A stretch of DNA of 64,000 nt from positions 2,170,001 through 2,234,000 of the forward strand of contig NZ_CP119520.1 in assembly GCF_029223865.1 (NCBI RefSeq). Direction: 5' to 3'. Under the pieces are notes generated by a model, which did no database searches, was not told where the DNA came from, and saw nothing but the letters and a program-made list of their open reading frames with translations. The stretch is from Telluria mixta. GTDB taxonomy: Bacteria; Pseudomonadota; Gammaproteobacteria; Burkholderiales; Burkholderiaceae_D. Shown here one piece after another: positions 1 to 64,000 of the stretch; positions within the stretch are counted from its first letter, which is position 1, and the number at the start of each line of letters is the position of its first letter. Made by a program: the position numbers and the translations under genes.

Positions 1-342
1 GCCTGCCACGACGACGTCCGCGCTGCCGGCCTTGAGCACGTCGTGCGCGAAGATCGCGGCCTGCATCGCCGAGCCGCACATCTTCGACAGGGTAACGGCG
101 CCCGTCGACAGCGGCAGGCCCGCCTTGATCAGCGCCTGGCGCGCCGGGGCCTGGCCCTGGCCGGCCATCAGGCAGTTGCCGAAGTAGACGTGCTCGACGA
201 GGCTCGCGTCGACGCCGGCGCGCTCGACGGCCGCCTTGATCGCCACGGCGCCCAGGTCGCTCGCGGATTTCGAAGAGAAGTCGCCCTGGAAGGCGCCCAT
301 CGGGGTACGGGCGGCGCCGACGATAACGATTGGATCATTCAT
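1..342 (-). CDS. Acetyl-CoA C-acyltransferase (thiolase), N-terminal part
   Basis: This is the first 114 residues of a thiolase; the rest lies off the left edge. Thiolases make or cleave 3-ketoacyl-CoA (acetoacetyl-CoA in the biosynthetic type). The start [16 protein letters not shown] is typical of the family, and the acyl-accepting cysteine is visible as Cys89 in [11 protein letters not shown]. Family members usually have about 390 residues. The start ATG (340-342) overlaps the end of aceK by 8 bp, so the two genes are probably co-transcribed and translationally coupled. Whether it acts in PHB/ketone-body metabolism or in fatty-acid and leucine breakdown cannot be told from this fragment. 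The nearby isovaleryl-CoA dehydrogenase makes a degradative role possible. Confidence 0.9.
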
Positions 343-2164
343 TGTGTAAGGTCTCCAAGTAATGGGATTGCGGCGAGGGTGTCGCCGGGTTCGCTGGGTC
401 CGCGAGGTGGAACCGGATGTGCTGCGGATACGGAAAAATGTCTTCGAGTTCGCCCGCGAGGATGCGGTCCTTGTGCGACTGCCACCAGACGCGCGTCAAT
501 AGTGCGGCATGGTGTTTCATGAACGCGGCGCGTATCTTTGGATTCCCGAGCAGGAAGCGCGCGAATTGTTCGGGAAAGACGTCGTGCTTGCCGATGGGGT
601 ACCAGGGCTCGGCGGCCATCTCGTCTTCCTCGTTACGCGGCTGCGGGATGTCGCGGAAGTTGCAGTCGGTGAGGTACTCGATCTCGTCGTAGTCGTAGAA
701 CACGACGCGGCCGTGTCGGGTCACACCGAAGTTTTTGTACAGCATATCGCCCGGAAAAATATTCGCAGCGACGAGGTCGCGGATCGCATTGCCGTACTCG
801 AACACGCCGTGTTCGATAAGCTCGTCGTCGCCGCTGCGCTGTGCACGGTCCAGGTAGATATTTAGCGGCACCATGCGCCGCTCGATGTACAGGTGCCTGA
901 TGACGATGTGGTCGCCTTCGATGTCGACGAGCGAAGGTGCGAACCGGCGCAGTTCGGCCATCAGTTCCTCGTCGAAGCGGGACAGCGGGAAGGCCACGTC
1001 CGAGTATTCCAGCGTGTCCGCCATGCGGCCCACGCGGTCGTGGTGCTTCACCAGCAGGTATTTTTCCTTGATGCGCGCCCGCGTCGTCTCTTTCGGCGGC
1101 GGATAGAAATCCTTGATCACCTTGAACACGTACGGAAAGGAGGGCAGTTCGAACACGAGCATCACGAGGCCGCGGATGCCGGGCGCGATGCGGAAGGCGT
1201 CGGAGCTGTGCTTCAGGTGCTGCAGGAAGTCGCGGTAGAACAGCGTCTTGCCCTGCTTTTGCAGGCCGAGCACGGTGTAGATCTCGCTGCGCGGTTTCTT
1301 CGGCATCAGGCTGCGCAGGAATTGCACGAAGGCCGACGGCACTTCCATGTCGACCATGAAATAGGCGCGCGTGAACGAGAACAGCAGGATCACCTGCTCG
1401 GGATCGGTCAGCACCGCGTCGAGGACGAGCCGGCCGGCCCGGTCGTGCAGGATCGGCACGACGAACGGATGTTCCCGGGCGCCGTTGATGGCGCGGCCGA
1501 CGATGTAGGCGGCCTTGTTGCGGAAAAACAGGCTCGACAGCACGTGCAACTGCTGGTTCGGCTCGCGCTCGTGCAGGCCGAAATGTTCGATCATGCGCGC
1601 TTCGACGAGGGCGATGTCGCGGTCGAGGTCGGCGAACGGGCAGTCGAGCTGGAAATTCGTCACCATGCGCCGCAACGAGAAGCGCAGGTCGTCCGCCGCC
1701 GGGTAATACACGCGGTAGGTCGGGGCCGGCTCGTCCGTCTCGATGTACTCGGTGGAGACGGCCGGGCGCACGAAGATGAAGTCGTTGCGGTAGTAGCTGC
1801 GGTGCAGGATGTGGCAGCAGACGGAATTGAAGAAGCTTTCCGCCAGCTCCGGGCGCTTGTGGTCCGTCAGCAGGCCAATGTAGTGGAGCTTCGTTTCGCG
1901 CCACGTCTCGTCGTCGAGATCTTCCGGCGCGTATTCGTCTTCCAGCGCATGCACGCATTCCTGCACGCGCTTGTCATAGAAATCGATGCGCTTGCGCGCG
2001 GCCTGCTGGGCCGTCGTCCAGTCGGCGCGTTCGAAATGGGTCTTGGCCGTCTTGCTGGCCTGGCGGAACAACGTGTAGTGACGGTCGAAGCCGTCCAGGA
2101 TGGTGCGGGCGATGTCGAAGGCGATCTGGGACGACAGCAGCTTGGGGAAGGTGGCCTGGGTCAT
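335..2164 (-). CDS. aceK: Isocitrate dehydrogenase kinase/phosphatase AceK
   Basis: AceK phosphorylates and dephosphorylates isocitrate dehydrogenase and so sets the split between the TCA cycle and the glyoxylate shunt. The 609-residue length matches the family. The N-terminal regulatory region starts at [19 protein letters not shown]. The ATP-binding loop [10 protein letters not shown] is near residue 330, followed by FKVIKD. The catalytic segment around residues 480-502 contains GDMLYKNFG and VVFYDYDEI, giving the expected Asp, Asn and Asp. The frame stays open to 2251, but the extra 29 residues would start inside a REP palindrome and resemble no AceK, so ATG 2164 was chosen; no good ribosome site is visible there. 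It overlaps the thiolase downstream; no aceA or icd is present in the window. Confidence 0.95.
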
Positions 2165-2244
2165 CGGGCGGCTCGCGCGGTGGACGGGGCAGCGGTCATT
2201 GTAGTCGGCGAATGATGTGCTGGGATGACCCGCTGTCGTAAGAT

Positions 2245-2275
2245 CCGTCATTCCCGCCGAGGGCGGGAATGACGG
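2245..2275. repeat. Single REP-type palindrome
   Basis: Perfect 14-bp inverted repeat, CCGTCATTCCCGCC and its complement, around a 3-nt centre. It lies in the 197-bp gap between liuA and aceK. The same CGTCATTCCCGC core starts the paired palindromes at 18.56 kb and ends the pair at 46.83 kb, so this is a solo member of that family. There is no T-run, so it is not a canonical terminator, although the hairpin could stabilise an mRNA end. Confidence 0.8.
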
Positions 2276-2361
2276 TCTCTATTTTTCGGGCTACGTGGAG
2301 TTGTTGTTCTGCCGGCTTGTGCCGATCTTGTTGTTCGCCCGGTCTCCTCTTCTCCACAAAC

Positions 2362-3546
2362 TTACATCGTCTCGCCGAACAGCTCGCGCCCGATCAGCAT
2401 GCGACGGATTTCGCTTGTACCGGCGCCGATCTCGTACAGCTTGGCGTCGCGCCACAGACGGCCCACCGGGTATTCGTTGATGTAGCCGTTGCCGCCCAGT
2501 GTCTGGATCGCTTCGCCGGCCATCCATGTTGCCTTTTCCGCGCTGTACAGGATGGCGCCGGCCGCGTCCTTGCGCAGGGCGCGGACCTGTTCCGGGTTCG
2601 ATGCGCGGTCGCAGGCCTGGCCGACCGCGTACACATAAGCGCGGCATGCCATCATCGTCGAATACATATCCGCGATCTTGCCCTGCATCAATTGGAACTC
2701 ACCAATTGCTTGGCCAAACTGCTTGCGCTCGTGAATATACGGGACGACGACGTCCATGCAGGCCGACATGATGCCCAGCGGGCCGCCGGACAGCACGGTG
2801 CGTTCGAAATCCAGGCCCGACATCAGCACGTTCACGCCCTTGCCCACGCCGCCCAGCACGTTTTCCACCGGCACTTCGCAATCCTGGAACACCAGCTCGC
2901 CCGTGTGCGAACCGCGCATGCCCAGTTTGTCCAACTTTTGCGCGATGGAAAAACCTTTGAAGCCTTTTTCGATGAGGAAGGCGGTCATGCCGCGCGGGCC
3001 GGCCTCGATGTCGGTCTTGGCGTAGACGACGAGGGTGTCCGCGTCCGGACCGTTCGTGATCCACATCTTGGTGCCGTTCAGCACGTAGCGGTCGCCCTTC
3101 AGGTCGGCGCGCAACTTCATGCTGACGACGTCGGAGCCGGCGTTCGGTTCGGACATGGCCAAGGCACCGACGTGCTCGCCCGAGATCAGCTTGGGCAGGT
3201 ACTTGCGCTTCTGCTCTTCGTTGCCGTTGCGCTTGATCTGGTTGACGCACAGGTTCGAGTGCGCGCCGTACGACAGGCCGACGGAGGCCGATGCGCGCGA
3301 GATTTCTTCCATGGCGACGATGTGCGCCAGGTACCCCATGTTGGCGCCGCCGTATTCCTCGCTGACGGTGATGCCGAGCAGGCCCAGCTCGCCCATCTTT
3401 TTCCACAGGTCCATCGGGAACTGGTCGGTGCGGTCGATCTCGGCCGCGCGGGGGGCGATTTCGCTCGCGGCGAACTGTTGTACAGCTTCGCGCAGGGCGG
3501 CGATGTCTTCGCCATGGTCAAAGGTCAAGCCAGGGAGATGCAGCAT
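2362..3546 (-). CDS. liuA: Isovaleryl-CoA dehydrogenase
   Basis: FAD-dependent acyl-CoA dehydrogenase of leucine breakdown, oxidising isovaleryl-CoA to 3-methylcrotonyl-CoA and passing electrons to ETF. The 394-residue protein carries the family motifs [12 protein letters not shown] and KMWITNG. It has the features that set isovaleryl enzymes apart: the catalytic glutamate in the loop [17 protein letters not shown] (Glu249), and glycine where medium-chain enzymes keep the glutamate ([13 protein letters not shown] near the C-terminus). The start at 3546 follows a GAGGA ribosome site; the open frame to 3684 runs into liuR and its operator and is not needed. It lies just downstream of liuR. The usual liuBCDE partners are not in this window. 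Confidence 0.93.
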
Positions 3547-3611
3547 GTCGTCCTCGTTCTCGTCGTCTGTCTGGTGGATGGCTCGTGGCCAGACTGGATG
3601 ATAGCGCGGAG

Positions 3612-3631
3612 TGACGTTAACGTAAACGTCA
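3612..3631. promoter_or_regulatory. LiuR-like operator upstream of liuA
   Basis: Inverted repeat TGACGTT and AACGTCA separated by a near-symmetric 6-bp core. It overlaps the last codons of liuR and lies about 66 bp upstream of the liuA start. MerR-family regulators of branched-chain catabolism bind TTTACGTTTACG-type palindromes of this form, and a second copy precedes liuR. Assignment to LiuR is inferred from the motif and position. Confidence 0.7.
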
Positions 3632-4030
3632 AGCAGCATCCTTCTCGCCGGCTTCCGCCAGCAGTCGGCGGCATTCTTCTTCATGCACGGAAATTTCCGC
3701 CAGCGACATCTCGATATCCGCCCGCTGCTGTTCCAGCGTCTCGCGCTGGTGCGCCAGCACGCCCAGGAAACGGTTGATCTGGGCCACCGTGTCCTTCGGC
3801 GTCTCGTACATGTCGATGATGCTTTTGATCTCCGACAAAGTCAGACCCAGGCGCTTGCCGCGCAGCGTCAGTTTCAGCCGGGTGCGGTCGCGCGGGGTGT
3901 AGACACGGTTGCGTCCGCCCTGGCCCTCGCGCATCGGGCTGAGCAGCCCCTGGTCTTCGTAAAAGCGGATCGCACGTGCGGTGATGTCGAATTCGCGTGC
4001 CAGTTCGGCGATGGTGTAGGTGGTGGCCAT
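3629..4030 (-). CDS. liuR: MerR-family regulator of leucine/isovalerate catabolism
   Basis: A 133-residue MerR-type transcription factor. The N-terminal winged helix is seen in [28 protein letters not shown], followed by the [14 protein letters not shown] wing and a long C-terminal dimerisation helix (residues about 80-125). It has no cysteine cluster of the metal-sensing MerR proteins; LiuR proteins are thought to sense CoA intermediates of the pathway. It sits immediately upstream of liuA in the same direction, with LiuR-type palindromes both before liuA and before itself. This arrangement suggests control of the enzyme gene together with autoregulation. Confidence 0.88.
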
Positions 4031-4091
4031 GGTGTTCTGCGGGTCAAAAGTGGCGAGGTGCGGAATCGCTTAGAATCACAGCCTGCGCCTT

Positions 4092-4110
4092 CCGTTTACG
4101 TTTACGTCAA
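4092..4110. promoter_or_regulatory. LiuR-like operator between liuR and the MBL gene
   Basis: The sequence CCGTTTACGTTTACGTCAA is a second copy of the liuA operator motif. It lies about 60 bp upstream of liuR and 57 bp upstream of the divergent MBL-fold gene. One site here could act on both promoters. This is an inference from position and motif. Confidence 0.6.
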
Positions 4111-4166
4111 AGCGTTTGCGGCATTGTAACGCGACCCGCCCCAGTATCAATACGAAAGTCCACCGC

Positions 4167-5219
4167 ATGAACCTCCTCGAAGCCCAGCTCAGCTATCCAT
4201 TCGGCGATGCCATTCCTCCACTCGGCACGGTCACGGACGTGGCGCCCGGCCTGTCGTGGCTGCGCATGCCGCTGCCGTTCGCCCTCGACCATATCAATCT
4301 GTGGCTGCTGGACGATACGGCAGGGGACAAGCGCGGCTGGTCCCTCGTCGACTGCGGCGCCGGCACCGATGCGACCCGGTCCGCCTGGGAACGGCTGTTC
4401 ACGGACGCAATGGCGAACCGGCCATTGCTGCGCGTGTTCGCGACGCATTGTCACCCCGACCACGTCGGCCTGTCCGGCTGGCTGTGCGACCGGTTCGGCG
4501 CGCCGTTCTGGACGAGTACCGGCGAGTTCGGCTTCGCGCGCATGATGGCCGCCGCGCTGCCCGGCGTCGACGGCCCGTCGGCGATCCCGCATTTCCAGCG
4601 CCATGGCCTCGTCGACGCGGGCATGCTCGAGCAGATGCAGAGCCGCAAAAATTACTACCCGTCGCTCGTGCCGGCCGTGCCGGCGGCGTACACCCGTCTG
4701 CAGGATGGCCAGCGGGTCGTTATTGGCGCACGGGAATGGCGCGTGATTACCGGTTTCGGCCATTCGCCGGAACACGTCTCGCTGTACAACGACCAGGACC
4801 GGATCCTGATCTCGGGTGACATGGTGTTGCCGCGTATTTCGACGAACGTCTCCGTGTTCGCCGTCGAGCCCGAAGGCAACCCGCTGCAGCTGTACCTGGA
4901 TTCTCTGGACAAGTTCGCCGACCTGCCCGGCGACACCCTCGTCCTTCCTTCCCACGGCAAACCGTTCCGTGGCTTGCACACCCGCATCGCGCAATTGCGC
5001 GCGCACCATGTAGCGCGGCTGGAGGAAGTCCGCGCCGTGTGTGCTGAGCCGAAGTCGGCAGTTGACATTGTTCCGTTGATGTTCAAGCGACAACTCGACG
5101 CGCACCAGCTCAGTTTTGCGATCGGCGAGGCGTTAGCCCATCTTCATTATCTTTGGTACAACGGTAACCTCGTGCGTGTAACTGCCAACGATGGGGTCAT
5201 GCGTTTTAAGTTGACTTAA
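4167..5219 (+). CDS. MBL-fold (metallo-beta-lactamase superfamily) hydrolase
   Basis: A 350-residue metallo-hydrolase. The zinc motif THCHPDH is at residues 93-99. Later metal ligands are seen as GFGHSPEH, LISGDM and LPSHG, so the dinuclear site looks complete. The C-terminal 90 residues, rich in His, Arg and Leu, look like the winged-helix extension seen in lactonase or thioesterase-like members. The ATG at 4167 was preferred because the family starts shortly before the first strand; the frame is open from 4116. It is divergent from liuR across a shared LiuR-like site, which suggests a CoA thioester or other leucine-pathway substrate, but the substrate is unknown. It is clearly not a beta-lactamase by context. 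Confidence 0.82.
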   Translation: MNLLEAQLSYPFGDAIPPLGTVTDVAPGLSWLRMPLPFALDHINLWLLDDTAGDKRGWSLVDCGAGTDATRSAWERLFTDAMANRPLLRVFATHCHPDHVGLSGWLCDRFGAPFWTSTGEFGFARMMAAALPGVDGPSAIPHFQRHGLVDAGMLEQMQSRKNYYPSLVPAVPAAYTRLQDGQRVVIGAREWRVITGFGHSPEHVSLYNDQDRILISGDMVLPRISTNVSVFAVEPEGNPLQLYLDSLDKFADLPGDTLVLPSHGKPFRGLHTRIAQLRAHHVARLEEVRAVCAEPKSAVDIVPLMFKRQLDAHQLSFAIGEALAHLHYLWYNGNLVRVTANDGVMRFKLT

Positions 5220-5521
5220 AACAACATATTAAGACCAATGTATGTCGTAAAAATCACGACAATCTAACTGGACTTCTCAGCACTTTGTTGACTCTTGGCA
5301 TCATTTGTCATGCTAAGGGGAAGAAACGTTCCAATTTTTAGTAGGAAATTGAACGAGCAAACGTTTTCCTTTTCCTGTAGGATATTTTTCACACATATCT
5401 CACAGAACGCTGAACACAATGGGAATTGCTGGACAGCACTGTGAGAATTGGTCAATACTCACTTATTTGTTACCTACAGCCTCTCCTGCCGTCACAGACG
5501 GTCTGGTCAACGGAGCGACCT
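5220..5521. other. AT-rich intergenic region before the XRE-type regulator
   Basis: About 300 bp, clearly richer in A+T than the genes around it, with no convincing coding frame. It probably holds the promoter of the regulator that follows. Short partial repeats such as CACAGAACGCTG and CAGCACTGTGAG near 5400-5445 could be operator half-sites, but no clean palindrome was found. Confidence 0.5.
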
Positions 5522-5968
5522 ATGACGGCTTTGCATGAACCCTTAGTGCCACCCATGAATTCGACTAACGAACGGGAGAGCTTCAGCGAGCGCCTGCAGC
5601 AAGCCCTGAAAAACGCCCATTATTCTCCGGACAGCCCCACCCGGCTGGCACGGGAATTTAACATTCGCTTCGAGGGCCGCCCAATCACGGTCCACGCGGC
5701 ACGTAAATGGCTGGTCGGAGAGGCGATTCCGACGCAGGAAAAACTGCGCATGATCGCGCAATGGCTGGGCGTGCCGGCGGACTGGCTGCGCTTCGGCGGT
5801 TCGGAAAACGCCGCCGCCAATGGCGACGGCACCGACGGCAGCACCCGGTTCGAATCGGCCGACGTCAAGCTGATCGCCGACCTGCAACGCCTGGACGAGC
5901 ACCACAAGCAGCTGGCGCGCGAATTCATCCGCATGCTCGTGCGCATGAATCACCAGCAGCAGAAATAA
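5522..5968 (+). CDS. XRE-like helix-turn-helix transcriptional regulator
   Basis: A 148-residue protein. The segment SPTRLAREFNIRFEGRPITVHAARKW reads as a helix-turn-helix of the type in phage-repressor-like regulators, followed by LRMIAQWLGVPADWLRFGG. The C-terminal part (LIADLQRLDEHHKQLAREFIRML) looks like a short helical tail. No ligand-binding or peptidase domain is present. The start at 5522 has GGAG at a good distance; a later ATG at 5555 is possible. It stands alone behind an AT-rich leader, so its targets are unknown. Similar proteins are common housekeeping-type regulators in Oxalobacteraceae, so prophage origin is not required. Confidence 0.75.
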   Translation: MTALHEPLVPPMNSTNERESFSERLQQALKNAHYSPDSPTRLAREFNIRFEGRPITVHAARKWLVGEAIPTQEKLRMIAQWLGVPADWLRFGGSENAAANGDGTDGSTRFESADVKLIADLQRLDEHHKQLAREFIRMLVRMNHQQQK

Positions 5969-6009
5969 TCCTTCCTGATCGCCATCGAACTCACGATGGC
6001 CGAATCCCA

Positions 6010-6045
6010 TGACGCGGCGTCCGGTAAATCCCGGGCGCCGCGTCA
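6010..6045. terminator. Possible terminator hairpin after the XRE-like gene
   Basis: Perfect 10-bp inverted repeat TGACGCGGCG and its complement around a 16-nt loop, 41 bp after the regulator stop. A run of T begins about 18 bp later rather than directly after the stem, so termination is plausible but not certain. Confidence 0.4.
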
Positions 6046-6200
6046 CGCACTTCTGTACTGCAATTTTTTCTGCGATTGTCCGCACAAACGGCCGAGTCTC
6101 GCGCATAATCGGTAACGCTAACGGAACGTCGAAGTCATCGAGTTCGCGTTCCTGACTGGCGCCCGCCAGCGTTATCGGTCAATAAGGATGCAGTCGCCTC

Positions 6201-6374
6201 ATGATTAATAACTACAGCAACACCGCGCAGTTGAAGGACCTCATGACCGCGCCGCCGATGACGGCGGCCCAGCACGCAGAAATCATGCGCAAGCGTAACG
6301 AGCAGCGCAGAAAAATCGAAGACGCAAGGGAACAGAGACAAGCCGAAAGCGACCCGTACGGCGAACGCGCCTGA
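6201..6374 (+). CDS. Small charged hypothetical protein (57 aa)
   Basis: Encodes MINNYSNTAQLKDLM and continues to 57 residues. The C-terminal half (residues 27-52) is a strongly charged helix rich in Arg, Lys, Glu and Gln, and the protein ends in GERA. Codon use is GC-biased in third positions like its neighbours. It stops one base before the ubiX stop on the other strand, as expected for a genuine convergent gene. The AAGG motif upstream is 13 nt from the ATG, which is long. It has no recognisable domain, membrane segment or signal. It may be real but is of unknown function. Confidence 0.5.
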   Translation: MINNYSNTAQLKDLMTAPPMTAAQHAEIMRKRNEQRRKIEDAREQRQAESDPYGERA

Positions 6375-6375
6375 G

Positions 6376-6969
6376 TCAGGGCGTATCCTCTTTCATGCCG
6401 CCCCATCTCGGGGCGAGATCGTTCGTCACGCCCAGCAGGTCCATGACACGGGACACCGTGTGGTCGACCATCTCGGCTATCGTGGCGGGGCGGTTATAAA
6501 AGCTCGGCAGCGGCGGGAAGACGATGCCGCCCATTTCCGTGACCGCCGTCATGTTGCGCAGGTGCGCCAGGTTGAACGGCGTCTCGCGCACCATCAGGAT
6601 CAGGCGCCGGCGTTCTTTCAGCACGACATCGGCGGCGCGCGCGATCAGGTTGTCCGACAAACCATGCGCGACCGCGGCCAGCGTCTTCATCGAACAGGGG
6701 GCGATCACCATGCCGTCCGTCTGGAACGAGCCGCTGGCGATCGACGCGCCGATCTCGCGATTACGATGGACCACGTGGGCGAGCGCTTCCACGTCGCGCC
6801 GTTGCAGGCCGACTTCCTGGTGCAGGGTGAGGGTGGCGGCGTCGGAAATGACGAGGTGCGTCTCGACGCCGGGTACGGCGGCCAGCCGTCGCAACAGCTG
6901 CACGCCATAGATCGCGCCGGTCGCGCCCGTGATGGCGACGACGATCCGGCGCGGGCCGGTATCAGCCAT
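6376..6969 (-). CDS. ubiX: Flavin prenyltransferase UbiX
   Basis: UbiX attaches a dimethylallyl group to FMN, making the prenylated flavin cofactor used by UbiD decarboxylases in ubiquinone synthesis. The 197-residue length is normal. Visible motifs are the nucleotide-binding start [16 protein letters not shown], the loop [13 protein letters not shown] and the [18 protein letters not shown] segment that lines the prenyl site. It overlaps the end of grxD by 8 bp, so the two form a coupled pair. No ubiD is in the window; the partner must be elsewhere. Confidence 0.95.
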
Positions 6970-7279
6970 TCTTCTTGAGCAGGGTCTGCAGTTCGCCCGA
7001 CTCGTACATTTCCGTCATGATGTCGGAACCGCCGACGAATTCGCCGTTCACGTACAGCTGCGGAATGGTCGGCCAGTTCGAGTATTCCTTGATGCCCTGG
7101 CGGACTTCCGCGTCTTCCAGGACGTTCACGGTGGCGATGTTATCGACGCCGCAAGCCTTCAGGATTTGGATCGCGCGGCCCGAAAAACCGCATTGCGGGA
7201 ACTGGGCGGTGCCCTTCATGAACAGCACGACAGGCGCGTTGGTCACGGTCTCTTTGATCCAGGTTTGTACGTCGCTCAT
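6962..7279 (-). CDS. grxD: Monothiol glutaredoxin, Grx4/GrxD type
   Basis: A 105-residue monothiol glutaredoxin with the CGFS active site at Cys30, preceded by [10 protein letters not shown], and with [16 protein letters not shown] for glutathione binding. Such proteins carry and deliver [2Fe-2S] clusters, often with BolA-type partners; a BolA-like gene lies at 35.4 kb. The frame is open to 7363, but the family start MSDVQTWI at 7279 is clear. It lies upstream of ubiX with an 8-bp overlap. Confidence 0.95.
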
Positions 7280-7364
7280 TTGGTTCTGCCTTTGGTGAGA
7301 ATGTGATAGATGACGGCATTTTATAAGAAAACGGGGGCGCCGGCATAAGGCGCCCGCCGCCACG

Positions 7365-9716
7365 TCAGCGTTTCAGCTTTGCAAACGCCGCCGCCATCGC
7401 GCCATTGCTTGGCGCCGCGGAACGCTCCTGCTTTTGATGCTGGCCGAGCCGCTTGCGGTCATCCCGATCCCCGCGCTGTTGAGGTTGCGACCCGGCCTGC
7501 GGTGCGCTGTCCGACAAACGCATCGTGAGCGCGATGCGCTTGCGCTTGACGTCCACCTCCAGCACTTTCACCTTCACGACCTGGCCCGCCTTGACGACCG
7601 TGTGCGGATCCTTGACGAACGTGTTCGACAGCGCCGAGATGTGCACGAGGCCATCCTGGTGCACGCCGATGTCCACGAACGCGCCGAACGCCGCGACGTT
7701 GGTGACGACGCCTTCCAGGATCATGTCCGGGCGCAGGTCCGAGATCTCCTCGACGCCTTCCTTGAACGTGGCCGTCGTGAATTCCGGACGCGGGTCGCGG
7801 CCCGGCTTTTCCAGCTCTTTCAAGATGTCGGTCACGGTCGGCACGCCGAATTTGTCATCGGCATACTTGGCCGGATTCAGGCGTTTTACCAGCGCGCTGT
7901 CGCCGATCACCGATTTGATGTCCTTCTGGATATCGGCCAGGATCTTTTCGACGACCGGATACGATTCCGGGTGCACGGCCGACGCGTCCAGCGGGTTGGC
8001 GCCGTTCACGATGCGCAGGAAGCCCGCCGCCAGTTCGAACGTTTTATCGCCCAGGCGCGGCACCTTCTTCAGCGCCGCACGCGACGCGAACGCGCCCTGC
8101 TGGTCGCGGTAGTTGACGATGCTCTGCGCGACACTGCTCGATAAGCCCGACACGCGCGCGAGCAGCGGCGCCGACGCCGTGTTGACGTCCACGCCGACCG
8201 CGTTCACGCAATCCTCGACGACGGCGTCGAGCTGGCGCGCGAGCTGCGTCTGCGACACGTCGTGCTGGTACTGGCCCACGCCGATCGATTTCGGATCGAT
8301 TTTGACGAGTTCGGCCAGCGGGTCCTGCAGACGGCGCGCGATGGACACGGCGCCGCGCAGCGACACGTCCAGTTCCGGCAGTTCGCGTGATGCGAATTCC
8401 GACGCCGAGTACACCGACGCGCCGGCTTCCGACACGACGATCTTCGTCAGCTTCAGCTCCGGGTGTTGCTTGATGAGGTCCTGCGCCAGTTTATCGGTCT
8501 CGCGCGACGCGGTGCCGTTGCCGATCGAGATCAGCGACACGTTGTGCTTCGCGGCCAGCTTCGCCAGCGTATGCAGCGAACCGTCCCAGTCGTTGCGTGG
8601 CGCGTGCGGGTAGATGGTCGACGTGTCGACCACCTTGCCGGTCGCGTCGACGACGGCGACCTTGACGCCCGTGCGCAGGCCCGGGTCGAGGCCCATCGTC
8701 GCGCGCGGGCCCGCGGGTGCGGCGAGCAGCAGGTCCTTCAGGTTGCGTGCGAAGACGTGGATCGCATCGCTCTCGGCTTTTTCGCGCAAGGCGCCCATCA
8801 GCTCCGTCTCGATGTACATGAAGCTCTTCACGCGCCACGTCCAGCGCGCCGTGTCGAGCAGCCATTTGTCGGCCGGGCGGCCCGTGCCCTTGATGCCGAA
8901 GCGCGCGGCGATGCGGCTTTCGCACGGATTGTGCGGCGCGTCCCACTTCGGCTTTTCCGGCTCCGAATCGAGGCGCAGGGTGACGTCCAGCATACCCTCG
9001 CGGCGGCCGCGCATCAGCGCCAGCGCGCGGTGCGACGGCACGGTCGCCAGCGTTTCCGAGTAATCGAAATAGTCGGCGAATTTCTCGCCTTCTTCCTGCT
9101 TGCCGTCGACGACCTTCGATTCGACGACGCCGTGCTCCTGCACATATTCGCGCAGCGATTGCAGCAGCTCGGCATCTTCCGCGAAGCGCTCCATCAGGAT
9201 CTGGCGCGCGCCGTCCAGCGCGGCCTTCGTGTCGGCCACACCGGGGTTCGCGACGCCGTCCGCATTCGTGAACGCTTCGCGCAGATATTTCGCCGCTTCG
9301 GCTTCCGGATCGCGCGACGGATCGTCAAGAAGATCATCGGCCAGCGGCTTCAGGCCGGCCTCGATCGCGATTTGCGCCTTGGTGCGGCGCTTCTGCTTGT
9401 ACGGCAGGTACAGGTCTTCCAGGCGCGTCTTGTCTTCCGCGAGCGAGATCGCCTGCAGCAGCTCCGGCGTCATCTTGTTCTGTTCCGTGATGGACGAGAT
9501 GATCGCGGCGCGGCGGTCTTCCAGTTCGCGCAGGTAGCGCAGGCGTTCTTCCAGCAGGCGCAGTTGGATGTCGTCGAGGCCGCCCGTCGCTTCCTTGCGG
9601 TAGCGGGCGATGAAGGGGACGGTCGCGCCTTCGTCGAGCAGGGCGACGGCGGCGGCCACCTGTGCCGGTTTGGCGGACAGTTCTTGAGCGAGGCGTTGTT
9701 CGATCGAAGGCAGCAT
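7365..9716 (-). CDS. tex: Tex-family RNA-binding transcription accessory protein
   Basis: Bacterial homologue of Spt6, a nucleic-acid-binding protein linked to transcription and to stress and toxin gene expression. The 783 residues show the Tex order: helical Tex_N domain (from [13 protein letters not shown]), YqgF-like RNase H-fold domain at [16 protein letters not shown], helix-hairpin-helix region ([20 protein letters not shown]), and an S1 domain near residues 660-735 ([17 protein letters not shown]). The C-terminal tail is rich in Gln, Arg and Asp and poorly conserved. The ATG at 9716 was chosen because Tex proteins start with this short helix; 29 further upstream codons are open but unlike the family. 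Confidence 0.95.
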
Positions 9717-9822
9717 GGATGATGTCGGTGGTCGGTGAATCGAACGGGCAATGATACGCAATCGCGGGCGATGCGCCAGTCTTGACACGCAGGGCGATAT
9801 CAAGGTGGCACAACGCGGCGTA

Positions 9823-10527
9823 TCAATTCTGCAAAAGTTCCGCCAGCACGATCTCCGTATCCTCCAGTGCCGCGATCGTGATCACATCCTCGTCCGCGAT
9901 GCCGGCCCCGTCGCGCGCCGCCAGCGTCACGCCGTTGACGGTGACGCGGCCCGCCGTCGTGACGAGATAGGCGCCGTGGCCCCGCGGGAGCGCGTGTTCG
10001 ATCACGTCGCCCGCGCGCAGGGTGGCCCCGAGCAGGCGCGCATCCGCGTCGATGGGCAGCGCATCGGCATCGCGCGCATTGCCGCTGGCCAGCACGGTCA
10101 AGGCGCCGGCACGCGCCGCGGGCGGGAAGTGCCGCGTGTTCCACGACGGCGCGCCGCCCGGCGTGCGCGGACGCAGCCAGATCTGGTACAGCAGCAGCGG
10201 CACGTCGCCGTCGTTGCGCTCGCTGTGGCGGATGCCGCTGCCGGCGCGCATCGCCTGCACGTCGCCGGCGGCAATCGTGGAACGGTTGCCGAGGCTGTCC
10301 TCGTGGGTGACGGCGCCCTGGCGCACGTAGGTCACGATTTCGACGTCCCTGTGGCCGTGCATCCCGAAGCCCGTGTGCGGCGCGAACGTGTCGTCGTTCC
10401 AGGCCCGGAGCGGGCCGATCGCGCCGTGCTTCGGACGGCCCATGCCGTCGATGGCCACGTGCAGCCGGGCGTTCAGCCAGCCCAGGTCATGGCCACCCAG
10501 GGCGGCGTAGGGACGATGGTCGATCAT
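9823..10527 (-). CDS. Pirin family protein
   Basis: A 234-residue bicupin of the pirin family (YhhW/quercetinase-like). The N-terminal cupin shows [18 protein letters not shown] and GIRHSERN, which supply the usual metal-binding His residues and a Glu. Some relatives open quercetin-type flavonols; others are redox or regulatory proteins, so the substrate is open. The ATG follows the stop of the SDR gene by 2 bp, so the two are co-transcribed, and the divergent LysR gene probably controls both. Confidence 0.88.
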
Positions 10528-10529
10528 GA

Positions 10530-11285
10530 TCAGATCTGCGCCTGGCCGCCGTCGACGAACAGCTCGGTGCCGTTGACGAAGCTGGCATCGTCGGAGGCGA
10601 GGAACACGGCCGCTTTCGCAATCTCGTCCGGCTCGCCGACGCGGCCCAGCGGGATCTGCGCGGCCAGGTAGTCGACGAGGCCCTGCTGCGCGGCGGCGTC
10701 GGTGCCGGCCAGTTCGACGAGGCCGGGCGTGCGGGTGGCGCCCGGGCTGATCGTGTTGACGCGGATGCCGCGGTCCTTCAGGTCCAGGATCCAGTTGCGG
10801 GCGAAGGCGCGCACGGCGGCCTTGCTGGCCGCGTAGACGCTGAACGCCGGGGTGCCGCTGCTGCCGGCCGTCGAGCCGGTCAGGATCACCGAAGCGCCTT
10901 TCGACAGCAGCGGCAGTGCTTTCTGCACGGTGAACAGCGTGCCTTTCACGTTGCGGCCGAAGGTGTCGTCGAATTGTTCTTCCGTGATCTCGCCCAGGGG
11001 CAGCATCGAACCGCCGCCGGCGTTCGCGTACAGGACGTCCAGGCGGCCGAAGCGGGCGCGGATCTCGTCGTACAGGCCGTCCAGTGCGGCAAGGTCGCTG
11101 GAGTCGACGCGCAGGCCGACTGCATCGTGGCCGATGGTTTTCACGGCGGCGTCCAGTTCGGCCTGGCGGCGGCCGGTGACGATCACTTGCGCGCCTTCGA
11201 GAGCGAAGCGTTGGGCGGTGGCCAGGCCGATGCCGCTGGTGGCGCCGGTGACGAGAGCGATTTTGTTGGCGAGTTTGGCAGTCAT
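10530..11285 (-). CDS. Short-chain dehydrogenase/reductase (SDR)
   Basis: A 251-residue classical SDR. The NAD(P) motif is TGATSGIG near residues 13-20, NAG is in YANAGGG, and the catalytic Ser/Tyr/Lys are in GSTAG and YAASK. The C-terminal [11 protein letters not shown] is typical. The arginines in VTGRRQAEL suggest NADP(H). The start at 11285 has GGAG; 14 extra upstream codons are open but lack a ribosome site. It is transcribed away from a LysR regulator and followed by a pirin gene, a common layout for redox or electrophile-responsive operons. The substrate is unknown. Confidence 0.9.
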
Positions 11286-11361
11286 GATGTTCTCCGTTTG
11301 GTTGATGTCGAAGTCGACGGAAACCATCGTACTGGGGCTGGCACAACATTAAAATAGCACT

Positions 11362-11375
11362 GATAGCAAACTATC
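11362..11375. promoter_or_regulatory. Candidate LysR operator
   Basis: Short inverted repeat GATAG-CAAA-CTATC in the 197-bp gap between the divergent SDR and LysR genes, in an AT-richer patch. LysR regulators typically bind such interrupted dyads between their own gene and the target. Position and symmetry are the only evidence. Confidence 0.45.
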
Positions 11376-11482
11376 TTTGCATTTTTGATGTACATATGTC
11401 GGCAGGCCGATAGGCACCGGCGCCCGGATGCCGTAACATGTCGGGTTCGATAACTCATCGGCGCTTTGGCCGACGACGAACG

Positions 11483-12400
11483 ATGTCCCTGTTGCCCGAT
11501 TTCGAAGGTCTCGCGATGTTCGCCAAGGTGGCCGAGGAACGCTCGTTCGCCGGCGCGGCGCGTGCGCTGGGCGTGTCGGTGGCGACGGTGTCGCGGGCCG
11601 TCGCACGGCTCGAGGAGCGGCTCGGGGCGAGACTCCTCAACCGCACGTCGCGCCAGCTGGCGCTGACGGAATTCGGCCGCACCATCGCGGACAGCGCCTT
11701 GAAGATCTATCGCGAAGCGGAAGAGGCGGAAGGCGCCGCGCGCGAGATGTCGGCGCGGCCGCGCGGGGTCGTGCGGCTGGCCGTGCCGATGTCGTTCGGA
11801 CTGCGCTGGGTGGCGCCGCTGCTGCCCGCGTTCTTTCGTGAATACCCCGACGTGCAGATCGACCTTCACTTGTCCGATGCCACCGTCGACCTCGTGGGGC
11901 AGGGCTTCGATGCCGCCCTGCGCATCGCCGTGCTGCCCGATTCCTCGCTAGTGGCGCGCAAGCTATGTCCCGTGGCACAGATCGTCGTCGCCTCGCCCGA
12001 ATATCTGAGAACGCGGGGGACGCCACGCCATCCTTCCGAACTCGTGGATCATCCGTGCCTCGGCTACACGTATCGCGCCCGCATCGACGTGTGGCGCTTC
12101 ACCAACGCAGACGGCGAAGAAATTGCCATCAAGCCGGAGGGGCCGCTCCGAGTGACGAATGCGGATGCGTTGTTGCCGACCGTGCTGGACGGCCTTGCGA
12201 TTGCCGAGTTCCCGGAATTTATTGCGGCAGATCATGTGCGCGCCGGGCGGCTTATCCCCATACTGGAGGACTGGCACATGGCACGCGGCGGTCTGTATTT
12301 CGTCACGCCATCGGCACGCGCGCGGCCAGCCAAGGTGGAGGCCCTGGCCGAGTTCTTTGTGAAGCACCTGAGCGCGCCGGACTGGCGCCTCGTGTCTTGA
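11483..12400 (+). CDS. LysR-family transcriptional regulator
   Basis: A 305-residue LysR-type regulator. The N-terminal winged helix reads MFAKVAEERSFAGAARALGVSVATVSRAVARLEERLG and the effector-binding domain begins at RGVVRLAVPMSFG. Length and layout are standard for the subgroup that controls an adjacent SDR or quinone-reductase-like gene. The start MSLLPDFEG at 11483 fits the family; the frame is open from 11438. It is divergent from the SDR-pirin pair, which is its likely target. Confidence 0.92.
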   Translation: MSLLPDFEGLAMFAKVAEERSFAGAARALGVSVATVSRAVARLEERLGARLLNRTSRQLALTEFGRTIADSALKIYREAEEAEGAAREMSARPRGVVRLAVPMSFGLRWVAPLLPAFFREYPDVQIDLHLSDATVDLVGQGFDAALRIAVLPDSSLVARKLCPVAQIVVASPEYLRTRGTPRHPSELVDHPCLGYTYRARIDVWRFTNADGEEIAIKPEGPLRVTNADALLPTVLDGLAIAEFPEFIAADHVRAGRLIPILEDWHMARGGLYFVTPSARARPAKVEALAEFFVKHLSAPDWRLVS

Positions 12401-12579
12401 CGCAATGGAGCAAAAAAATGCGTGAGGGGGGCTGGCAAAGCGGGGCGGCAGAGTGTAACTTCTACTCTTTTCGTCTCGTAAAGTTTTGCCCGCTACGTGC
12501 GATCCCTAACAAAGCTGTTCGGTTCGCATGACGGATAATAGGAATTGTTGTTTTTTCAAATTAAAGACTCGTGAGACCC

Positions 12580-15500
12580 ATGCACACAGTTGATTTTCAT
12601 CGCGACGACACCAGCGACGCACCGCCGGCTCGAGCACCCGCACGCGCTCCGGCCCTGCCCGCACCGGTGTTAAGCTGGCTGCAAAGGGTCGAGGCGGCAG
12701 CACATCCCCAGCCGAAGCTGACCGCGGAAGTCACTGACCCCAAGGCCGTCCAGTACAAATTCGTTTATGTCATGGCCCCGACCAGTGGCGGCCGCCACGT
12801 CGCGGTCTGCCTGTGCAAGGCGCGCCTGCGCCCGAACGGGGACGTGGCCGCGGCGAGCCCGGTGAGCGAAGTGTTCTCGCTGCTGTCGGCGCCCCCTAGC
12901 TACCTCGAAGGCGAGGACGAGGACCTGGTCCGTTTCTTCATCGCCATGCGCAGCGGCTCGAACCAGAGCACGAGCGCGACCGAGCCCAAGGGCAAAGTCG
13001 GCGCCATCCTGCTGCAGCAACTGCTCGCGCAAGGAAAACTGCTGTGGGCGAACTCGTGGTCCGACATGACCAATGGCCTGCTGTATCCGCTGCAGGCCGG
13101 TCCCGTGCGCAAGGCCAATCTCACGTGGCGCGACGAAGGCCGTGCGGCCAAGCTCGGCTGGTCGGTGGAACCGGCCAAAGGCGCCACGCACCCGGGCGCC
13201 GACCTCGTCGACTACATGCTGCCGACGGATCCGCCGTGGTACATCGACAACCTGTCGTGCGGCCCGCTGGACCTGAACCGCGGCGGCATCGACATCTCGC
13301 TGGCCGACCTGCAGGCGCTCGTGTCGCAGGCACCGCCTCTGGCCGGCAACGACAAGAAACGCGTGTCGCAACTGCTGCTGGCGCATGGCCTGCAACAGCT
13401 GATGCCGCTGCCGCAGCCGCTCACGCAGCGCATCCGCACGGACGTGAAACCGCAGCCGCACCTGCTGCTCGACGCCATCCCCCAGGCTGAAGGCAATGGC
13501 CAGCGCTGGCAGGATTTCGCCGTGCTGTCGTTCGACTACGACGGCCAGCGCATCTCGTTCGACCCGGCCCAGCGCGTCGTGCGCCAGATCGGCGACGTCA
13601 CCGAAGTGATCGAGCGCGACGAAGCGCTGGAAGCGGCCGCGCTGGACTCCCTCCACAAGCTGGGCTTCCGCAAGCCGGCCACGGCGCCGTTGTCGGCCCT
13701 GTCCGGTGCGCTGCTGCTCGATGGTCAGGCGCACTGGCTGCGCTTTGCCGAGAACGACCTCGACGCGCTGTCCGACCTCGGCTGGCACGTGCAGAAGTCG
13801 CCGAAATACCGCTACGACGTCGTGCCGGTCGAAGACTGGTATGCCGACATCGACGAACCGCCCGAAGCCGGCAACGCCTGGTTCGAGCTGGAGCTGGGCA
13901 TCGTCGTCAACCGCAAGCGCGTGCCGCTGCTGCCCGTCCTCGTGCAACTCATCCGCACGGCGCCGCTGGACTTCAATCCGGACGTGCTGGCCGCCCATGC
14001 CGAGGCCGACCAGATGCTGGCGACCCTGCCGGACGGCGTGCGCGTGGCGCTGCCGTGGGGCCGTGTGAAGCCCATCCTGTCGACGCTGGGCGAGCTGTAT
14101 TTCAACGACAAGATCAAGGATAAAGTCCGGCTGTCGACGCTGGATGCGGCGCGCCTGGAAGAACTCGCCAAAGGCACCGAGCTGAACTGGACGGGCGGCG
14201 AGCGCCTGCGCGAAACGGGCCGCAAGCTGAGCCAGTTCGGCAAGGTGAAAAAAGTCGACGCGCCGAAAGGCCTGCAGGCGACCTTGCGCGACTACCAGCT
14301 CGACGGTCTCGCGTGGATGCAATTCCTGCGCGAATACGACCTGGGCGGTATCCTCGCCGACGACATGGGTCTCGGTAAAACCGTGCAGACGATCGCCCAC
14401 ATCCTGACGGAAAAGGAAGCGGGCCGCCTCACGAACCCGGCGCTGGTCATCGCGCCGACGAGCCTCATGATGAACTGGATGGAAGAAGCGGCGCGCTTCG
14501 CCCCGGACCTGAAGGTGCTCCTGCTGCAGGGCAAGGAGCGCATGGACCTTTTCGACCAGATCGATGGCGCCGACATCGTGCTGACCACGTACGCGCTGCT
14601 GCCGCGCGACGAGGAAAAGCTGCGCGAGCACGAGTACCACCTCGTGATCCTGGACGAGTCGCACTACATCAAGAACACCCGCTCGAAGGCGGCGCAGACG
14701 GCCGGCTCGCTGAACGCGCGCCACCGCCTGTGCCTGTCCGGCACGCCGCTGGAAAACCACCTGGGCGAGCTGTGGTCGCAATTCCACTTCCTGCTGCCGG
14801 GCCTGCTCGGCGACGAGAAGACGTTCAACACGCAATTCCGCCATCCGATCGAGCGCCAGGACGACCCGGTGCGCCGCATGCTGCTGAACCGCCGCATCAA
14901 GCCGTTCCTGCTGCGCCGCACGAAGGACAACGTGGCGAAAGAGCTGCCGGAAAAGACGGAGATGATCCGCCGCATCGAGATCACGGGTCCGCAGCGCGAC
15001 CTGTACGAGACCGTGCGCCTGGCGATGGACAAGAAGGTGCGCGAAGAGATCGACCGCAAGGGCGTGGCGCGCAGCCAGATCGTCATCCTGGAAGCGCTGT
15101 TGAAACTGCGCCAGGTCTGCTGCGACCCGCGCCTGGTGAAGGCGATGCCGGGCAAGAAGAACACGGCGGCCGTGTCGGCCAAATTGACGGACCTGATGCA
15201 GATGGTCGACGACCTGCTGGGCGAAGGCCGCAAGATCCTCGTGTTCTCGCAGTTCACGAGCATGCTGGGCCTGATCGAGGAAGAACTCGACGCGCGCAAG
15301 ATCCCATACGCGATCCTCACCGGCGAGACGCGCGACCGTTCCGCGCAGGTGGCCGCGTTCCAGCAGGGCGCCGTGCCGATCTTCCTGATCAGCCTCAAGG
15401 CCGGCGGCGTGGGCCTGAACCTGACCGCGGCCGACACGGTCATCCACTACGACCCGTGGTGGAACCCGGCGGCCGAAAACCAGGCGACGGACCGTGCGTG

Positions 15501-15690
15501 GCGCATCGGGCAGGACAAACCGGTGTTCGTCTATAAACTGATCGCGAAGGGCACGCTGGAAGAAAAAATCCAGCTGCTGCAGCAAAAGAAATCCGAGCTG
15601 GCGGCGTCGATCCTGGCTGAAGGCGAGTCGCAGAAGATGGCGCTCACGCAGGAAGACCTGCAGGCGATCTTCGCGCCGTTGGACGAATAA
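12580..15690 (+). CDS. SNF2-family DNA-dependent ATPase / helicase-like protein
   Basis: A 1036-residue Swi2/Snf2 ATPase. The N-terminal 550 residues are a poorly conserved region. The motor follows: Walker A in LADDMGLGKTVQT, DExx box as LVILDESHYIKN, LSGTPLENHLGELWSQF, and the second RecA lobe ending in AGGVGLNLTAADTVIHYDPWWNP and QATDRAWRIGQ. No SWIM zinc-finger cysteines are seen at the N-terminus. Bacterial members are thought to move on DNA or displace bound proteins such as RNA polymerase. ATG 12580 was chosen; GTG 12571 is in frame. It is a single gene with its own terminator. A second, unlike SNF2 protein lies at 54.7-58.8 kb. Confidence 0.92.
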   Translation: MHTVDFHRDDTSDAPPARAPARAPALPAPVLSWLQRVEAAAHPQPKLTAEVTDPKAVQYKFVYVMAPTSGGRHVAVCLCKARLRPNGDVAAASPVSEVFSLLSAPPSYLEGEDEDLVRFFIAMRSGSNQSTSATEPKGKVGAILLQQLLAQGKLLWANSWSDMTNGLLYPLQAGPVRKANLTWRDEGRAAKLGWSVEPAKGATHPGADLVDYMLPTDPPWYIDNLSCGPLDLNRGGIDISLADLQALVSQAPPLAGNDKKRVSQLLLAHGLQQLMPLPQPLTQRIRTDVKPQPHLLLDAIPQAEGNGQRWQDFAVLSFDYDGQRISFDPAQRVVRQIGDVTEVIERDEALEAAALDSLHKLGFRKPATAPLSALSGALLLDGQAHWLRFAENDLDALSDLGWHVQKSPKYRYDVVPVEDWYADIDEPPEAGNAWFELELGIVVNRKRVPLLPVLVQLIRTAPLDFNPDVLAAHAEADQMLATLPDGVRVALPWGRVKPILSTLGELYFNDKIKDKVRLSTLDAARLEELAKGTELNWTGGERLRETGRKLSQFGKVKKVDAPKGLQATLRDYQLDGLAWMQFLREYDLGGILADDMGLGKTVQTIAHILTEKEAGRLTNPALVIAPTSLMMNWMEEAARFAPDLKVLLLQGKERMDLFDQIDGADIVLTTYALLPRDEEKLREHEYHLVILDESHYIKNTRSKAAQTAGSLNARHRLCLSGTPLENHLGELWSQFHFLLPGLLGDEKTFNTQFRHPIERQDDPVRRMLLNRRIKPFLLRRTKDNVAKELPEKTEMIRRIEITGPQRDLYETVRLAMDKKVREEIDRKGVARSQIVILEALLKLRQVCCDPRLVKAMPGKKNTAAVSAKLTDLMQMVDDLLGEGRKILVFSQFTSMLGLIEEELDARKIPYAILTGETRDRSAQVAAFQQGAVPIFLISLKAGGVGLNLTAADTVIHYDPWWNPAAENQATDRAWRIGQDKPVFVYKLIAKGTLEEKIQLLQQKKSELAASILAEGESQKMALTQEDLQAIFAPLDE

Positions 15691-15713
15691 GCGCGGCAGT
15701 ATCGTGGTCAAGA

Positions 15714-15743
15714 GGGCAAGCCGAAGCGGCTTGCCCTTTTTTT
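15714..15743 (+). terminator. Rho-independent terminator after the SNF2 gene
   Basis: Perfect 10-bp stem GGGCAAGCCG / CGGCTTGCCC with a 3-nt loop followed by seven T. It begins 24 bp after the stop codon. Confidence 0.92.
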
Positions 15744-15875
15744 ATTTGCATATGCATATATCGCTTATCTCGAAATTCTGCGTGTTTGACGCAACGGCGA
15801 TGCCTGCTCGTCTATGCAAAGCGTTATATCGGGCACTATACTTATTGTCTGGAATCATTCTCATTTAGGCCTCTC

Positions 15876-17021
15876 ATGACGCGCAGCGCTTCCGTCTCGA
15901 CGGACATCTCCACGGCGGACGCCTTTCGCACGATTGCCGAGCTGGGCGGTGACCTCGCGTTCATCTTCGATTGCGCCACGGGCGTGCCGGCGTATGTCAG
16001 CCCCGGTGTCGACGACATGCTCGGCTATTCGATCGCCGACATCCGCGCGCAGATGGAGCGGGGCGGCGACGGCCCGCTGGCGGCCTTGTGCGCCGGCCTG
16101 CCGGAGCGCCTGCGCCGGTTTGCCGCCGGCGACGGTTCGCGCCTGCGCGTGATGCGCGAGTTCGACCTGCGCCGGCCGGACGGGAGCGAGGTGGCCGTCG
16201 AGGTGATTTCGACCCTGGCGCTGGACGACGCCGGCCAGCCGCGGGCGCTGCTGGGCCTCGTGCGCGACGTGTCCGCGCGGCGCGAGCGGGAGCGCGAGAG
16301 AAAGCGGTTTGCCAGCATGCTGAACCACGAATTCCGCACGCCGCTGTCGACGATCGACGGCGCGATCCAGCGGCTGGAGTCCCTGGGCACGAAGGCCGAC
16401 GAGGCGACGCGCGAGCGCTATCGCAAGATCGCCGCCGCGACGGATCGCCTGATCGCGATGCTGGACGACTATCTGTCCCCCGAGCGCATGGCCGCGCTCG
16501 GCGGCCAGCGCCGCGAGAACAAGGTGGGGCCGAAGCTGCTGCTGGAAGAACTGGTGGCGCAGGCGCGCGCGGCCGGGCGTCCCGTGACCCTGGCGGCCGG
16601 CGACCTGCCCGCCGCGCTGCGGGGCGAACCGTCCGGCCTGCGGCTGGCGCTCAAGGTGTTATTGGACAATGCTCTGCGCTATACACCGGCCGGCACCGCG
16701 CTGCATGCGGCGGGACGGCCGGTCGATGGCGGCGTCGAACTGGCGCTGCGCGACGAAGGACATGGCGTGCCGCCGGACGACGTCGCGCGCATCTTCGACA
16801 AGGGCTACCGCGGCGCGAATGCGGAAGGTGTCGCGGGCAGCGGCCTGGGGCTGTACATGGCCCGGTCCGTGGTCGAAGTGCATGGCGGCACTTTGACATA
16901 TGCATGTCCTCCAGAGGGCGGCGCCGAGTTCAGGCTATGGCTGCCGGCACAGGCAAGCGGGGCAAAAAGTCTTGCTTCCGGAATGACCAGCAGTGATAAT
17001 CGGAATGGCGACCGGGGTTAG
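15876..17021 (+). CDS. Soluble PAS-domain sensor histidine kinase
   Basis: A 381-residue histidine kinase without any transmembrane segment or signal peptide, so it senses a cytoplasmic cue. A PAS domain spans about residues 15-150 (LAFIFDCATGVPAYVSPGVDDMLG). The phosphorylated His is in MLNHEFRTPLSTIDG. The ATPase domain shows the N box LLDNALRYTP, G1 DEGHGVPPDD and G2 GSGLGLYMAR. The start at 15876 lies just before the PAS domain; 30 more codons are open upstream but look non-coding. The response regulator follows 49 bp downstream and is the obvious partner. Confidence 0.88.
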   Translation: MTRSASVSTDISTADAFRTIAELGGDLAFIFDCATGVPAYVSPGVDDMLGYSIADIRAQMERGGDGPLAALCAGLPERLRRFAAGDGSRLRVMREFDLRRPDGSEVAVEVISTLALDDAGQPRALLGLVRDVSARRERERERKRFASMLNHEFRTPLSTIDGAIQRLESLGTKADEATRERYRKIAAATDRLIAMLDDYLSPERMAALGGQRRENKVGPKLLLEELVAQARAAGRPVTLAAGDLPAALRGEPSGLRLALKVLLDNALRYTPAGTALHAAGRPVDGGVELALRDEGHGVPPDDVARIFDKGYRGANAEGVAGSGLGLYMARSVVEVHGGTLTYACPPEGGAEFRLWLPAQASGAKSLASGMTSSDNRNGDRG

Positions 17022-17070
17022 CCGCCCGACAACGAAGCCGGGAATACGAAACAAGGAATTGGCAAAACCC

Positions 17071-17754
17071 ATGACGCAAATATTGATTGTTGAAGACAAT
17101 GGCGAATACGCAGGCGATATGGCCGACTTCCTCAAGGAACTCGGCCACGAGGTCACGATCGCGACCACCGCCAGCGATATGTGGGCCGCGCTGACGCGCA
17201 CGCCGGCCGCCGTGGTCGTGCTCGACCTGGGCCTGCCCGACGAGGATGGATTCAATGTGATTCCACGGATGCGCCAGCTGTATCCCGAGATCGGGCTGCT
17301 GGTGCTGACGGGCCGCGTGGCCTTCGACAACCGCATCCTCGGCCTGCGCCTCGGCGCCGACCACTATCTCACCAAGCCGATCAAGTTCCCGGAACTGGCC
17401 GCCCACATCGAAGCGCTGGACCGCCGCGTGCGGCCGTCGTCCGAGCCGGCGCCTGCGCCGAGCAAGTGGACCCTGCGCGTCTCGGCCCGCCAGCTCGAGC
17501 TGATGGGCAAGGTGATCGACCTGACGGAAAAAGAGTGCAACTTCCTGCACCTGCTGACCATCAACACCCGGCCCGTCCCGCGCCAGGTGATCGTGGCCGG
17601 CATGGGCGGCGACGATCCGGATGCCAGCCGTCGCGTCGACATGCTCGTCTACCGTCTGCGCAAGAAGGCCCGCACCGGCCTCGGCCAGGACCTGCCGCTG
17701 CGCAGCGCCTACGGCGAAGGCTACAGCCTGTCCGCCGGCTTTACGCTCGCCTGA
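17071..17754 (+). CDS. Two-component response regulator, OmpR-like
   Basis: A 227-residue response regulator. The receiver domain starts with ILIVEDNGEYAGDMADFL, the phospho-acceptor Asp is in VVVLDLGLPDEDG, and the switch Lys is in YLTKPIK. The C-terminal DNA-binding winged helix (about residues 130-225) shows LTEKECNFLHLL and VDMLVYRLRKK, ending in YGEGYSLS, as in OmpR/PhoB regulators. An AAGGA sequence precedes the ATG at a rather long distance. The stop codon directly abuts the left end of the RAYT element. The target genes are unknown. Confidence 0.9.
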   Translation: MTQILIVEDNGEYAGDMADFLKELGHEVTIATTASDMWAALTRTPAAVVVLDLGLPDEDGFNVIPRMRQLYPEIGLLVLTGRVAFDNRILGLRLGADHYLTKPIKFPELAAHIEALDRRVRPSSEPAPAPSKWTLRVSARQLELMGKVIDLTEKECNFLHLLTINTRPVPRQVIVAGMGGDDPDASRRVDMLVYRLRKKARTGLGQDLPLRSAYGEGYSLSAGFTLA

Positions 17755-17773
17755 CTAATTGGGGACAGAGTGG
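17755..17773 (+). repeat. Left imperfect inverted end of the RAYT unit
   Basis: CTAATTGGGGACAGAGTGG begins at the base after the response regulator stop codon. A matching copy lies in inverse orientation on the far side of the transposase gene (15 of 19 identical). Confidence 0.65.
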
Positions 17774-17796
17774 GGCGGTTGCGTTAGAATGACGCC

Positions 17797-18495
17797 ATGG
17801 CCCGCCAACCCCGACTGATCCTGCCGAAGCAGCCGCACCTGATCATCCAGCGCGGCAACGACAACCAGGTCATCTTCCGCGACGACGAAGACTATCGCCG
17901 TTTCCTGGACTACCTGCGCGAGAGCGCGAAGTTCTACCGCGTGGCCATCCACGCCTATGTCCTGATGCCGAACCACCTCCATCTGCTGGCGACGCCGTCC
18001 GACGAGGACGGCCTCGCGGCGATGATGCAGAAAGTGGGGCGATTATATGTTCCCTGGTTCAACAACAAGTATGGCCGCTCGGGCACGCTGTTCCAGGGCC
18101 GCTTCCGCACGTCCGTGATCGATCCGGACGCGTATTTCCTTGCCTGCATCCGCTACATCGAGCTGAACCCGTTGCGCAGCCAGCTCGCGTTCGATCTGCT
18201 CGACTATCCGTGGTCGAGCTATGCGCATCACGCCGGCGTGCGGCCGGATCCGCTCATCACCGACCATGCCAAGTACTGGGAACTCGGCAATACGCCATTC
18301 CAGCGCGAAGCGGCGTTCATCGAACTGGTGCAGCAGGGGATGTCGGGGCAGGAGCTGGACACGATCAATGCCGCCGTGCTGAAAGGGGCGCCGCTGGGGT
18401 CGCATGCGTTCAAGGTCGCGCTGGAGCACCAGACCAAGCGGCAGATTTTGCCGGCCAAGCGGGGGAGGCCGTTCAAGGTGAAGGCTGCGGAATAG
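17797..18495 (+). CDS. REP-associated tyrosine transposase (RAYT, Y1/TnpA-REP family)
   Basis: A 232-residue single-strand transposase of the IS200-like superfamily. The start RLILPKQPHLIIQRGND is typical of RAYTs. The metal-binding HUH motif is HLH in LMPNHLHLLATP. The catalytic Tyr should be the one in the ACIRYIELNP helix after the FQGRFRTSVID segment. RAYTs bind and process REP palindromes and are domesticated rather than freely jumping. Here a REP pair lies 65 bp downstream of the gene, three further pairs and one single copy lie elsewhere in the window, and inverted ends flank the gene. The tail KRGRPFKVKAAE is basic. Confidence 0.9.
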   Translation: MARQPRLILPKQPHLIIQRGNDNQVIFRDDEDYRRFLDYLRESAKFYRVAIHAYVLMPNHLHLLATPSDEDGLAAMMQKVGRLYVPWFNNKYGRSGTLFQGRFRTSVIDPDAYFLACIRYIELNPLRSQLAFDLLDYPWSSYAHHAGVRPDPLITDHAKYWELGNTPFQREAAFIELVQQGMSGQELDTINAAVLKGAPLGSHAFKVALEHQTKRQILPAKRGRPFKVKAAE

Positions 18496-18528
18496 GTTTT
18501 GTGCGCAGCGTCATTGCAACAAATACAC

Positions 18529-18554
18529 AAGGGAGGTCGTTGCCTCCCTTTTTT
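18529..18554 (+). terminator. Rho-independent terminator after RAYT
   Basis: Stem AAGGGAGG / CCTCCCTT with a 6-nt loop running into a T-run, 34 bp after the RAYT stop and just before the REP pair. Confidence 0.85.
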
Positions 18555-18559
18555 GTACC

Positions 18560-18643
18560 TCGTCATTCCCGCGAAAGCGGGAATCCATACTGCGTATCCT
18601 GGGCCAGCTCAGCATGGTTTCCCGCTTTCGCGGGAACGACGGT
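18560..18643. repeat. REP pair (BIME-like), subfamily A
   Basis: Two palindromes of TTCCCGC-GAAA-GCGGGAA type in inverse orientation. The outer flanks CGTCATTCCCGCG and CGCGGGAACGACG pair across the whole unit. The inner spacer contains CCATACTG and CAGCATGG. Read on the opposite strand, the unit at 46834-46916 has nearly the same spacer, so both belong to one subfamily. It is adjacent to the RAYT gene. Confidence 0.85.
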
Positions 18644-18698
18644 TTTTCGGATAACTATATGATTTTATTGGTGGGATAGGCGAAATGCACGCCTTATA

Positions 18699-18717
18699 GC
18701 ACTATGTCCCCATTTAA
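18699..18717 (-). repeat. Right imperfect inverted end of the RAYT unit (copy 1)
   Basis: On the minus strand this reads TTAAATGGGGACATAGTGC, matching the left end at 15 of 19 positions in inverse orientation. It lies in the gltB leader. Confidence 0.55.
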
Positions 18718-18746
18718 TTTACGACTAAAAAACTCGGCATTTAATT

Positions 18747-18763
18747 CGACTCCGACCCTAATT
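18747..18763 (-). repeat. Second, more degenerate right end copy
   Basis: On the minus strand this reads AATTAGGGTCGGAGTCG, 13 of 17 identical to bases 17757-17773. It may be the remnant of an older boundary or a nested insertion. It lies 73 bp upstream of the gltB start. Confidence 0.45.
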
Positions 18764-18835
18764 ATTGCTATTGATGTTTACCGAAGTCTGCTCTATCCTC
18801 GACTTTCAATATCTTCAAAATGCTGCGGAGCCCCC

Positions 18836-21800
18836 ATGATTGCCCAAGGTTTGTACGATCCCGCCAATGAACACGACGCCTGTGGCGTCGGTTTCGTCGC
18901 CCATATCAAGGGCAACAAGAGCCACTCCATTATTGAACAGGGTCTGTTGATCCTGAAGAACCTGGACCACCGGGGCGCCGTCGGTGCCGATGCCCTGATG
19001 GGCGACGGCGCGGGTATCCTGATCCAGATCCCCGACCAGTTCTACCGCGACGAGATGGCCAAGCAGGGCGTCGAACTGCCGCCGCCGGGCGAATATGGCG
19101 TCGGCATGATCTTCCTGCCGAAGGAACACGCTTCGCGCATCGCCTGCGAACAGGAAATCGAGCGCGCCGTGCGCGCCGAAGGCCAGGTCGTGCTGGGCTG
19201 GCGCAACGTGCCGGTGGACGACACGATGCCGATGTCGCCGACCGTCCGCGCGAAAGAGCCGGTCATCCGCCAGATCTTCATCGGCCGCGGCCCGGACGTC
19301 ATGGTCACGGACGCGCTCGAGCGCAAGCTGTACGTCATCCGCAAATCGTCGGGCCACGCGATCCAGGCCCTGAAACTCATCCACGGCAAGGAATTCTTCG
19401 TGCCGTCGATGTCCGCGCGTACCGTGGTCTACAAAGGCCTGCTGCTGGCGGACCAGGTCGGCGTGTACTACAAGGACCTGCAGGATCCGCGCTGCGTCTC
19501 GGCCCTGGCCATGGTGCACCAGCGCTTCTCGACGAACACGTTCCCGGAGTGGCCGCTGGCCCACCCGTACCGCCTGCTCGCGCACAACGGCGAGATCAAC
19601 ACCGTCAAGGGCAACTTCAACTGGACCCGCGCCCGCGAAGGCGTCATGAAGTCGGCCGTGCTGGGTGACGACCTGAACAAACTGTTCCCGCTGATCTATG
19701 AAGGCCAGTCGGACACCGCCTGCTTCGACAACGCGCTCGAACTGCTGGTCATGGCCGGCTACCCGATCGCCCAGGCGATGATGATGATGATCCCGGAAGC
19801 CTGGGAAAACCACGCGACGATGGACGAGAACCGCCGCGCGTTCTACGAATACCACGCCGCGATGATGGAACCGTGGGACGGCCCGGCCGCCATGGCCTTC
19901 ACCGACGGCCGCCACATCGGCGGTACGCTGGACCGTAACGGCCTGCGTCCGGCCCGCTACATCGTCACGGACGACGACCTGGTCGTCATGGCCTCGGAAT
20001 CGGGCACGCTGCCGATCCCGGAATCGCGCATCGTCAAGAAATGGCGCCTGCAGCCGGGCAAGATGTTCCTCATCGACCTGGAAGCCGGCCGCATCATCGA
20101 CGACAAGGAACTGAAAGACACCTACTCGAACGCCAAGCCCTATAAGGCATGGATCAAGTCGGTGCGCATCAAGCTGAACGAAATCAAGCTGTCGGAAAGC
20201 CAGCTGTCGCAGAACCGCGCGAAAGACGCGCAGGGTGAGAAGGCTGCCATTTCGCTGCTGGACCGCCAGCAGGCATTCGGCTACACCCAGGAAGACCTGA
20301 AGTTCCTGATGGCCCCGATGGCCGTGCTGGGCGAAGAAGCCACCGGCTCGATGGGTAACGACTCGCCGCTGGCCGTCATGTCGAACAAGCTGAAGCCGCT
20401 GTACTCGTACTTCAAGCAGCTGTTCGCCCAGGTCACGAACCCGCCGATCGACCCGATCCGCGAAGCGATGGTGATGTCGCTCGTGTCGTTCATCGGTCCG
20501 AAGCCGAACCTGCTGGACACGAACAACGTCAACCCGCCGATGCGCCTCGAAGTGTCGCAGCCGGTGATCGGTTTCGACGACATGGCCCGCCTGCGCAACA
20601 TCAGCCTGCACACCGGCGGCAAGTTCAAGTCGTATGAACTGAACATCTGCTACCCGGTCTCGTGGGGCAAGGAAGGCATCGAAGCGTCGCTGGCCTCGCT
20701 GTGCGCGGAAGCCGTGGACGCCGTCAAGTCGGGCCACAACATCCTGATCGTCTCGGACCGCAACCTCAACGTCGACCAGGTCGCGATCCCCGCGCTGCTG
20801 GCGACGTCCGCGATCCACCAGCACCTCGTCCAGCGCGGCCTGCGCGCGTCGACGGGTCTCGTGGTCGAAACCGGTTCGTGCCGCGAAACGCACCACTTCG
20901 CGCTGCTGGCCGGCTACGGCGCGGAAGCCGTGCACCCGTACCTGGCGCTGGAAACGCTGGTCGACCTGGCGCACACGCTGCCGCACGAGATGGCTGCAGA
21001 TAAAGCCATCTACAATTACACCAAGGCGGTCGGCAAGGGCCTCATGAAGGTGATGTCGAAGATGGGCATCTCGACCTACATGTCGTACTGCGGCGCCCAG
21101 ATCTTCGAAGCCATCGGCCTGAACAAGTCGCTGGTCGACAAATACTTCCGCGGCACGTCGTCGACGGTGGAAGGCATCGGCCTGTTCGAAGTGGCCGAGG
21201 AAGCCCTGCGCCTGCACGGCCTGGCCTTCGGCAAGGACCCGATCCTGGAGCATTCGCTGGACGTCGGCGGCGAGTACGCCTACCGCGTGCGCGGCGAAGA
21301 CCACCTGTGGACGCCGGACGCGATCGCCAAGCTGCAGCACTCGACCCGTGCCAACAACTACAGCACCTATAAAGAGTACGCGCAGATCATCAACGACCAG
21401 AGCCGCCGTCACCTGACCCTGCGCGGCCTGTTCGAGTTCAAGATCGATCCGACCAAGGCGATCCCGCTGGACGAAGTGGAGCCGGCGAAGGAAATCGTCA
21501 AGCGCTTCGCCACCGGCGCGATGTCGCTGGGCTCGATCTCGACCGAAGCGCACGCCACCCTGGCCATCGCCATGAACCGCATCGGCGGCAAGTCGAACAC
21601 CGGTGAAGGCGGTGAAGATCCGGCACGCTACATGGGCGAGTTCAAGGGCATCAAGATCGCCAAGGGCGAGACCCTGGCCTCGATCCTGGGCAAGGACCGC
21701 GTCGTCGCGGACATCCCGCTGGTCGAAGGCGATTCGCTGCGTTCGAAGATCAAGCAGGTGGCATCGGGCCGCTTCGGTGTGACCGCCGAATACCTGGCCT

Positions 21801-23551
21801 CCGCCGACCAGATCCAGATCAAGATGGCGCAGGGCGCCAAGCCGGGCGAAGGCGGCCAGCTGCCGGGCCACAAGGTGTCCGAGTACATCGCGTCGCTGCG
21901 CTTCTCGGTGCCGGGCGTGGGCCTGATCTCGCCGCCGCCGCACCACGACATCTATTCGATCGAAGACCTGGCGCAGCTGATCCACGACCTCAAGAACGTG
22001 AACCCGCACGCGTCGATCTCCGTGAAGCTGGTGTCGGAAGTCGGTATCGGTACGGTCGCCGCCGGTGTGTCGAAGGCGAAGGCCGACCACGTCGTCGTCG
22101 CCGGCCATGACGGCGGTACGGGTGCATCGCCGCTGTCGTCGGTGAAGCACGCCGGCACGCCTTGGGAACTGGGCCTCGCCGAGACCCAGCAGACCCTCGT
22201 GCTGAACGGCCTGCGCAGCCGTATCCGCGTCCAGGCCGACGGCCAGATGCGTACCGGCCGCGACGTCGTCATCGCCGCCCTGCTGGGCGCGGACGAAATC
22301 GGCTTCGCGACGGCACCGCTGGTCGTCGAAGGCTGCATCATGATGCGTAAGTGCCACCTGAACACCTGCCCGGTGGGCGTGGCCACCCAGGATCCGGAAC
22401 TGCGCGCCAAGTTCTCGGGCAAGCCGGAACACGTCGTGAACTACTTCTTCTTCGTCGCCGAAGAAGCGCGCCAGATCATGGCCCAGCTGGGCATCCGCAC
22501 GTTCGACGAGCTGATCGGCCGTGCCGACCTGCTGGACAAGTCGAAGGCCGTCGGCCACTGGAAGGCACAGGGCCTGGACTTCTCGAACATCTTCTACCAG
22601 CCGAAGGTCGACGACAAACGCCAGCTGCTGCACACGGACGGCCAGGACCACGGCCTGGACAAGGCCCTGGACCACAAGCTGATCGCGCAGGCCAAGGCCG
22701 CGCTGGAGAAGGGCGAGCGCGTCTCGTTCATCTCGCCGGTGAAGAACGTCAACCGCACGGTCGGCGCGATGCTGTCGGGCGAAGTCGCCAAGCGCTACGG
22801 CCATGCCGGCCTGCCGGACGACACGATCCACATCCAGCTGCAGGGCACCGCGGGCCAGTCGGCCGGCGCGTTCCTGGCACACGGCATCACGCTGGACCTG
22901 GTCGGCGAAGGCAACGACTATGTCGGTAAAGGCCTGTCGGGCGGCCGCATCATCGTGCGTCCGAACACGGAATTCCGTGGCTGGGCCGTCGACAACATCA
23001 TCGTCGGCAACACGGTGCTGTACGGTGCGATCGCCGGCGAAGCGTTCCTGAACGGCGTGGCCGGCGAGCGTTTCGCGGTGCGTAACTCGGGTGCGACGGC
23101 CATCGTCGAAGGCGTGGGCGACCACGGCTGCGAATACATGACGGGCGGTACCGTCGTCGTGCTGGGCGACACCGGCCGCAACTTCGCGGCGGGCATGTCG
23201 GGCGGCGTGGCGTATGTCTACGATCCGAAGGGCGACTTCGAGCAGAAGTGCAACACCGCGATGGTGGCACTGGAGCGCGTGCTGTCGACCAAGGAACAGA
23301 GCGACAAGTCGAGCTGGCACGCACAGACCCGCAACGGCGAGCGCGAGTCGGACGAAGCGATCCTGAAGCGCCTGATCGAGCGTCACTTCAAGCACACCGG
23401 TTCGACCCGTGCACGCAACCTGCTGGACGACTGGGCCAACAGCCGCGGCAAGTTCGTCAAGGTCTTCCCGACCGAGTACAAGCGCGCACTGGAAGAGATG
23501 CACAACAGCAGCATGGAAGAAGCCAACGACAAGATCGAAATGGCTGCCTGA
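18836..23551 (+). CDS. gltB: Glutamate synthase (NADPH) large subunit
   Basis: The 1571-residue large subunit of GOGAT, converting glutamine and 2-oxoglutarate to two glutamates. Cys16 in [13 protein letters not shown] would become the N-terminal nucleophile of the class II amidotransferase domain after removal of a 15-residue leader. The amidotransferase domain (to about residue 430), a central domain, the FMN/2-oxoglutarate synthase domain ([10 protein letters not shown]) and the 3Fe-4S motif [11 protein letters not shown] follow, then the C-terminal beta-helix rich in glycine ([10 protein letters not shown]). ATG 18836 has GGAG 7 bases upstream; 44 more codons are open but include RAYT-end sequence. 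gltD follows after 70 bp. Confidence 0.97.
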
Positions 23552-23621
23552 TGCGCACCGGCGGGCGCCCCACGCGTCCGCCGCATCTCTCTAGACCGAA
23601 TAGAACACGATAGGAATACAA

Positions 23622-25085
<1,464 letters not shown>

Positions 25086-25110
25086 GCCAAGCGTCGCCGC
25101 AACAGAATGG

Positions 25111-25144
25111 ACGGCCCGGGTGCGCAACCCGGGCCGTTTTTTTT
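25111..25144 (+). terminator. Rho-independent terminator after gltBD
   Basis: Perfect 10-bp stem ACGGCCCGGG / CCCGGGCCGT with a 7-nt loop, followed by eight T (counting the last stem base). Confidence 0.93.
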
Positions 25145-25218
25145 CGCCGTGAGAATTCGCGCAACTGTTGCGCACGCGTTCCGGTAATGTAACGGTTTTC
25201 ATTCTTTCCAGTGCCGCC

Positions 25219-26733
25219 ATGGATACCGTCACCCTCAAGGGCAATCTCGCGCTGAACGGCCAGAACCTGGCCTTCGAAGGCGTACCGATCGAAGCGCATC
25301 TGCTGCTGGGCGATTACCCCAACGTCGCCGTCAACAACGGATCCGGCAAGTTCACCTGGAAGATCGGCGACCGCACGATCGAGACCACGGGCGCCTGGTA
25401 CGACGCTGCCGTCACCTCCTACACGCCGACCCAGGCCGACGTCGGCAACCCGATCTCCGTGACCGGTTCCGTCGCCTACGTCGACGGCATCCACACGCCG
25501 AGCAGCCCGAATGCGCTGACCGTCATCAACGTCAACGACCTGCCCACCGGCACGGTGACCATCACGGGCGACACGACGCACGCCGGCAGCCAGCTGCACG
25601 CCGTCAGCACGATCGGTGACGAGGACGGCATGGGCGCCCTGTCGTACCAGTGGAAGGCGAACGGCCAGGCGATCGCCGGGGCGACCGGCGACACCTGGAC
25701 GTTGGACACGGCCCACGCGGGCCAGGCCATCAGCGTCGTCGCCAGCTATGTCGACGGGTTCGGCCAGGCGGAGTCGGTCGCGAGCGACGCCGACCCCAAG
25801 GCCGTGCACCAGAACAGCCCGGGCGCGCTGGTCCTGTCGGGCGAGCTGGCGAAGGGGCACACGCTGCATGCGCAAGTCGTCGACGCGGATGCACCCGCCA
25901 AGGTCTATTACCAGTGGCAGATCGACGACGGCAGCGGCCATTACGTGAACGTCACCGGCAACTGGTCCGCCGATTTTACGTTGGGCGACAGCGTGCCGCC
26001 CGTCATGCGCGTGATCGCCACGTATGCCGACCGCTACGGGTTCATCGAAACCCATGTGCGCACGACCGGCACGGAAGGCGCGGACACGATCCGCGGCGAC
26101 GGCAGCCCGGGCGAAGTCATCCAGGCACGCGGCGGTGACGACACGCTCATCTACACCAACGGCGCCATTCTGGATGGCGGCGATGGCATCGATACGTTTT
26201 ATGGGGCGGTGTACACGGTCAGCCAGGTCGACGCGCATACCTGGTATGCCTCGACCATGACGGCGACCGGCTGCACGCTCGTCAACATCGAGCGCGTGGT
26301 GTTCGGCGAGCCGGGCGCGAGCAATGCCAAGGGCCTCGCCCTTGACTACAATGGCCACGGGGGCCAGGCCTACCGCCTCTACCAGGCTGCATTCGACCGC
26401 ACGCCGGACGACTTCGGCGTCGGCTTCTGGATGAACCGCCTCGACAAGGGCGTCAGCCTGACGGACGTCGCCAACGCCTTCGTCGCATCCAGCGAATTCA
26501 AGGCGCTGTACGGCACCAATCCGACGAACGCCGCCATCGTCGACAAGTTCTATCACAACGTCCTGCACCGCGACCCGGATCCGCAGAGCTCGTTCTGGGT
26601 CGACGTGCTCGACCGCAAGGCGGCGACGGTCGCCGACGTGCTGATCGGCTTCAGCGAAAGCGCCGAGAACGTCGCGGCCCTCGTCGGCGTGCAAAAGACG
26701 GGCATTTCCTACCTGCCGTATCATGACGGTTGA
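25219..26733 (+). CDS. Secreted-type protein with Ig-like repeats, RTX-like motif and DUF4214
   Basis: A 504-residue protein with no classical signal peptide. Residues 1-270 hold repeated beta-domains of the kind found in large exported proteins (two cores resembling SYQWKANGQAIAG and YYQWQIDDGSGHY). A glycine/aspartate stretch follows (GADTIRGDGSPGE, ARGGDDTLIYTN, LDGGDGIDTF), like the calcium-binding nonapeptides of type I substrates. The C-terminal 120 residues (YRLYQAAFDRTPDDFGVGFWMNRL, VASSEFKALYG) match DUF4214, common in betaproteobacterial exported proteins. This architecture suggests type I export; no transporter genes are nearby. It stands alone between gltBD and a dehydrogenase gene. 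The function is unknown. Confidence 0.8.
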   Translation: MDTVTLKGNLALNGQNLAFEGVPIEAHLLLGDYPNVAVNNGSGKFTWKIGDRTIETTGAWYDAAVTSYTPTQADVGNPISVTGSVAYVDGIHTPSSPNALTVINVNDLPTGTVTITGDTTHAGSQLHAVSTIGDEDGMGALSYQWKANGQAIAGATGDTWTLDTAHAGQAISVVASYVDGFGQAESVASDADPKAVHQNSPGALVLSGELAKGHTLHAQVVDADAPAKVYYQWQIDDGSGHYVNVTGNWSADFTLGDSVPPVMRVIATYADRYGFIETHVRTTGTEGADTIRGDGSPGEVIQARGGDDTLIYTNGAILDGGDGIDTFYGAVYTVSQVDAHTWYASTMTATGCTLVNIERVVFGEPGASNAKGLALDYNGHGGQAYRLYQAAFDRTPDDFGVGFWMNRLDKGVSLTDVANAFVASSEFKALYGTNPTNAAIVDKFYHNVLHRDPDPQSSFWVDVLDRKAATVADVLIGFSESAENVAALVGVQKTGISYLPYHDG

Positions 26734-26765
26734 GTCATTCCGACAATAACGATATGGAGACACGG

Positions 26766-27647
26766 ATGGAGATCGGCTACGTCGGCCTGGGCGGCATGGG
26801 CCACGCCATGGCAAGCAACCTCATCAGCAAAGGCCATGCGCTGCGCGTGTGGAACCGCTCGCCCGGCAAGGCGGACGACCTCGTCGCGCAAGGCGCGACC
26901 CTGGTCGAGCATCCCGGCCAGGCCGTGGCCAGCGACGGCATCGTGTTCACGATGGTGGCCGATGACGCGGCGCTGGAGCAGGTCGTCGGCGGACCGGATG
27001 GCATCGCCGCAAAGCTGGGCCCGGGCGGCATCCACGTCTCGATGAGCACGGTGTCGCCGGAGACCACGCGCAAGCTCGCCGCCCTGCACGCCGAGCGCGG
27101 CGCCGGCTTCATCGCGGCGCCCGTGTTCGGCCGCCCGACCGCCGCCGCCGCCGCCATGCTGTTCATCCTGGTCGCGGGTGAAGCCGGCGCGCGCGACAAA
27201 GTCGTGCCGCTGCTGCAGACGATGGGCCAGCGCGTGTTCCCGCTGGGCGACGACCCCGTTGCCGCCAGCATCGTCAAGCTGAGCGGCAATTTCATGATCA
27301 TGGGCGTCATCGAGGCGATGGCGGAAGCGGCGACCCTGTGCGAGAAATACGGCGTCGAACGCTCGGCCATGATGGACGTGATGACGCAATCGATCTTCGC
27401 CACGCCGCTGTACGTCAATTACGGCAAGCTGATCGCGCAGCACGACTACGCCAACCCCGGCTTCAAGCTGTCGCTGGGTTTCAAGGATGCGAATCTCGTG
27501 ATGGCGGCCGCGCGCAAGGCCCACGTGCCGATGCCGCTGGCGAGCATGATGCACGACCGTTTTCTCTCCGCGCTGGCGAAGGACCGCGGCGAGCTCGATT
27601 GGACGGCAGCCGCACTGAACGTGTCGGAAGAGGCCGGTCTCCGTTGA
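26766..27647 (+). CDS. NAD(P)-dependent beta-hydroxyacid dehydrogenase
   Basis: A 293-residue member of the 3-hydroxyisobutyrate dehydrogenase / glyoxylate-succinic semialdehyde reductase family. The cofactor motif is GYVGLGGMGHAMASNL at the N-terminus, the substrate loop is STVSPETTRKL, and the catalytic Lys is in VKLSGNFMIMG. The Arg in VWNRSPGKADDL favours NADPH. The start at 26766 has GGAGA just upstream; an in-frame ATG at 26754 is possible. It ends exactly against the convergent CapA-like gene. The true substrate is not shown by the sequence. Confidence 0.85.
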   Translation: MEIGYVGLGGMGHAMASNLISKGHALRVWNRSPGKADDLVAQGATLVEHPGQAVASDGIVFTMVADDAALEQVVGGPDGIAAKLGPGGIHVSMSTVSPETTRKLAALHAERGAGFIAAPVFGRPTAAAAAMLFILVAGEAGARDKVVPLLQTMGQRVFPLGDDPVAASIVKLSGNFMIMGVIEAMAEAATLCEKYGVERSAMMDVMTQSIFATPLYVNYGKLIAQHDYANPGFKLSLGFKDANLVMAAARKAHVPMPLASMMHDRFLSALAKDRGELDWTAAALNVSEEAGLR

Positions 27648-28655
27648 TCACTCGTGCGGCGTGGCGGCGTCCGGCTCGATGACGAGCAGGTCGCCGTCCA
27701 GCCGCGCCGCCGTGCCGAGGTCGCGGCACAGCGCCTGCATGCGCGTATAGATCCATGCGCGCTGCGTGTGGTCGGCAGGCAGCGCGCGACCGTGGCGGAT
27801 GAATACCGGGTGCAGCACGATGCGCCGCAGGGCATCCTCGCCCAGGTGCACCTCGAACAGCAATTGATGGTCGTTGCGCAGGTCGGTGTCGATGGCGTAA
27901 TCGTCGACGAGGTCGCCGGCCGCGTACAGGATCGGCCAGCCCCGGTACAGCTCGATGCCGTGGAAGATGTGGGCGCTGTGGCCATAGACGATCTTCCAGC
28001 CGACGTCGATCGCGGCGTGGGCCAGGCGGCGCAGGTGCGGCGCGGGCGCGGTCACCATGTTCGGCCCCCAGTGCAGCGACAGGATGGGCCAGCGCACGCC
28101 CGCCGTGCGCAGGGGCGCGAGCGCGCGAGCGAAGGCGTCGATGGCCGCCGCTTCGTCGTGCAGGCCGAGCCAGGCGATGCCGGGATGGTCGTCCGTGGCG
28201 GCGAAATCGGCCTGGTGGTCGCAGAACGCCGCCATCCCGACCAGCACGTTGCCGCACGCCACGACGGCCGGAGACAGCGCCCACGCGAGGTCCGGACCGG
28301 CGCCCGTGTGGGCGATGCCGTGCGCGTCCAGGACGCGCAGCGTGTCGGCGAGCCCTTGCACGTCGTAGTCGAGGCTGTGGTTGTTCGCGAGGCTGACCAT
28401 GCGGATGCCGGCATCGACCAGCGCCTGGCCGGCAGCGGGCGGCCCGGCGAAATAATAGGCCTTTGGAACACCGTGCCAGTGTTCGGTGCTGTCAGTGAGT
28501 GCGCACTCCAGGTTGGCGATGGCGACGTCGGCCGCGCGCAGCAGCGGAGAGACCGCTTCCAGCGGCGCGTGGATGCCGTCGCGCAGCATGACGTCGCGCA
28601 CATGGCGGCCCAGCATGACGTCGCCGCCGAACACGAGGCGCAAATCAGGGCTCAT
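27648..28655 (-). CDS. CapA-family metallophosphatase-like protein
   Basis: A 335-residue member of the CapA/PgsA family (poly-gamma-glutamate type), with a calcineurin-like fold. Motifs include FGGDVMLGRHV, NLECALT, LANNHSLDYDVQG, LHWGPNM, and YGHSAHIFHGIELY with LYAAGDLVDDYA. No signal peptide or membrane anchor is visible, and no capBC genes are nearby, so it is probably not part of a capsule polymer system. Its start overlaps the upstream alpha/beta hydrolase by 11 bp, so the two are coupled. Confidence 0.82.
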   Translation of the reverse strand: MSPDLRLVFGGDVMLGRHVRDVMLRDGIHAPLEAVSPLLRAADVAIANLECALTDSTEHWHGVPKAYYFAGPPAAGQALVDAGIRMVSLANNHSLDYDVQGLADTLRVLDAHGIAHTGAGPDLAWALSPAVVACGNVLVGMAAFCDHQADFAATDDHPGIAWLGLHDEAAAIDAFARALAPLRTAGVRWPILSLHWGPNMVTAPAPHLRRLAHAAIDVGWKIVYGHSAHIFHGIELYRGWPILYAAGDLVDDYAIDTDLRNDHQLLFEVHLGEDALRRIVLHPVFIRHGRALPADHTQRAWIYTRMQALCRDLGTAARLDGDLLVIEPDAATPHE

Positions 28656-29289
28656 GGGTGAAGTACGTCGTGAACCAGTCCGCCGCCAGCCGCGCCACCT
28701 CTTCCAGCGTACCCGGTTCCTCGAACAGATGCGTCGCACCGGGCACGATCGCGAGCCGTTTTACGCAACCCAGCTCGGCATAGGCGTGCCGGTTCAGCGC
28801 GATCACGGGTTCGTCGGCGCCGCCCACGATGAGGAGTGTCGGCGCCTCGACGGCGCGCAAGGCGTCGTCGCCGGCAAGGTCCGGGCGCCCGCCGCGCGAG
28901 ACGACGGCCGCGACGGGCACCGCCGGGTCCGCCGCCAGCTGCAGCGCGGCGGCCGCGCCCGTGCTGGCGCCGAACAGGCCCAGCGGCAACGGGGCCGTCG
29001 CATCCTGGGCGGCCAGCCAGCCTGCGGCCGTGCGCAAGCGGGCCGTCAGCAAAACAATGTCGAAACGGTTATGGTATTGGCGATCTTCTTGCGGCGTGAG
29101 CAGGTCGAGCAGCAAGGTGCCGATGCCGGCGTCGCGCAGCACGTGCGCCACGTGGTTGTTGCGCGGGCTCAAACGGCTGCTGCCGCTGCCGTGCGCGAAC
29201 AGCACGACGCCGGAGGCATCGTGGGGCAGCTCGAGCATGCCTTCCATCGTCGCCGCACCGCTGTCGATATGGACGAGGGCTTTTGTCAT
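28645..29289 (-). CDS. Alpha/beta hydrolase (dienelactone-hydrolase-like)
   Basis: A 214-residue alpha/beta hydrolase. The oxyanion region is LFAHGSGSSR, the nucleophile Ser is in GLFGASTGAAAAL, the acid is probably the Asp in VGGADEPVI, and the His is in PGATHLFEEPG. Small proteins of this type often sit beside phosphoribosyltransferases or CapA-like genes. The substrate is unknown. The gene is the first of a two-gene minus-strand unit with the CapA-like gene. Confidence 0.85.
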   Translation of the reverse strand: MTKALVHIDSGAATMEGMLELPHDASGVVLFAHGSGSSRLSPRNNHVAHVLRDAGIGTLLLDLLTPQEDRQYHNRFDIVLLTARLRTAAGWLAAQDATAPLPLGLFGASTGAAAALQLAADPAVPVAAVVSRGGRPDLAGDDALRAVEAPTLLIVGGADEPVIALNRHAYAELGCVKRLAIVPGATHLFEEPGTLEEVARLAADWFTTYFTHEP

Positions 29290-29657
29290 GATCGTTTGAC
29301 CATCCGGCAGGGGCAAAGATTCGGCGTCCGATTGTTAAATAGGAAGTGATCGAAAGTCCGGTATTCACCCGTTCCCGACGTCCGGGACATGACGCTGAAT
29401 CGGGATGTAATGGATCTTCAGGACACCCCCACAAAAGGGGTTTCTTTCAGGCATTTGTAAAGATTGTTTACTGATGTGAAACAATGTGTTGTATGCATAA
29501 CTTAGTAAAAACAAGCACTTATGTTCCAAAATATCTGACTCGTGATTTAGTAATGTTGTAATATCACGTCGATAACATGGCCGGAATTGGGCCGCGTCCT
29601 GCAGGCCTTGCCGTTTCTGCACTACAATACGAGATTCTCCAAATACCAATATCCACT
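29290..29657. other. AT-rich promoter region of the mla operon
   Basis: About 370 bp between the divergent hydrolase and mlaF genes, clearly A+T-rich between 29440 and 29580. No open frame here looks coding. It most likely carries both divergent promoters, but no clear -35/-10 pair was assigned. A short CCCC-ACAAAA-GGGG hairpin lies near 29428-29441. Confidence 0.5.
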
Positions 29658-30461
29658 GTGTCCAACCTCGTCGAAATTCGCGATCTGCATTTTTCGTATG
29701 GCGATCGCCCGATCCTGCAGAACCTGAGCATGGACTTCCCGCGCGGCAAGCTGATTGCCGTGATGGGCGGCTCCGGCTCGGGCAAGACGACGGTCCTGCG
29801 CCTGATCGGCGGCCAGATCAAGCCGCAGCGCGGCACCGTCGCCGTGAATGGCGAGGTGGTGAACCAGCTCGACACGGAAGGTTTATATCGGCTGCGGCGC
29901 AAGATGGGCATGCTGTTCCAGTTCGGCGCGCTGTTCACCGACCTGACCGTGTTCGAGAACGTGGCCTTCCCGCTGCGCGAGCACACGGAACTGCCGGAAG
30001 AACTCATTCGCGACCTGGTGCTGATGCGCCTGAACGCCGTCGGCCTGCGCAATGCCGCGGGCCTGAAGCCGAACGAGATCTCGGGCGGCATGGCGCGCCG
30101 CGTGGCGCTGGCCCGTGCCGTCGCGCTCGACCCGGCGCTGATCATGTACGACGAACCGTTCGCCGGCCTCGACCCGATCTCGATGGGCGTGACCGCCAAC
30201 CTGATCCGCAACCTGAACGACGCGCTCGGCTCGACGTCGATCCTCGTCTCGCACGACGTGAACGAAACCTTCATGATCGCCGATTACGTTTATTTCCTGT
30301 CCGCGGGCCGGATCGTCGCCGCCGGCACGCCGGACGAGATGCGCCGTTCGGCCGATCCGTACGTCAAGCAATTCGTGAACGCCGAGCCGGACGGCCCCGT
30401 GCCGTTCCATTACCCCGGCAAATCGCTGGCCGAGGACCTGGGCCTGGGAGGCAAGCGATGA
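29658..30461 (+). CDS. mlaF: Phospholipid transport ATPase MlaF
   Basis: ATPase of the MlaFEDB inner-membrane complex that moves phospholipids between inner and outer membrane to keep outer-leaflet asymmetry. The 267 residues show Walker A GGSGSGKTT, the signature NEISGGMARRVALARA and Walker B LIMYDEPFAGLDP. GTG 29658 (giving SNLVEIRDLHFSYG) fits the family start; the frame is open from 29577 but those 27 codons are unlike MlaF. The stop overlaps mlaE by 4 bp (ATGA). Confidence 0.95.
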   Translation: MSNLVEIRDLHFSYGDRPILQNLSMDFPRGKLIAVMGGSGSGKTTVLRLIGGQIKPQRGTVAVNGEVVNQLDTEGLYRLRRKMGMLFQFGALFTDLTVFENVAFPLREHTELPEELIRDLVLMRLNAVGLRNAAGLKPNEISGGMARRVALARAVALDPALIMYDEPFAGLDPISMGVTANLIRNLNDALGSTSILVSHDVNETFMIADYVYFLSAGRIVAAGTPDEMRRSADPYVKQFVNAEPDGPVPFHYPGKSLAEDLGLGGKR

Positions 30462-31237
30462 CCAATCCTCTCGCACTCCTCGGGGGATTCGTCCTCGATA
30501 CGTTCGCCCGCGTCGGCTTCGTCACGCGCTCGTTCGGCGGCCTGCTCGGCAAGGCCCCGGGCGCGCTGCGCCGTCCGACCCTGATCTCGGAACAGGTCCA
30601 CTTCATCGGCAATTACTCGCTCTTGATCATCACCGTGTCCGGCCTGTTCGTCGGCATGGTGCTGGGCCTGCAGGGCTATTACACGCTGAGCCAGTTCGGT
30701 GCCGAGGAAAAACTCGGCCAGCTCGTGGCGCTGTCGCTGCTGCGCGAGCTGGGCCCGGTCGTGACGGCCCTGTTGTTCGCGGGCCGCGCCGGTACGTCCC
30801 TCACGGCGGAAATCGGCCTCATGAAGGCGGGCGAGCAACTGACCGCAATGGAAATGATGGCCGTGAACCCGATCCAGCGCGTGCTGGCGCCCCGGTTCTG
30901 GGCAGGCCTGATCGCCATGCCGGTGCTGGCCGCCGTGTTCTCCGCCATCGGCGTGGTCGGCGGCTACCTGGTCGGCGTGCAGCTGATCGGCGTGGACGAA
31001 GGCGCGTTCTGGTCGCAGATGCAGGCGAACATCGACGTGCGCCGCGACATCATGAATGGCGTCATCAAGAGCTTTGTATTTGGCATGGCCGTGACCTTCA
31101 CGGCGCTGTTCCAGGGCTATGAAGCGCAGCCGACGCCGGAAGGCGTGTCGCGCGCCACCACGCGCACCGTCGTGATCGCGTCGCTGATGGTGCTGGGGCT
31201 GGACTTTGTCATGACTGCCTTGATGTTCAACAAGTAA
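30458..31237 (+). CDS. mlaE: Phospholipid transport permease MlaE
   Basis: A 259-residue inner-membrane permease of the Mla complex with about five hydrophobic segments (for example LLIITVSGLFVGMVLGLQGYY and MPVLAAVFSAIGVVGGYLVG). The conserved LRELGPVVTALLFAGRAGTS and LMKAGEQLTAMEMMAV loops that contact MlaF are present. It overlaps mlaF by 4 bp and is followed by mlaD after 22 bp. Confidence 0.95.
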   Translation: MTNPLALLGGFVLDTFARVGFVTRSFGGLLGKAPGALRRPTLISEQVHFIGNYSLLIITVSGLFVGMVLGLQGYYTLSQFGAEEKLGQLVALSLLRELGPVVTALLFAGRAGTSLTAEIGLMKAGEQLTAMEMMAVNPIQRVLAPRFWAGLIAMPVLAAVFSAIGVVGGYLVGVQLIGVDEGAFWSQMQANIDVRRDIMNGVIKSFVFGMAVTFTALFQGYEAQPTPEGVSRATTRTVVIASLMVLGLDFVMTALMFNK

Positions 31238-31259
31238 TCAGAAGAGTTGGGAAAAACTT

Positions 31260-31733
31260 ATGCATCGTAAATCCATTGACGTCTGGGTCGGTCTTTTTGT
31301 CCTGTTGGGTGCGTTATCGCTCCTTTTCCTGGCACTCAAGGCCGGTAACATGAGCACGATCTCGTTCAGCAAGACGTACGCCATCACGGGCAAGTTCGAC
31401 AACATCGGCGGCCTGAAGCCGCAATCGCCCGTCAAGAGCGCGGGCGTGGTCGTGGGCCGCGTGGGCGACATCTCGTTCGACGATAAAAGCTTCCAGGCCA
31501 TCGTCCGCCTCGATCTGAATCCTGCTTACAAGTTCCCGAAGGACAGCTCCCTGAAGATCCTGACCTCGGGCCTGCTGGGTGAGCAATACATCGGCATCGA
31601 GGCCGGTGGCGACACGAACAATCTCGTCGAGGGCGACCGCATTACCCGCACGCAATCGGCCGCAGTGCTCGAAGACTTGATTAATCAATTTATCTATAGC
31701 AAGGCAGCCGAAGGAAAGGACAGTAGCAAATGA
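31260..31733 (+). CDS. mlaD: MCE-domain lipid transport protein MlaD
   Basis: A 157-residue protein with one N-terminal membrane helix (VWVGLFVLLGALSLLFLAL) and a single periplasmic MCE domain. Conserved features are FDNIGGLKPQSPVKSAGVVVG and LTSGLLGEQYIG. MlaD forms the hexameric ring of the Mla complex that passes lipid between MlaE and MlaC. The stop overlaps mlaA by 4 bp. Confidence 0.95.
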   Translation: MHRKSIDVWVGLFVLLGALSLLFLALKAGNMSTISFSKTYAITGKFDNIGGLKPQSPVKSAGVVVGRVGDISFDDKSFQAIVRLDLNPAYKFPKDSSLKILTSGLLGEQYIGIEAGGDTNNLVEGDRITRTQSAAVLEDLINQFIYSKAAEGKDSSK

Positions 31734-32635
31734 CGAACCGCAATGACTCCGCCTCGCCACGTACCCGCACTGGCCTGGCGCTGGCACTCGGTGCAGCCGT
31801 ATTGCTGAGTGGCTGTGCGACGACCGCCAACCCGAAAGACCCGTTCGAGAAGTTCAACCGTGCGATGTTCAGTTTCAACGACACGGTCGACCGCGTCGCC
31901 CTGAAGCCGGCCGCCACCGCCTACAAGAACGTCACGCCGACCTTCGTGCAAACGGGCGTGAACAATTTCTTCGGCAACTTGACCGACTTGTGGAGCTCGC
32001 TGAACAATTTTGCCCAGCTGAAAGGGCAAGATGGCTTGAACGATTTCATGCGTTTTGCCGTGAACTCCACGCTCGGTCTCGCCGGCGTGCTGGACATCGC
32101 CACCCCGGCCGGCATGCGCAAGCATAACGAAGACTTCGGCCAGACCCTGGGATATTGGGGCGTGCCGAGCGGTCCCTACTTGATGTTGCCGCTGCTGGGC
32201 CCATCTACGATCCGTGACACCGCGACCCTGCCGGCCGACTGGTGGGGTGACGCGTGGACCCACGTGAACGACGTGCCGTGGCGCACCGGCGGCATCGTCC
32301 TCCGTGCGGTCGACCAGCGCGCGAGCGTGCTGGACGCGTCGAACCTGCTGGAAGACGCCGCCCTCGACCGTTACGAATTCATCCGTGACGGCTACATGCA
32401 GCGTCGCAACAGCAAGGTGCTCGACACGGACAAGGCGCAGGAACGCGCCGACAAGGTGCACGAAAAGCTGGAAAAGGTCCAGGAAAAGGTCGAATCGAAG
32501 CTGGGCGTGAAGCTGGGCCCGAAACCGGTGCCGGAAGACGGCGCGGAAGAGCCCGCAGCGGCGCCGGCCGAGGGTTCGGCGCCCAACAATCCGCCTGTGC
32601 CGGCGCCCGTGTCATCCGAACCGGCCAGTAAGTAG
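31730..32635 (+). CDS. mlaA: Outer-membrane lipoprotein MlaA (VacJ)
   Basis: A 301-residue lipoprotein with signal peptide and lipobox LLSGC (Cys about residue 29). The MlaA core starts at NPKDPFEKFNRAMFSFND and includes the GYWGVPSGPYLMLPLLGPS segment. MlaA removes misplaced phospholipid from the outer leaflet and passes it to MlaC. The last 80 residues are a charged coiled-coil-like stretch (KAQERADKVHEKLEKVQEKVE) and a Pro/Ala/Glu-rich tail, which is longer than in E. coli MlaA. Confidence 0.95.
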   Translation: MTNRNDSASPRTRTGLALALGAAVLLSGCATTANPKDPFEKFNRAMFSFNDTVDRVALKPAATAYKNVTPTFVQTGVNNFFGNLTDLWSSLNNFAQLKGQDGLNDFMRFAVNSTLGLAGVLDIATPAGMRKHNEDFGQTLGYWGVPSGPYLMLPLLGPSTIRDTATLPADWWGDAWTHVNDVPWRTGGIVLRAVDQRASVLDASNLLEDAALDRYEFIRDGYMQRRNSKVLDTDKAQERADKVHEKLEKVQEKVESKLGVKLGPKPVPEDGAEEPAAAPAEGSAPNNPPVPAPVSSEPASK

Positions 32636-32712
32636 TTAACTACGGTACAGCCAGGCCGTCCGCGCAGCACGCGGGACCGCCCGGTCAGACCCAACCAAGA
32701 TAAAGGAAGCGT

Positions 32713-33366
32713 ATGAAGCCCATCGCAAAACTGATCGTGACCGCCGCCGCCGTGGCCATGTCCACCGCCGTTCTCGTCGCGCCGGCCCGTGCCGCCGTCG
32801 AGGCACCGGATGCCCTCGTGAAACGCGTCTCCACCGACGTCATCGAGAGCGTCAAGGCCGACAAGGACATCCAGGCCGGCAACAGCAAGAAAATCATGGA
32901 TCTGGTCAACAGCAAGATCCTGCCGTACGTCGATTCCGACAAGATGACCGCCCAGGCGGCAGGCCGCTTCTGGCGCCAGGCGACGCCGGAGCAGCAAAAG
33001 CAGCTGGCGGCAGAGTTCCGCACGCTGCTCGTGTACACCTACGCCGGTGCGCTGTCGCAGATCAAGAACGAAACCATCGAGTTCAAGCCGTTCCGCGCCG
33101 ACCCGGCCGACACGGAAGTCGAAGTGAAATCGCAGGTCAACCTGACCCGCGGCGAACCGATCACCCTGAACTACCGCCTGTCCAAGGGCCCGCAGGGCTG
33201 GAAGATCTTCGACCTGAACGTGCTGGGCGCGTGGCTGGTCGAGACTTACAAGAGCACCTTCGCGTCGGAAATCGGCAAGAACGGCATCGATGGCCTGATC
33301 AAGAAGCTGCACGACCGCAACGAGCAGCTGGCCAACAAGCCGCTGGCCAAGTCCGCGCAGAAGTAA
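32713..33366 (+). CDS. mlaC: Periplasmic phospholipid shuttle MlaC
   Basis: A 217-residue periplasmic protein with a signal peptide (cleavage probably after APARA). The Tol-tol-Ttg2 fold is shown by AAGRFWRQATPEQQKQLAAEF, LLVYTYAGALSQI and GWKIFDLNVLGAWLVETYKS. It carries lipid between MlaA and MlaFEDB. A good AAGGA site precedes the start. The C-terminal tail is rich in Lys and Ala. Confidence 0.94.
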   Translation: MKPIAKLIVTAAAVAMSTAVLVAPARAAVEAPDALVKRVSTDVIESVKADKDIQAGNSKKIMDLVNSKILPYVDSDKMTAQAAGRFWRQATPEQQKQLAAEFRTLLVYTYAGALSQIKNETIEFKPFRADPADTEVEVKSQVNLTRGEPITLNYRLSKGPQGWKIFDLNVLGAWLVETYKSTFASEIGKNGIDGLIKKLHDRNEQLANKPLAKSAQK

Positions 33367-33368
33367 GC

Positions 33369-33644
33369 ATGGCGGAAGCGAACCCCATGCTCTCGCTGGA
33401 AGCCCTGACGTTCGACAACGCACAAGCGGCGTTGGCGCAGGGCTGTGCGGCCGTGTCCGCCGGCGAAACCGAGTTCGACCTCGGCGGCGTCAAGGCCGCC
33501 GACTCCTCGGCCCTGGCCCTCATGCTGGCCTGGCAGCGCCGCGCGCAGGGGCAGGGACGCAGCCTGAAGTTCATCAATGTGCCGGCCAACGTCGATGCGT
33601 TGGCAAAGTTGTACGGCGTCGACGGGGTGTTAGGCCGCGTTTGA
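33369..33644 (+). CDS. mlaB: STAS-domain subunit MlaB
   Basis: A 91-residue STAS-domain protein, the cytoplasmic regulatory subunit of the Mla complex. The motif AADSSALALMLAWQRRAQ is the conserved helix that contacts MlaF. The ATG at 33369 is 2 bp after the mlaC stop; longer upstream reading overlaps mlaC out of frame and is rejected. A terminator follows. Confidence 0.88.
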   Translation: MAEANPMLSLEALTFDNAQAALAQGCAAVSAGETEFDLGGVKAADSSALALMLAWQRRAQGQGRSLKFINVPANVDALAKLYGVDGVLGRV

Positions 33645-33657
33645 CCGCACCTCCAAA

Positions 33658-33692
33658 AACGCCACGGCCCGGAACGCCGTGGCGTTTTCTTC
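33658..33692 (+). terminator. Rho-independent terminator after mlaFEDACB
   Basis: Perfect 11-bp stem AACGCCACGGC / GCCGTGGCGTT with a 7-nt loop followed by a T-rich tail (TTTTCTTCT). It closes the mla operon, so the ABC exporter genes that follow have their own promoter. Confidence 0.92.
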
Positions 33693-33743
33693 TATAATGG
33701 CTCGTTTCCCCCGCACGGTTCCGGTCCTTCGGATCCCCAACGC

Positions 33744-34661
33744 ATGACAGCAGCCATCCAGATCGACAGCGTCGAGAAAAGCTACAAGGGCTTCAAGGCC
33801 CTCAAGGGCGTTTCACTGAACATCGAACAAGGCGAATTCTTCGGCCTCCTCGGCCCGAATGGCGCCGGCAAGACGACCCTGATTTCGACCATCGCCGGCC
33901 TGATTCGGCCGGACGTGGGCAGCGTGCGCATCCACGGCCACGACGTCGTGCGCGATTTCCGCGACGCGCGCATGAAGCTGGGCGTCGTGCCGCAGGAACT
34001 CGTGTTCGACCCGTTCTTCACCGTGCGCGAGACCCTGCGCCTGCAGTCCGGCTACTTCGGCCTGAAGAACAACGACAAATGGATCGACGAGGTGATGGAA
34101 AACCTCGACCTCACGCCCAAGGCGGACGTCAACATGCGCGCGCTGTCCGGCGGCATGAAGCGCCGCGTGCTCGTCGCCCAGGCCCTCGTCCATAAACCGC
34201 CCGTGATCGTGCTGGACGAACCGACGGCCGGCGTCGACGTCGAGCTGCGCCAGACGCTGTGGAAGTTCATCGCGCGCCTGAACCGCGAGGGGCATACGGT
34301 CGTCCTGACGACGCACTACCTGGAAGAAGCGCAGGCCATGTGCCAGCGCGTGGCCATGCTCAAGACGGGCAACGTCGTCGCGCTCGACACCATGTCGCAG
34401 CTGCTGCGCCGCGTGTCCGGCTCGTCGCTCGTCGTGCACCTGAAGCAGGGCGGGCTGCCGGAAGGCCTGCGCCACCTGGTCGCGCACGATGAACACAACG
34501 GCGGCAACAAATACACCCTGCGCGTGAACGAATACAGCGAAGTGGAAGGCATCCTCGCGCGCCTGCGGGAATCGGGCGCCGAGATCGACGAGATGCAGTT
34601 GCAGCAGGCCGACCTGGAAGACATTTTTATCCAGATCATGGAAGGGAGCCCCGTGCGATGA
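33744..34661 (+). CDS. ABC-2 type exporter ATPase (YadG-like)
   Basis: A 305-residue ABC ATPase. Walker A is GPNGAGKTTLIS, the signature is RALSGGMKRRVLVAQALV and Walker B VIVLDEPTAGVD. The C-terminal 70 residues form a small extra domain seen in exporter ATPases. It overlaps its permease by 4 bp. YadGH-type exporters are widespread in proteobacteria beside bolA/murA genes; the substrate is unknown. Confidence 0.92.
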   Translation: MTAAIQIDSVEKSYKGFKALKGVSLNIEQGEFFGLLGPNGAGKTTLISTIAGLIRPDVGSVRIHGHDVVRDFRDARMKLGVVPQELVFDPFFTVRETLRLQSGYFGLKNNDKWIDEVMENLDLTPKADVNMRALSGGMKRRVLVAQALVHKPPVIVLDEPTAGVDVELRQTLWKFIARLNREGHTVVLTTHYLEEAQAMCQRVAMLKTGNVVALDTMSQLLRRVSGSSLVVHLKQGGLPEGLRHLVAHDEHNGGNKYTLRVNEYSEVEGILARLRESGAEIDEMQLQQADLEDIFIQIMEGSPVR

Positions 34662-35425
34662 ACGCGTTTTCCGTAGGCTTCCGCACCCTGTTTTATAAAG
34701 AAATCCTGCGCTTCTGGAAGGTCGCCACGCAGACCATCGCCGCGCCCGTCGTCAGCGCGATGCTGTATCTGCTGATCTTCGGCCACGTGCTCGACGGCCG
34801 CGTCGAGATGCTCGATGGCGTCAGCTACACGTCGTTCCTCGTCCCGGGTCTCGTGATGATGAGCGTGCTGCAGAATGCGTTCGCCAACTCGTCGTCGTCG
34901 CTGATCCAGTCGAAAATCACGGGCAACCTCGTGTTCATCCTGCTGCCGCCGCTGTCGCACGTGGAGATCCTGTCGGCGTACGTGACGGCATCCGTCGTGC
35001 GCGGGCTGGCCGTCGGCCTGGGCGTGTTCATCATCACGGCGTGGTTCGCGCACCTGTCGTTCGTCGCGCCGCTGTGGATCATCGTGTTCGCGCTGCTGGG
35101 TGCCGGCATCCTCGGCACCCTGGGCGTCATCGCCGGCATCTGGGCGGAAAAGTTCGACCAGCTGGCCGCTTTCCAGAACTTTTTGATCACGCCTGCAACA
35201 TTTTTGGCCGGTGTGTTCTATTCCATTAAGAAACTTCCGCCGTTCTGGCTTGCAGTCTCGCATTTCAACCCGTTCTTTTATATGATTGACGGGTTCCGCT
35301 ATGGTTTCTTTGGCCAGTCCGACGTGTCGCCCTGGACCAGCCTGGCAATCGTCGCCGTCTTCTTCGTGGCCTTGGCCGCTATCGCAATCAATCTGCTTCG
35401 CCGCGGCTACAAGCTGCGTCACTGA
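34658..35425 (+). CDS. ABC-2 type exporter permease (YadH-like)
   Basis: A 255-residue membrane protein with six hydrophobic segments, for example VSAMLYLLIFGHVL and IIVFALLGAGILGTLGVIAG. The motif FYMIDGFRYGFFG near residue 210 is typical of ABC-2 permeases. It forms a transporter with the upstream ATPase, with which it shares an ATGA overlap. Confidence 0.92.
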   Translation: MNAFSVGFRTLFYKEILRFWKVATQTIAAPVVSAMLYLLIFGHVLDGRVEMLDGVSYTSFLVPGLVMMSVLQNAFANSSSSLIQSKITGNLVFILLPPLSHVEILSAYVTASVVRGLAVGLGVFIITAWFAHLSFVAPLWIIVFALLGAGILGTLGVIAGIWAEKFDQLAAFQNFLITPATFLAGVFYSIKKLPPFWLAVSHFNPFFYMIDGFRYGFFGQSDVSPWTSLAIVAVFFVALAAIAINLLRRGYKLRH

Positions 35426-35431
35426 CAAAAC

Positions 35432-35668
35432 ATGGTTACTACACCCGAACTGATCCACGGCTACATCCAAAAGGGCCTGGAGTGCACCCACCTGGAAGTG
35501 GAGGGCGATGGCCAGCATTTCAGCGCCGTCATCGTCTCGCCCGCGTTTGCCGGCAAGAGCCGCATCCAGCGCCACCAGATCGTCTACGCCGCTTTGGGCG
35601 ACCGCATGCGTGAAGAGATCCACGCTTTGTCGATGAAGACGCTCACCCCGGAAGAGTACCAAGGATAA
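35432..35668 (+). CDS. BolA-family protein (IbaG-like)
   Basis: A 78-residue BolA-like protein. The core is GDGQHFSAVIVSPAFAGKSRIQRHQIVYAALGDRM, with the conserved RxxRHQxVYxAL segment. BolA proteins pair with monothiol glutaredoxins such as GrxD (7.0-7.3 kb) on [2Fe-2S] clusters. It precedes murA by 3 bp, as in other beta- and gammaproteobacteria where ibaG neighbours murA. Confidence 0.9.
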   Translation: MVTTPELIHGYIQKGLECTHLEVEGDGQHFSAVIVSPAFAGKSRIQRHQIVYAALGDRMREEIHALSMKTLTPEEYQG

Positions 35669-35671
35669 TCA

Positions 35672-36922
35672 ATGGACAAGCTCCAGATCGTCGGCGGCAA
35701 GCGCCTGAACGGTGACATCCCCATCTCGGGCGCCAAGAACGCGGCGCTCCCGATCCTGTGCGCGGGCCTGCTGACGGCCGGCGACCTCGCCCTGTCGAAC
35801 GTGCCGCGCCTGCACGACGTGCGCACGATGCTGCGCCTGCTCGAACAGACCGGCCTGAAGGTCACGCAGGACGACGAGAACGTCGTGCTGAACGGCTCCG
35901 CCATCAACACCCTCGTCGCACCGTACGAACTGGTGAAGACGATGCGCGCATCGATTCTCGTGCTGGGCCCGATGCTGGCGCGCTTCGGCGAAGCCAAGGT
36001 GTCGCTGCCGGGCGGCTGCGCGATCGGTTCGCGTCCCGTCGACCAGCACATCAAGGGCCTGCGCCAGATGGGCGCCGACATCACGATCGAGGGCGGCTAC
36101 ATCTACGCGAAAGCGGCCCGCCTGAAGGGCGCCCGCATCCACACGGACATGATCACCGTGACGGGCACCGAGAACCTCCTGATGGCCGCCACGCTGGCCG
36201 AGGGCGAGACGATCCTGGAAAACGCCGCGCGCGAACCGGAAGTGACGGACCTCGCGAACATGCTCGTCGCGATGGGCGCCAGGATCGACGGCATCGGCAC
36301 CGACCGCCTCGTGATCCAGGGCGTCGACAGCCTGCACGGCACCGAACACGCGGTGATCTCCGACCGCATCGAAGCGGCGACGTTCCTGTGCGCCGTGGCG
36401 GCGACGGGCGGCGACATCCGCATCACCCGCACCCGCACGGACATCTTCGACGCGGGCATCGACAAGCTGCGCGAGATGGGCGTCGCCTTGAGCATCGAAG
36501 GCGACAGCATCCGTGCGCGCATGGACGGCCGCCCGCGGCCGGTGTCGTTCCGTACCACGGAATACCCAGGCTTCCCGACCGACATGCAGGCCCAGTTCAT
36601 GGCCGTGAACACGATCGCGAACGGATCGAGCAAGGTCACCGAAACCATTTTCGAAAACCGCTTCATGCACGTGCAGGAAATGAACCGCCTGGGCGCGCAG
36701 ATCTCCACCGAGGGCAACACGGCCTTCATCAAGGGCGTCGACCGCCTCGTCGGCGCGCCCGTGATGGCGACCGACCTGCGCGCCTCGGCCTCCCTCGTGA
36801 TCGCCGGCCTGGCCGCCGAGGGCACGACCCTCGTCGACCGCATCTATCACCTCGATCGCGGCTACGACCGGATGGAAGCGAAGCTGTCGGCGGTTGGGGC
36901 GGATATCGTACGCATCAGATAA
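35672..36922 (+). CDS. murA: UDP-N-acetylglucosamine 1-carboxyvinyltransferase
   Basis: The 416-residue first committed enzyme of peptidoglycan synthesis, adding enolpyruvate to UDP-GlcNAc. The start [29 protein letters not shown] is diagnostic. The phosphoenolpyruvate-reactive Cys is in [15 protein letters not shown] (about residue 116), the target of fosfomycin in sensitive enzymes. AAGGA precedes the ATG. A REP pair separates it from hisG. Confidence 0.97.
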
Positions 36923-36956
36923 AGATAAGACCAGGGACGACCGCGCTCCCAACCAA

Positions 36957-37043
36957 CGTCGTCCCCGCGCAGGCGGGGACCCAAGTTGCCGGCGTTTCGA
37001 CGACGCTCGCAAAATTGGATCCCCGCCTCCGCGGGGATGACGG
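36957..37043. repeat. REP pair (BIME-like), subfamily B, between murA and hisG
   Basis: Two palindromes, CCCCGC-GCAG-GCGGGG type and CCCCGC-CTCC-GCGGGG type, in inverse order with outer CGTCGTCCCCGC and GCGGGGATGACG. The spacer holds CCCAAGTTGC and GCAAAATTGG, which pair with each other. The unit at 43.1 kb has the same CCCAA/AAAATT spacer, which differs from that of the 18.6 and 46.8 kb units. Confidence 0.85.
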
Positions 37044-37079
37044 TTTCGAGGTGCGGGGCCCTAAAACCAAACTAGTCAA

Positions 37080-37754
37080 ATGAACGACACTACTCGGGAC
37101 AGCTCGCAGCTGATCCTCGCCCTCTCGAAGGGCCGCATCTTCGAAGACACGCTGCCGCTGCTGTCCGCGGCCGGCATCGAGGTGCTGGAAAATCCGGAAA
37201 CCTCGCGCAAGCTGATCCTCGCCACCAACGATCCCGGCATCCGCGTGCTGATCGTGCGCGCCAGCGACGTGCCGACCTATGTCCAGCATGGCGCCGCCGA
37301 CTTCGGCGTGGCCGGCAAGGACGTGCTGCTCGAGCATGGCGGCGAAGGGCTGTACCAGCCGATCGACCTGCGCATCGCCTGCTGCCGCATGTCCGTGGCC
37401 GCCAACGCCGGCTTCGACTACGACAACGCCGTGCGCCAGGGCGCGCGCCTGCGCGTGGCCACCAAGTTCGTGCACACGGCGCGCGAGCACTTCGCCAAGA
37501 AGGGCGTGCACGTCGACCTGATCAAACTGTATGGTTCGATGGAGCTGGCGCCGCTGGTCGGCCTGTCCGACGCCATCGTCGACGTCGTGTCGACGGGTGG
37601 CACGCTGCGCGCCAACAACCTGGTCGAAGTCGAAAAGATCATGGAGATCTCGTCGCGCCTCGTCGTCAACCAGGCCGCGCTGAAACTGAAGCGCGAGCGC
37701 CTGCAACCGATCATCGACGCGTTCGAACGCGCGTCCAAGCAGCAGAAGTGCTAA
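37080..37754 (+). CDS. hisG: ATP phosphoribosyltransferase, short form (HisG-S)
   Basis: The 224-residue short form of the first histidine-pathway enzyme, lacking the C-terminal regulatory domain. Motifs: [18 protein letters not shown] and [18 protein letters not shown] (PRPP loop). Short HisG needs the HisRS-like subunit HisZ for activity and feedback control; hisZ is not in this window. It starts right after a REP pair and lacks an obvious ribosome site. It is the first gene of the his cluster. Confidence 0.95.
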
Positions 37755-37759
37755 CGACC

Positions 37760-39094
37760 ATGTCCATCACGATCCGCAAACTCGATTCCACCGCCGCCGG
37801 CTTCCAGCAGACTCTCAACACGCTGCTCGCGTTCGAAGCCGAGACCGACGACGCCATCGAATCCGCCGTCGCGAAGATCCTCGCCGACGTGAAGGCGCGC
37901 GGCGACGCCGCCGTGCTGGAATACACGAACAAATTCGACCGCATCCCGAACGGCGGCGCCACCAGCATGGCCGCGCTCGACGTCGGCCAGGCCGAGCTGG
38001 ATGAAGCACTGGCGTCGCTGCCGGAATCGCAACGCGCCGCGCTGCGCACGGCCGCCGAGCGCATCCGCGTGTTCCACGAACGCCAGAAGCAGGAACTGAA
38101 CGGCTTTACGTACACGGAGCCTGACGGCACCGTGCTGGGCCAGCGCGTCACGCCGCTGGACCGCGTGGGCATCTATGTCCCGGGCGGCAAGGCCGCGTAT
38201 CCGTCGTCCGTGCTGATGAACGCGATCCCGGCGCAAGTCGCGGGCGTGAAGGAAATCGTGATGGTCGTGCCGACGCCGGACGGCGTCAAGAACCGCATGG
38301 TGCTGGCCGCCGCGGCGATCGCCGGCGTCACCCGCGTGATCACGATCGGCGGCGCGCAAGCCGTCGGCGCGCTCGCCTACGGCACCGCGACGATCCCTCC
38401 GGTCGATAAAATTGTCGGCCCGGGCAACGCGTACGTCGCCGCCGCCAAGCGCCGCGTGTTCGGCACGGTCGGTATCGACATGATCGCGGGCCCGTCGGAA
38501 ATCCTCGTGCTGTGCGACGGCACGACGGACCCGGACTGGGTCGCGATGGACCTGTTTTCGCAGGCCGAGCACGACGAACTGGCGCAGGCCATCCTGCTGT
38601 GCCCCGACGCCGGCTACATCGCGCAGGTCGAGGCGAGCATTCATAAACTGCTGCCGACGATGCCGCGCAAGGACACCATCGCCACGTCGATGACGGACCG
38701 CGGGGCACTCATCAAGGTGCGTGACATGGATGAAGCGTGCGCGATCGCCAACGCCATCGCGGCCGAGCACCTTGAGATTTCCGCCGAGGAGCCGCAGCAG
38801 TGGGCCGACAAGATCCGCCACGCGGGCGCGATGTTCCTGGGCCGCTTCTCGTCCGAATCGCTGGGCGATTATTGCTGCGGCCCGAACCACGTGCTGCCGA
38901 CGTCGCGCACGGCGCGCTTCTCGTCGCCGCTGGGCGTGTACGATTTCCAGAAGCGCTCGTCGATCCTGTTCGTGTCGCAGGCCGGCGCGCAAACGCTGGG
39001 CAAGGTCGCGGCCGAACTCGCGTACGGCGAGGGCCTGCAGGCACACGCGCGCAGCGCAGAGCTCAGGATCGAAGGGAAGAGCCAAGAATCATGA
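37760..39094 (+). CDS. hisD: Histidinol dehydrogenase
   Basis: The 444-residue zinc enzyme that oxidises histidinol to histidine in two NAD-dependent steps. Motifs: [46 protein letters not shown] and [21 protein letters not shown]. The ATG at 37760 fits the family (MSITIRKLD) rather than the open frame from 37748. The stop overlaps the start of the DNA methyltransferase gene by 4 bp (ATGA), not hisC. Confidence 0.96.
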
Positions 39095-39912
39095 CGGCCT
39101 GGCGCGATCAGGTCTTCTGCGAGGATGCGCTCGAAGGCATGGCGCGCATCCCCGACGGCAGTATCGACCTGATCCTGACGGACCCGCCGTACAATCTCGG
39201 CAAGGATTACGGCAACGGCTCGGACCAGCAGAGCGTGGAGGATTACCTCGCGTGGACCGAGCGCTGGATCGATTGTGCCCTGCCGAAGCTGAAGGACAAC
39301 GGCAGCCTGTACATCTTTCTCACGTGGCGCTTCGCGCCCGAGATCTTCGTCATGCTCAAGCGGCGCATGACGATGATGAACGAGATCATCTGGGACCGCC
39401 GCGTTCCCTCGATGGGGGGCAGCACCAGGAGCTTCAGCTCGGTGCACGACACCATCGGCTTCTTCGTGAAGCGCAAGGATTATTATTTCGACTTGGACTC
39501 CGTGCGTATCCCGTACGACGCCGAGACGAAGAAGGCGCGATCGCGCTCGATCTTCGTGGGCGCCAAGTGGCTGGAAGTGGGTTACAACCCGAAGGACCTG
39601 TGGAGCGTGTCGCGCCTGCATCGCGAACATGCGGAACGGGTCGACCATCCGACCCAGAAACCGCTCGAGATCATCGAGCGCATGGTCAAGGCGTCCTGCC
39701 CGCCGGGCGGCGTCGTGCTCGACCCGTTCATGGGCAGCGGCACGACGGCGCTCGCAGCAAAGCGCCTCGGCCGGCATTTCACCGGTTTCGAACTGAACCC
39801 CGCCTACTGTGCGACCATCGCGGAACGCTTGTCCGCCCCCGCGCAGCCGGCCACCAAGAAACGCAAGGGCGTCCGAGCGGACGCCACCATCGAAGGAGTG
39901 AACCAGGAATGA
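39091..39912 (+). CDS. DNA methyltransferase (amino-methylating, beta-class order) inside the his operon
   Basis: A 273-residue S-adenosylmethionine-dependent DNA methyltransferase. The catalytic motif IV, DPPY, is at residues 31-34 ([10 protein letters not shown]) and the AdoMet motif [10 protein letters not shown], at 211-219. Motif IV precedes motif I, as in beta-class N6-adenine or N4-cytosine enzymes such as YhdJ, CcrM and RsrI relatives. [13 protein letters not shown] and [11 protein letters not shown] are also typical. It overlaps hisD by 4 bp and hisC by 4 bp, so it is translationally linked to both. No restriction gene is near, so it is an orphan enzyme. The recognition sequence cannot be deduced. 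Confidence 0.92.
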
Positions 39913-41003
39913 CCAGCATCGACAACCTCATCGCCAACACGATCCGCGAGGACGTCCGTGCCGGGTACAGCTACAACGTGCCGGATTCGAGCGGCTACAT
40001 CAAGCTGGACGCGATGGAAAACCCGTACCAGCTCCCGGACACGCTGCGTGCCGAGCTGGCCCAGCGCCTGGCGGACGCCGTCCTGAACCGCTATCCGGTG
40101 CCGTCGTATGCCGGCATCAAGGAACGCATCCGCGCGAAGCTGGGTGTGCCGGCCGGGTTCGACGTCATCCTCGGCAACGGCTCCGACGAGATCATCTCGA
40201 TCCTGTGCACCGCCACCGCACGGCAGGACAAGCGTGCCGTCGTGCTCGCGCCGATCCCGGCATTCGTGATGTTCCAGCGCTCCGCCCAGTTCGCGGGCAT
40301 GGACTTCGTCGGCGTGCCGCTGAAGGCCGACTTCTCGCTGGACCGTGCCGCCATGCTGGCCGCGATCGCCGAGCACAAGCCGGCCCTCGTGTTCCTGGCG
40401 TACCCGAACAACCCGACCGGCAACCTGTACGACGAGGCCGACATGGTCGCGATCATCGAGGCGCTGGGAGAAAACGGCATCGCCGTGGCCGACGAGGCCT
40501 ATCACCCGTTCGCGCGCACGAGCTTCATGGACAAGCTGCCGCAGTATCCGAACCTCGTCGTGATGCGCACGCTGTCCAAGCTGGGCCTGGCCGGCATCCG
40601 CCTGGGTTACCTGGCCGCAGCGCCCGCGCTGCTGGAACAGTTCGACAAGGTGCGCCCGCCGTACAACGTCAACGTATTGACGCAGGTGGCCGCCGAATTC
40701 GCGCTCGACCACGTGGAAGTCCTGGACGAGCAGGCCGCCCGCCTGAACGAGGCGCGCACGGAACTGGCCGCCGCCATGGCCGCGCTGCCGGGCGTGACGG
40801 TGTTCCCGTCGAGCGCCAATTTCATTACCTTGCGCGTGCCGGACGCGGAAAAGACCTGCGCTAAACTGTTCGCAGAACGGGTATTGATTAAAAATTTGAG
40901 TAGAATGCATGAATTGCTGGCCAATTGCATCCGTGTTACGGTCAGCACCCCGGAAGAAAACTCCGTATTCCTGAATGCCCTGAAGGCTTCGCTGCAAGCC
41001 TGA
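39909..41003 (+). CDS. hisC: Histidinol-phosphate aminotransferase
   Basis: The 364-residue PLP enzyme that makes histidinol phosphate from imidazole-acetol phosphate. Motifs: [11 protein letters not shown] at the N-terminus, [23 protein letters not shown], and the PLP lysine in [15 protein letters not shown]. The start ATG at 39909 overlaps the methyltransferase stop. The longer open frame from 38721 runs through hisD and the methyltransferase out of frame and is not coding. Confidence 0.96.
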
Positions 41004-41023
41004 ACACCGCCGAGCACCTAGCA

Positions 41024-41614
41024 ATGACCCGCACCGCAGAAATCACGCGCAATACGAGCGAAACGCAGATCCGCGTCGCGCTCAACCTGGACGGCACCGG
41101 CCGCCAGAAACTCAATACCGGGGTGCCGTTCCTCGACCACATGCTGGACCAGATCGCGCGCCACGGCCTGATCGACCTGGAGGTCGAGGCCGTCGGCGAC
41201 CTGCACATCGACGATCACCACACCGTCGAGGACACGGGCATCACGCTGGGCATGGCGGTGGCCAAGGCCATCGGCGACAAGAAGGGCATCCGCCGCTACG
41301 GCCATGCGTACGTCCCGCTGGACGAGGCGCTGTCGCGCGTCGTGATCGACTTTTCCGGCCGCCCGGGCCTGGAATGGCATGTGCCGTTCACCCGCGCGAC
41401 CATCGGCCGCTTCGATGTCGATCTCACCATCGAGTTCTTCCGCGGCTTCGTCAACCACGCCGGTGTGACGCTGCACGTGGATAACCTGCGCGGCGTGAAC
41501 GCGCACCACCAGTGCGAGACCGTCTTCAAGGCCTTCGGCCGCGCGCTGCGCATGGCGTCCGAGCTGGATGCGCGCGCCGCGGGTACGATTCCGTCCACCA
41601 AGGGCAGCCTGTAA
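41024..41614 (+). CDS. hisB: Imidazoleglycerol-phosphate dehydratase
   Basis: The 196-residue monofunctional HisB. Metal-binding His motifs are visible as [37 protein letters not shown] and [17 protein letters not shown]. It lacks the phosphatase half found in enterobacterial HisB. It starts 20 bp after hisC; codons before 41024 belong to another frame. Confidence 0.96.
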
Positions 41615-41629
41615 CGCACGGATTCCAGA

Positions 41630-42268
41630 ATGACGAACAAGATTGTTGTGATCGATGGCGTGGGCAACCTGCGCTCGGTGGCACAGGCCCTGCGCGCCGT
41701 GGCGCCCGAGGCCGACGTGCAAATTTCGAACGACCCGGCCGTGATCGACGCGGCCGACCGTGTCGTGCTGCCGGGCCAGGGCGCGATGCGCGATTGCATG
41801 CAGAGCCTGCGCGAATCCGGCGCCCAGGAAGCGCTGCTGCGCGCCACCCGGACCCGTCCGGTGATGGGCGTGTGCGTGGGCGAGCAGATGCTGTTCGACC
41901 TGAGCGAGGAGGGCGACGTCCCCGGCCTGGGCCTGTTGCCCGGCAAAGTGGTGCGCTTCCAGCTCGACGGCAAGCTGCAGCCCGACGGCTCGCGCTTCAA
42001 GGTGCCGCAGATGGGCTGGAACCGCGTGCACCAGTCGCGCGCGCATCCGCTGTGGAACGGCGTCGCCGACAACAGCTATTTCTATTTCGTGCACAGCTAT
42101 TTCGCCGTGCCGGAAAACGCGGCGCACACCATCGGCGAGACCGATTATGGCGCACCGTACTGCTGTGCCGTTGCGAAGGACAATATCGTCGCTACCCAGT
42201 TCCACCCTGAGAAGAGCGCCGCTGCTGGCTTGCAACTGTACAAGAATTTCGTTCACTGGAATCCGTAA
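41630..42268 (+). CDS. hisH: Imidazole glycerol phosphate synthase, glutaminase subunit
   Basis: A 212-residue class I glutamine amidotransferase that supplies ammonia to HisF. The nucleophile Cys is in [12 protein letters not shown]; the His/Glu pair is in [16 protein letters not shown]. The start [16 protein letters not shown] is typical. It lies 15 bp after hisB. Confidence 0.96.
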
Positions 42269-42309
42269 TTTCCGCCGTCTACCCGGCATTAACCTAATCG
42301 ATACCGACC

Positions 42310-43086
42310 ATGCTGCTGATCCCCGCCATCGACCTGAAAGACGGTCACTGCGTTCGCCTGAAACAGGGCGATATGGACCTCGCCACCGTGTTTTCCGAAG
42401 ATCCCGCCGAGATGGCGCTGCACTGGCTGAAGAAGGGTGCGCGCCGTCTGCACCTGGTCGATCTGAACGGCGCGTTCGCGGGCAAGCCGAAGAATGAAGA
42501 GGCGATCAAGTCGATCCTGCAAGTCGTGCAGGATTACGCCGAAGACAACGACCTGGACGAGATCCCGGTCCAGCTGGGTGGCGGCATCCGCGACCTGGAC
42601 ACCATCGAGCGCTACCTGGACGACGGCATCACCTACATCATCGTGGGCACCGCGGCCGTCAAGAATCCGGGCTTCCTGCACGACGCCTGCGGCGCCTTCC
42701 CGGGCAGCATCATCGTCGGCCTGGACGCCAAGGACGGCAAGGTCGCGACGGACGGCTGGAGCAAGATGTCCGGCCACGAAGTCATCGACCTGGCCAAGAA
42801 ATTCGAAGGCTATGGCGTGGAATCGATCATCTACACCGACATCGGCCGCGACGGCATGATGGGCGGCGTGAACATCGAAGCGACCGTGCGCCTGGCGCAG
42901 GCCGTCAAGATCCCGATCATCGCCTCGGGCGGCCTGCACAACCTGGCCGACGTGGAAGCCCTGTGCGCCGTGCAGGACGAGGGCATCGAAGGCGTGATCT
43001 GCGGCCGTTCGATCTACGAAGGCACGCTCGACCTGGCCAGCGCGCAGGAACGCGCGGATGAACTGACCGAAGGCGCTCAGGCCTGA
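42310..43086 (+). CDS. hisA: ProFAR isomerase HisA
   Basis: The 258-residue (beta/alpha)8 isomerase of the histidine pathway. The start [20 protein letters not shown] shows the catalytic Asp; [15 protein letters not shown] and [14 protein letters not shown] supply the second catalytic Asp and the phosphate loop. A REP pair in the 116-bp gap separates it from hisF. Confidence 0.97.
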
Positions 43087-43095
43087 ACGCATGAA

Positions 43096-43184
43096 CCGTC
43101 GTCCCCGCGGAGGCGGGGACCCAATTTCGCATGCATCTCGATTGCGCATGCAAAATTAGGCTCCCGCCTGCGCGGGAGCGACGA
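43096..43184. repeat. REP pair (BIME-like), subfamily B, inside the his operon
   Basis: Paired palindromes with outer CGTCGTCCCCGC and GCGGGAGCGACG. The spacer carries GCATGCATC, GCGCATGC and the CCCAATTT / AAAATTAGG arms. It occupies almost the whole hisA-hisF gap and shares its spacer type with the unit at 36957. The hairpins could modulate transcript processing or ribosome progress before hisF, which lacks a visible ribosome site. Confidence 0.85.
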
Positions 43185-43202
43185 GCTAACTAAGTAAATC
43201 TT

Positions 43203-43964
43203 ATGCTCGCAAAACGCATCATCCCCTGCCTGGACGTCACCGGCGGCCGCGTGGTCAAGGGTGTCAACTTCACCGAACTGCGCGATGCCGGCGACCCCGT
43301 CGAGATCGCGCGCCGCTACAACGAGCAGGGCGCCGACGAGATCACCTTCCTCGACATCACTGCCTCCAGCGACGGCCGCGACCTGATCCTGCCGATCATC
43401 GAAGCCGTGGCATCGACCGTGTTCATCCCGCTGACCGTGGGCGGCGGCGTGCGCAAGGTCGAGGACGTGCGCCGGCTGCTGAATGCCGGCGCCGACAAGG
43501 TGTCGATGAACACCTCGGCCGTGACCAACCCGCAACTCGTGTACGACGCGTCGCAGAAGCACGGCTCGCAGTGCATCGTCGTCGCCATCGACGCCAAGCA
43601 GGTCGCGCCCGGCAAGTGGGAAGTGTTTACCCACGGCGGCCGCAACCCGACCGGCCTCGACGCCGTCGAATGGGCCCGCAAGATGGAAAGCCTGGGCGCC
43701 GGCGAACTGCTGCTGACCAGCATGGACCGCGACGGCACGAAATCCGGCTTCGACCTGGGCCTGACGCGTGCCGTATCGGACGCTGTCGGCATCTCCGTGA
43801 TCGCCTCGGGCGGCGTGGGCGGCCTGAAGGATCTCGCCGATGGCGTGCTCGAAGGGCATGCCGACGCCGTGCTGGCCGCGAGCATCTTCCACTACGGGCA
43901 GCACACGGTCGGCGAAGCCAAGCGCTTCATGGCGGACCGCGGCATCCCGATGCGCCTCGACTGA
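43203..43964 (+). CDS. hisF: Imidazole glycerol phosphate synthase, cyclase subunit
   Basis: The 253-residue cyclase that works with His[24 protein letters not shown] is the hallmark start, and the catalytic Asp lies in the CLDV segment. [22 protein letters not shown] and [13 protein letters not shown] complete the barrel. It follows the REP pair by about 20 bp, without a clear Shine-Dalgarno site. Confidence 0.97.
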
Positions 43965-43967
43965 TAG

Positions 43968-44414
43968 ATGGAACCGACGACCATGGTGACCCCGACCACC
44001 CCCCCGATGATCCCGGCCCAGCCCTGGCTCAAGAAAGTCCAATGGGACGAGCATGGCCTCGTGCCGGTGATCGCCCAGGAAGCCGCCACCGGCGACATCC
44101 TGATGTTCGCCTGGATGAACCGCGAAGCCCTCGCCAAGACCGTGGAGCTCGGCGAGGCCGTGTACTGGAGCCGCTCGCGCAAGAAGCTGTGGCACAAGGG
44201 CGAAGAGTCCGGCCACGTGCAGAAAGTGCTGGAAATCCGCCTCGACTGCGACGAAGACGTCGTGCTGCTGAAGGTCGAGCAGGCCGGCGGCATCGCCTGC
44301 CACACCGGCCGCCATTCCTGCTTCTTCCAGAAGTTCGAGGACGGCGACTGGAACAGCGTCGAGCCCGTGCTGCAGGATCCGGACACCATCTACACCAACC
44401 CGAAGAAGAAATAA
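43968..44414 (+). CDS. hisI: Phosphoribosyl-AMP cyclohydrolase
   Basis: A 148-residue separate HisI. Motifs: [40 protein letters not shown] and the metal-ligand [13 protein letters not shown] with [11 protein letters not shown]. HisI and HisE are separate genes here rather than fused as in E. coli. It begins 3 bp after hisF; the family core starts about residue 25, so a later ATG (43983) is possible. Confidence 0.95.
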
Positions 44415-44756
44415 ATGAGCACGCAACTGGAACGCCTGGCGGCTGTCATCGAATCCCGCAAGCCGGCCAACGGCGGCGACCCGGCGGCCTCGTACGTCGC
44501 GAAACTGTTCGCCAAGGGCGACGACGCCATCCTGAAAAAGATCGGCGAGGAAGCCGTCGAGACCGTGATGGCCGCCAAGGACGTGCGCGCCGGCGCGGAT
44601 CCTTCGAAGCTGCTGTACGAAACGGCCGACCTGTGGTTCCATTCGATCGTCCTGCTGGCGCAGTTCGGCCTCACGCCGCAGCAGGTGCTGGACGAACTGG
44701 CACGGCGCGAAGGCATTTCCGGTATCGAAGAGAAGGCCGCGCGCCCGCAAGACTAA
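44415..44756 (+). CDS. hisE: Phosphoribosyl-ATP pyrophosphatase
   Basis: A 113-residue HisE of the MazG-like fold. Motifs: [31 protein letters not shown] and [19 protein letters not shown] carry the acidic metal ligands. It starts directly at the hisI stop and completes the pathway genes except hisZ and a histidinol-phosphatase. Confidence 0.95.
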
Positions 44757-44771
44757 GAACCTGGAGAGAAC

Positions 44772-45146
44772 ATGGACAACTGCATCTTTTGCAAGATCAT
44801 CGCCAAGCAGATCCCGGCCAGCGTGGTGTACGAGGACGACGAGTTGCTCGCGTTCAAGGACATCAACCCGGCCGCGCCCGTCCACCTGCTGGTGATCCCG
44901 AAGCAGCACGTGGCCACCCTGTCCGACTGCACGGATGTGCATGCGCCCGTGCTGGGCAAGATGCTGGCGCTGGCGCCGAAGCTGGCGGCCGAACATGGCA
45001 TCGCCGTGAAGACCGGTCCGGACGGCCAGCGCAGCGGCGGCTACAAGACGCTGTTCAACGTCGGGCCGGACGGTGGGCAGGAGGTGTATCACCTGCACCT
45101 GCACGTGTACGGCGGTCCGCGTCCGTGGCGTGGCCTGGGAACGTAA
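44772..45146 (+). CDS. HIT-family nucleotide hydrolase (HinT-like)
   Basis: A 124-residue HIT protein. The start DNCIFCKIIAKQIPASVVYED and the catalytic histidine triad HLHLHVYGG are classic. HinT proteins cleave adenosine phosphoramidates and aminoacyl-adenylates. In many betaproteobacteria this gene lies between hisE and tatA, as here. Confidence 0.93.
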   Translation: MDNCIFCKIIAKQIPASVVYEDDELLAFKDINPAAPVHLLVIPKQHVATLSDCTDVHAPVLGKMLALAPKLAAEHGIAVKTGPDGQRSGGYKTLFNVGPDGGQEVYHLHLHVYGGPRPWRGLGT

Positions 45147-45243
45147 TTCCCCAAAGGAAAGAGGGCATTCCCGCCCTGCATGGCTTATACTGGCGTAGCT
45201 TTAGCTTACGCTGATCGGGCTGCCGCCCGGCAAGGAGAAAACA

Positions 45244-45486
45244 ATGGGTTCAATGAGTCTCTGGCACTGGTTGATCGTGCTGGTCGTGGTGGTGGTGGTG
45301 TTCGGTACGGGCAAGCTGCGCAATGCGGGCTCGGACCTGGGCAAGGCCGTCAAGGGTTTTAAGGATGGCGTGAAGGGCGAGGAAGACGGCAAGACGCCGG
45401 CCAGCCAGACGGCGCAACAGACCGCGCAACAGGTGGCCGACAAGTCGACCATCGACGTCGACGCGCGCGAAAAAACGCGTCACTAA
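45244..45486 (+). CDS. tatA: Sec-independent translocase subunit TatA
   Basis: An 80-residue membrane protein. The N-terminal helix ([16 protein letters not shown]) leads into [22 protein letters not shown], the TatA amphipathic helix with the FG hinge. The remaining tail is polar. An AAGGAG site precedes the ATG. TatA forms the pore for folded proteins with TatBC downstream. Confidence 0.95.
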
Positions 45487-45528
45487 GCGCGCCACTAAGC
45501 CCGCCATTAATCCCATGCTTGACCCCGC

Positions 45529-46035
45529 ATGATCGATCTCGGTCTTACCAAACTCGCCATCATCGGCGCGGTGGCGCTGGTCGTGATTGGCCCCGAGAAA
45601 CTGCCTAAGGTGGCGCGCATGGCCGGCACCCTGTACGGCCGCGCCCAGCGCTACCTGCACGACGTGAAGTCGGAAGTCTCGCGCGAGATCGAGATGGAAG
45701 AATTGCGCAACCTGCACAAGGATATCCAGGACAGCGCGCAGAGCTTCAAGTCCGAGGTCGAGACGTTCAAGTCGGACGTCGAGTCCACTGTCTCGAGCCA
45801 CATGGGCGAGGTCGAGTCTGCCTGGCGCGGCGACACGGCCGTGATGCCGACGACGGCCTCGACGGACGACATCGAGCGCAAGGCGCGCGATTTCCGCCGC
45901 AAGAAGCTGGCGAAGACGTCGAGCATGCCGGCCTGGTACAAGAACCGCCAGGGCACGCGCCAGCATGTGCTGTCCGGCGCTGCACGCGTGCGCAAGTTCC
46001 GTCCCGGCGCCACTTCCAACACCAAATTTTTCTGA
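45529..46035 (+). CDS. tatB: Sec-independent translocase subunit TatB
   Basis: A 168-residue TatB. The start MIDLGLTKLAIIGAVALVVIGPEKLPKVARMAG is diagnostic (the Glu and the GPEKLP hinge). A long charged amphipathic helix follows (residues 30-100), then a basic tail. TatB forms the substrate receptor with TatC. Confidence 0.94.
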   Translation: MIDLGLTKLAIIGAVALVVIGPEKLPKVARMAGTLYGRAQRYLHDVKSEVSREIEMEELRNLHKDIQDSAQSFKSEVETFKSDVESTVSSHMGEVESAWRGDTAVMPTTASTDDIERKARDFRRKKLAKTSSMPAWYKNRQGTRQHVLSGAARVRKFRPGATSNTKFF

Positions 46036-46072
46036 TGACGGCCGCCGTTGGGCGCCGCCTCCCTAGCGCCAG

Positions 46073-46828
46073 ATGACTGAAGAAACCGCGGGCGAAGAAA
46101 CCTTCATCTCCCACCTGGTCGAGCTGCGCGACCGCCTGATCAAGGCGACGTACGGCATCGTCCTCGCGTGCATCGTGCTGATGTCGTGGCCGGGCCCGGC
46201 ACGCATCTACGATTTCCTCGCCGCCCCGATGCTGGCCGCGCTGCCGGCCGGCTCCAAGATGATCGCAACCGGCGTCGTCGCGCCGTTCCTCGTGCCGATG
46301 AAGGTGACTCTCCTGATCGCCTTCATCCTCGCGCTGCCGTGGGTCTTTTATCAGGTGTGGGCGTTCGTCGCGCCGGGGTTGTACGCGCACGAAAAGCGGC
46401 TCGTGCTGCCGCTCGTGATCTCGTCGTCGTTCCTGTTCATCGCCGGCGTCGCGTTCTGCTATTTCTTCGTGTTCGGCCGCGTGTTCCACTTCATCGGCAA
46501 CTTCTCGCCGACATCCATCGCCGTGATGCCGGACATCGAGAACTACCTCGATTTCGTGATGTCCATGTGTCTCGCGTTCGGCGCCACGTTCGAGGTGCCG
46601 GTCGTCGTCGTGATCCTCGTCCGCATGGGCATCGTCAGCGTCGAGAAGCTGCGCTCGATCCGCCCGTACGCCATCGTCGGCGCGTTCGTCATCGCCGCGA
46701 TCGTGACGCCGCCGGATGCCGTCAGCCAGCTGGCGCTGGCCATTCCGATGTGCCTGCTGTTCGAGCTGGGGCTGCTGCTGGCGCCGATCTTCGTCAAGGC
46801 GACGCAGGCGCCGCAGGAACAGTCCTGA
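46073..46828 (+). CDS. tatC: Sec-independent translocase subunit TatC
   Basis: The 251-residue multispan TatC with six hydrophobic segments. Conserved residues: SHLVELRDRLIKA, FVAPGLYAHEKRLVLP, and the FGATFEVPVVVVIL segment. It recognises twin-arginine signals. It is the last gene of the tatABC unit, followed by a REP pair. Confidence 0.96.
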   Translation: MTEETAGEETFISHLVELRDRLIKATYGIVLACIVLMSWPGPARIYDFLAAPMLAALPAGSKMIATGVVAPFLVPMKVTLLIAFILALPWVFYQVWAFVAPGLYAHEKRLVLPLVISSSFLFIAGVAFCYFFVFGRVFHFIGNFSPTSIAVMPDIENYLDFVMSMCLAFGATFEVPVVVVILVRMGIVSVEKLRSIRPYAIVGAFVIAAIVTPPDAVSQLALAIPMCLLFELGLLLAPIFVKATQAPQEQS

Positions 46829-46833
46829 ATTAG

Positions 46834-46916
46834 CCGTCGTCCCCGCGGAAGCGGGGACCCATGCTGAGCGTCCCAGGTCAGCTCAGTATGGATTCCCGCT
46901 TGCGCGGGAATGACGC
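46834..46916. repeat. REP pair (BIME-like), subfamily A
   Basis: Paired palindromes with outer CCGTCGTCCCCGCGG and TTGCGCGGGAATGACGC. The spacer CCATGCTGAGC...GCTCAGTATGG is self-complementary at its ends. Read in reverse it matches the spacer of the unit beside the RAYT gene (18560-18643). It lies between the convergent tatC and esterase genes. Confidence 0.85.
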
Positions 46917-46941
46917 AGTTGGCTAACGCGTTGTACCCGTT

Positions 46942-48654
46942 TCAGGGGCAGTTCCCGATCACGTAATATCCCGGCGCCGTCTGCGCCAGCGTACTCGTAT
47001 AAAACGTGTTGTCGAGTCCCATGTTCTGGTTCGACCCGTTGGCCAGCGCATAGCCGCCGCTGTCGTGCGCGCGTCCCGCCTGCACGTGGGCGTAGTTGCT
47101 GGACGTCGTCGCGCTGCAGGTCCAGCTGGAGCTTGTGGTGCCCGCGACCGCCGCCGACAGCGCGCTCTCGCTGCTGCCGTTCGTGGCCGACACCTGGTAG
47201 CTGTACGTCGTGCTGGCCGCGAGCCCGCCGTCCGTGTACGACGTGGCGGTCAGCGGGCTCGCGTTCACGCGGCTGCCGTTGCGGTAGACGTGGTAGCCGG
47301 TGGCGCCACCGGCCGCATTCCACGACAGGGTCACGCTGTTCGACGTCGTCGTGCCCACCGCGAGGCCGGCCGGGGGCTGCAGCGCGGGCGGCGTCCCGAC
47401 GAGGAACTGCGCGATGCTGCACGCGCTGGACGTCAGGCCCGTGCCGCTGTCCGTCGCCGTCACGCTGCCCGTGTAATAGCCGTTGGCGAGGTTCGTGTAC
47501 GACTTCGCGAAGCTGGCGCCGCTGCCGGCAGCCGTGTCGTTGACGGTGCCCGGCCCGTTCAGCACGACGCGCCACGACGAGATATTCCCCGTGCCGCTGC
47601 CCGACACGGTGACCGTCGTGCCGGAGACGCTCGCGTTGCAGCTGTCCACGACGGGAGGCGCCACGCGCGCCGCCCGCAGATTGTTCCTGAACCAGAAATC
47701 CATCACGAACGCCGGATAGTTTACGTGGGTCGCGTCGACGAAGTTCGTGTTCTGCCCGCCGCTGCCGGCCGGCCATGCGTGGCCCATGCCGCTGACCGTG
47801 ACCTCCGTCGTGCGCAGCTTGCCGTTCGCATCCGTATAGGGGACGCTCGTGCCGCCCGTCGCCACCGTCGTCGATTGACCCTTCGTGAACGTGCCGCCGT
47901 AAACGAGGCGCATGGCCTGCGCATCCATCGGCCCGTATTGCTGCGACACCGTGTAATCGCTCGCCCCCCACACGACGCTCGCGATCTGGGTCGCGAAGGA
48001 CGGGCTGCTGCTGCCCGCAAGCGCCTTGCAACTGTTGGCCGCATTGGCCGCCGTGTAGCCGGACGGGACGTAGCTGATCTGCGCCGTCGTCGTACCGGGC
48101 GGCGGCCCGGCGTTGATGCCCACGCCCGCGAACACGTCCGGCGCGAGGCAGCCGAGCGCCATCGTCTCGCCGCCCCCCGACGACAGGCCGGCGACATAGA
48201 CCTGGTTCGGGTCGATCGCGTACTGGGCATTGGCCGCGAAACGCTTGATCAGGTCCAGCAGCACGCCGTCGTGGCCCGAGGTGCGGTTGTGGCTCGTGCT
48301 GGCGTAATCCCAGCAGTGGTTGCTGTAGACATTGCCCGTTGCATTGGGCGCCAGGATGATGGCGCCATACTGGTCCGCGGCTTTCTTCCAGTTGAAGCCG
48401 CCGTCGCTGCCGCTGTCGACGACGTCGCCGGCGGCCGTCTGGGCGCAGCCGTGCAGCACGAGCACGAGCGCGCGCTTGCCGTTCAGCGCCGGCTGCGTGG
48501 CCGGCCAATAGTAATAGCCCGTCAGGTTGCCGCCGTTGACGGTGTCGGCGGCCCACGTCTGGTTGCCGCTCCAGGTGCCGGGCCCGGCCGTGACCTGGGC
48601 GTGCGCGGTGCAGCTTGCGCCCGCCAGCAGCGCGAGCGAAATGATATGACGCAT
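46942..48654 (-). CDS. Secreted PHB-depolymerase-family esterase
   Basis: A 570-residue exported protein with signal peptide (cleavage after AHA). The esterase domain spans about residues 25-330 with oxyanion region LVLHGCAQTA, nucleophile Ser in AGLSSGGGETMAL and His in GMGHAWPAG, as in PHB depolymerase/feruloyl esterase-like (Esterase_phd) proteins. A beta-sandwich module (VVDSCNASVSGTTVTVSG) follows, then a fibronectin type III domain (PPAGLAVGTTTSNSVTLSWNAA) and a small C-terminal Cys-containing domain (SWTCSATT...IGNCP) that probably binds polymer. The substrate, PHB or a plant polymer ester, is not decided by sequence alone. Confidence 0.88.
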   Translation of the reverse strand: MRHIISLALLAGASCTAHAQVTAGPGTWSGNQTWAADTVNGGNLTGYYYWPATQPALNGKRALVLVLHGCAQTAAGDVVDSGSDGGFNWKKAADQYGAIILAPNATGNVYSNHCWDYASTSHNRTSGHDGVLLDLIKRFAANAQYAIDPNQVYVAGLSSGGGETMALGCLAPDVFAGVGINAGPPPGTTTAQISYVPSGYTAANAANSCKALAGSSSPSFATQIASVVWGASDYTVSQQYGPMDAQAMRLVYGGTFTKGQSTTVATGGTSVPYTDANGKLRTTEVTVSGMGHAWPAGSGGQNTNFVDATHVNYPAFVMDFWFRNNLRAARVAPPVVDSCNASVSGTTVTVSGSGTGNISSWRVVLNGPGTVNDTAAGSGASFAKSYTNLANGYYTGSVTATDSGTGLTSSACSIAQFLVGTPPALQPPAGLAVGTTTSNSVTLSWNAAGGATGYHVYRNGSRVNASPLTATSYTDGGLAASTTYSYQVSATNGSSESALSAAVAGTTSSSWTCSATTSSNYAHVQAGRAHDSGGYALANGSNQNMGLDNTFYTSTLAQTAPGYYVIGNCP

Positions 48655-48867
48655 GCGTAGTCTCCCTTGTGTTTGATTGTTGTCAGCGTTTCATTCTAGA
48701 AGGCGGTTGCATGCATACAAGGCCGCGCACGAGCACGCCCGGTGTGCGGATTTGCACAGTCGGATTTTGCATAAAGAAGCGCAAATATCTTCGTTTTCCG
48801 ACTAAGCGTGCGTCCTTATACTTTTCCAAAGGGATGAGTTCCCGCGACAAGCAACCGAAGGATGCAG

Positions 48868-49824
48868 ATGGCACCACCACGCTCCGCCTACCTGGACGAC
48901 ACCCAGCGACTGACCATCGCCGCCGAACGCGCCCGCCCGCTGTGGCGCGGCGAATGGCCGACCTGGCTCCTGATCGCCGTCATCCACAGCGGCTGGTTCG
49001 GCACGCTCGCGTACTGGCAACACATCGGTCCCGTCCTCGGCACGCCACTGATGATCTGGTGGACCGCGTGGTACATGTCGCTGCAACATGAACTGATCCA
49101 CGGCCACCCGACGCGCCGCCCGTGGCTCAACGCGCTGTTCGGCTACCTGCCGCTGGCCGTGTGGTATCCGTACGGCCTGTACCGCGACAGCCATCTGCGC
49201 CACCACGACGACTCGCAACTGACGATGCCCGAGCGCGACACGGAAAGCTGGTACGTGTCGCCCGCCGCGTGGGGCGAAATGGGCCCGCTGCGCCGCCGCC
49301 TGCACTGGTTTAACAAGACCTTTGTCGGCCGCCTGCTCGTGGGCCCGGCGCTCGCCGTCGGCGCCACCTGGGCGGAAGCGGTACGCCAGCCGTTGCGCGG
49401 CGAGTGGCGCGACGTGCCGATGTGGCTGACGCATTTCGCCCTGCTGGCCGCGCTGCTGTGGTGGATGCAGGAACGCTGCGGCGTGGGTGCGCTGTATTTT
49501 CTCGTCGCGGTCTCGTATCCGGCGCAATCGCTGGCGATGGTGCGCTCGTTCTACGAACACCGGCCGGCCGCGCGCGCCAAGGAACGCATCGTGCTGAACG
49601 AAGCGGACCCGCTGCTCCGGCTGCTCTTCCTGAACAACAACCTGCACCTCGTGCACCACGACCTGCCGTCGCTGCCGTGGTACCTGCTGCCGCGCGTGTA
49701 TCGTGCGCGCCGCGCCGAGTACCTCGCCCGCAATGGCCACTTCCACTTCGACGGCTACGGCGACCTCGCGCGCCGTCACGGCTGGCGCGCCGTCGATGCG
49801 CCCGTGCATCCGCAGGCATCATGA
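48868..49824 (+). CDS. Membrane fatty acid desaturase
   Basis: A 318-residue membrane desaturase or hydroxylase. The three histidine boxes are HELIHGH (about residue 75), HLRHHDD (about 110) and HLVHHD (about 250), which bind the di-iron centre. Several hydrophobic segments flank them, for example WTAWYMSLQ and HFALLAALLWWM. The ATG at 48868 has AAGGA at proper distance; the ATG at 48862 is too close to it. The stop overlaps the next gene by 4 bp. The exact reaction (lipid, carotenoid or alkane) is unknown. Confidence 0.85.
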   Translation: MAPPRSAYLDDTQRLTIAAERARPLWRGEWPTWLLIAVIHSGWFGTLAYWQHIGPVLGTPLMIWWTAWYMSLQHELIHGHPTRRPWLNALFGYLPLAVWYPYGLYRDSHLRHHDDSQLTMPERDTESWYVSPAAWGEMGPLRRRLHWFNKTFVGRLLVGPALAVGATWAEAVRQPLRGEWRDVPMWLTHFALLAALLWWMQERCGVGALYFLVAVSYPAQSLAMVRSFYEHRPAARAKERIVLNEADPLLRLLFLNNNLHLVHHDLPSLPWYLLPRVYRARRAEYLARNGHFHFDGYGDLARRHGWRAVDAPVHPQAS

Positions 49825-50615
49825 CCTGGAAAATCGCCCTGCCGATGTATAACGTGTCGCCGCGCCTGCGCGACGGCTACGAGAGGTTTCTCGCCGCGCT
49901 GATGGCGCAGGCGGGCCTGGAAGGCGTCGGCGAAGTGGTACGCGACGTCTCGCTGCCCGCGTTCTGGCAGCGGTCCGACCTGCTGTTCAGCCAGACCTGC
50001 GGTTATCCGTACCTGCATGCGTTGCAAGGCCGCGCGGCGCTCGTCGCGACGCCCTGTTTCGACGTGCCCGGGTGCGCCGGCAGCGATTATGCGAGCGCGT
50101 TCGTCGTCCGCGCGGACAGCGGCATCCGCACGCTGGCGGATGCCCGTGGACGCGTGGCCGCCGCCAATGAGCGTCACTCAAACAGCGGCATGAACGCACT
50201 GCGCCACGCCGTGGCGCCGCTTGCGCGCGGCAGGCGTTTTTTCAGACAGGTGGTGTGGACCGGCAGCCATGCGGCGAGCGTGCGCCTCGTGCGCGCGGGC
50301 GACGCGGACATCGCTGCCATCGACTGCGTGACGTATGCCTATCTGAGCGAGGAAGACCCAGCCGCCGTCGCGGGCCTGACGGTGATCGGCTGGTCGGCGC
50401 CGTCGCCCGGCCTGCCGCTGGTCGCGGGCAGCGCCGTGCCGGCCACGTGGGTGCGGCGGCTGCGCAGTGCCCTGCTGGCGCCGGGCGAGCGCCTGCAGGA
50501 AGCGATGGCGCCGCTGCGGATCGTGGGCTTCCGCCACGTCGACGATGCCGAGTATGCGCGGATCGCGCGGCTGGAGGCGGCCGCGCGGGCGCTGGGTTAT
50601 CCCGAGCTGGCGTGA
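49821..50615 (+). CDS. PhnD-like substrate-binding protein without signal peptide
   Basis: A 264-residue protein of the PhnD/ABC phosphonate-binding type, a periplasmic-binding-protein fold. Motifs: SDLLFSQTCGYPY, DYASAFVVRADSGIRTLADARG, RVAAANERHSNSGMNAL and DADIAAIDCVTYAYL. No export signal or lipobox is present at MTWKIALPMYNVS, so it probably acts in the cytoplasm. It overlaps the desaturase stop by 4 bp and has no ABC transporter genes beside it. Its ligand is unknown; the family binds phosphate, phosphonate or similar anions. Confidence 0.8.
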   Translation: MTWKIALPMYNVSPRLRDGYERFLAALMAQAGLEGVGEVVRDVSLPAFWQRSDLLFSQTCGYPYLHALQGRAALVATPCFDVPGCAGSDYASAFVVRADSGIRTLADARGRVAAANERHSNSGMNALRHAVAPLARGRRFFRQVVWTGSHAASVRLVRAGDADIAAIDCVTYAYLSEEDPAAVAGLTVIGWSAPSPGLPLVAGSAVPATWVRRLRSALLAPGERLQEAMAPLRIVGFRHVDDAEYARIARLEAAARALGYPELA

Positions 50616-50618
50616 ACG

Positions 50619-52673
50619 TCAGTCGACCGTGATCGGCAGATCACGTCCTTCCAGCGCCACCTGTCCCGCGTAATCCGCCGCGTAGATGCGCAGCACGTAA
50701 TCGCCCGGTTCGATGCCATCCACTTTCCACGTGCCGGGCAGCGCCAGGCCATCGTGCAGCGTATTGTTGACGGCATAGGCGAACACCGTGGCCTTGCTGC
50801 CGTAGACCGTGATGCCGCTGTTTTCCGCATACAGCAGTTTTACGGCCTCGCGCTCGCGCGGCAGGCGGTCGTAGACCTGCGTGATGCGCGGCGTCTCGAA
50901 TCCGGCGACCGGGCTGCCGTCCGCATGGAGCAGCTGGTAGCCCACCTTGTACAGGCCGAGACGGCGCCGCGCCAGGTTGTCGTCCATCTGGTCGTAGCCG
51001 GAAGCGACGATCGTGAGGTCGCCGAGCGTGCGCGCCACGTGCAGGCGCTGGCCCTTCTTGCGCGGCAGGCGCTGGCCGCGCGCGTCGTACAGGGCGATGC
51101 TCTGGATGCGCGGCGGCACCGTGTCGCGCAGGCCCGTGAACGGCAGGGCCAGCGCATTGACGGCGACGCCGCCGGGGTAGTACTCCATGTGCACGTGCGC
51201 CATCGGATTGATCGTGCCGAGCGCGTCGCCGACGGCGAACCGCGTGCCGCGTCGCACGCGCACCCGTGCCGGCTTGCCGTTCGGGCCGGCCAGTACCTGG
51301 AAGCGCGGATCGAGCGGCTTGCCCGCGGCGTCGCGGCCCACGCGCATGTGGATGTACGACAGCGGCCCGACGCTCATGCCTTCGCCCAGCTGGCCGAATG
51401 CCCAGTTGGGATACGGATCGCTGACCGTCGCGGGCAGCACCGCCAGCACGCGCGCGCCGATGTCGGCGCGGATGTCCAGGCCCGCGTGAAAATGGTCGCG
51501 GTTCTCGCCGTCGTAGCTGCCGCGCACCTCGCCCAGTACGCCGACGACTTCGTGCGGTTCTGTTTGCGGACCCACGGGCCAGGGCATCGAGGCCACCGCG
51601 GGCATGACTTGCGGCCTTGCCTGCGGGGCCGGCGTACCCGGTTGGGGAGGCGCCAGCGCGAACACCTGCTGCGCCTGGCCATCGGCCACCACCAGCGCAC
51701 CGTCGCGTTTTACAGCGATGCCGCGCGGCGCGTACAGCCGCACGCTGCCGTCGCTGGCGTAGCTCGTGTCCGGCGGGCGGTCGGCGTCGGGCAGCGCATG
51801 AAACTGCCCGCTCGGGTCGAACTGGAGGATGCGGCCACCGGCGCCGCTCGCGTACAGATAGCCGTCGTGCGTCAGCGCCAGCGCGACCGGGCGCCGCAGC
51901 AGCGGACGCCGCTCGTCCTCCGGAGCGCGCGCGAGCGTCGTCACTTCGCCATTCTTGTCGATGCGCCGGATCGCGTTGTTGCCCGTATCCGCGACGAACA
52001 GTACGCCGTGCTTGTCGACGGCGATGGCGCTCGGCGTGTCGAAGGCCGCTGCGGTGCCTGTGCCGTCGAGGTAATCGGGCGTGCCGCTGCCGGCCACCGT
52101 CGTCACCGTGCCGTCCTTGCCGATGCGGCCGATGCGGTCGTGGTAGGTGTCGGCCACGTAGACGTTGCCGTCGCGGTCGATGGCCACGCCGACGGGCCCG
52201 TCGAGGCCGGCGGCGCTGCCCGCCAGCGTGCTCACGCTGCCGTCGGGCGCCACCTTGCGGATCGCGTTGTTGTGCGTATCGGCCACGTACAGATTGCCGA
52301 GGCGGTCGATGGCCAGCGCCGACGGCGTGTCGAACGCCGCGGCGGCACCGAGACCGTCCGCGAAGCCCACGTGGCCTCCGGCGAAGATGGTCACCTGTCC
52401 GTCGGGCGCGATGCGGCGGATGCAGCTGCAGTCGCCGCCGTCGGCCACGAACACGTTGCCGTGGGCATCGACGACGGTCCCGAACGGATCGCCGAAGCGG
52501 TCCGGCAGCGGCGTCACGCGTGCGGACCACGTGGGCTTCGTCGGCGCGTCGGCGGGACGCCAGAACGCGCGGCCCGGCGTGGCGTCCTGGCGCGCATTGA
52601 ACACGTACAGGGCCGCGCCTCCGGCCAGCACGGCGACACCCGCGAGCGCCGCGACGGTCAATGAGCGCTTCAC
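50619..52673 (-). CDS. NHL-repeat propeller fused to M23-type peptidase domain
   Basis: A 684-residue protein with a single N-terminal membrane anchor (VAALAGVAVLAGGAALYVF). Residues about 55-350 form an NHL/six-bladed propeller (repeats such as GNVFVADGGDCSCIRRIAPDG and LYVADTHNNAIRKVA). Residues about 380-500 resemble an M23/LytM metallopeptidase: HFHAGLDIRADIGARVLAV gives H-x3-D and AHVHMEYY the H-x-H, so zinc ligands look intact. The last 170 residues are beta-rich. GTG 52673 is 1 bp after the DUF885 stop with no ribosome site, suggesting coupled translation. Whether it cuts peptidoglycan is unknown. Confidence 0.78.
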   Translation of the reverse strand: MKRSLTVAALAGVAVLAGGAALYVFNARQDATPGRAFWRPADAPTKPTWSARVTPLPDRFGDPFGTVVDAHGNVFVADGGDCSCIRRIAPDGQVTIFAGGHVGFADGLGAAAAFDTPSALAIDRLGNLYVADTHNNAIRKVAPDGSVSTLAGSAAGLDGPVGVAIDRDGNVYVADTYHDRIGRIGKDGTVTTVAGSGTPDYLDGTGTAAAFDTPSAIAVDKHGVLFVADTGNNAIRRIDKNGEVTTLARAPEDERRPLLRRPVALALTHDGYLYASGAGGRILQFDPSGQFHALPDADRPPDTSYASDGSVRLYAPRGIAVKRDGALVVADGQAQQVFALAPPQPGTPAPQARPQVMPAVASMPWPVGPQTEPHEVVGVLGEVRGSYDGENRDHFHAGLDIRADIGARVLAVLPATVSDPYPNWAFGQLGEGMSVGPLSYIHMRVGRDAAGKPLDPRFQVLAGPNGKPARVRVRRGTRFAVGDALGTINPMAHVHMEYYPGGVAVNALALPFTGLRDTVPPRIQSIALYDARGQRLPRKKGQRLHVARTLGDLTIVASGYDQMDDNLARRRLGLYKVGYQLLHADGSPVAGFETPRITQVYDRLPREREAVKLLYAENSGITVYGSKATVFAYAVNNTLHDGLALPGTWKVDGIEPGDYVLRIYAADYAGQVALEGRDLPITVD

Positions 52674-52674
52674 G

Positions 52675-54537
52675 TTATTGCATCAGCTGGCCGATGATCT
52701 TCACCGGCGCATTCCCGTAACCGAGGAACTGGTCGTGGAACTGCTTGAGGTTGAAGCGGTCGCCCAGCTGTTCCTTGCGGCGCTCGCGCAATTCCATGAT
52801 GTCGCTGTAGCCGCTGAAATAGCTGGAGAGCTGCACGGACGAGAGCTGCGCGCGCTTCCACTTCTCGGCCGCTTCCTGCGGCGTCTGGAACGCCTGGCGC
52901 ACGAGCAGGTCCATGGCCTGTTCGCGCGTCATGCCCAGCACGTGCACGCTGTAGTCGAGGATCGTGTTGGAGACGCTGCGCAGGTTCCACTTGCACCACA
53001 TCAGCCACAGCTCCGGCGCGTTGTCGCCATAGCCCGATTCCAGCATCATGCGCTCGCCGTACACGGCCCAGCCTTCGACCATCGCGCCGTTGCCGAACAG
53101 GGCTTTCACCAGCGACGGCGAACGGTTCGCGTTCATCAGCTGCGTGTAGTGGCCGGGGATCGCCTCGTGGATGTTCAGGATTTGCAGCATCCAGTTGTTG
53201 TACTCGCGCAGGCTGCTTTCGGCCTGCTCGGGCGTGAGACCGTCCAGTGGCGTCACGTTGTAAAAGGTCTTGTCTTTCGGACGGTACGGCCCCGGCGCGT
53301 CGATGCTGGCGCCGGCCACGCCGCGCTGATACAGCGGCGTCTCGCGCACGACGAGCGGCTTGCTCGGGTCGATCGTCACGAGATTATTCTTGATCACGTA
53401 GTCCTGCAGCTGCGGGATCTGGCGGCGGATCTCGGGCAGGAAGTTGGCGGCCGTCGTGTGCTGCAGCGAGAGCTTGTCGATCACCATGCCGATTTTTTTA
53501 TACCGGTCGGCGGGCTTCGCGGTGCCGCCCATCGTCTTGTCCCACAACTGGTCGGCCAGGCCGTCCATGCGGGTGAGGAGCTCGTCGCGCGCGGCCAAGG
53601 CTTTACGATAGGTCTGTTCGCCCGTGTTCGCGGACTGGATCTCGAACGCGAATTTTTGCTCGTACAGATCCTTCCCGATGCGGAACGAGCGGGCGCGCTG
53701 CATCTGCACCTGCGATTTGTCGAGGTCCGTCAGGAAGTCGACCCATGCCACCACCGCCGTGCCGGCGTTCGCGATGCGCTGCGCGAAGATCGCCTTCTCC
53801 TGCGGCGACAGGATCGATTCCTGCGCGGCCTTGCCGAGGTCCGCCAGCACGACGAGCGTGCCCGGCGCCTGCTGGATCGCGAGCTGCGTGTGTTCATGCG
53901 TCGGGTTGACGATGGATGCCTGTGCGGCCTGGTAGTACGCGGGCACGTCGGCCAGGCGCTTCAGGATCGTGCGCAGGCGCTGGGCCTTCGCGGCGTATTC
54001 GGTGTTCAGGATCAGGTCGAACGTCTGCGCCACGTTGTACTCGGCCGGGTTCCATTCGAACTCGCGGAAGGTGGTCAGCTGCCAGCGTTCGTATTTCAGC
54101 TTGTTGAGGAGGACGGCGAGGTCGGTGCGCTGGTTCGGCGACAGCTTGTCGGCGTTCAGCTTGCCGAACTTGTCGAGCCACTCATCGATGAAGGCGAGCT
54201 TTTTCGCGCGCGTGGCGGGGTCGGGAATCGTCAGCTTGGCGGCGGCGTCGAACTTGCCGACGTAGATGCCGTCTTCCGGATCGATGCGCCACAGCGCGGT
54301 GACGAATTGCATGGACAGCGAGTCCATGTAGCGGTCGTTGCGGTTCACCGGCGTGGCGGCGGCGACGGGCGCGGCGGCTTTCTGCACGGGCTTGGCATCG
54401 TCTTTTGCCTTGCTCTTCGAAGAGGACTTGGCCTTGGCGCTGCTGGTTGCCTTGTGATGCGTCTTGGGGCGCGCACTCGCCGGCGCCAGCGCGACGCTGG
54501 TCAGCAAAACGGCCAGTGCGATTTTCGATTTCATCAT
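52675..54537 (-). CDS. DUF885 family exported peptidase-like protein
   Basis: A 620-residue protein with signal peptide (cleavage near APASA) and a Lys/Ser/Ala-rich linker (residues 25-60). The DUF885 domain covers the rest; ILNIHEAIPGHYTQLM gives the conserved HExxPGH metal motif, and WAVYGERMMLESG the second ligand region. The family is thought to be zinc carboxypeptidase-like. It is followed after 1 bp by the NHL-M23 gene. The substrate is unknown. Confidence 0.87.
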   Translation of the reverse strand: MMKSKIALAVLLTSVALAPASARPKTHHKATSSAKAKSSSKSKAKDDAKPVQKAAAPVAAATPVNRNDRYMDSLSMQFVTALWRIDPEDGIYVGKFDAAAKLTIPDPATRAKKLAFIDEWLDKFGKLNADKLSPNQRTDLAVLLNKLKYERWQLTTFREFEWNPAEYNVAQTFDLILNTEYAAKAQRLRTILKRLADVPAYYQAAQASIVNPTHEHTQLAIQQAPGTLVVLADLGKAAQESILSPQEKAIFAQRIANAGTAVVAWVDFLTDLDKSQVQMQRARSFRIGKDLYEQKFAFEIQSANTGEQTYRKALAARDELLTRMDGLADQLWDKTMGGTAKPADRYKKIGMVIDKLSLQHTTAANFLPEIRRQIPQLQDYVIKNNLVTIDPSKPLVVRETPLYQRGVAGASIDAPGPYRPKDKTFYNVTPLDGLTPEQAESSLREYNNWMLQILNIHEAIPGHYTQLMNANRSPSLVKALFGNGAMVEGWAVYGERMMLESGYGDNAPELWLMWCKWNLRSVSNTILDYSVHVLGMTREQAMDLLVRQAFQTPQEAAEKWKRAQLSSVQLSSYFSGYSDIMELRERRKEQLGDRFNLKQFHDQFLGYGNAPVKIIGQLMQ

Positions 54538-54671
54538 GTTCTATCTGCCTGGTTTATGGATGGGCCAGATGGGGGGCGCCAGATTAGCATCATTCGGGCT
54601 GGTTGCGGGCATTTGAAACAATACGTCACGAACGCGAACCGCCGTCAACGTCCCCGTAACTGCACTCAACG

Positions 54672-57600
54672 TCAGCCGGTTTGCCACTCTTCGACGGACG
54701 GCGCACGCGGCCCGGCCGACCCCGCGAGCCCCGCCTGCAGCATGGCCAGCATGTCCGCCGGCGACAGGCGCGCGGCCACGTCCGTCCCTTCCAGCAGGCT
54801 GTCGGCCAGGTCGCGCTTGTGGCGGTGCAGGTCGACGATGCCTTCCTCGATCGTGTGGCGCGCGACCAGGCGGTAGATCGTGACGGGCCTTTGCTGGCCC
54901 ATGCGGTGCGCGCGGTCGCTGGCCTGGTCTTCCACGGCCGGGTTCCACCACGGGTCCATGTGGATCACGTAGTCGGCCGCCGTCAGGTTGATGCCGACGC
55001 CGCCCGCCTTCAGCGAGATCAGGAACAAATCGCCATCGCCCGCCTGGAACGCATCCACGCGGCGCTTCCGTTCCTGCATGGGCGTCGACCCGTCGAGGTA
55101 CTGGTAGCGGATGCCGCGCTCGTCGAGGTGTTTGCGGATCAGGGTGAGGTGGTCGACGAACTGGCTGAACACGAGCGCCTTGTGGCGGTTTTCCAGCAGC
55201 TCGTCGGCGAGCCGCGCGAACGTTTCGAGCTTGCTGCTGCGGATGCCGCTCTCCGGTGCGACGAGCGCCGGATTGCAGCATGCGCGGCGCAGCTTCATCA
55301 TCTCCGCGAGGATCTGGATCTGTTTTTGCGACTGCGGTGCTTCCAGCGAGGCGATGCGTTCCAGCGCCTCGCGCCGCAGCGATTCGTACAGCGCCGTCTC
55401 TTCTTCCGACAACTGCACGGGCAGCACGATCTCCGTGCGCGGCGGCAGTTCCGACAGCACCTGCGCTTTCGTGCGGCGCAGGATGAACGGCTGCGTGAGC
55501 CGGCGCAGGCGCGTGCGCGCCGCCAGTTCCGCGCGCTTGTCGGACGCCTTTTCGATCGGGCCGGAGAAGCGCAGCTGGAACTGGTCGCTTGTCCCGAGCA
55601 GGCCAGGATTGATAAAGCGGAACAGGTTCCACAACTCGCCCAGGTGATTTTCCAGCGGCGTGCCGGTGGCGACCATCCTGAAATCGCCTTGCAGTGCCAT
55701 CACGGCGGCCGAACGACGGGTGTACGCGTTCTTGATGGCCTGCGCTTCGTCCAGCACGATGGTGTGCCAGCGGATGCCGTCGAACAGCGCGGATTCCAGC
55801 TGCAGCAGGCCGTAGCTGGCGACGATCACGTCGAACGGTCCCGCTTCCTTCAGCATCGCGGCGCGGTCGCCGGGGCCGAACAGCTTCACGTTCAAGGTCG
55901 GTGCGAAGCGCTCCGCTTCCGCCAGCCAGTTCGTCGCGACGGACGTCGGCGCCACGACGAGCGTCGGCCCGCCCGGCGCGCGCGACAGGATCAGCGCGAG
56001 CGCCTGCAAGGTCTTGCCGAGGCCCATGTCGTCCGCGAGGCAGGCGCCGACGCCCCAGTGCGCGAGGCGGGACAGCCATTCGAAGCCCTCGACCTGGTAA
56101 TCGCGCAGCTCCGCCTGCAGGGTGCCCGGCAACTGCGGCCGGTATTCCGCATTCTCCTGCATGTGTTTCAGGTGCGCGCGCCAGGCTTTATCGGCATCGA
56201 CGCCGCCCGCTTCCAGGGCCATCTCTTCCAGCGCGAAGCTGGCGAGGGGGTGGAAGCGCAGGGCTTCCTGGTCGGCGTCGCTGTAGGCGGAGAGGTCCAT
56301 CAGGCGCCGGTGCAGTTCGTGCGTGAGTGCCAAAAACTGGTTGTCGCCGAGCGCGATGAAGCGGTCTTCGCGCACGCGCGCGAGCAGCTCGCGCAGGTCC
56401 ATCACCTTGTTCTCGTCGACCTGCACTTCGCCGTTCGCGGCAAACCAGTCCTTGTCGCGCCGGATCTGCAGGCGCACGGACTTCGACGTGATCTTCTTCG
56501 ACACGCGGAACGATTCGCCCTCGGGCCACGCGACGACGACCTTCGCTGCATCCAGTTCCTGCAGCTGGACGACGAGTTCCAGGCAGTGGATCGGCGCCGC
56601 GAGCAGCCATTCGCCATGTTCGTCTTCCGCGTGCTCCAGCGCGGGCAGGTCGGCCAGCAGCTGGCGCTCGGCCTCGCGTTCCGCATTCAGGTCGCGGCGC
56701 GCTTCCGTGCGCACGCCACCCACGTCCGCGATCACGCTTTCCGCGCCGTCGCCGGGCCGGAAGTACGGGCCCGCATCCGGCAGCGGCCGCACCATCACCT
56801 GGATGCGCAGGCCCTGCTGGTACGGCAGCAGGTTGATGTGCAGGCGCGGGTCGGCCGCCACCTGTTCGATGTCCGCGGCGCTGCCGCCGATGTCCGACTG
56901 CACGGTGACGATGGACGAAATGGCGCTGATCGCCTGCAGCACGCGCTTTTCCGCTTCGAGCGGGACTTCGAGGCCATCGCCGACGATGGCGCCGATGCGC
57001 CGGTGCTCGTCTTTTACACGGACGATGCGCAGGCGCGTGGGCGTCTCCTTCGTGACGACGACTTCGCCCTGCTGTTCGCGCAGGGGCGGCACCAGCGTGA
57101 TCAGGACCTTGCCGCCGCCCGCGCGCACGACCAGCTGCGGCTCGCCCGGCAGCAGTTCGATGCGCGTGCCCGGCGAATCCATCCAGAACAGCAGCGGATG
57201 GCCGGCCAGTGCGGCCACGGCCTTGTCCAGGTCGAATTCGTAGCGCGTGCCCGTGCCGCTGTAGTAGCGGTAGGCGCCGATGCCGGCGGCCACCTGCACG
57301 TCCTGCGCGGTCAGGAAATCCAGTTCCGCCGCCTCCTCCGCGAGACGCTTGAGGCCCAGCGGCCGGCCGCGCGTCCAGCCGCCCTGCGCGTCGCGCTTCT
57401 GTTCGCGCGGTTCGATGGCGCGGATGCCGAGGTGCGCGTCCCAGCTCACGAGCCACGCGAGGCGCGCTTCCTTCACCACTTCCACGTTCACGGCGGGCTG
57501 CAGGTTGATCAGGGCATTCAGCTGCCGTTCCCACGGCTGCTCGCGTTCGAACCACAGCGCGAGGTCGACGAAGCGGTGCTGCTGGCGCAGCGCGATCGCC

Positions 57601-58844
57601 TGCTTGTCGATGCCGACCATGCCCAGCTGGCCGAGTACGGACGCGATCTGCGCCGCGATGAAGTCGAAGCCTGCACTCCTTGCGAGGTCGAACTGCTGCT
57701 CCAGCATGGCGCGCCTGTCCGCCAGTTGCGGCATGCCGAGCCACCAGTGCAGCAGGGCGCGGAACATGACGGGCTGCAGGCTCGTCTCCCAGTTGCGCGA
57801 TGGGAGCACCTCGGCATCGACCGTGCCGCCGCGGATCTGGCGCAGCATCGACAACTGCTGGTAGACCGCGGTGTCGTGGCTTTGCACGGCGCGCGTGGCG
57901 CTGTCGAGATAGGACTCCACGGCTTTCGCATGCCTGGCGTCGCCGCTGCGCAGCAGCGCCGTCACGTACAGGTGGCCGCCGATGCCTTCGAAGATCGCCT
58001 TCCTCTTGCCCGTCTCGCGCCGCAGCGCTTTTAACGCCTTGTCGAAGCCGGTAAGCGCGGGCTCGGTATCGCCGCGCAGCAGTTGCAGCACGCTGCGGTA
58101 GTACAGCGTCGCGGATTCGTCGAGGTCGACGAGCAGGTCGGCGGCCGCGTCGAGGCGTCCGCACAGGATCAGGTGCTCTGCCAGTGCCGTGCGCAGGGCC
58201 ATCGATGCGCCGCCCTGCGCGACGTGTTCCTCGGCATACGCGCGGATCGCGGGCGCGCTGGCCGGCTCGCGCTGCACGTGATTGACGAGGACCGCGAGCA
58301 CGTCGTCGCGTACGAGGCCGTTGATGCGCTCCATCAGGTCCGGCTCGAACGGCCGCGCGCAGATGTCGACGAGCGGGTGCAGGTACGCCGCTTCGTGGCA
58401 GCGCAGGCATGCGGCCAGCAGCGGCGCGATGGCTTTCGGACCGTCACCCGCAAGCAGGGCGAAACGCAGCAGCGCGACGCCCTGGCGGTAGCTGCGCAGC
58501 ATGGGCGTGCCCTGCCAGTCGACGCGCAGGGGCGTCACCTGCTGGTAGACCTCGCGCAATTCGTTGAACCGGCGCGCACGCAGCGCCCACTGGATGGCGG
58601 GCCAGGCGACATCCTGGTCGATCGTGTAGCCGCGCGACGGCAGTTCGGCGATCAGGCCATCGGCGCGTAATTGTTCGAGCGGCTCGGCCAGTGCTTCCTC
58701 GTTCGCGCTGGCTTCCAAGGGCGCCAGGTGGTCGTGGATGCGCCGCCGTCCCATCGGCTCGCCGGCCAGCGCCAGCAGGGCCAGGATCAGCTTGCGGCGC
58801 TCGTCGCAGGCGTCGACCACCGCGTGCAGCACCTCATCACTCAT
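54672..58844 (-). CDS. Large SNF2-family DNA-dependent ATPase (1390 aa)
   Basis: A very large Swi2/Snf2 ATPase. Residues 1-900 are helical and poorly conserved, with an N-terminal winged-helix-like segment (GRRRIHDHLAPLEA). The motor follows: Walker A LADDMGLGKTLQALAL, DExx IVLDEAQAIKNAY, GTPLENHLGELWNLF, then FSQFVDHLTLIRKHL, AGGVGINLTAADYVIHMDPWWNP and QASDRAHRMGQQRP. Two related motors in one window are unusual. It overlaps the upstream S9 peptidase stop by 4 bp. It may remodel protein-DNA complexes; the partner is unknown. Confidence 0.9.
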   Translation of the reverse strand: MSDEVLHAVVDACDERRKLILALLALAGEPMGRRRIHDHLAPLEASANEEALAEPLEQLRADGLIAELPSRGYTIDQDVAWPAIQWALRARRFNELREVYQQVTPLRVDWQGTPMLRSYRQGVALLRFALLAGDGPKAIAPLLAACLRCHEAAYLHPLVDICARPFEPDLMERINGLVRDDVLAVLVNHVQREPASAPAIRAYAEEHVAQGGASMALRTALAEHLILCGRLDAAADLLVDLDESATLYYRSVLQLLRGDTEPALTGFDKALKALRRETGKRKAIFEGIGGHLYVTALLRSGDARHAKAVESYLDSATRAVQSHDTAVYQQLSMLRQIRGGTVDAEVLPSRNWETSLQPVMFRALLHWWLGMPQLADRRAMLEQQFDLARSAGFDFIAAQIASVLGQLGMVGIDKQAIALRQQHRFVDLALWFEREQPWERQLNALINLQPAVNVEVVKEARLAWLVSWDAHLGIRAIEPREQKRDAQGGWTRGRPLGLKRLAEEAAELDFLTAQDVQVAAGIGAYRYYSGTGTRYEFDLDKAVAALAGHPLLFWMDSPGTRIELLPGEPQLVVRAGGGKVLITLVPPLREQQGEVVVTKETPTRLRIVRVKDEHRRIGAIVGDGLEVPLEAEKRVLQAISAISSIVTVQSDIGGSAADIEQVAADPRLHINLLPYQQGLRIQVMVRPLPDAGPYFRPGDGAESVIADVGGVRTEARRDLNAEREAERQLLADLPALEHAEDEHGEWLLAAPIHCLELVVQLQELDAAKVVVAWPEGESFRVSKKITSKSVRLQIRRDKDWFAANGEVQVDENKVMDLRELLARVREDRFIALGDNQFLALTHELHRRLMDLSAYSDADQEALRFHPLASFALEEMALEAGGVDADKAWRAHLKHMQENAEYRPQLPGTLQAELRDYQVEGFEWLSRLAHWGVGACLADDMGLGKTLQALALILSRAPGGPTLVVAPTSVATNWLAEAERFAPTLNVKLFGPGDRAAMLKEAGPFDVIVASYGLLQLESALFDGIRWHTIVLDEAQAIKNAYTRRSAAVMALQGDFRMVATGTPLENHLGELWNLFRFINPGLLGTSDQFQLRFSGPIEKASDKRAELAARTRLRRLTQPFILRRTKAQVLSELPPRTEIVLPVQLSEEETALYESLRREALERIASLEAPQSQKQIQILAEMMKLRRACCNPALVAPESGIRSSKLETFARLADELLENRHKALVFSQFVDHLTLIRKHLDERGIRYQYLDGSTPMQERKRRVDAFQAGDGDLFLISLKAGGVGINLTAADYVIHMDPWWNPAVEDQASDRAHRMGQQRPVTIYRLVARHTIEEGIVDLHRHKRDLADSLLEGTDVAARLSPADMLAMLQAGLAGSAGPRAPSVEEWQTG

Positions 58845-60784
58845 GCAGCAAGGTTCTCGATCTCGATCGCCGGCAGGCTTTCGGGCACGGGAATGCCGAA
58901 CACGCGCAGGTAGAAATACAGCTCGGCTTCCAGGGTGCGCACGATGCTGTCCGCCTTGCGGAAGCCGTGGCCTTCGCCGGCCAGCGTGATATAGGCGACC
59001 GGCACGCCGCGTGCGCGCAGCGCAGAGACCATCACTTCCGATTGCGGCGGCGGCACGACCTTGTCGTCCAGGCCCTGGAAGAAGATCATCGGCCGCTGCA
59101 GTTTATCGGTATGGTTGATGGGTGAGCGCTCGACGTAGACGCGGTCGGCGCTTTCCTTCGGCGCGATCAGGTATTCGTTGTAGTGCGACTCGAACTTGTG
59201 CGAGTCCGCATCCAGGCCCTTCAGGTCGGACACGCCGTAATAGCTGGCGCCGGCCTTGAACACGTCGTGGAAGGCGAGGGCGCACAGGGTCGTCAGGCCG
59301 CCGGCGCTGCCGCCGCGGATCACGAGGCGTTCGCGGTCGACGAGGTCATTGTCGACGAGGTACTGGGCACCCGCGACGCAATCCTCGACGTCGACGACGC
59401 CCCACTGGCCCTTCAGCAGGTCGCGGTAGGCGCGGCCGAAACCCGTGCTGCCGCCATAGTTCACGTCTAGCACGGCGATGCCGCGGCTCGTCCAGAACTG
59501 CGTCGCCAGTTTCAGTGTGCTGGCCGCCATGCTCGTCGGGCCGCCGTGGCCGATCACCATCAGCGGCGGCAGTTCGCCCGGCTGCGGCGCGAAATCCCTG
59601 TTCGTGGGCGGGTAATAGAACGCGTATGCAGTCCTGCCGTTCATGCTCGGATAGCGGATGCTCTGCGGGACCGACAGATAACTCACGTCGGGCAACTGCT
59701 CGATCGAGCGCGCCAGCACGTCGCGCTGTCCGGTCGCGAGATCGATGCGCGCGATTTCCGCCGCCAGGGTGGGCGCGCCGCCCAGCAGCGCCACCGTGTC
59801 GCCGTCGACCTTCAGTTCGCTGATCTGTTCGTAGGGCGTGGCGATGGGCGTGAGCCGGCCGGTGCGCACATCGAGACGTGCGAGCTGGTTCACGCCATCC
59901 TCGATGTACGTGCAGATGATTTCCTGTGCGGAGCGGAAGCCGTACATGCTGTTCCCGAAGACCCAGTGCGGACCGCCGAATTCCGCCGCGCGCGGGCACA
60001 CGGGGTGCACGACGCCATGCTCGTAGCGGTACAGGTTCCACCAGCCGCTGCGGTCGGAGACGAAGTACAACGTCCCATCCGGCGACCATTCCGGCTGCAC
60101 GATCGCTTCCTCTTCGCCGCCCGCGATCAGGCGGCCGTCCAGCAGCGTGCCGTCGTCGCCGATCTCGGCCAGCCACAGTGCCGTTCCCTGCCACGGCATG
60201 CGCGGGTGATCCCAGCTCAGCCACGCGAGGTGCTTGCCGTCCGGGGAGATGCGCGGCGACGAATAAAAATCGTTGCCGTCGACGAGGACGGTGACCGTGC
60301 CGTCCGCGCCGAGCGCACTCAGCGTGTTGTCGGGGTAGGTGCCGCCTTTCGAGTGGTCTTCGCGCACGCCGATCAGGCGCTGGTGGGCGCGGTCCAGCAC
60401 GAAGTCGGCCCAGCGCTCGTCGCCGCCCGCGCTGACGGGCACGGGCTCGCCGCTGCCGGTGCGGTCGAGGCGGTAGATACGGTTGTCGGCGAAGTTCGAG
60501 AACCAGATGTGGCTGTCCGCGACGAGCGTCGCGCCGCCGCCGTACTCGTGCACGCGGGTGCGGACGTTGAACGGGGCCGGCGTCAATTCTTCCACCTGGC
60601 CGCCGCGGCGGCGCAGCAGCGTATTGCGGCCGCCTTCGCTGGCGCGGCCGGCCAGCCAGAACACGTCGCCGCCGTCGAGCAGCACCTGCGACAGCGGCGT
60701 GGCGCCGGCCGCGACGACGGCGGCGGTGATCGGGGAAGTCCAGGTGCCGCAGGGCGCGGCCTGTTTGCGGGTGGTGTCGGTCAT
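58841..60784 (-). CDS. S9-family (prolyl oligopeptidase-like) serine peptidase
   Basis: A 647-residue cytoplasmic S9 peptidase with no signal peptide. An N-terminal beta-propeller (residues 20-380; repeated [13 protein letters not shown] and [13 protein letters not shown]) covers the C-terminal alpha/beta hydrolase. The nucleophile Ser is in [14 protein letters not shown], the Asp in [11 protein letters not shown] and the His in [10 protein letters not shown]. It cleaves short peptides or acylated peptides; specificity is unknown. ATG 60784 (MTDTTRKQ) was chosen over the longer open frame. It is the first gene of a two-gene unit with the SNF2 gene. Confidence 0.88.
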
Positions 60785-60926
60785 GGTCGGTTCTGGAGAC
60801 GGGCAGCAGGAAGACAACCATTATAAGTGTCTGCCGCGCCGGGGTATGTCCGGGATTGCGGTGCGGGGGCGCCAGGGATGCGATAATAGAGGTTTGCCCT
60901 TTCCATTCTCGATCGGATTGTCAGCC

Positions 60927-62009
60927 ATGCCACAATTTGCCCCGCTCCAGAACGACACCTTCCTGCGTGCGCTGCTGCGCCAGCCGACGGATTACACGCC
61001 GGTGTGGCTGATGCGCCAGGCGGGGCGCTACCTGCCGGAATACCGCGCCACGCGCGCGAAAGCCGGTTCGTTCCTGGGCCTGGCCAAGAATCCGGACTTC
61101 GCCACCGAAGTCACGCTGCAGCCGATCGACCGCTATCCGCTGGACGCGTCGATCCTGTTCTCGGACATTCTCACCGTGCCGGACGCGATGGGCCTGGGTC
61201 TGTATTTCGAGGACGGCGAGGGCCCGAAATTCGAGCGCACCGTGCGCACGGAAAGCGATGTCGCCGCCCTGCGCGTGCCCGACATGGCCTCGCTGCAGTA
61301 CGTGTTCGACGCCGTCACGTCGATCCGCACGGCGCTGAACGGCCGGGTGCCGCTGATCGGCTTTTCCGGCAGCCCGTGGACCCTGGCGTGCTACATGGTC
61401 GAAGGCGGCGGTTCGCGCGAATTCCACACCATCAAAAAGATGCTGTATTCGCGTCCGGACCTGATGCACCGCATCCTGGAGACCAATGCGGAAGCGGTCG
61501 CGCAATACCTGAACGCCCAGATCGACGCGGGCGCGCAGGCCGTCATGATCTTCGACTCGTGGGGCGGCGCGCTGGCCGACGGCGCTTATCAACAGTTCTC
61601 GCTCGCGTACATGGAGAAGGTCGTCGCGAAGCTGCAGCGCGAGAAGGATGGCGTGCGCATCCCGGCCATCGTGTTCACGAAGGGCGGCGGCCTGTGGCTG
61701 GACGCAATGGCCGATATCGGCGCCGACGCGCTGGGCCTGGACTGGACCGTCAACCTGGGCCGCGCCCGCGCGCAGGTGGGCGACCGCGTCGCCCTGCAGG
61801 GCAACCTCGATCCGGCCATCCTGTTCGCCGGTCCGGACCAGATTCGCACCGAGGTGGAAAAGGCGCTGGCCAGCTACGGCACGCCGTCCGCGGGCCACGG
61901 CCATGTGTTCAACCTGGGCCACGGCATCTCGCAATTCACCCCGCCGGAATCCGTGACGGCGATGGTCGACGCGGTCCACGACTTCAGCCGTCGCCAGCGC
62001 GCCGCCTGA
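60927..62009 (+). CDS. hemE: Uroporphyrinogen decarboxylase
   Basis: The 360-residue haem-pathway enzyme that decarboxylates uroporphyrinogen III to coproporphyrinogen III. Motifs: [34 protein letters not shown] and [17 protein letters not shown]. The ATG at 60927 matches the family start; the open frame from 60483 is the shadow of the S9 gene. It is followed by a large AT-rich spacer before priA. Confidence 0.97.
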
Positions 62010-62010
62010 G

Positions 62011-62552
62011 GTATCCACAACAGCCGTGCTGCATTTCAGCAGCACGGTGAGCAGGCAATCCACACTTATTCACAAAAAAACGAACGGGGGTTGCGTGGAC
62101 TGTGGAAATGTACAGTAGCCATCCCCATGTGGTAAGTGACTGATTTTAATGGATTTACTGCCGGGTCAAGGGTGGCCGGGTGAGGCGCTCTCAAGGGAGT
62201 GACCAGTTATCCACCGAAGCTGTCAGCCCATTGTTCACAAAGTTATGCACAGATTCTGTGAATAATCTGGAAAAGTGCTTGGTTTACCGTGGTTTACAGA
62301 TTTTCTTCAAGTGTTGTATCAAGATTATGCTGCACTGCGCTCAAGTTTTACATCCGGAAAGGCACAGTTATGCACAGAAGCGTTCAAGCGATGGGATATT
62401 TCACTGGCTCAAAGTTGGAAAACGTAAGCCATTGAATTATAAGGGAAAATTTTGAACTGCACATAGAGAATTTCCTAACGTTTTGCGCTAGCGTAAACCT
62501 TCTCCACGGTCAACTTTTCCATTTTCCACAAAGTTTTCCACAGTTTTCCACA
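62011..62552. other. DnaA-box cluster in the AT-rich hemE-priA spacer
   Basis: Eleven DnaA-box-like 9-mers lie in about 540 bp of AT-rich DNA. Exact TTATNCACA matches: 62066 (+), 62243 (+), 62257 (-) and 62368 (+). Exact TTTTCCACA: 62522, 62534 and 62544 (+). One-mismatch sites: 62011 (GTATCCACA), 62101 (-, ATTTCCACA), 62207 (TTATCCACC) and 62231 (TTGTTCACA). A direct repeat GGTTTAC is at 62281 and 62291, and a one-mismatch IHF-type sequence starts at 62317. This density is like that of replication origins or DnaA-titration loci. Confidence 0.72.
62024..62047 (+). terminator. Hairpin after hemE
   Basis: Perfect 9-bp inverted repeat CCGTGCTGC / GCAGCACGG around a 6-nt loop, 14 bp after the hemE stop. 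No T-run follows, so it is a weak terminator or an RNA-stabilising stem. Confidence 0.5.
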
Positions 62553-62573
62553 GCTTCTCGACAAGGTATCGGA

Positions 62574-64000
62574 TTGTCCCACTGCATCCTGCAAATCGCG
62601 CTCGACACGCCGCTCGACAGCCTGTTCGACTACCGCTGGGCATGCGAACCCGGCAGCGAGCCGGAAGTCGGGCAACTGGCGCTCGTGAACTTCGGCCGGC
62701 GCGAGGCGGTCGGGCTGATCGTTGCCGTCAAGCACGAGACGGACGTCCCCGCCGACAAGCTGAAGGATGCGCTCGCCGTGCGCAGCCAGCTCTCCCCGCT
62801 GCCGGAGCGGTGGATCGCGCTGGCGCGCTTTGCCGCCGCCTATTACCACCGGCCGCTGGGCGAGGTGGCGCTGCCCGGCCTGCCGAAGAATGTGCGGCTG
62901 TCGACGACGGTGGCGCTGGACCGCGCGCTGAAAAAGCTGGCCAAGCTGCCGGACGCGCACGATCCGACGCCCGCCGACATGCCGGTATTGAACGCGGCCC
63001 AGCAGCAGGCGGCGGACGCCATCGGCGGCGCGCAGGGATTCAGCCCGCTGCTGCTGTACGGCGTCACGGGCAGCGGCAAGACCGAGGTCTACCTGCAGGC
63101 CTGTGCCCAGGTACTCGCGCGCGACCAGGATGCGCAGATCCTGATCCTGGTCCCCGAGATCAACCTGACGCCGCAGCTGGAAGCGAACATCCGCGCACGC
63201 TTTCCCGGCGTGATGCTGGCGACGCTGCACAGCAGCCTGTCCGAAGGCGAGCGCATGCTGCACTGGCTGGCCGCGCACACGGGCCGCGCGCGCATCGTGC
63301 TGGGCACACGGCTGGCGATTCTCGCGTCGCTGCCGAACCTGAAAATGATCGTCATCGACGAGGAACACGACCCGTCGTACAAGCAGCAGGAAGGCCTGCG
63401 CTATTCCGCGCGCGACCTGGCCGTGTGGCGCGCGCGCCAGCTCGGCATCCCCATCGTGCTGGGCTCCGCGACGCCGTCGCTGGAAAGCTGGCACCACGCG
63501 CAGACGGGCCGCTACCGCAGGCTCGAACTGCGCGAGCGCGCCGTGCGCGATGCCGTGCTCCCGCGCGTCAAACTCGTCGACATGGAGCGCGACAAGCCGA
63601 AGGAAGGCCTCACGTCGGCCCTGATGCAGGCGCTGCGCCTGCGCATGGAACGGGGAGAACAATCGCTGCTGTTCCTGAACCGGCGCGGCTATGCGCCCGT
63701 GCTGTGCTGCGAAGCGTGCGGCTGGATCAGCAACTGCACGCGCTGCACCGCGTTCATGGTGCTGCACCGGCCGGAGCGCAGACTCCGCTGCCACCACTGC
63801 TCGCTCGAGATGCGTATTCCGCACGCGTGCCCGACCTGCGGCAATATCGACCTTCAGCCGTTGGGCCGCGGCACGCAGCGCATCGAGGAAGGCCTGCAGG
63901 CGTTGTTCCCGGACGCACGCATCCTGCGCATCGACGCCGACTCCACGCGCCGCAAGGGCAGCGCGCAAGAGGCGTTCGACACGGTGCACCGGGGCGACGT
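62574..64000 (+). CDS. priA: Primosomal protein N' (PriA helicase), N-terminal part
   Basis: The first 475 residues of PriA, the helicase that restarts collapsed replication forks; the gene runs off the window end. Visible parts: N-terminal 3'-DNA-binding domain (LDTPLDSLFDYRW), Walker A YGVTGSGKTEVYLQA, DExH box VIDEEHDPSYKQ, and the zinc-binding cysteines in CCEACGWISNCTRC and RCHHCSLEMR with CPTCG. The frame has no ATG; TTG at 62574 (giving SHCILQIAL) follows AAGG at 7 bases and fits the family. Three DnaA-type boxes end 22 bp upstream of this start. Confidence 0.93.
   Translation, partial: MSHCILQIALDTPLDSLFDYRWACEPGSEPEVGQLALVNFGRREAVGLIVAVKHETDVPADKLKDALAVRSQLSPLPERWIALARFAAAYYHRPLGEVALPGLPKNVRLSTTVALDRALKKLAKLPDAHDPTPADMPVLNAAQQQAADAIGGAQGFSPLLLYGVTGSGKTEVYLQACAQVLARDQDAQILILVPEINLTPQLEANIRARFPGVMLATLHSSLSEGERMLHWLAAHTGRARIVLGTRLAILASLPNLKMIVIDEEHDPSYKQQEGLRYSARDLAVWRARQLGIPIVLGSATPSLESWHHAQTGRYRRLELRERAVRDAVLPRVKLVDMERDKPKEGLTSALMQALRLRMERGEQSLLFLNRRGYAPVLCCEACGWISNCTRCTAFMVLHRPERRLRCHHCSLEMRIPHACPTCGNIDLQPLGRGTQRIEEGLQALFPDARILRIDADSTRRKGSAQEAFDTVHRGD

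Follow-up and report, generated by a model that had tools for sequence, protein, structure and literature searches.

A conserved DnaA-box element between hemE and priA of Telluria mixta is probably of the DARS type

The cluster of DnaA boxes in the spacer between hemE and priA of Telluria mixta is probably a DARS-type DnaA-regulatory element and not an origin, a function that we infer from sequence. The cluster lies in the window, a stretch of 64,000 nucleotides that was analysed as bases 2,170,001-2,234,000 of the 7,444,617-base single-contig T. mixta genome. The original prediction had named the flanking genes hemE and priA, and both profile scores exceed their cut-offs. Two units stand between these genes, each with the same layout, i.e., an outer forward DnaA box followed by an IHF-type site and then an inner group of boxes. 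The core of unit 1 has no mismatch to the DARS-type pattern, in which boxes III, II, and I start at 0(+), 12(+), and 26(-), and unit 2 is a second, degenerate tandem copy that has lost box I. The features are as follows (positions in the window).

60927 to 62009, + strand: hemE (uroporphyrinogen decarboxylase), left neighbour; TIGR01464, 426 bits, cut-off 303 (profile match given from 60915; start taken from the ORF)
62010 to 62573, no strand: hemE-priA spacer of 564 bp, containing the entire element; delimited from the sequence
62066 to 62074, + strand: unit 1 outer DnaA box TTATTCACA, at -165 from box III
62133 to 62145, + strand: unit 1 IHF-type site TAAGTGACTGATT, one mismatch to YAANNNNTTGATW, at -98 from box III
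62231 to 62239, + strand: unit 1 core, box III position, TTGTTCACA
62243 to 62251, + strand: unit 1 core, box II position, TTATGCACA
62257 to 62265, - strand: unit 1 core, box I position, TTATTCACA, head-to-head with box II
62368 to 62376, + strand: unit 2 outer DnaA box TTATGCACA
62425 to 62437, + strand: unit 2 IHF-type site TAAGCCATTGAAT, one mismatch
62522 to 62552, + strand: unit 2 degenerate core, TTTTCCACA at 62522, 62534, and 62544, with the box I position lacking a reversed box
62574 to 64000, + strand: priA (replication restart helicase), continuing beyond the window end; TIGR00595, 386 bits, cut-off 230

The seven exact DnaA boxes that had been predicted for the spacer were all recovered as matches to TTWTNCACA, at 62066(+), 62243(+), 62257(-), 62368(+), 62522(+), 62534(+), and 62544(+), four of them being TTATNCACA and three TTTTCCACA. 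The four predicted one-mismatch sites were also present (GTATCCACA at 62011, TTATCCACC at 62207, TTGTTCACA at 62231, and ATTTCCACA at 62101-62109 on the minus strand, the fourth read by eye). As stated in the same prediction, the spacer is AT-rich (55% A+T, in a window with 65% G+C) and has an IHF site near the boxes; there are two such sites, at 62133-62145 and 62425-62437, with one mismatch each. No dinucleotide shuffle of the spacer out of 3000 contained seven boxes (mean, 0.11; maximum, 3). The box density is also rare in the part of the genome examined: among 140 windows of 564 bp with at least 48% A+T, taken from 1.54 Mb of T. mixta, the best lay on the spacer, with six boxes, and elsewhere every window with more than one box fell in one of two clusters, located at 131 kb and 2.009 Mb. 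An Rfam search of 61500-63000 gave no match, and a scan of the spacer, which is a weak test for promoters, found no sigma-70-like promoter and no terminator-like site.

Conservation of the boxes in relatives had been set beforehand as a test of the prediction, and it was found in all measurable spacers. The best 80 of 516 candidate hemE relatives were taken; two were dropped, having no priA match in the locus, and each of the 78 measurable spacers (497-981 bp) holds boxes, with 1-8 TTWTNCACA matches and, when up to one mismatch to TTATCCACA is allowed, 3-11 sites. When 20 sequences (the window and 19 relatives) were aligned, invariant columns fell mostly on the boxes and IHF-type sites, with few elsewhere. 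Twenty further loci were sampled across the order, one from the same genus, two from the same family, and 17 from other families. In 17 of these, priA adjoins hemE, and all 17 spacers have at least two boxes; in the remaining three, the 4 kb gave no priA match and the 700 bp past hemE held no box.

The window, the 78 relatives, and the 17 order-sampled spacers make up a set of 96, mostly from one family, in which the spacing of the sites could be compared. The inner box III-II pair was found in 94 of the 96 spacers (122 pairs in total), and an IHF-type site (at most one mismatch) starts at -96 to -98 from box III in 116 of the 122 pairs, representing 89 spacers. For the 17 order-sampled spacers, the pair was present in 16 and an IHF-type site at -96 to -99 in 13. 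Outer forward boxes in the 122-pair set start at -162 to -165 (84), -151 to -154 (26), or -172 to -178 (10), positions that differ by steps of about one helical turn. The full core was present within three mismatches in 64 of the 96 spacers, and 31 of the 32 with more than three mismatches retain boxes III and II, with box I gone. When 176 spacings were compared, (12,14) fitted most spacers at up to three mismatches (64/96), with 26 for the runner-up. The Fis consensus, which is loose, showed no common offset (at best 4 of the 122 pairs). We regard the box cluster as a conserved DNA element that is probably regulatory.

Genomes were then searched with the 35-base core pattern, using the reversed pattern as a control. 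Allowing three mismatches, the T. mixta genome has nine core matches in three loci, compared to none for the control: one in the spacer (no mismatch), one each at 4.628 and 4.631 Mb (one mismatch per core), and, at 131 kb, an array of six (two to three mismatches). No other match in the genome is as perfect as the spacer core, which however helped shape the pattern. The two cores at 4.63 Mb (genome positions 4,628,354 and 4,630,870) flank a PcrA/UvrD-like helicase gene that scores below the family cut-offs; both carry a site at -97 that fits the IHF consensus exactly, and one of the two also has an outer box, at -161, which the other lacks. The six-core array (genome positions 130,898-131,823) lies between a TolQ/ExbB-like gene, likewise below cut-offs, and xseA; just one of its six units has a site near -97, and four of the six have an opposite-strand site. 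Clusters of TTATNCACA similar in size to this array were seen in Janthinobacterium LM6 (1.791 Mb) and CG3 (2.986 Mb).

Within the order Burkholderiales, 59 of 80 genomes had the core at up to two mismatches (101 matches listed; control, 0). Among the matches listed for these 80 genomes, 17 from 16 genomes lay no more than 1.5 kb downstream of hemE, 15 of them on the hemE strand, where about 0.05 would be expected. In a class-wide draw at the same threshold, the core was found in 88 of 106 genomes (two from Burkholderiales) and the control in none. Forty loci were hand-picked by core alone, the 20 class loci (19 genomes) all being perfect core matches. Seventeen of the 20 class loci have an IHF-type site at -98 to -100; the 20 order loci, all chosen away from hemE, have one at -95 to -98 in 12 cases and none there in the other eight (background, 0.0005-0.0008 per position). 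Nineteen class loci carry an outer forward TTAT[AGT]CACA box (-175 to -181), but only three order loci carry an outer forward box near -165. It was also noted, without statistics, that DARS-type cores recur beside or near repair or restart genes (priA, uvrB, mutH, xseA, and the PcrA/UvrD-like gene) in E. coli, T. mixta, and the class-wide loci.

Because the core, IHF site, and outer box keep a set order over many families and at more than one locus per genome, we read the element as a control site for the nucleotide state of DnaA, and DARS is likelier than datA because the core is the defining part of DARS, even though the outer arm resembles datA. On the DARS reading, ADP-DnaA would assemble on the core, with the molecules on boxes II and I in head-to-head contact, and bending of the DNA by IHF would allow DnaA on the outer box to reach the core. 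ADP would then be released, and the freed DnaA could take up ATP and become able to fire oriC again. The T. mixta genome contains ihfA and hda, and with Hda present, hydrolysis of ATP-DnaA that needs a recharging step is plausible. The element would bind several DnaA molecules and hence cause some titration alongside, and it may affect priA transcription. Several observations speak against DARS: 32 of the 96 spacers have more than three mismatches to the core, unit 2 is without box I, part of the order loci are without the IHF-type site or the outer box, the element lies 222 kb from the probable oriC, unlike DARS1 and DARS2, the IHF offset exceeds that of the best DARS2 match by about one turn, no Fis consensus recurs, and the outer arm of unit 1 (-165, -98) is closer to datA (-162, -97) than to DARS2. 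Of the options originally put forward (origin, titration, or promoter control), the notion of a non-origin DnaA locus is supported, but the inner layout matches DARS, which had not been named, better than datA or plain titration.

A datA-type site, where bending by IHF would let ATP-DnaA oligomerize on the outer and inner boxes and hydrolyse its ATP, so that DnaA is shut off after initiation, seems unlikely. It was our first reading of the spacer, based on the box-IHF-box distances, and was demoted because the core layout fits DARS better. In E. coli datA, the outer forward box 2 lies at -162 and the IHF site at -97 from box 3, with order and strands as in unit 1 and distances 1-3 bp off. According to the available parts of the literature, the spacings of these datA sites matter for datA function (PMC4585315), and the low-affinity box 7 is named essential (PMC5742627). 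Early replication near oriC would presumably also suit a shut-off site. However, no core 0(+), 12(+), 26(-) was found in the 5-kb E. coli datA region at up to five mismatches, the inner pair of datA runs + and then - at +12, unlike unit 1 with its second + box at 12, and the part that is conserved class-wide is the DARS-type core.

The prediction had also pointed to hemE as the neighbour. This was seen only within the order; class-wide, no HemE match was found in 20 stretches of 4.5 kb, and the link is to priA. Each of these stretches surrounds a core, with 11 genomes represented, and eight of the cores are followed by priA, every one of them in a different genome. We located priA in 76 of the 80 core-carrying class genomes searched, out of 88 carriers, and for 71 of them a core was also among those listed. 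Considering the listed cores, 30 of these 71 genomes have one upstream of priA in the same orientation, a fraction that refers to core carriers and not to the class. The linked cores lie 142-1861 bp ahead of the matched priA stretch, and the strand agrees in 30 of 30. Elements resembling that of the spacer are accordingly found ahead of priA in many other bacterial families. Such an arrangement, together with the final three boxes of the spacer lying 22-52 bp ahead of the priA start, would suit a DnaA-controlled regulatory region in which DnaA and IHF set priA transcription by DnaA level. We nevertheless consider this explanation rather improbable, given that the module also occurs apart from priA, at 4.63 Mb and in the 20 order loci chosen away from hemE, none of whose 901-bp stretches matched PriA, and that the spacer has no sigma-70-like promoter by the weak test used. 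Going back to the DARS-type reading, we tentatively propose that an outer box, an IHF site, and a DARS core before priA could be an ancient feature of the class Gammaproteobacteria (as GTDB defines it, Burkholderiales included) that serves to recharge DnaA, tying ATP-DnaA regeneration, and perhaps priA expression, to one locus.

That the spacer is oriC appears very unlikely. Its box density, A+T content, and hemE neighbour are in favour, and the oriC of Caulobacter lies beside hemE, but the plain origin is disfavoured because the skew minimum and the triplet-run boxes are at another box cluster, B (genome positions 2,008,824-2,010,191), 222 kb from the spacer. B is built of three units in tandem, each combining TTATCCACA with a GC-rich gap and a CTA/TTA triplet run similar to TTTACTATCACTA, and thereby looks like the box and DnaA-trio of the basal unwinding system at oriC. 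The spacer is like such an origin in its dense DnaA boxes and A+T richness, whereas the triplet run is found at B and not in the T. mixta spacer. B lies between a GMC-oxidoreductase-like and an MTA/SAH-nucleosidase-like gene (named by eye) and has counterparts in Janthinobacterium LM6 and CG3. A scan of T. mixta 1.83-2.43 Mb for a box plus triplet run, with a pattern built from B, gave matches only at B and none in the spacer; the stretches of LM6 and CG3 that were scanned did not reach their spacers. Three of these units were found in LM6, at its B, and CG3 has one by scan and two more by eye.

Cumulative GC skew over 604 kb of contiguous T. mixta sequence reached its minimum (-2079) at the end of bin 2,000,001-2,010,000, the deepest point coinciding with B, and a shallower low was seen at 2.28 Mb (-1927). 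Sampled skew alone had suggested a minimum at 2.23-2.30 Mb, which contiguous sequence shifted to 2.010 Mb. The minimum in LM6 is also at its B (within contiguous 180-420 kb), and a flat low in CG3 (4.33-4.47 Mb) contains B (4.404 Mb) and excludes the spacer (4.585 Mb). Gene-strand-corrected skew between B and the spacer was +0.009 in T. mixta and +0.008 in CG3 (both intervals include 0), and in LM6 it was -0.030 over 180-355 kb (interval excludes 0), negative as expected if B is the origin; all three signs fit B, one of them significantly. KOPS between the two clusters favour B in T. mixta (13/20), but they favour the spacer in LM6 (20/29, stretches sampled) and CG3 (9/9). The plain origin option is disfavoured on the basis of skew minima (T. 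mixta and LM6) and triplet-run boxes, yet KOPS point the opposite way in two of three genomes. The earlier remark that the operons to the left are head-on to a leftward fork from the spacer agrees with the spacer not being the origin. We regard B as a likelier origin than the spacer, probable but not proven, which for Oxalobacteraceae would be away from dnaA and hemE. dnaA is at 2.346 Mb, 113 kb to the right of the spacer, with just two boxes (at most one mismatch) near its start.

Polar 8-mers assigned 38 of 38 chunks correctly in leave-one-out analysis (7-mers, 37; 6-mers, 36). KOPS and 8-mer polarity switch at 2.077-2.090 Mb in T. mixta, at approximately 0.21-0.28 Mb in LM6, and at 4.52 Mb in CG3 (the latter two by eye), always between B and the spacer and at non-orthologous places. 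Neither B nor the spacer sits on the KOPS switch in LM6 or CG3 (by eye), and the T. mixta switch is not at the spacer. A dif-like site was found at 5.999 Mb, with two mismatches to what we take to be the dif consensus, and no parS within two mismatches was found in 404 kb of T. mixta. Around 74 kb after glmS (genome 2.028-2.103 Mb) had no matches in the compared LM6 and CG3 stretches, whose own intervals are about 65 and 43 kb; this is a variable region near the probable origin. Several degenerate ATCCACAG repeats were observed in the spacer between glmU and an Lrp-like gene (by eye; genome positions 2,025,501-2,025,755).

Finally, a passive DnaA titration cluster with no catalytic role is highly improbable, since seven boxes and three to four near-matches in 0.56 kb would serve it well, but titration alone would not account for an outer box, an IHF site, and a core that keep their order, strand, and spacing in many families.

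The claim, made in a review, that DARS-like sequences occur in many proteobacteria is credited there to its reference 91, presumably Fujimitsu et al. in 2009. In the available part of that review, sequences resembling DARS1 and DARS2 are described as conserved in many proteobacteria (PMC10380432). Excerpts of other work state that the DARS2 spacing is conserved in beta- or gammaproteobacteria near E. coli (PMC5742627) and, in a paper cited by the latter, that the DARS2 core is conserved specifically among gammaproteobacteria (PMC4245941). In the accessible portions of the open-licence literature searched, we found no DARS in Burkholderiales or beside priA, no three-part geometry, and no tandem copy. 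DARS is thus a kind already known, and the variant and its place beside priA look new within that literature. If the element works as proposed, the DARS system, described in E. coli in the portions of the papers found, would be open to study in Burkholderiales and many families at a defined locus by priA; the simple spacing rule would make such sites easy to locate in genomes, and control of DnaA activity would be linked with a replication-restart gene. The analysis also points to a testable oriC for Oxalobacteraceae, apart from dnaA and hemE.

The closest known systems to the DARS-type element are E. coli DARS1 and DARS2, whose cores have boxes III, II, and I at 0(+), 12(+), and 26(-), identical to unit 1. 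As described in the available excerpts, DARS1 and DARS2 have boxes I-III in common, equally spaced and with box I reversed (PMC5742627), and ADP-DnaA bound head-to-head on boxes I and II releases ADP (PMC5742627, PMC8682772). The likeness to DARS2 (rppH-mutH) extends in kind to an IHF-type site upstream on the same strand, with one mismatch, at -87, compared to about one turn further out (-98) in unit 1. On the other hand, the outer box of the spacer is forward at -165, while the nearest strong one of DARS2 is reverse at -185, and the spacer also differs from DARS2 in having no recurrent Fis consensus, in adjoining priA, and in its degenerate tandem copy. DARS1 (bioD-uvrB), unlike the spacer, has no IHF-type site (at most one mismatch) within 400 bp. 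The E. coli cores are at bioD-uvrB and rppH-mutH instead of before priA, and the 12 kb around priA in E. coli K-12 contain no core within four mismatches. The spacer element, 222 kb from the probable oriC, also differs in place from DARS1 and DARS2, which, in the text available, are placed between oriC and terC, DARS1 at 0.81 Mb and DARS2 at 2.97 Mb (PMC5742627).
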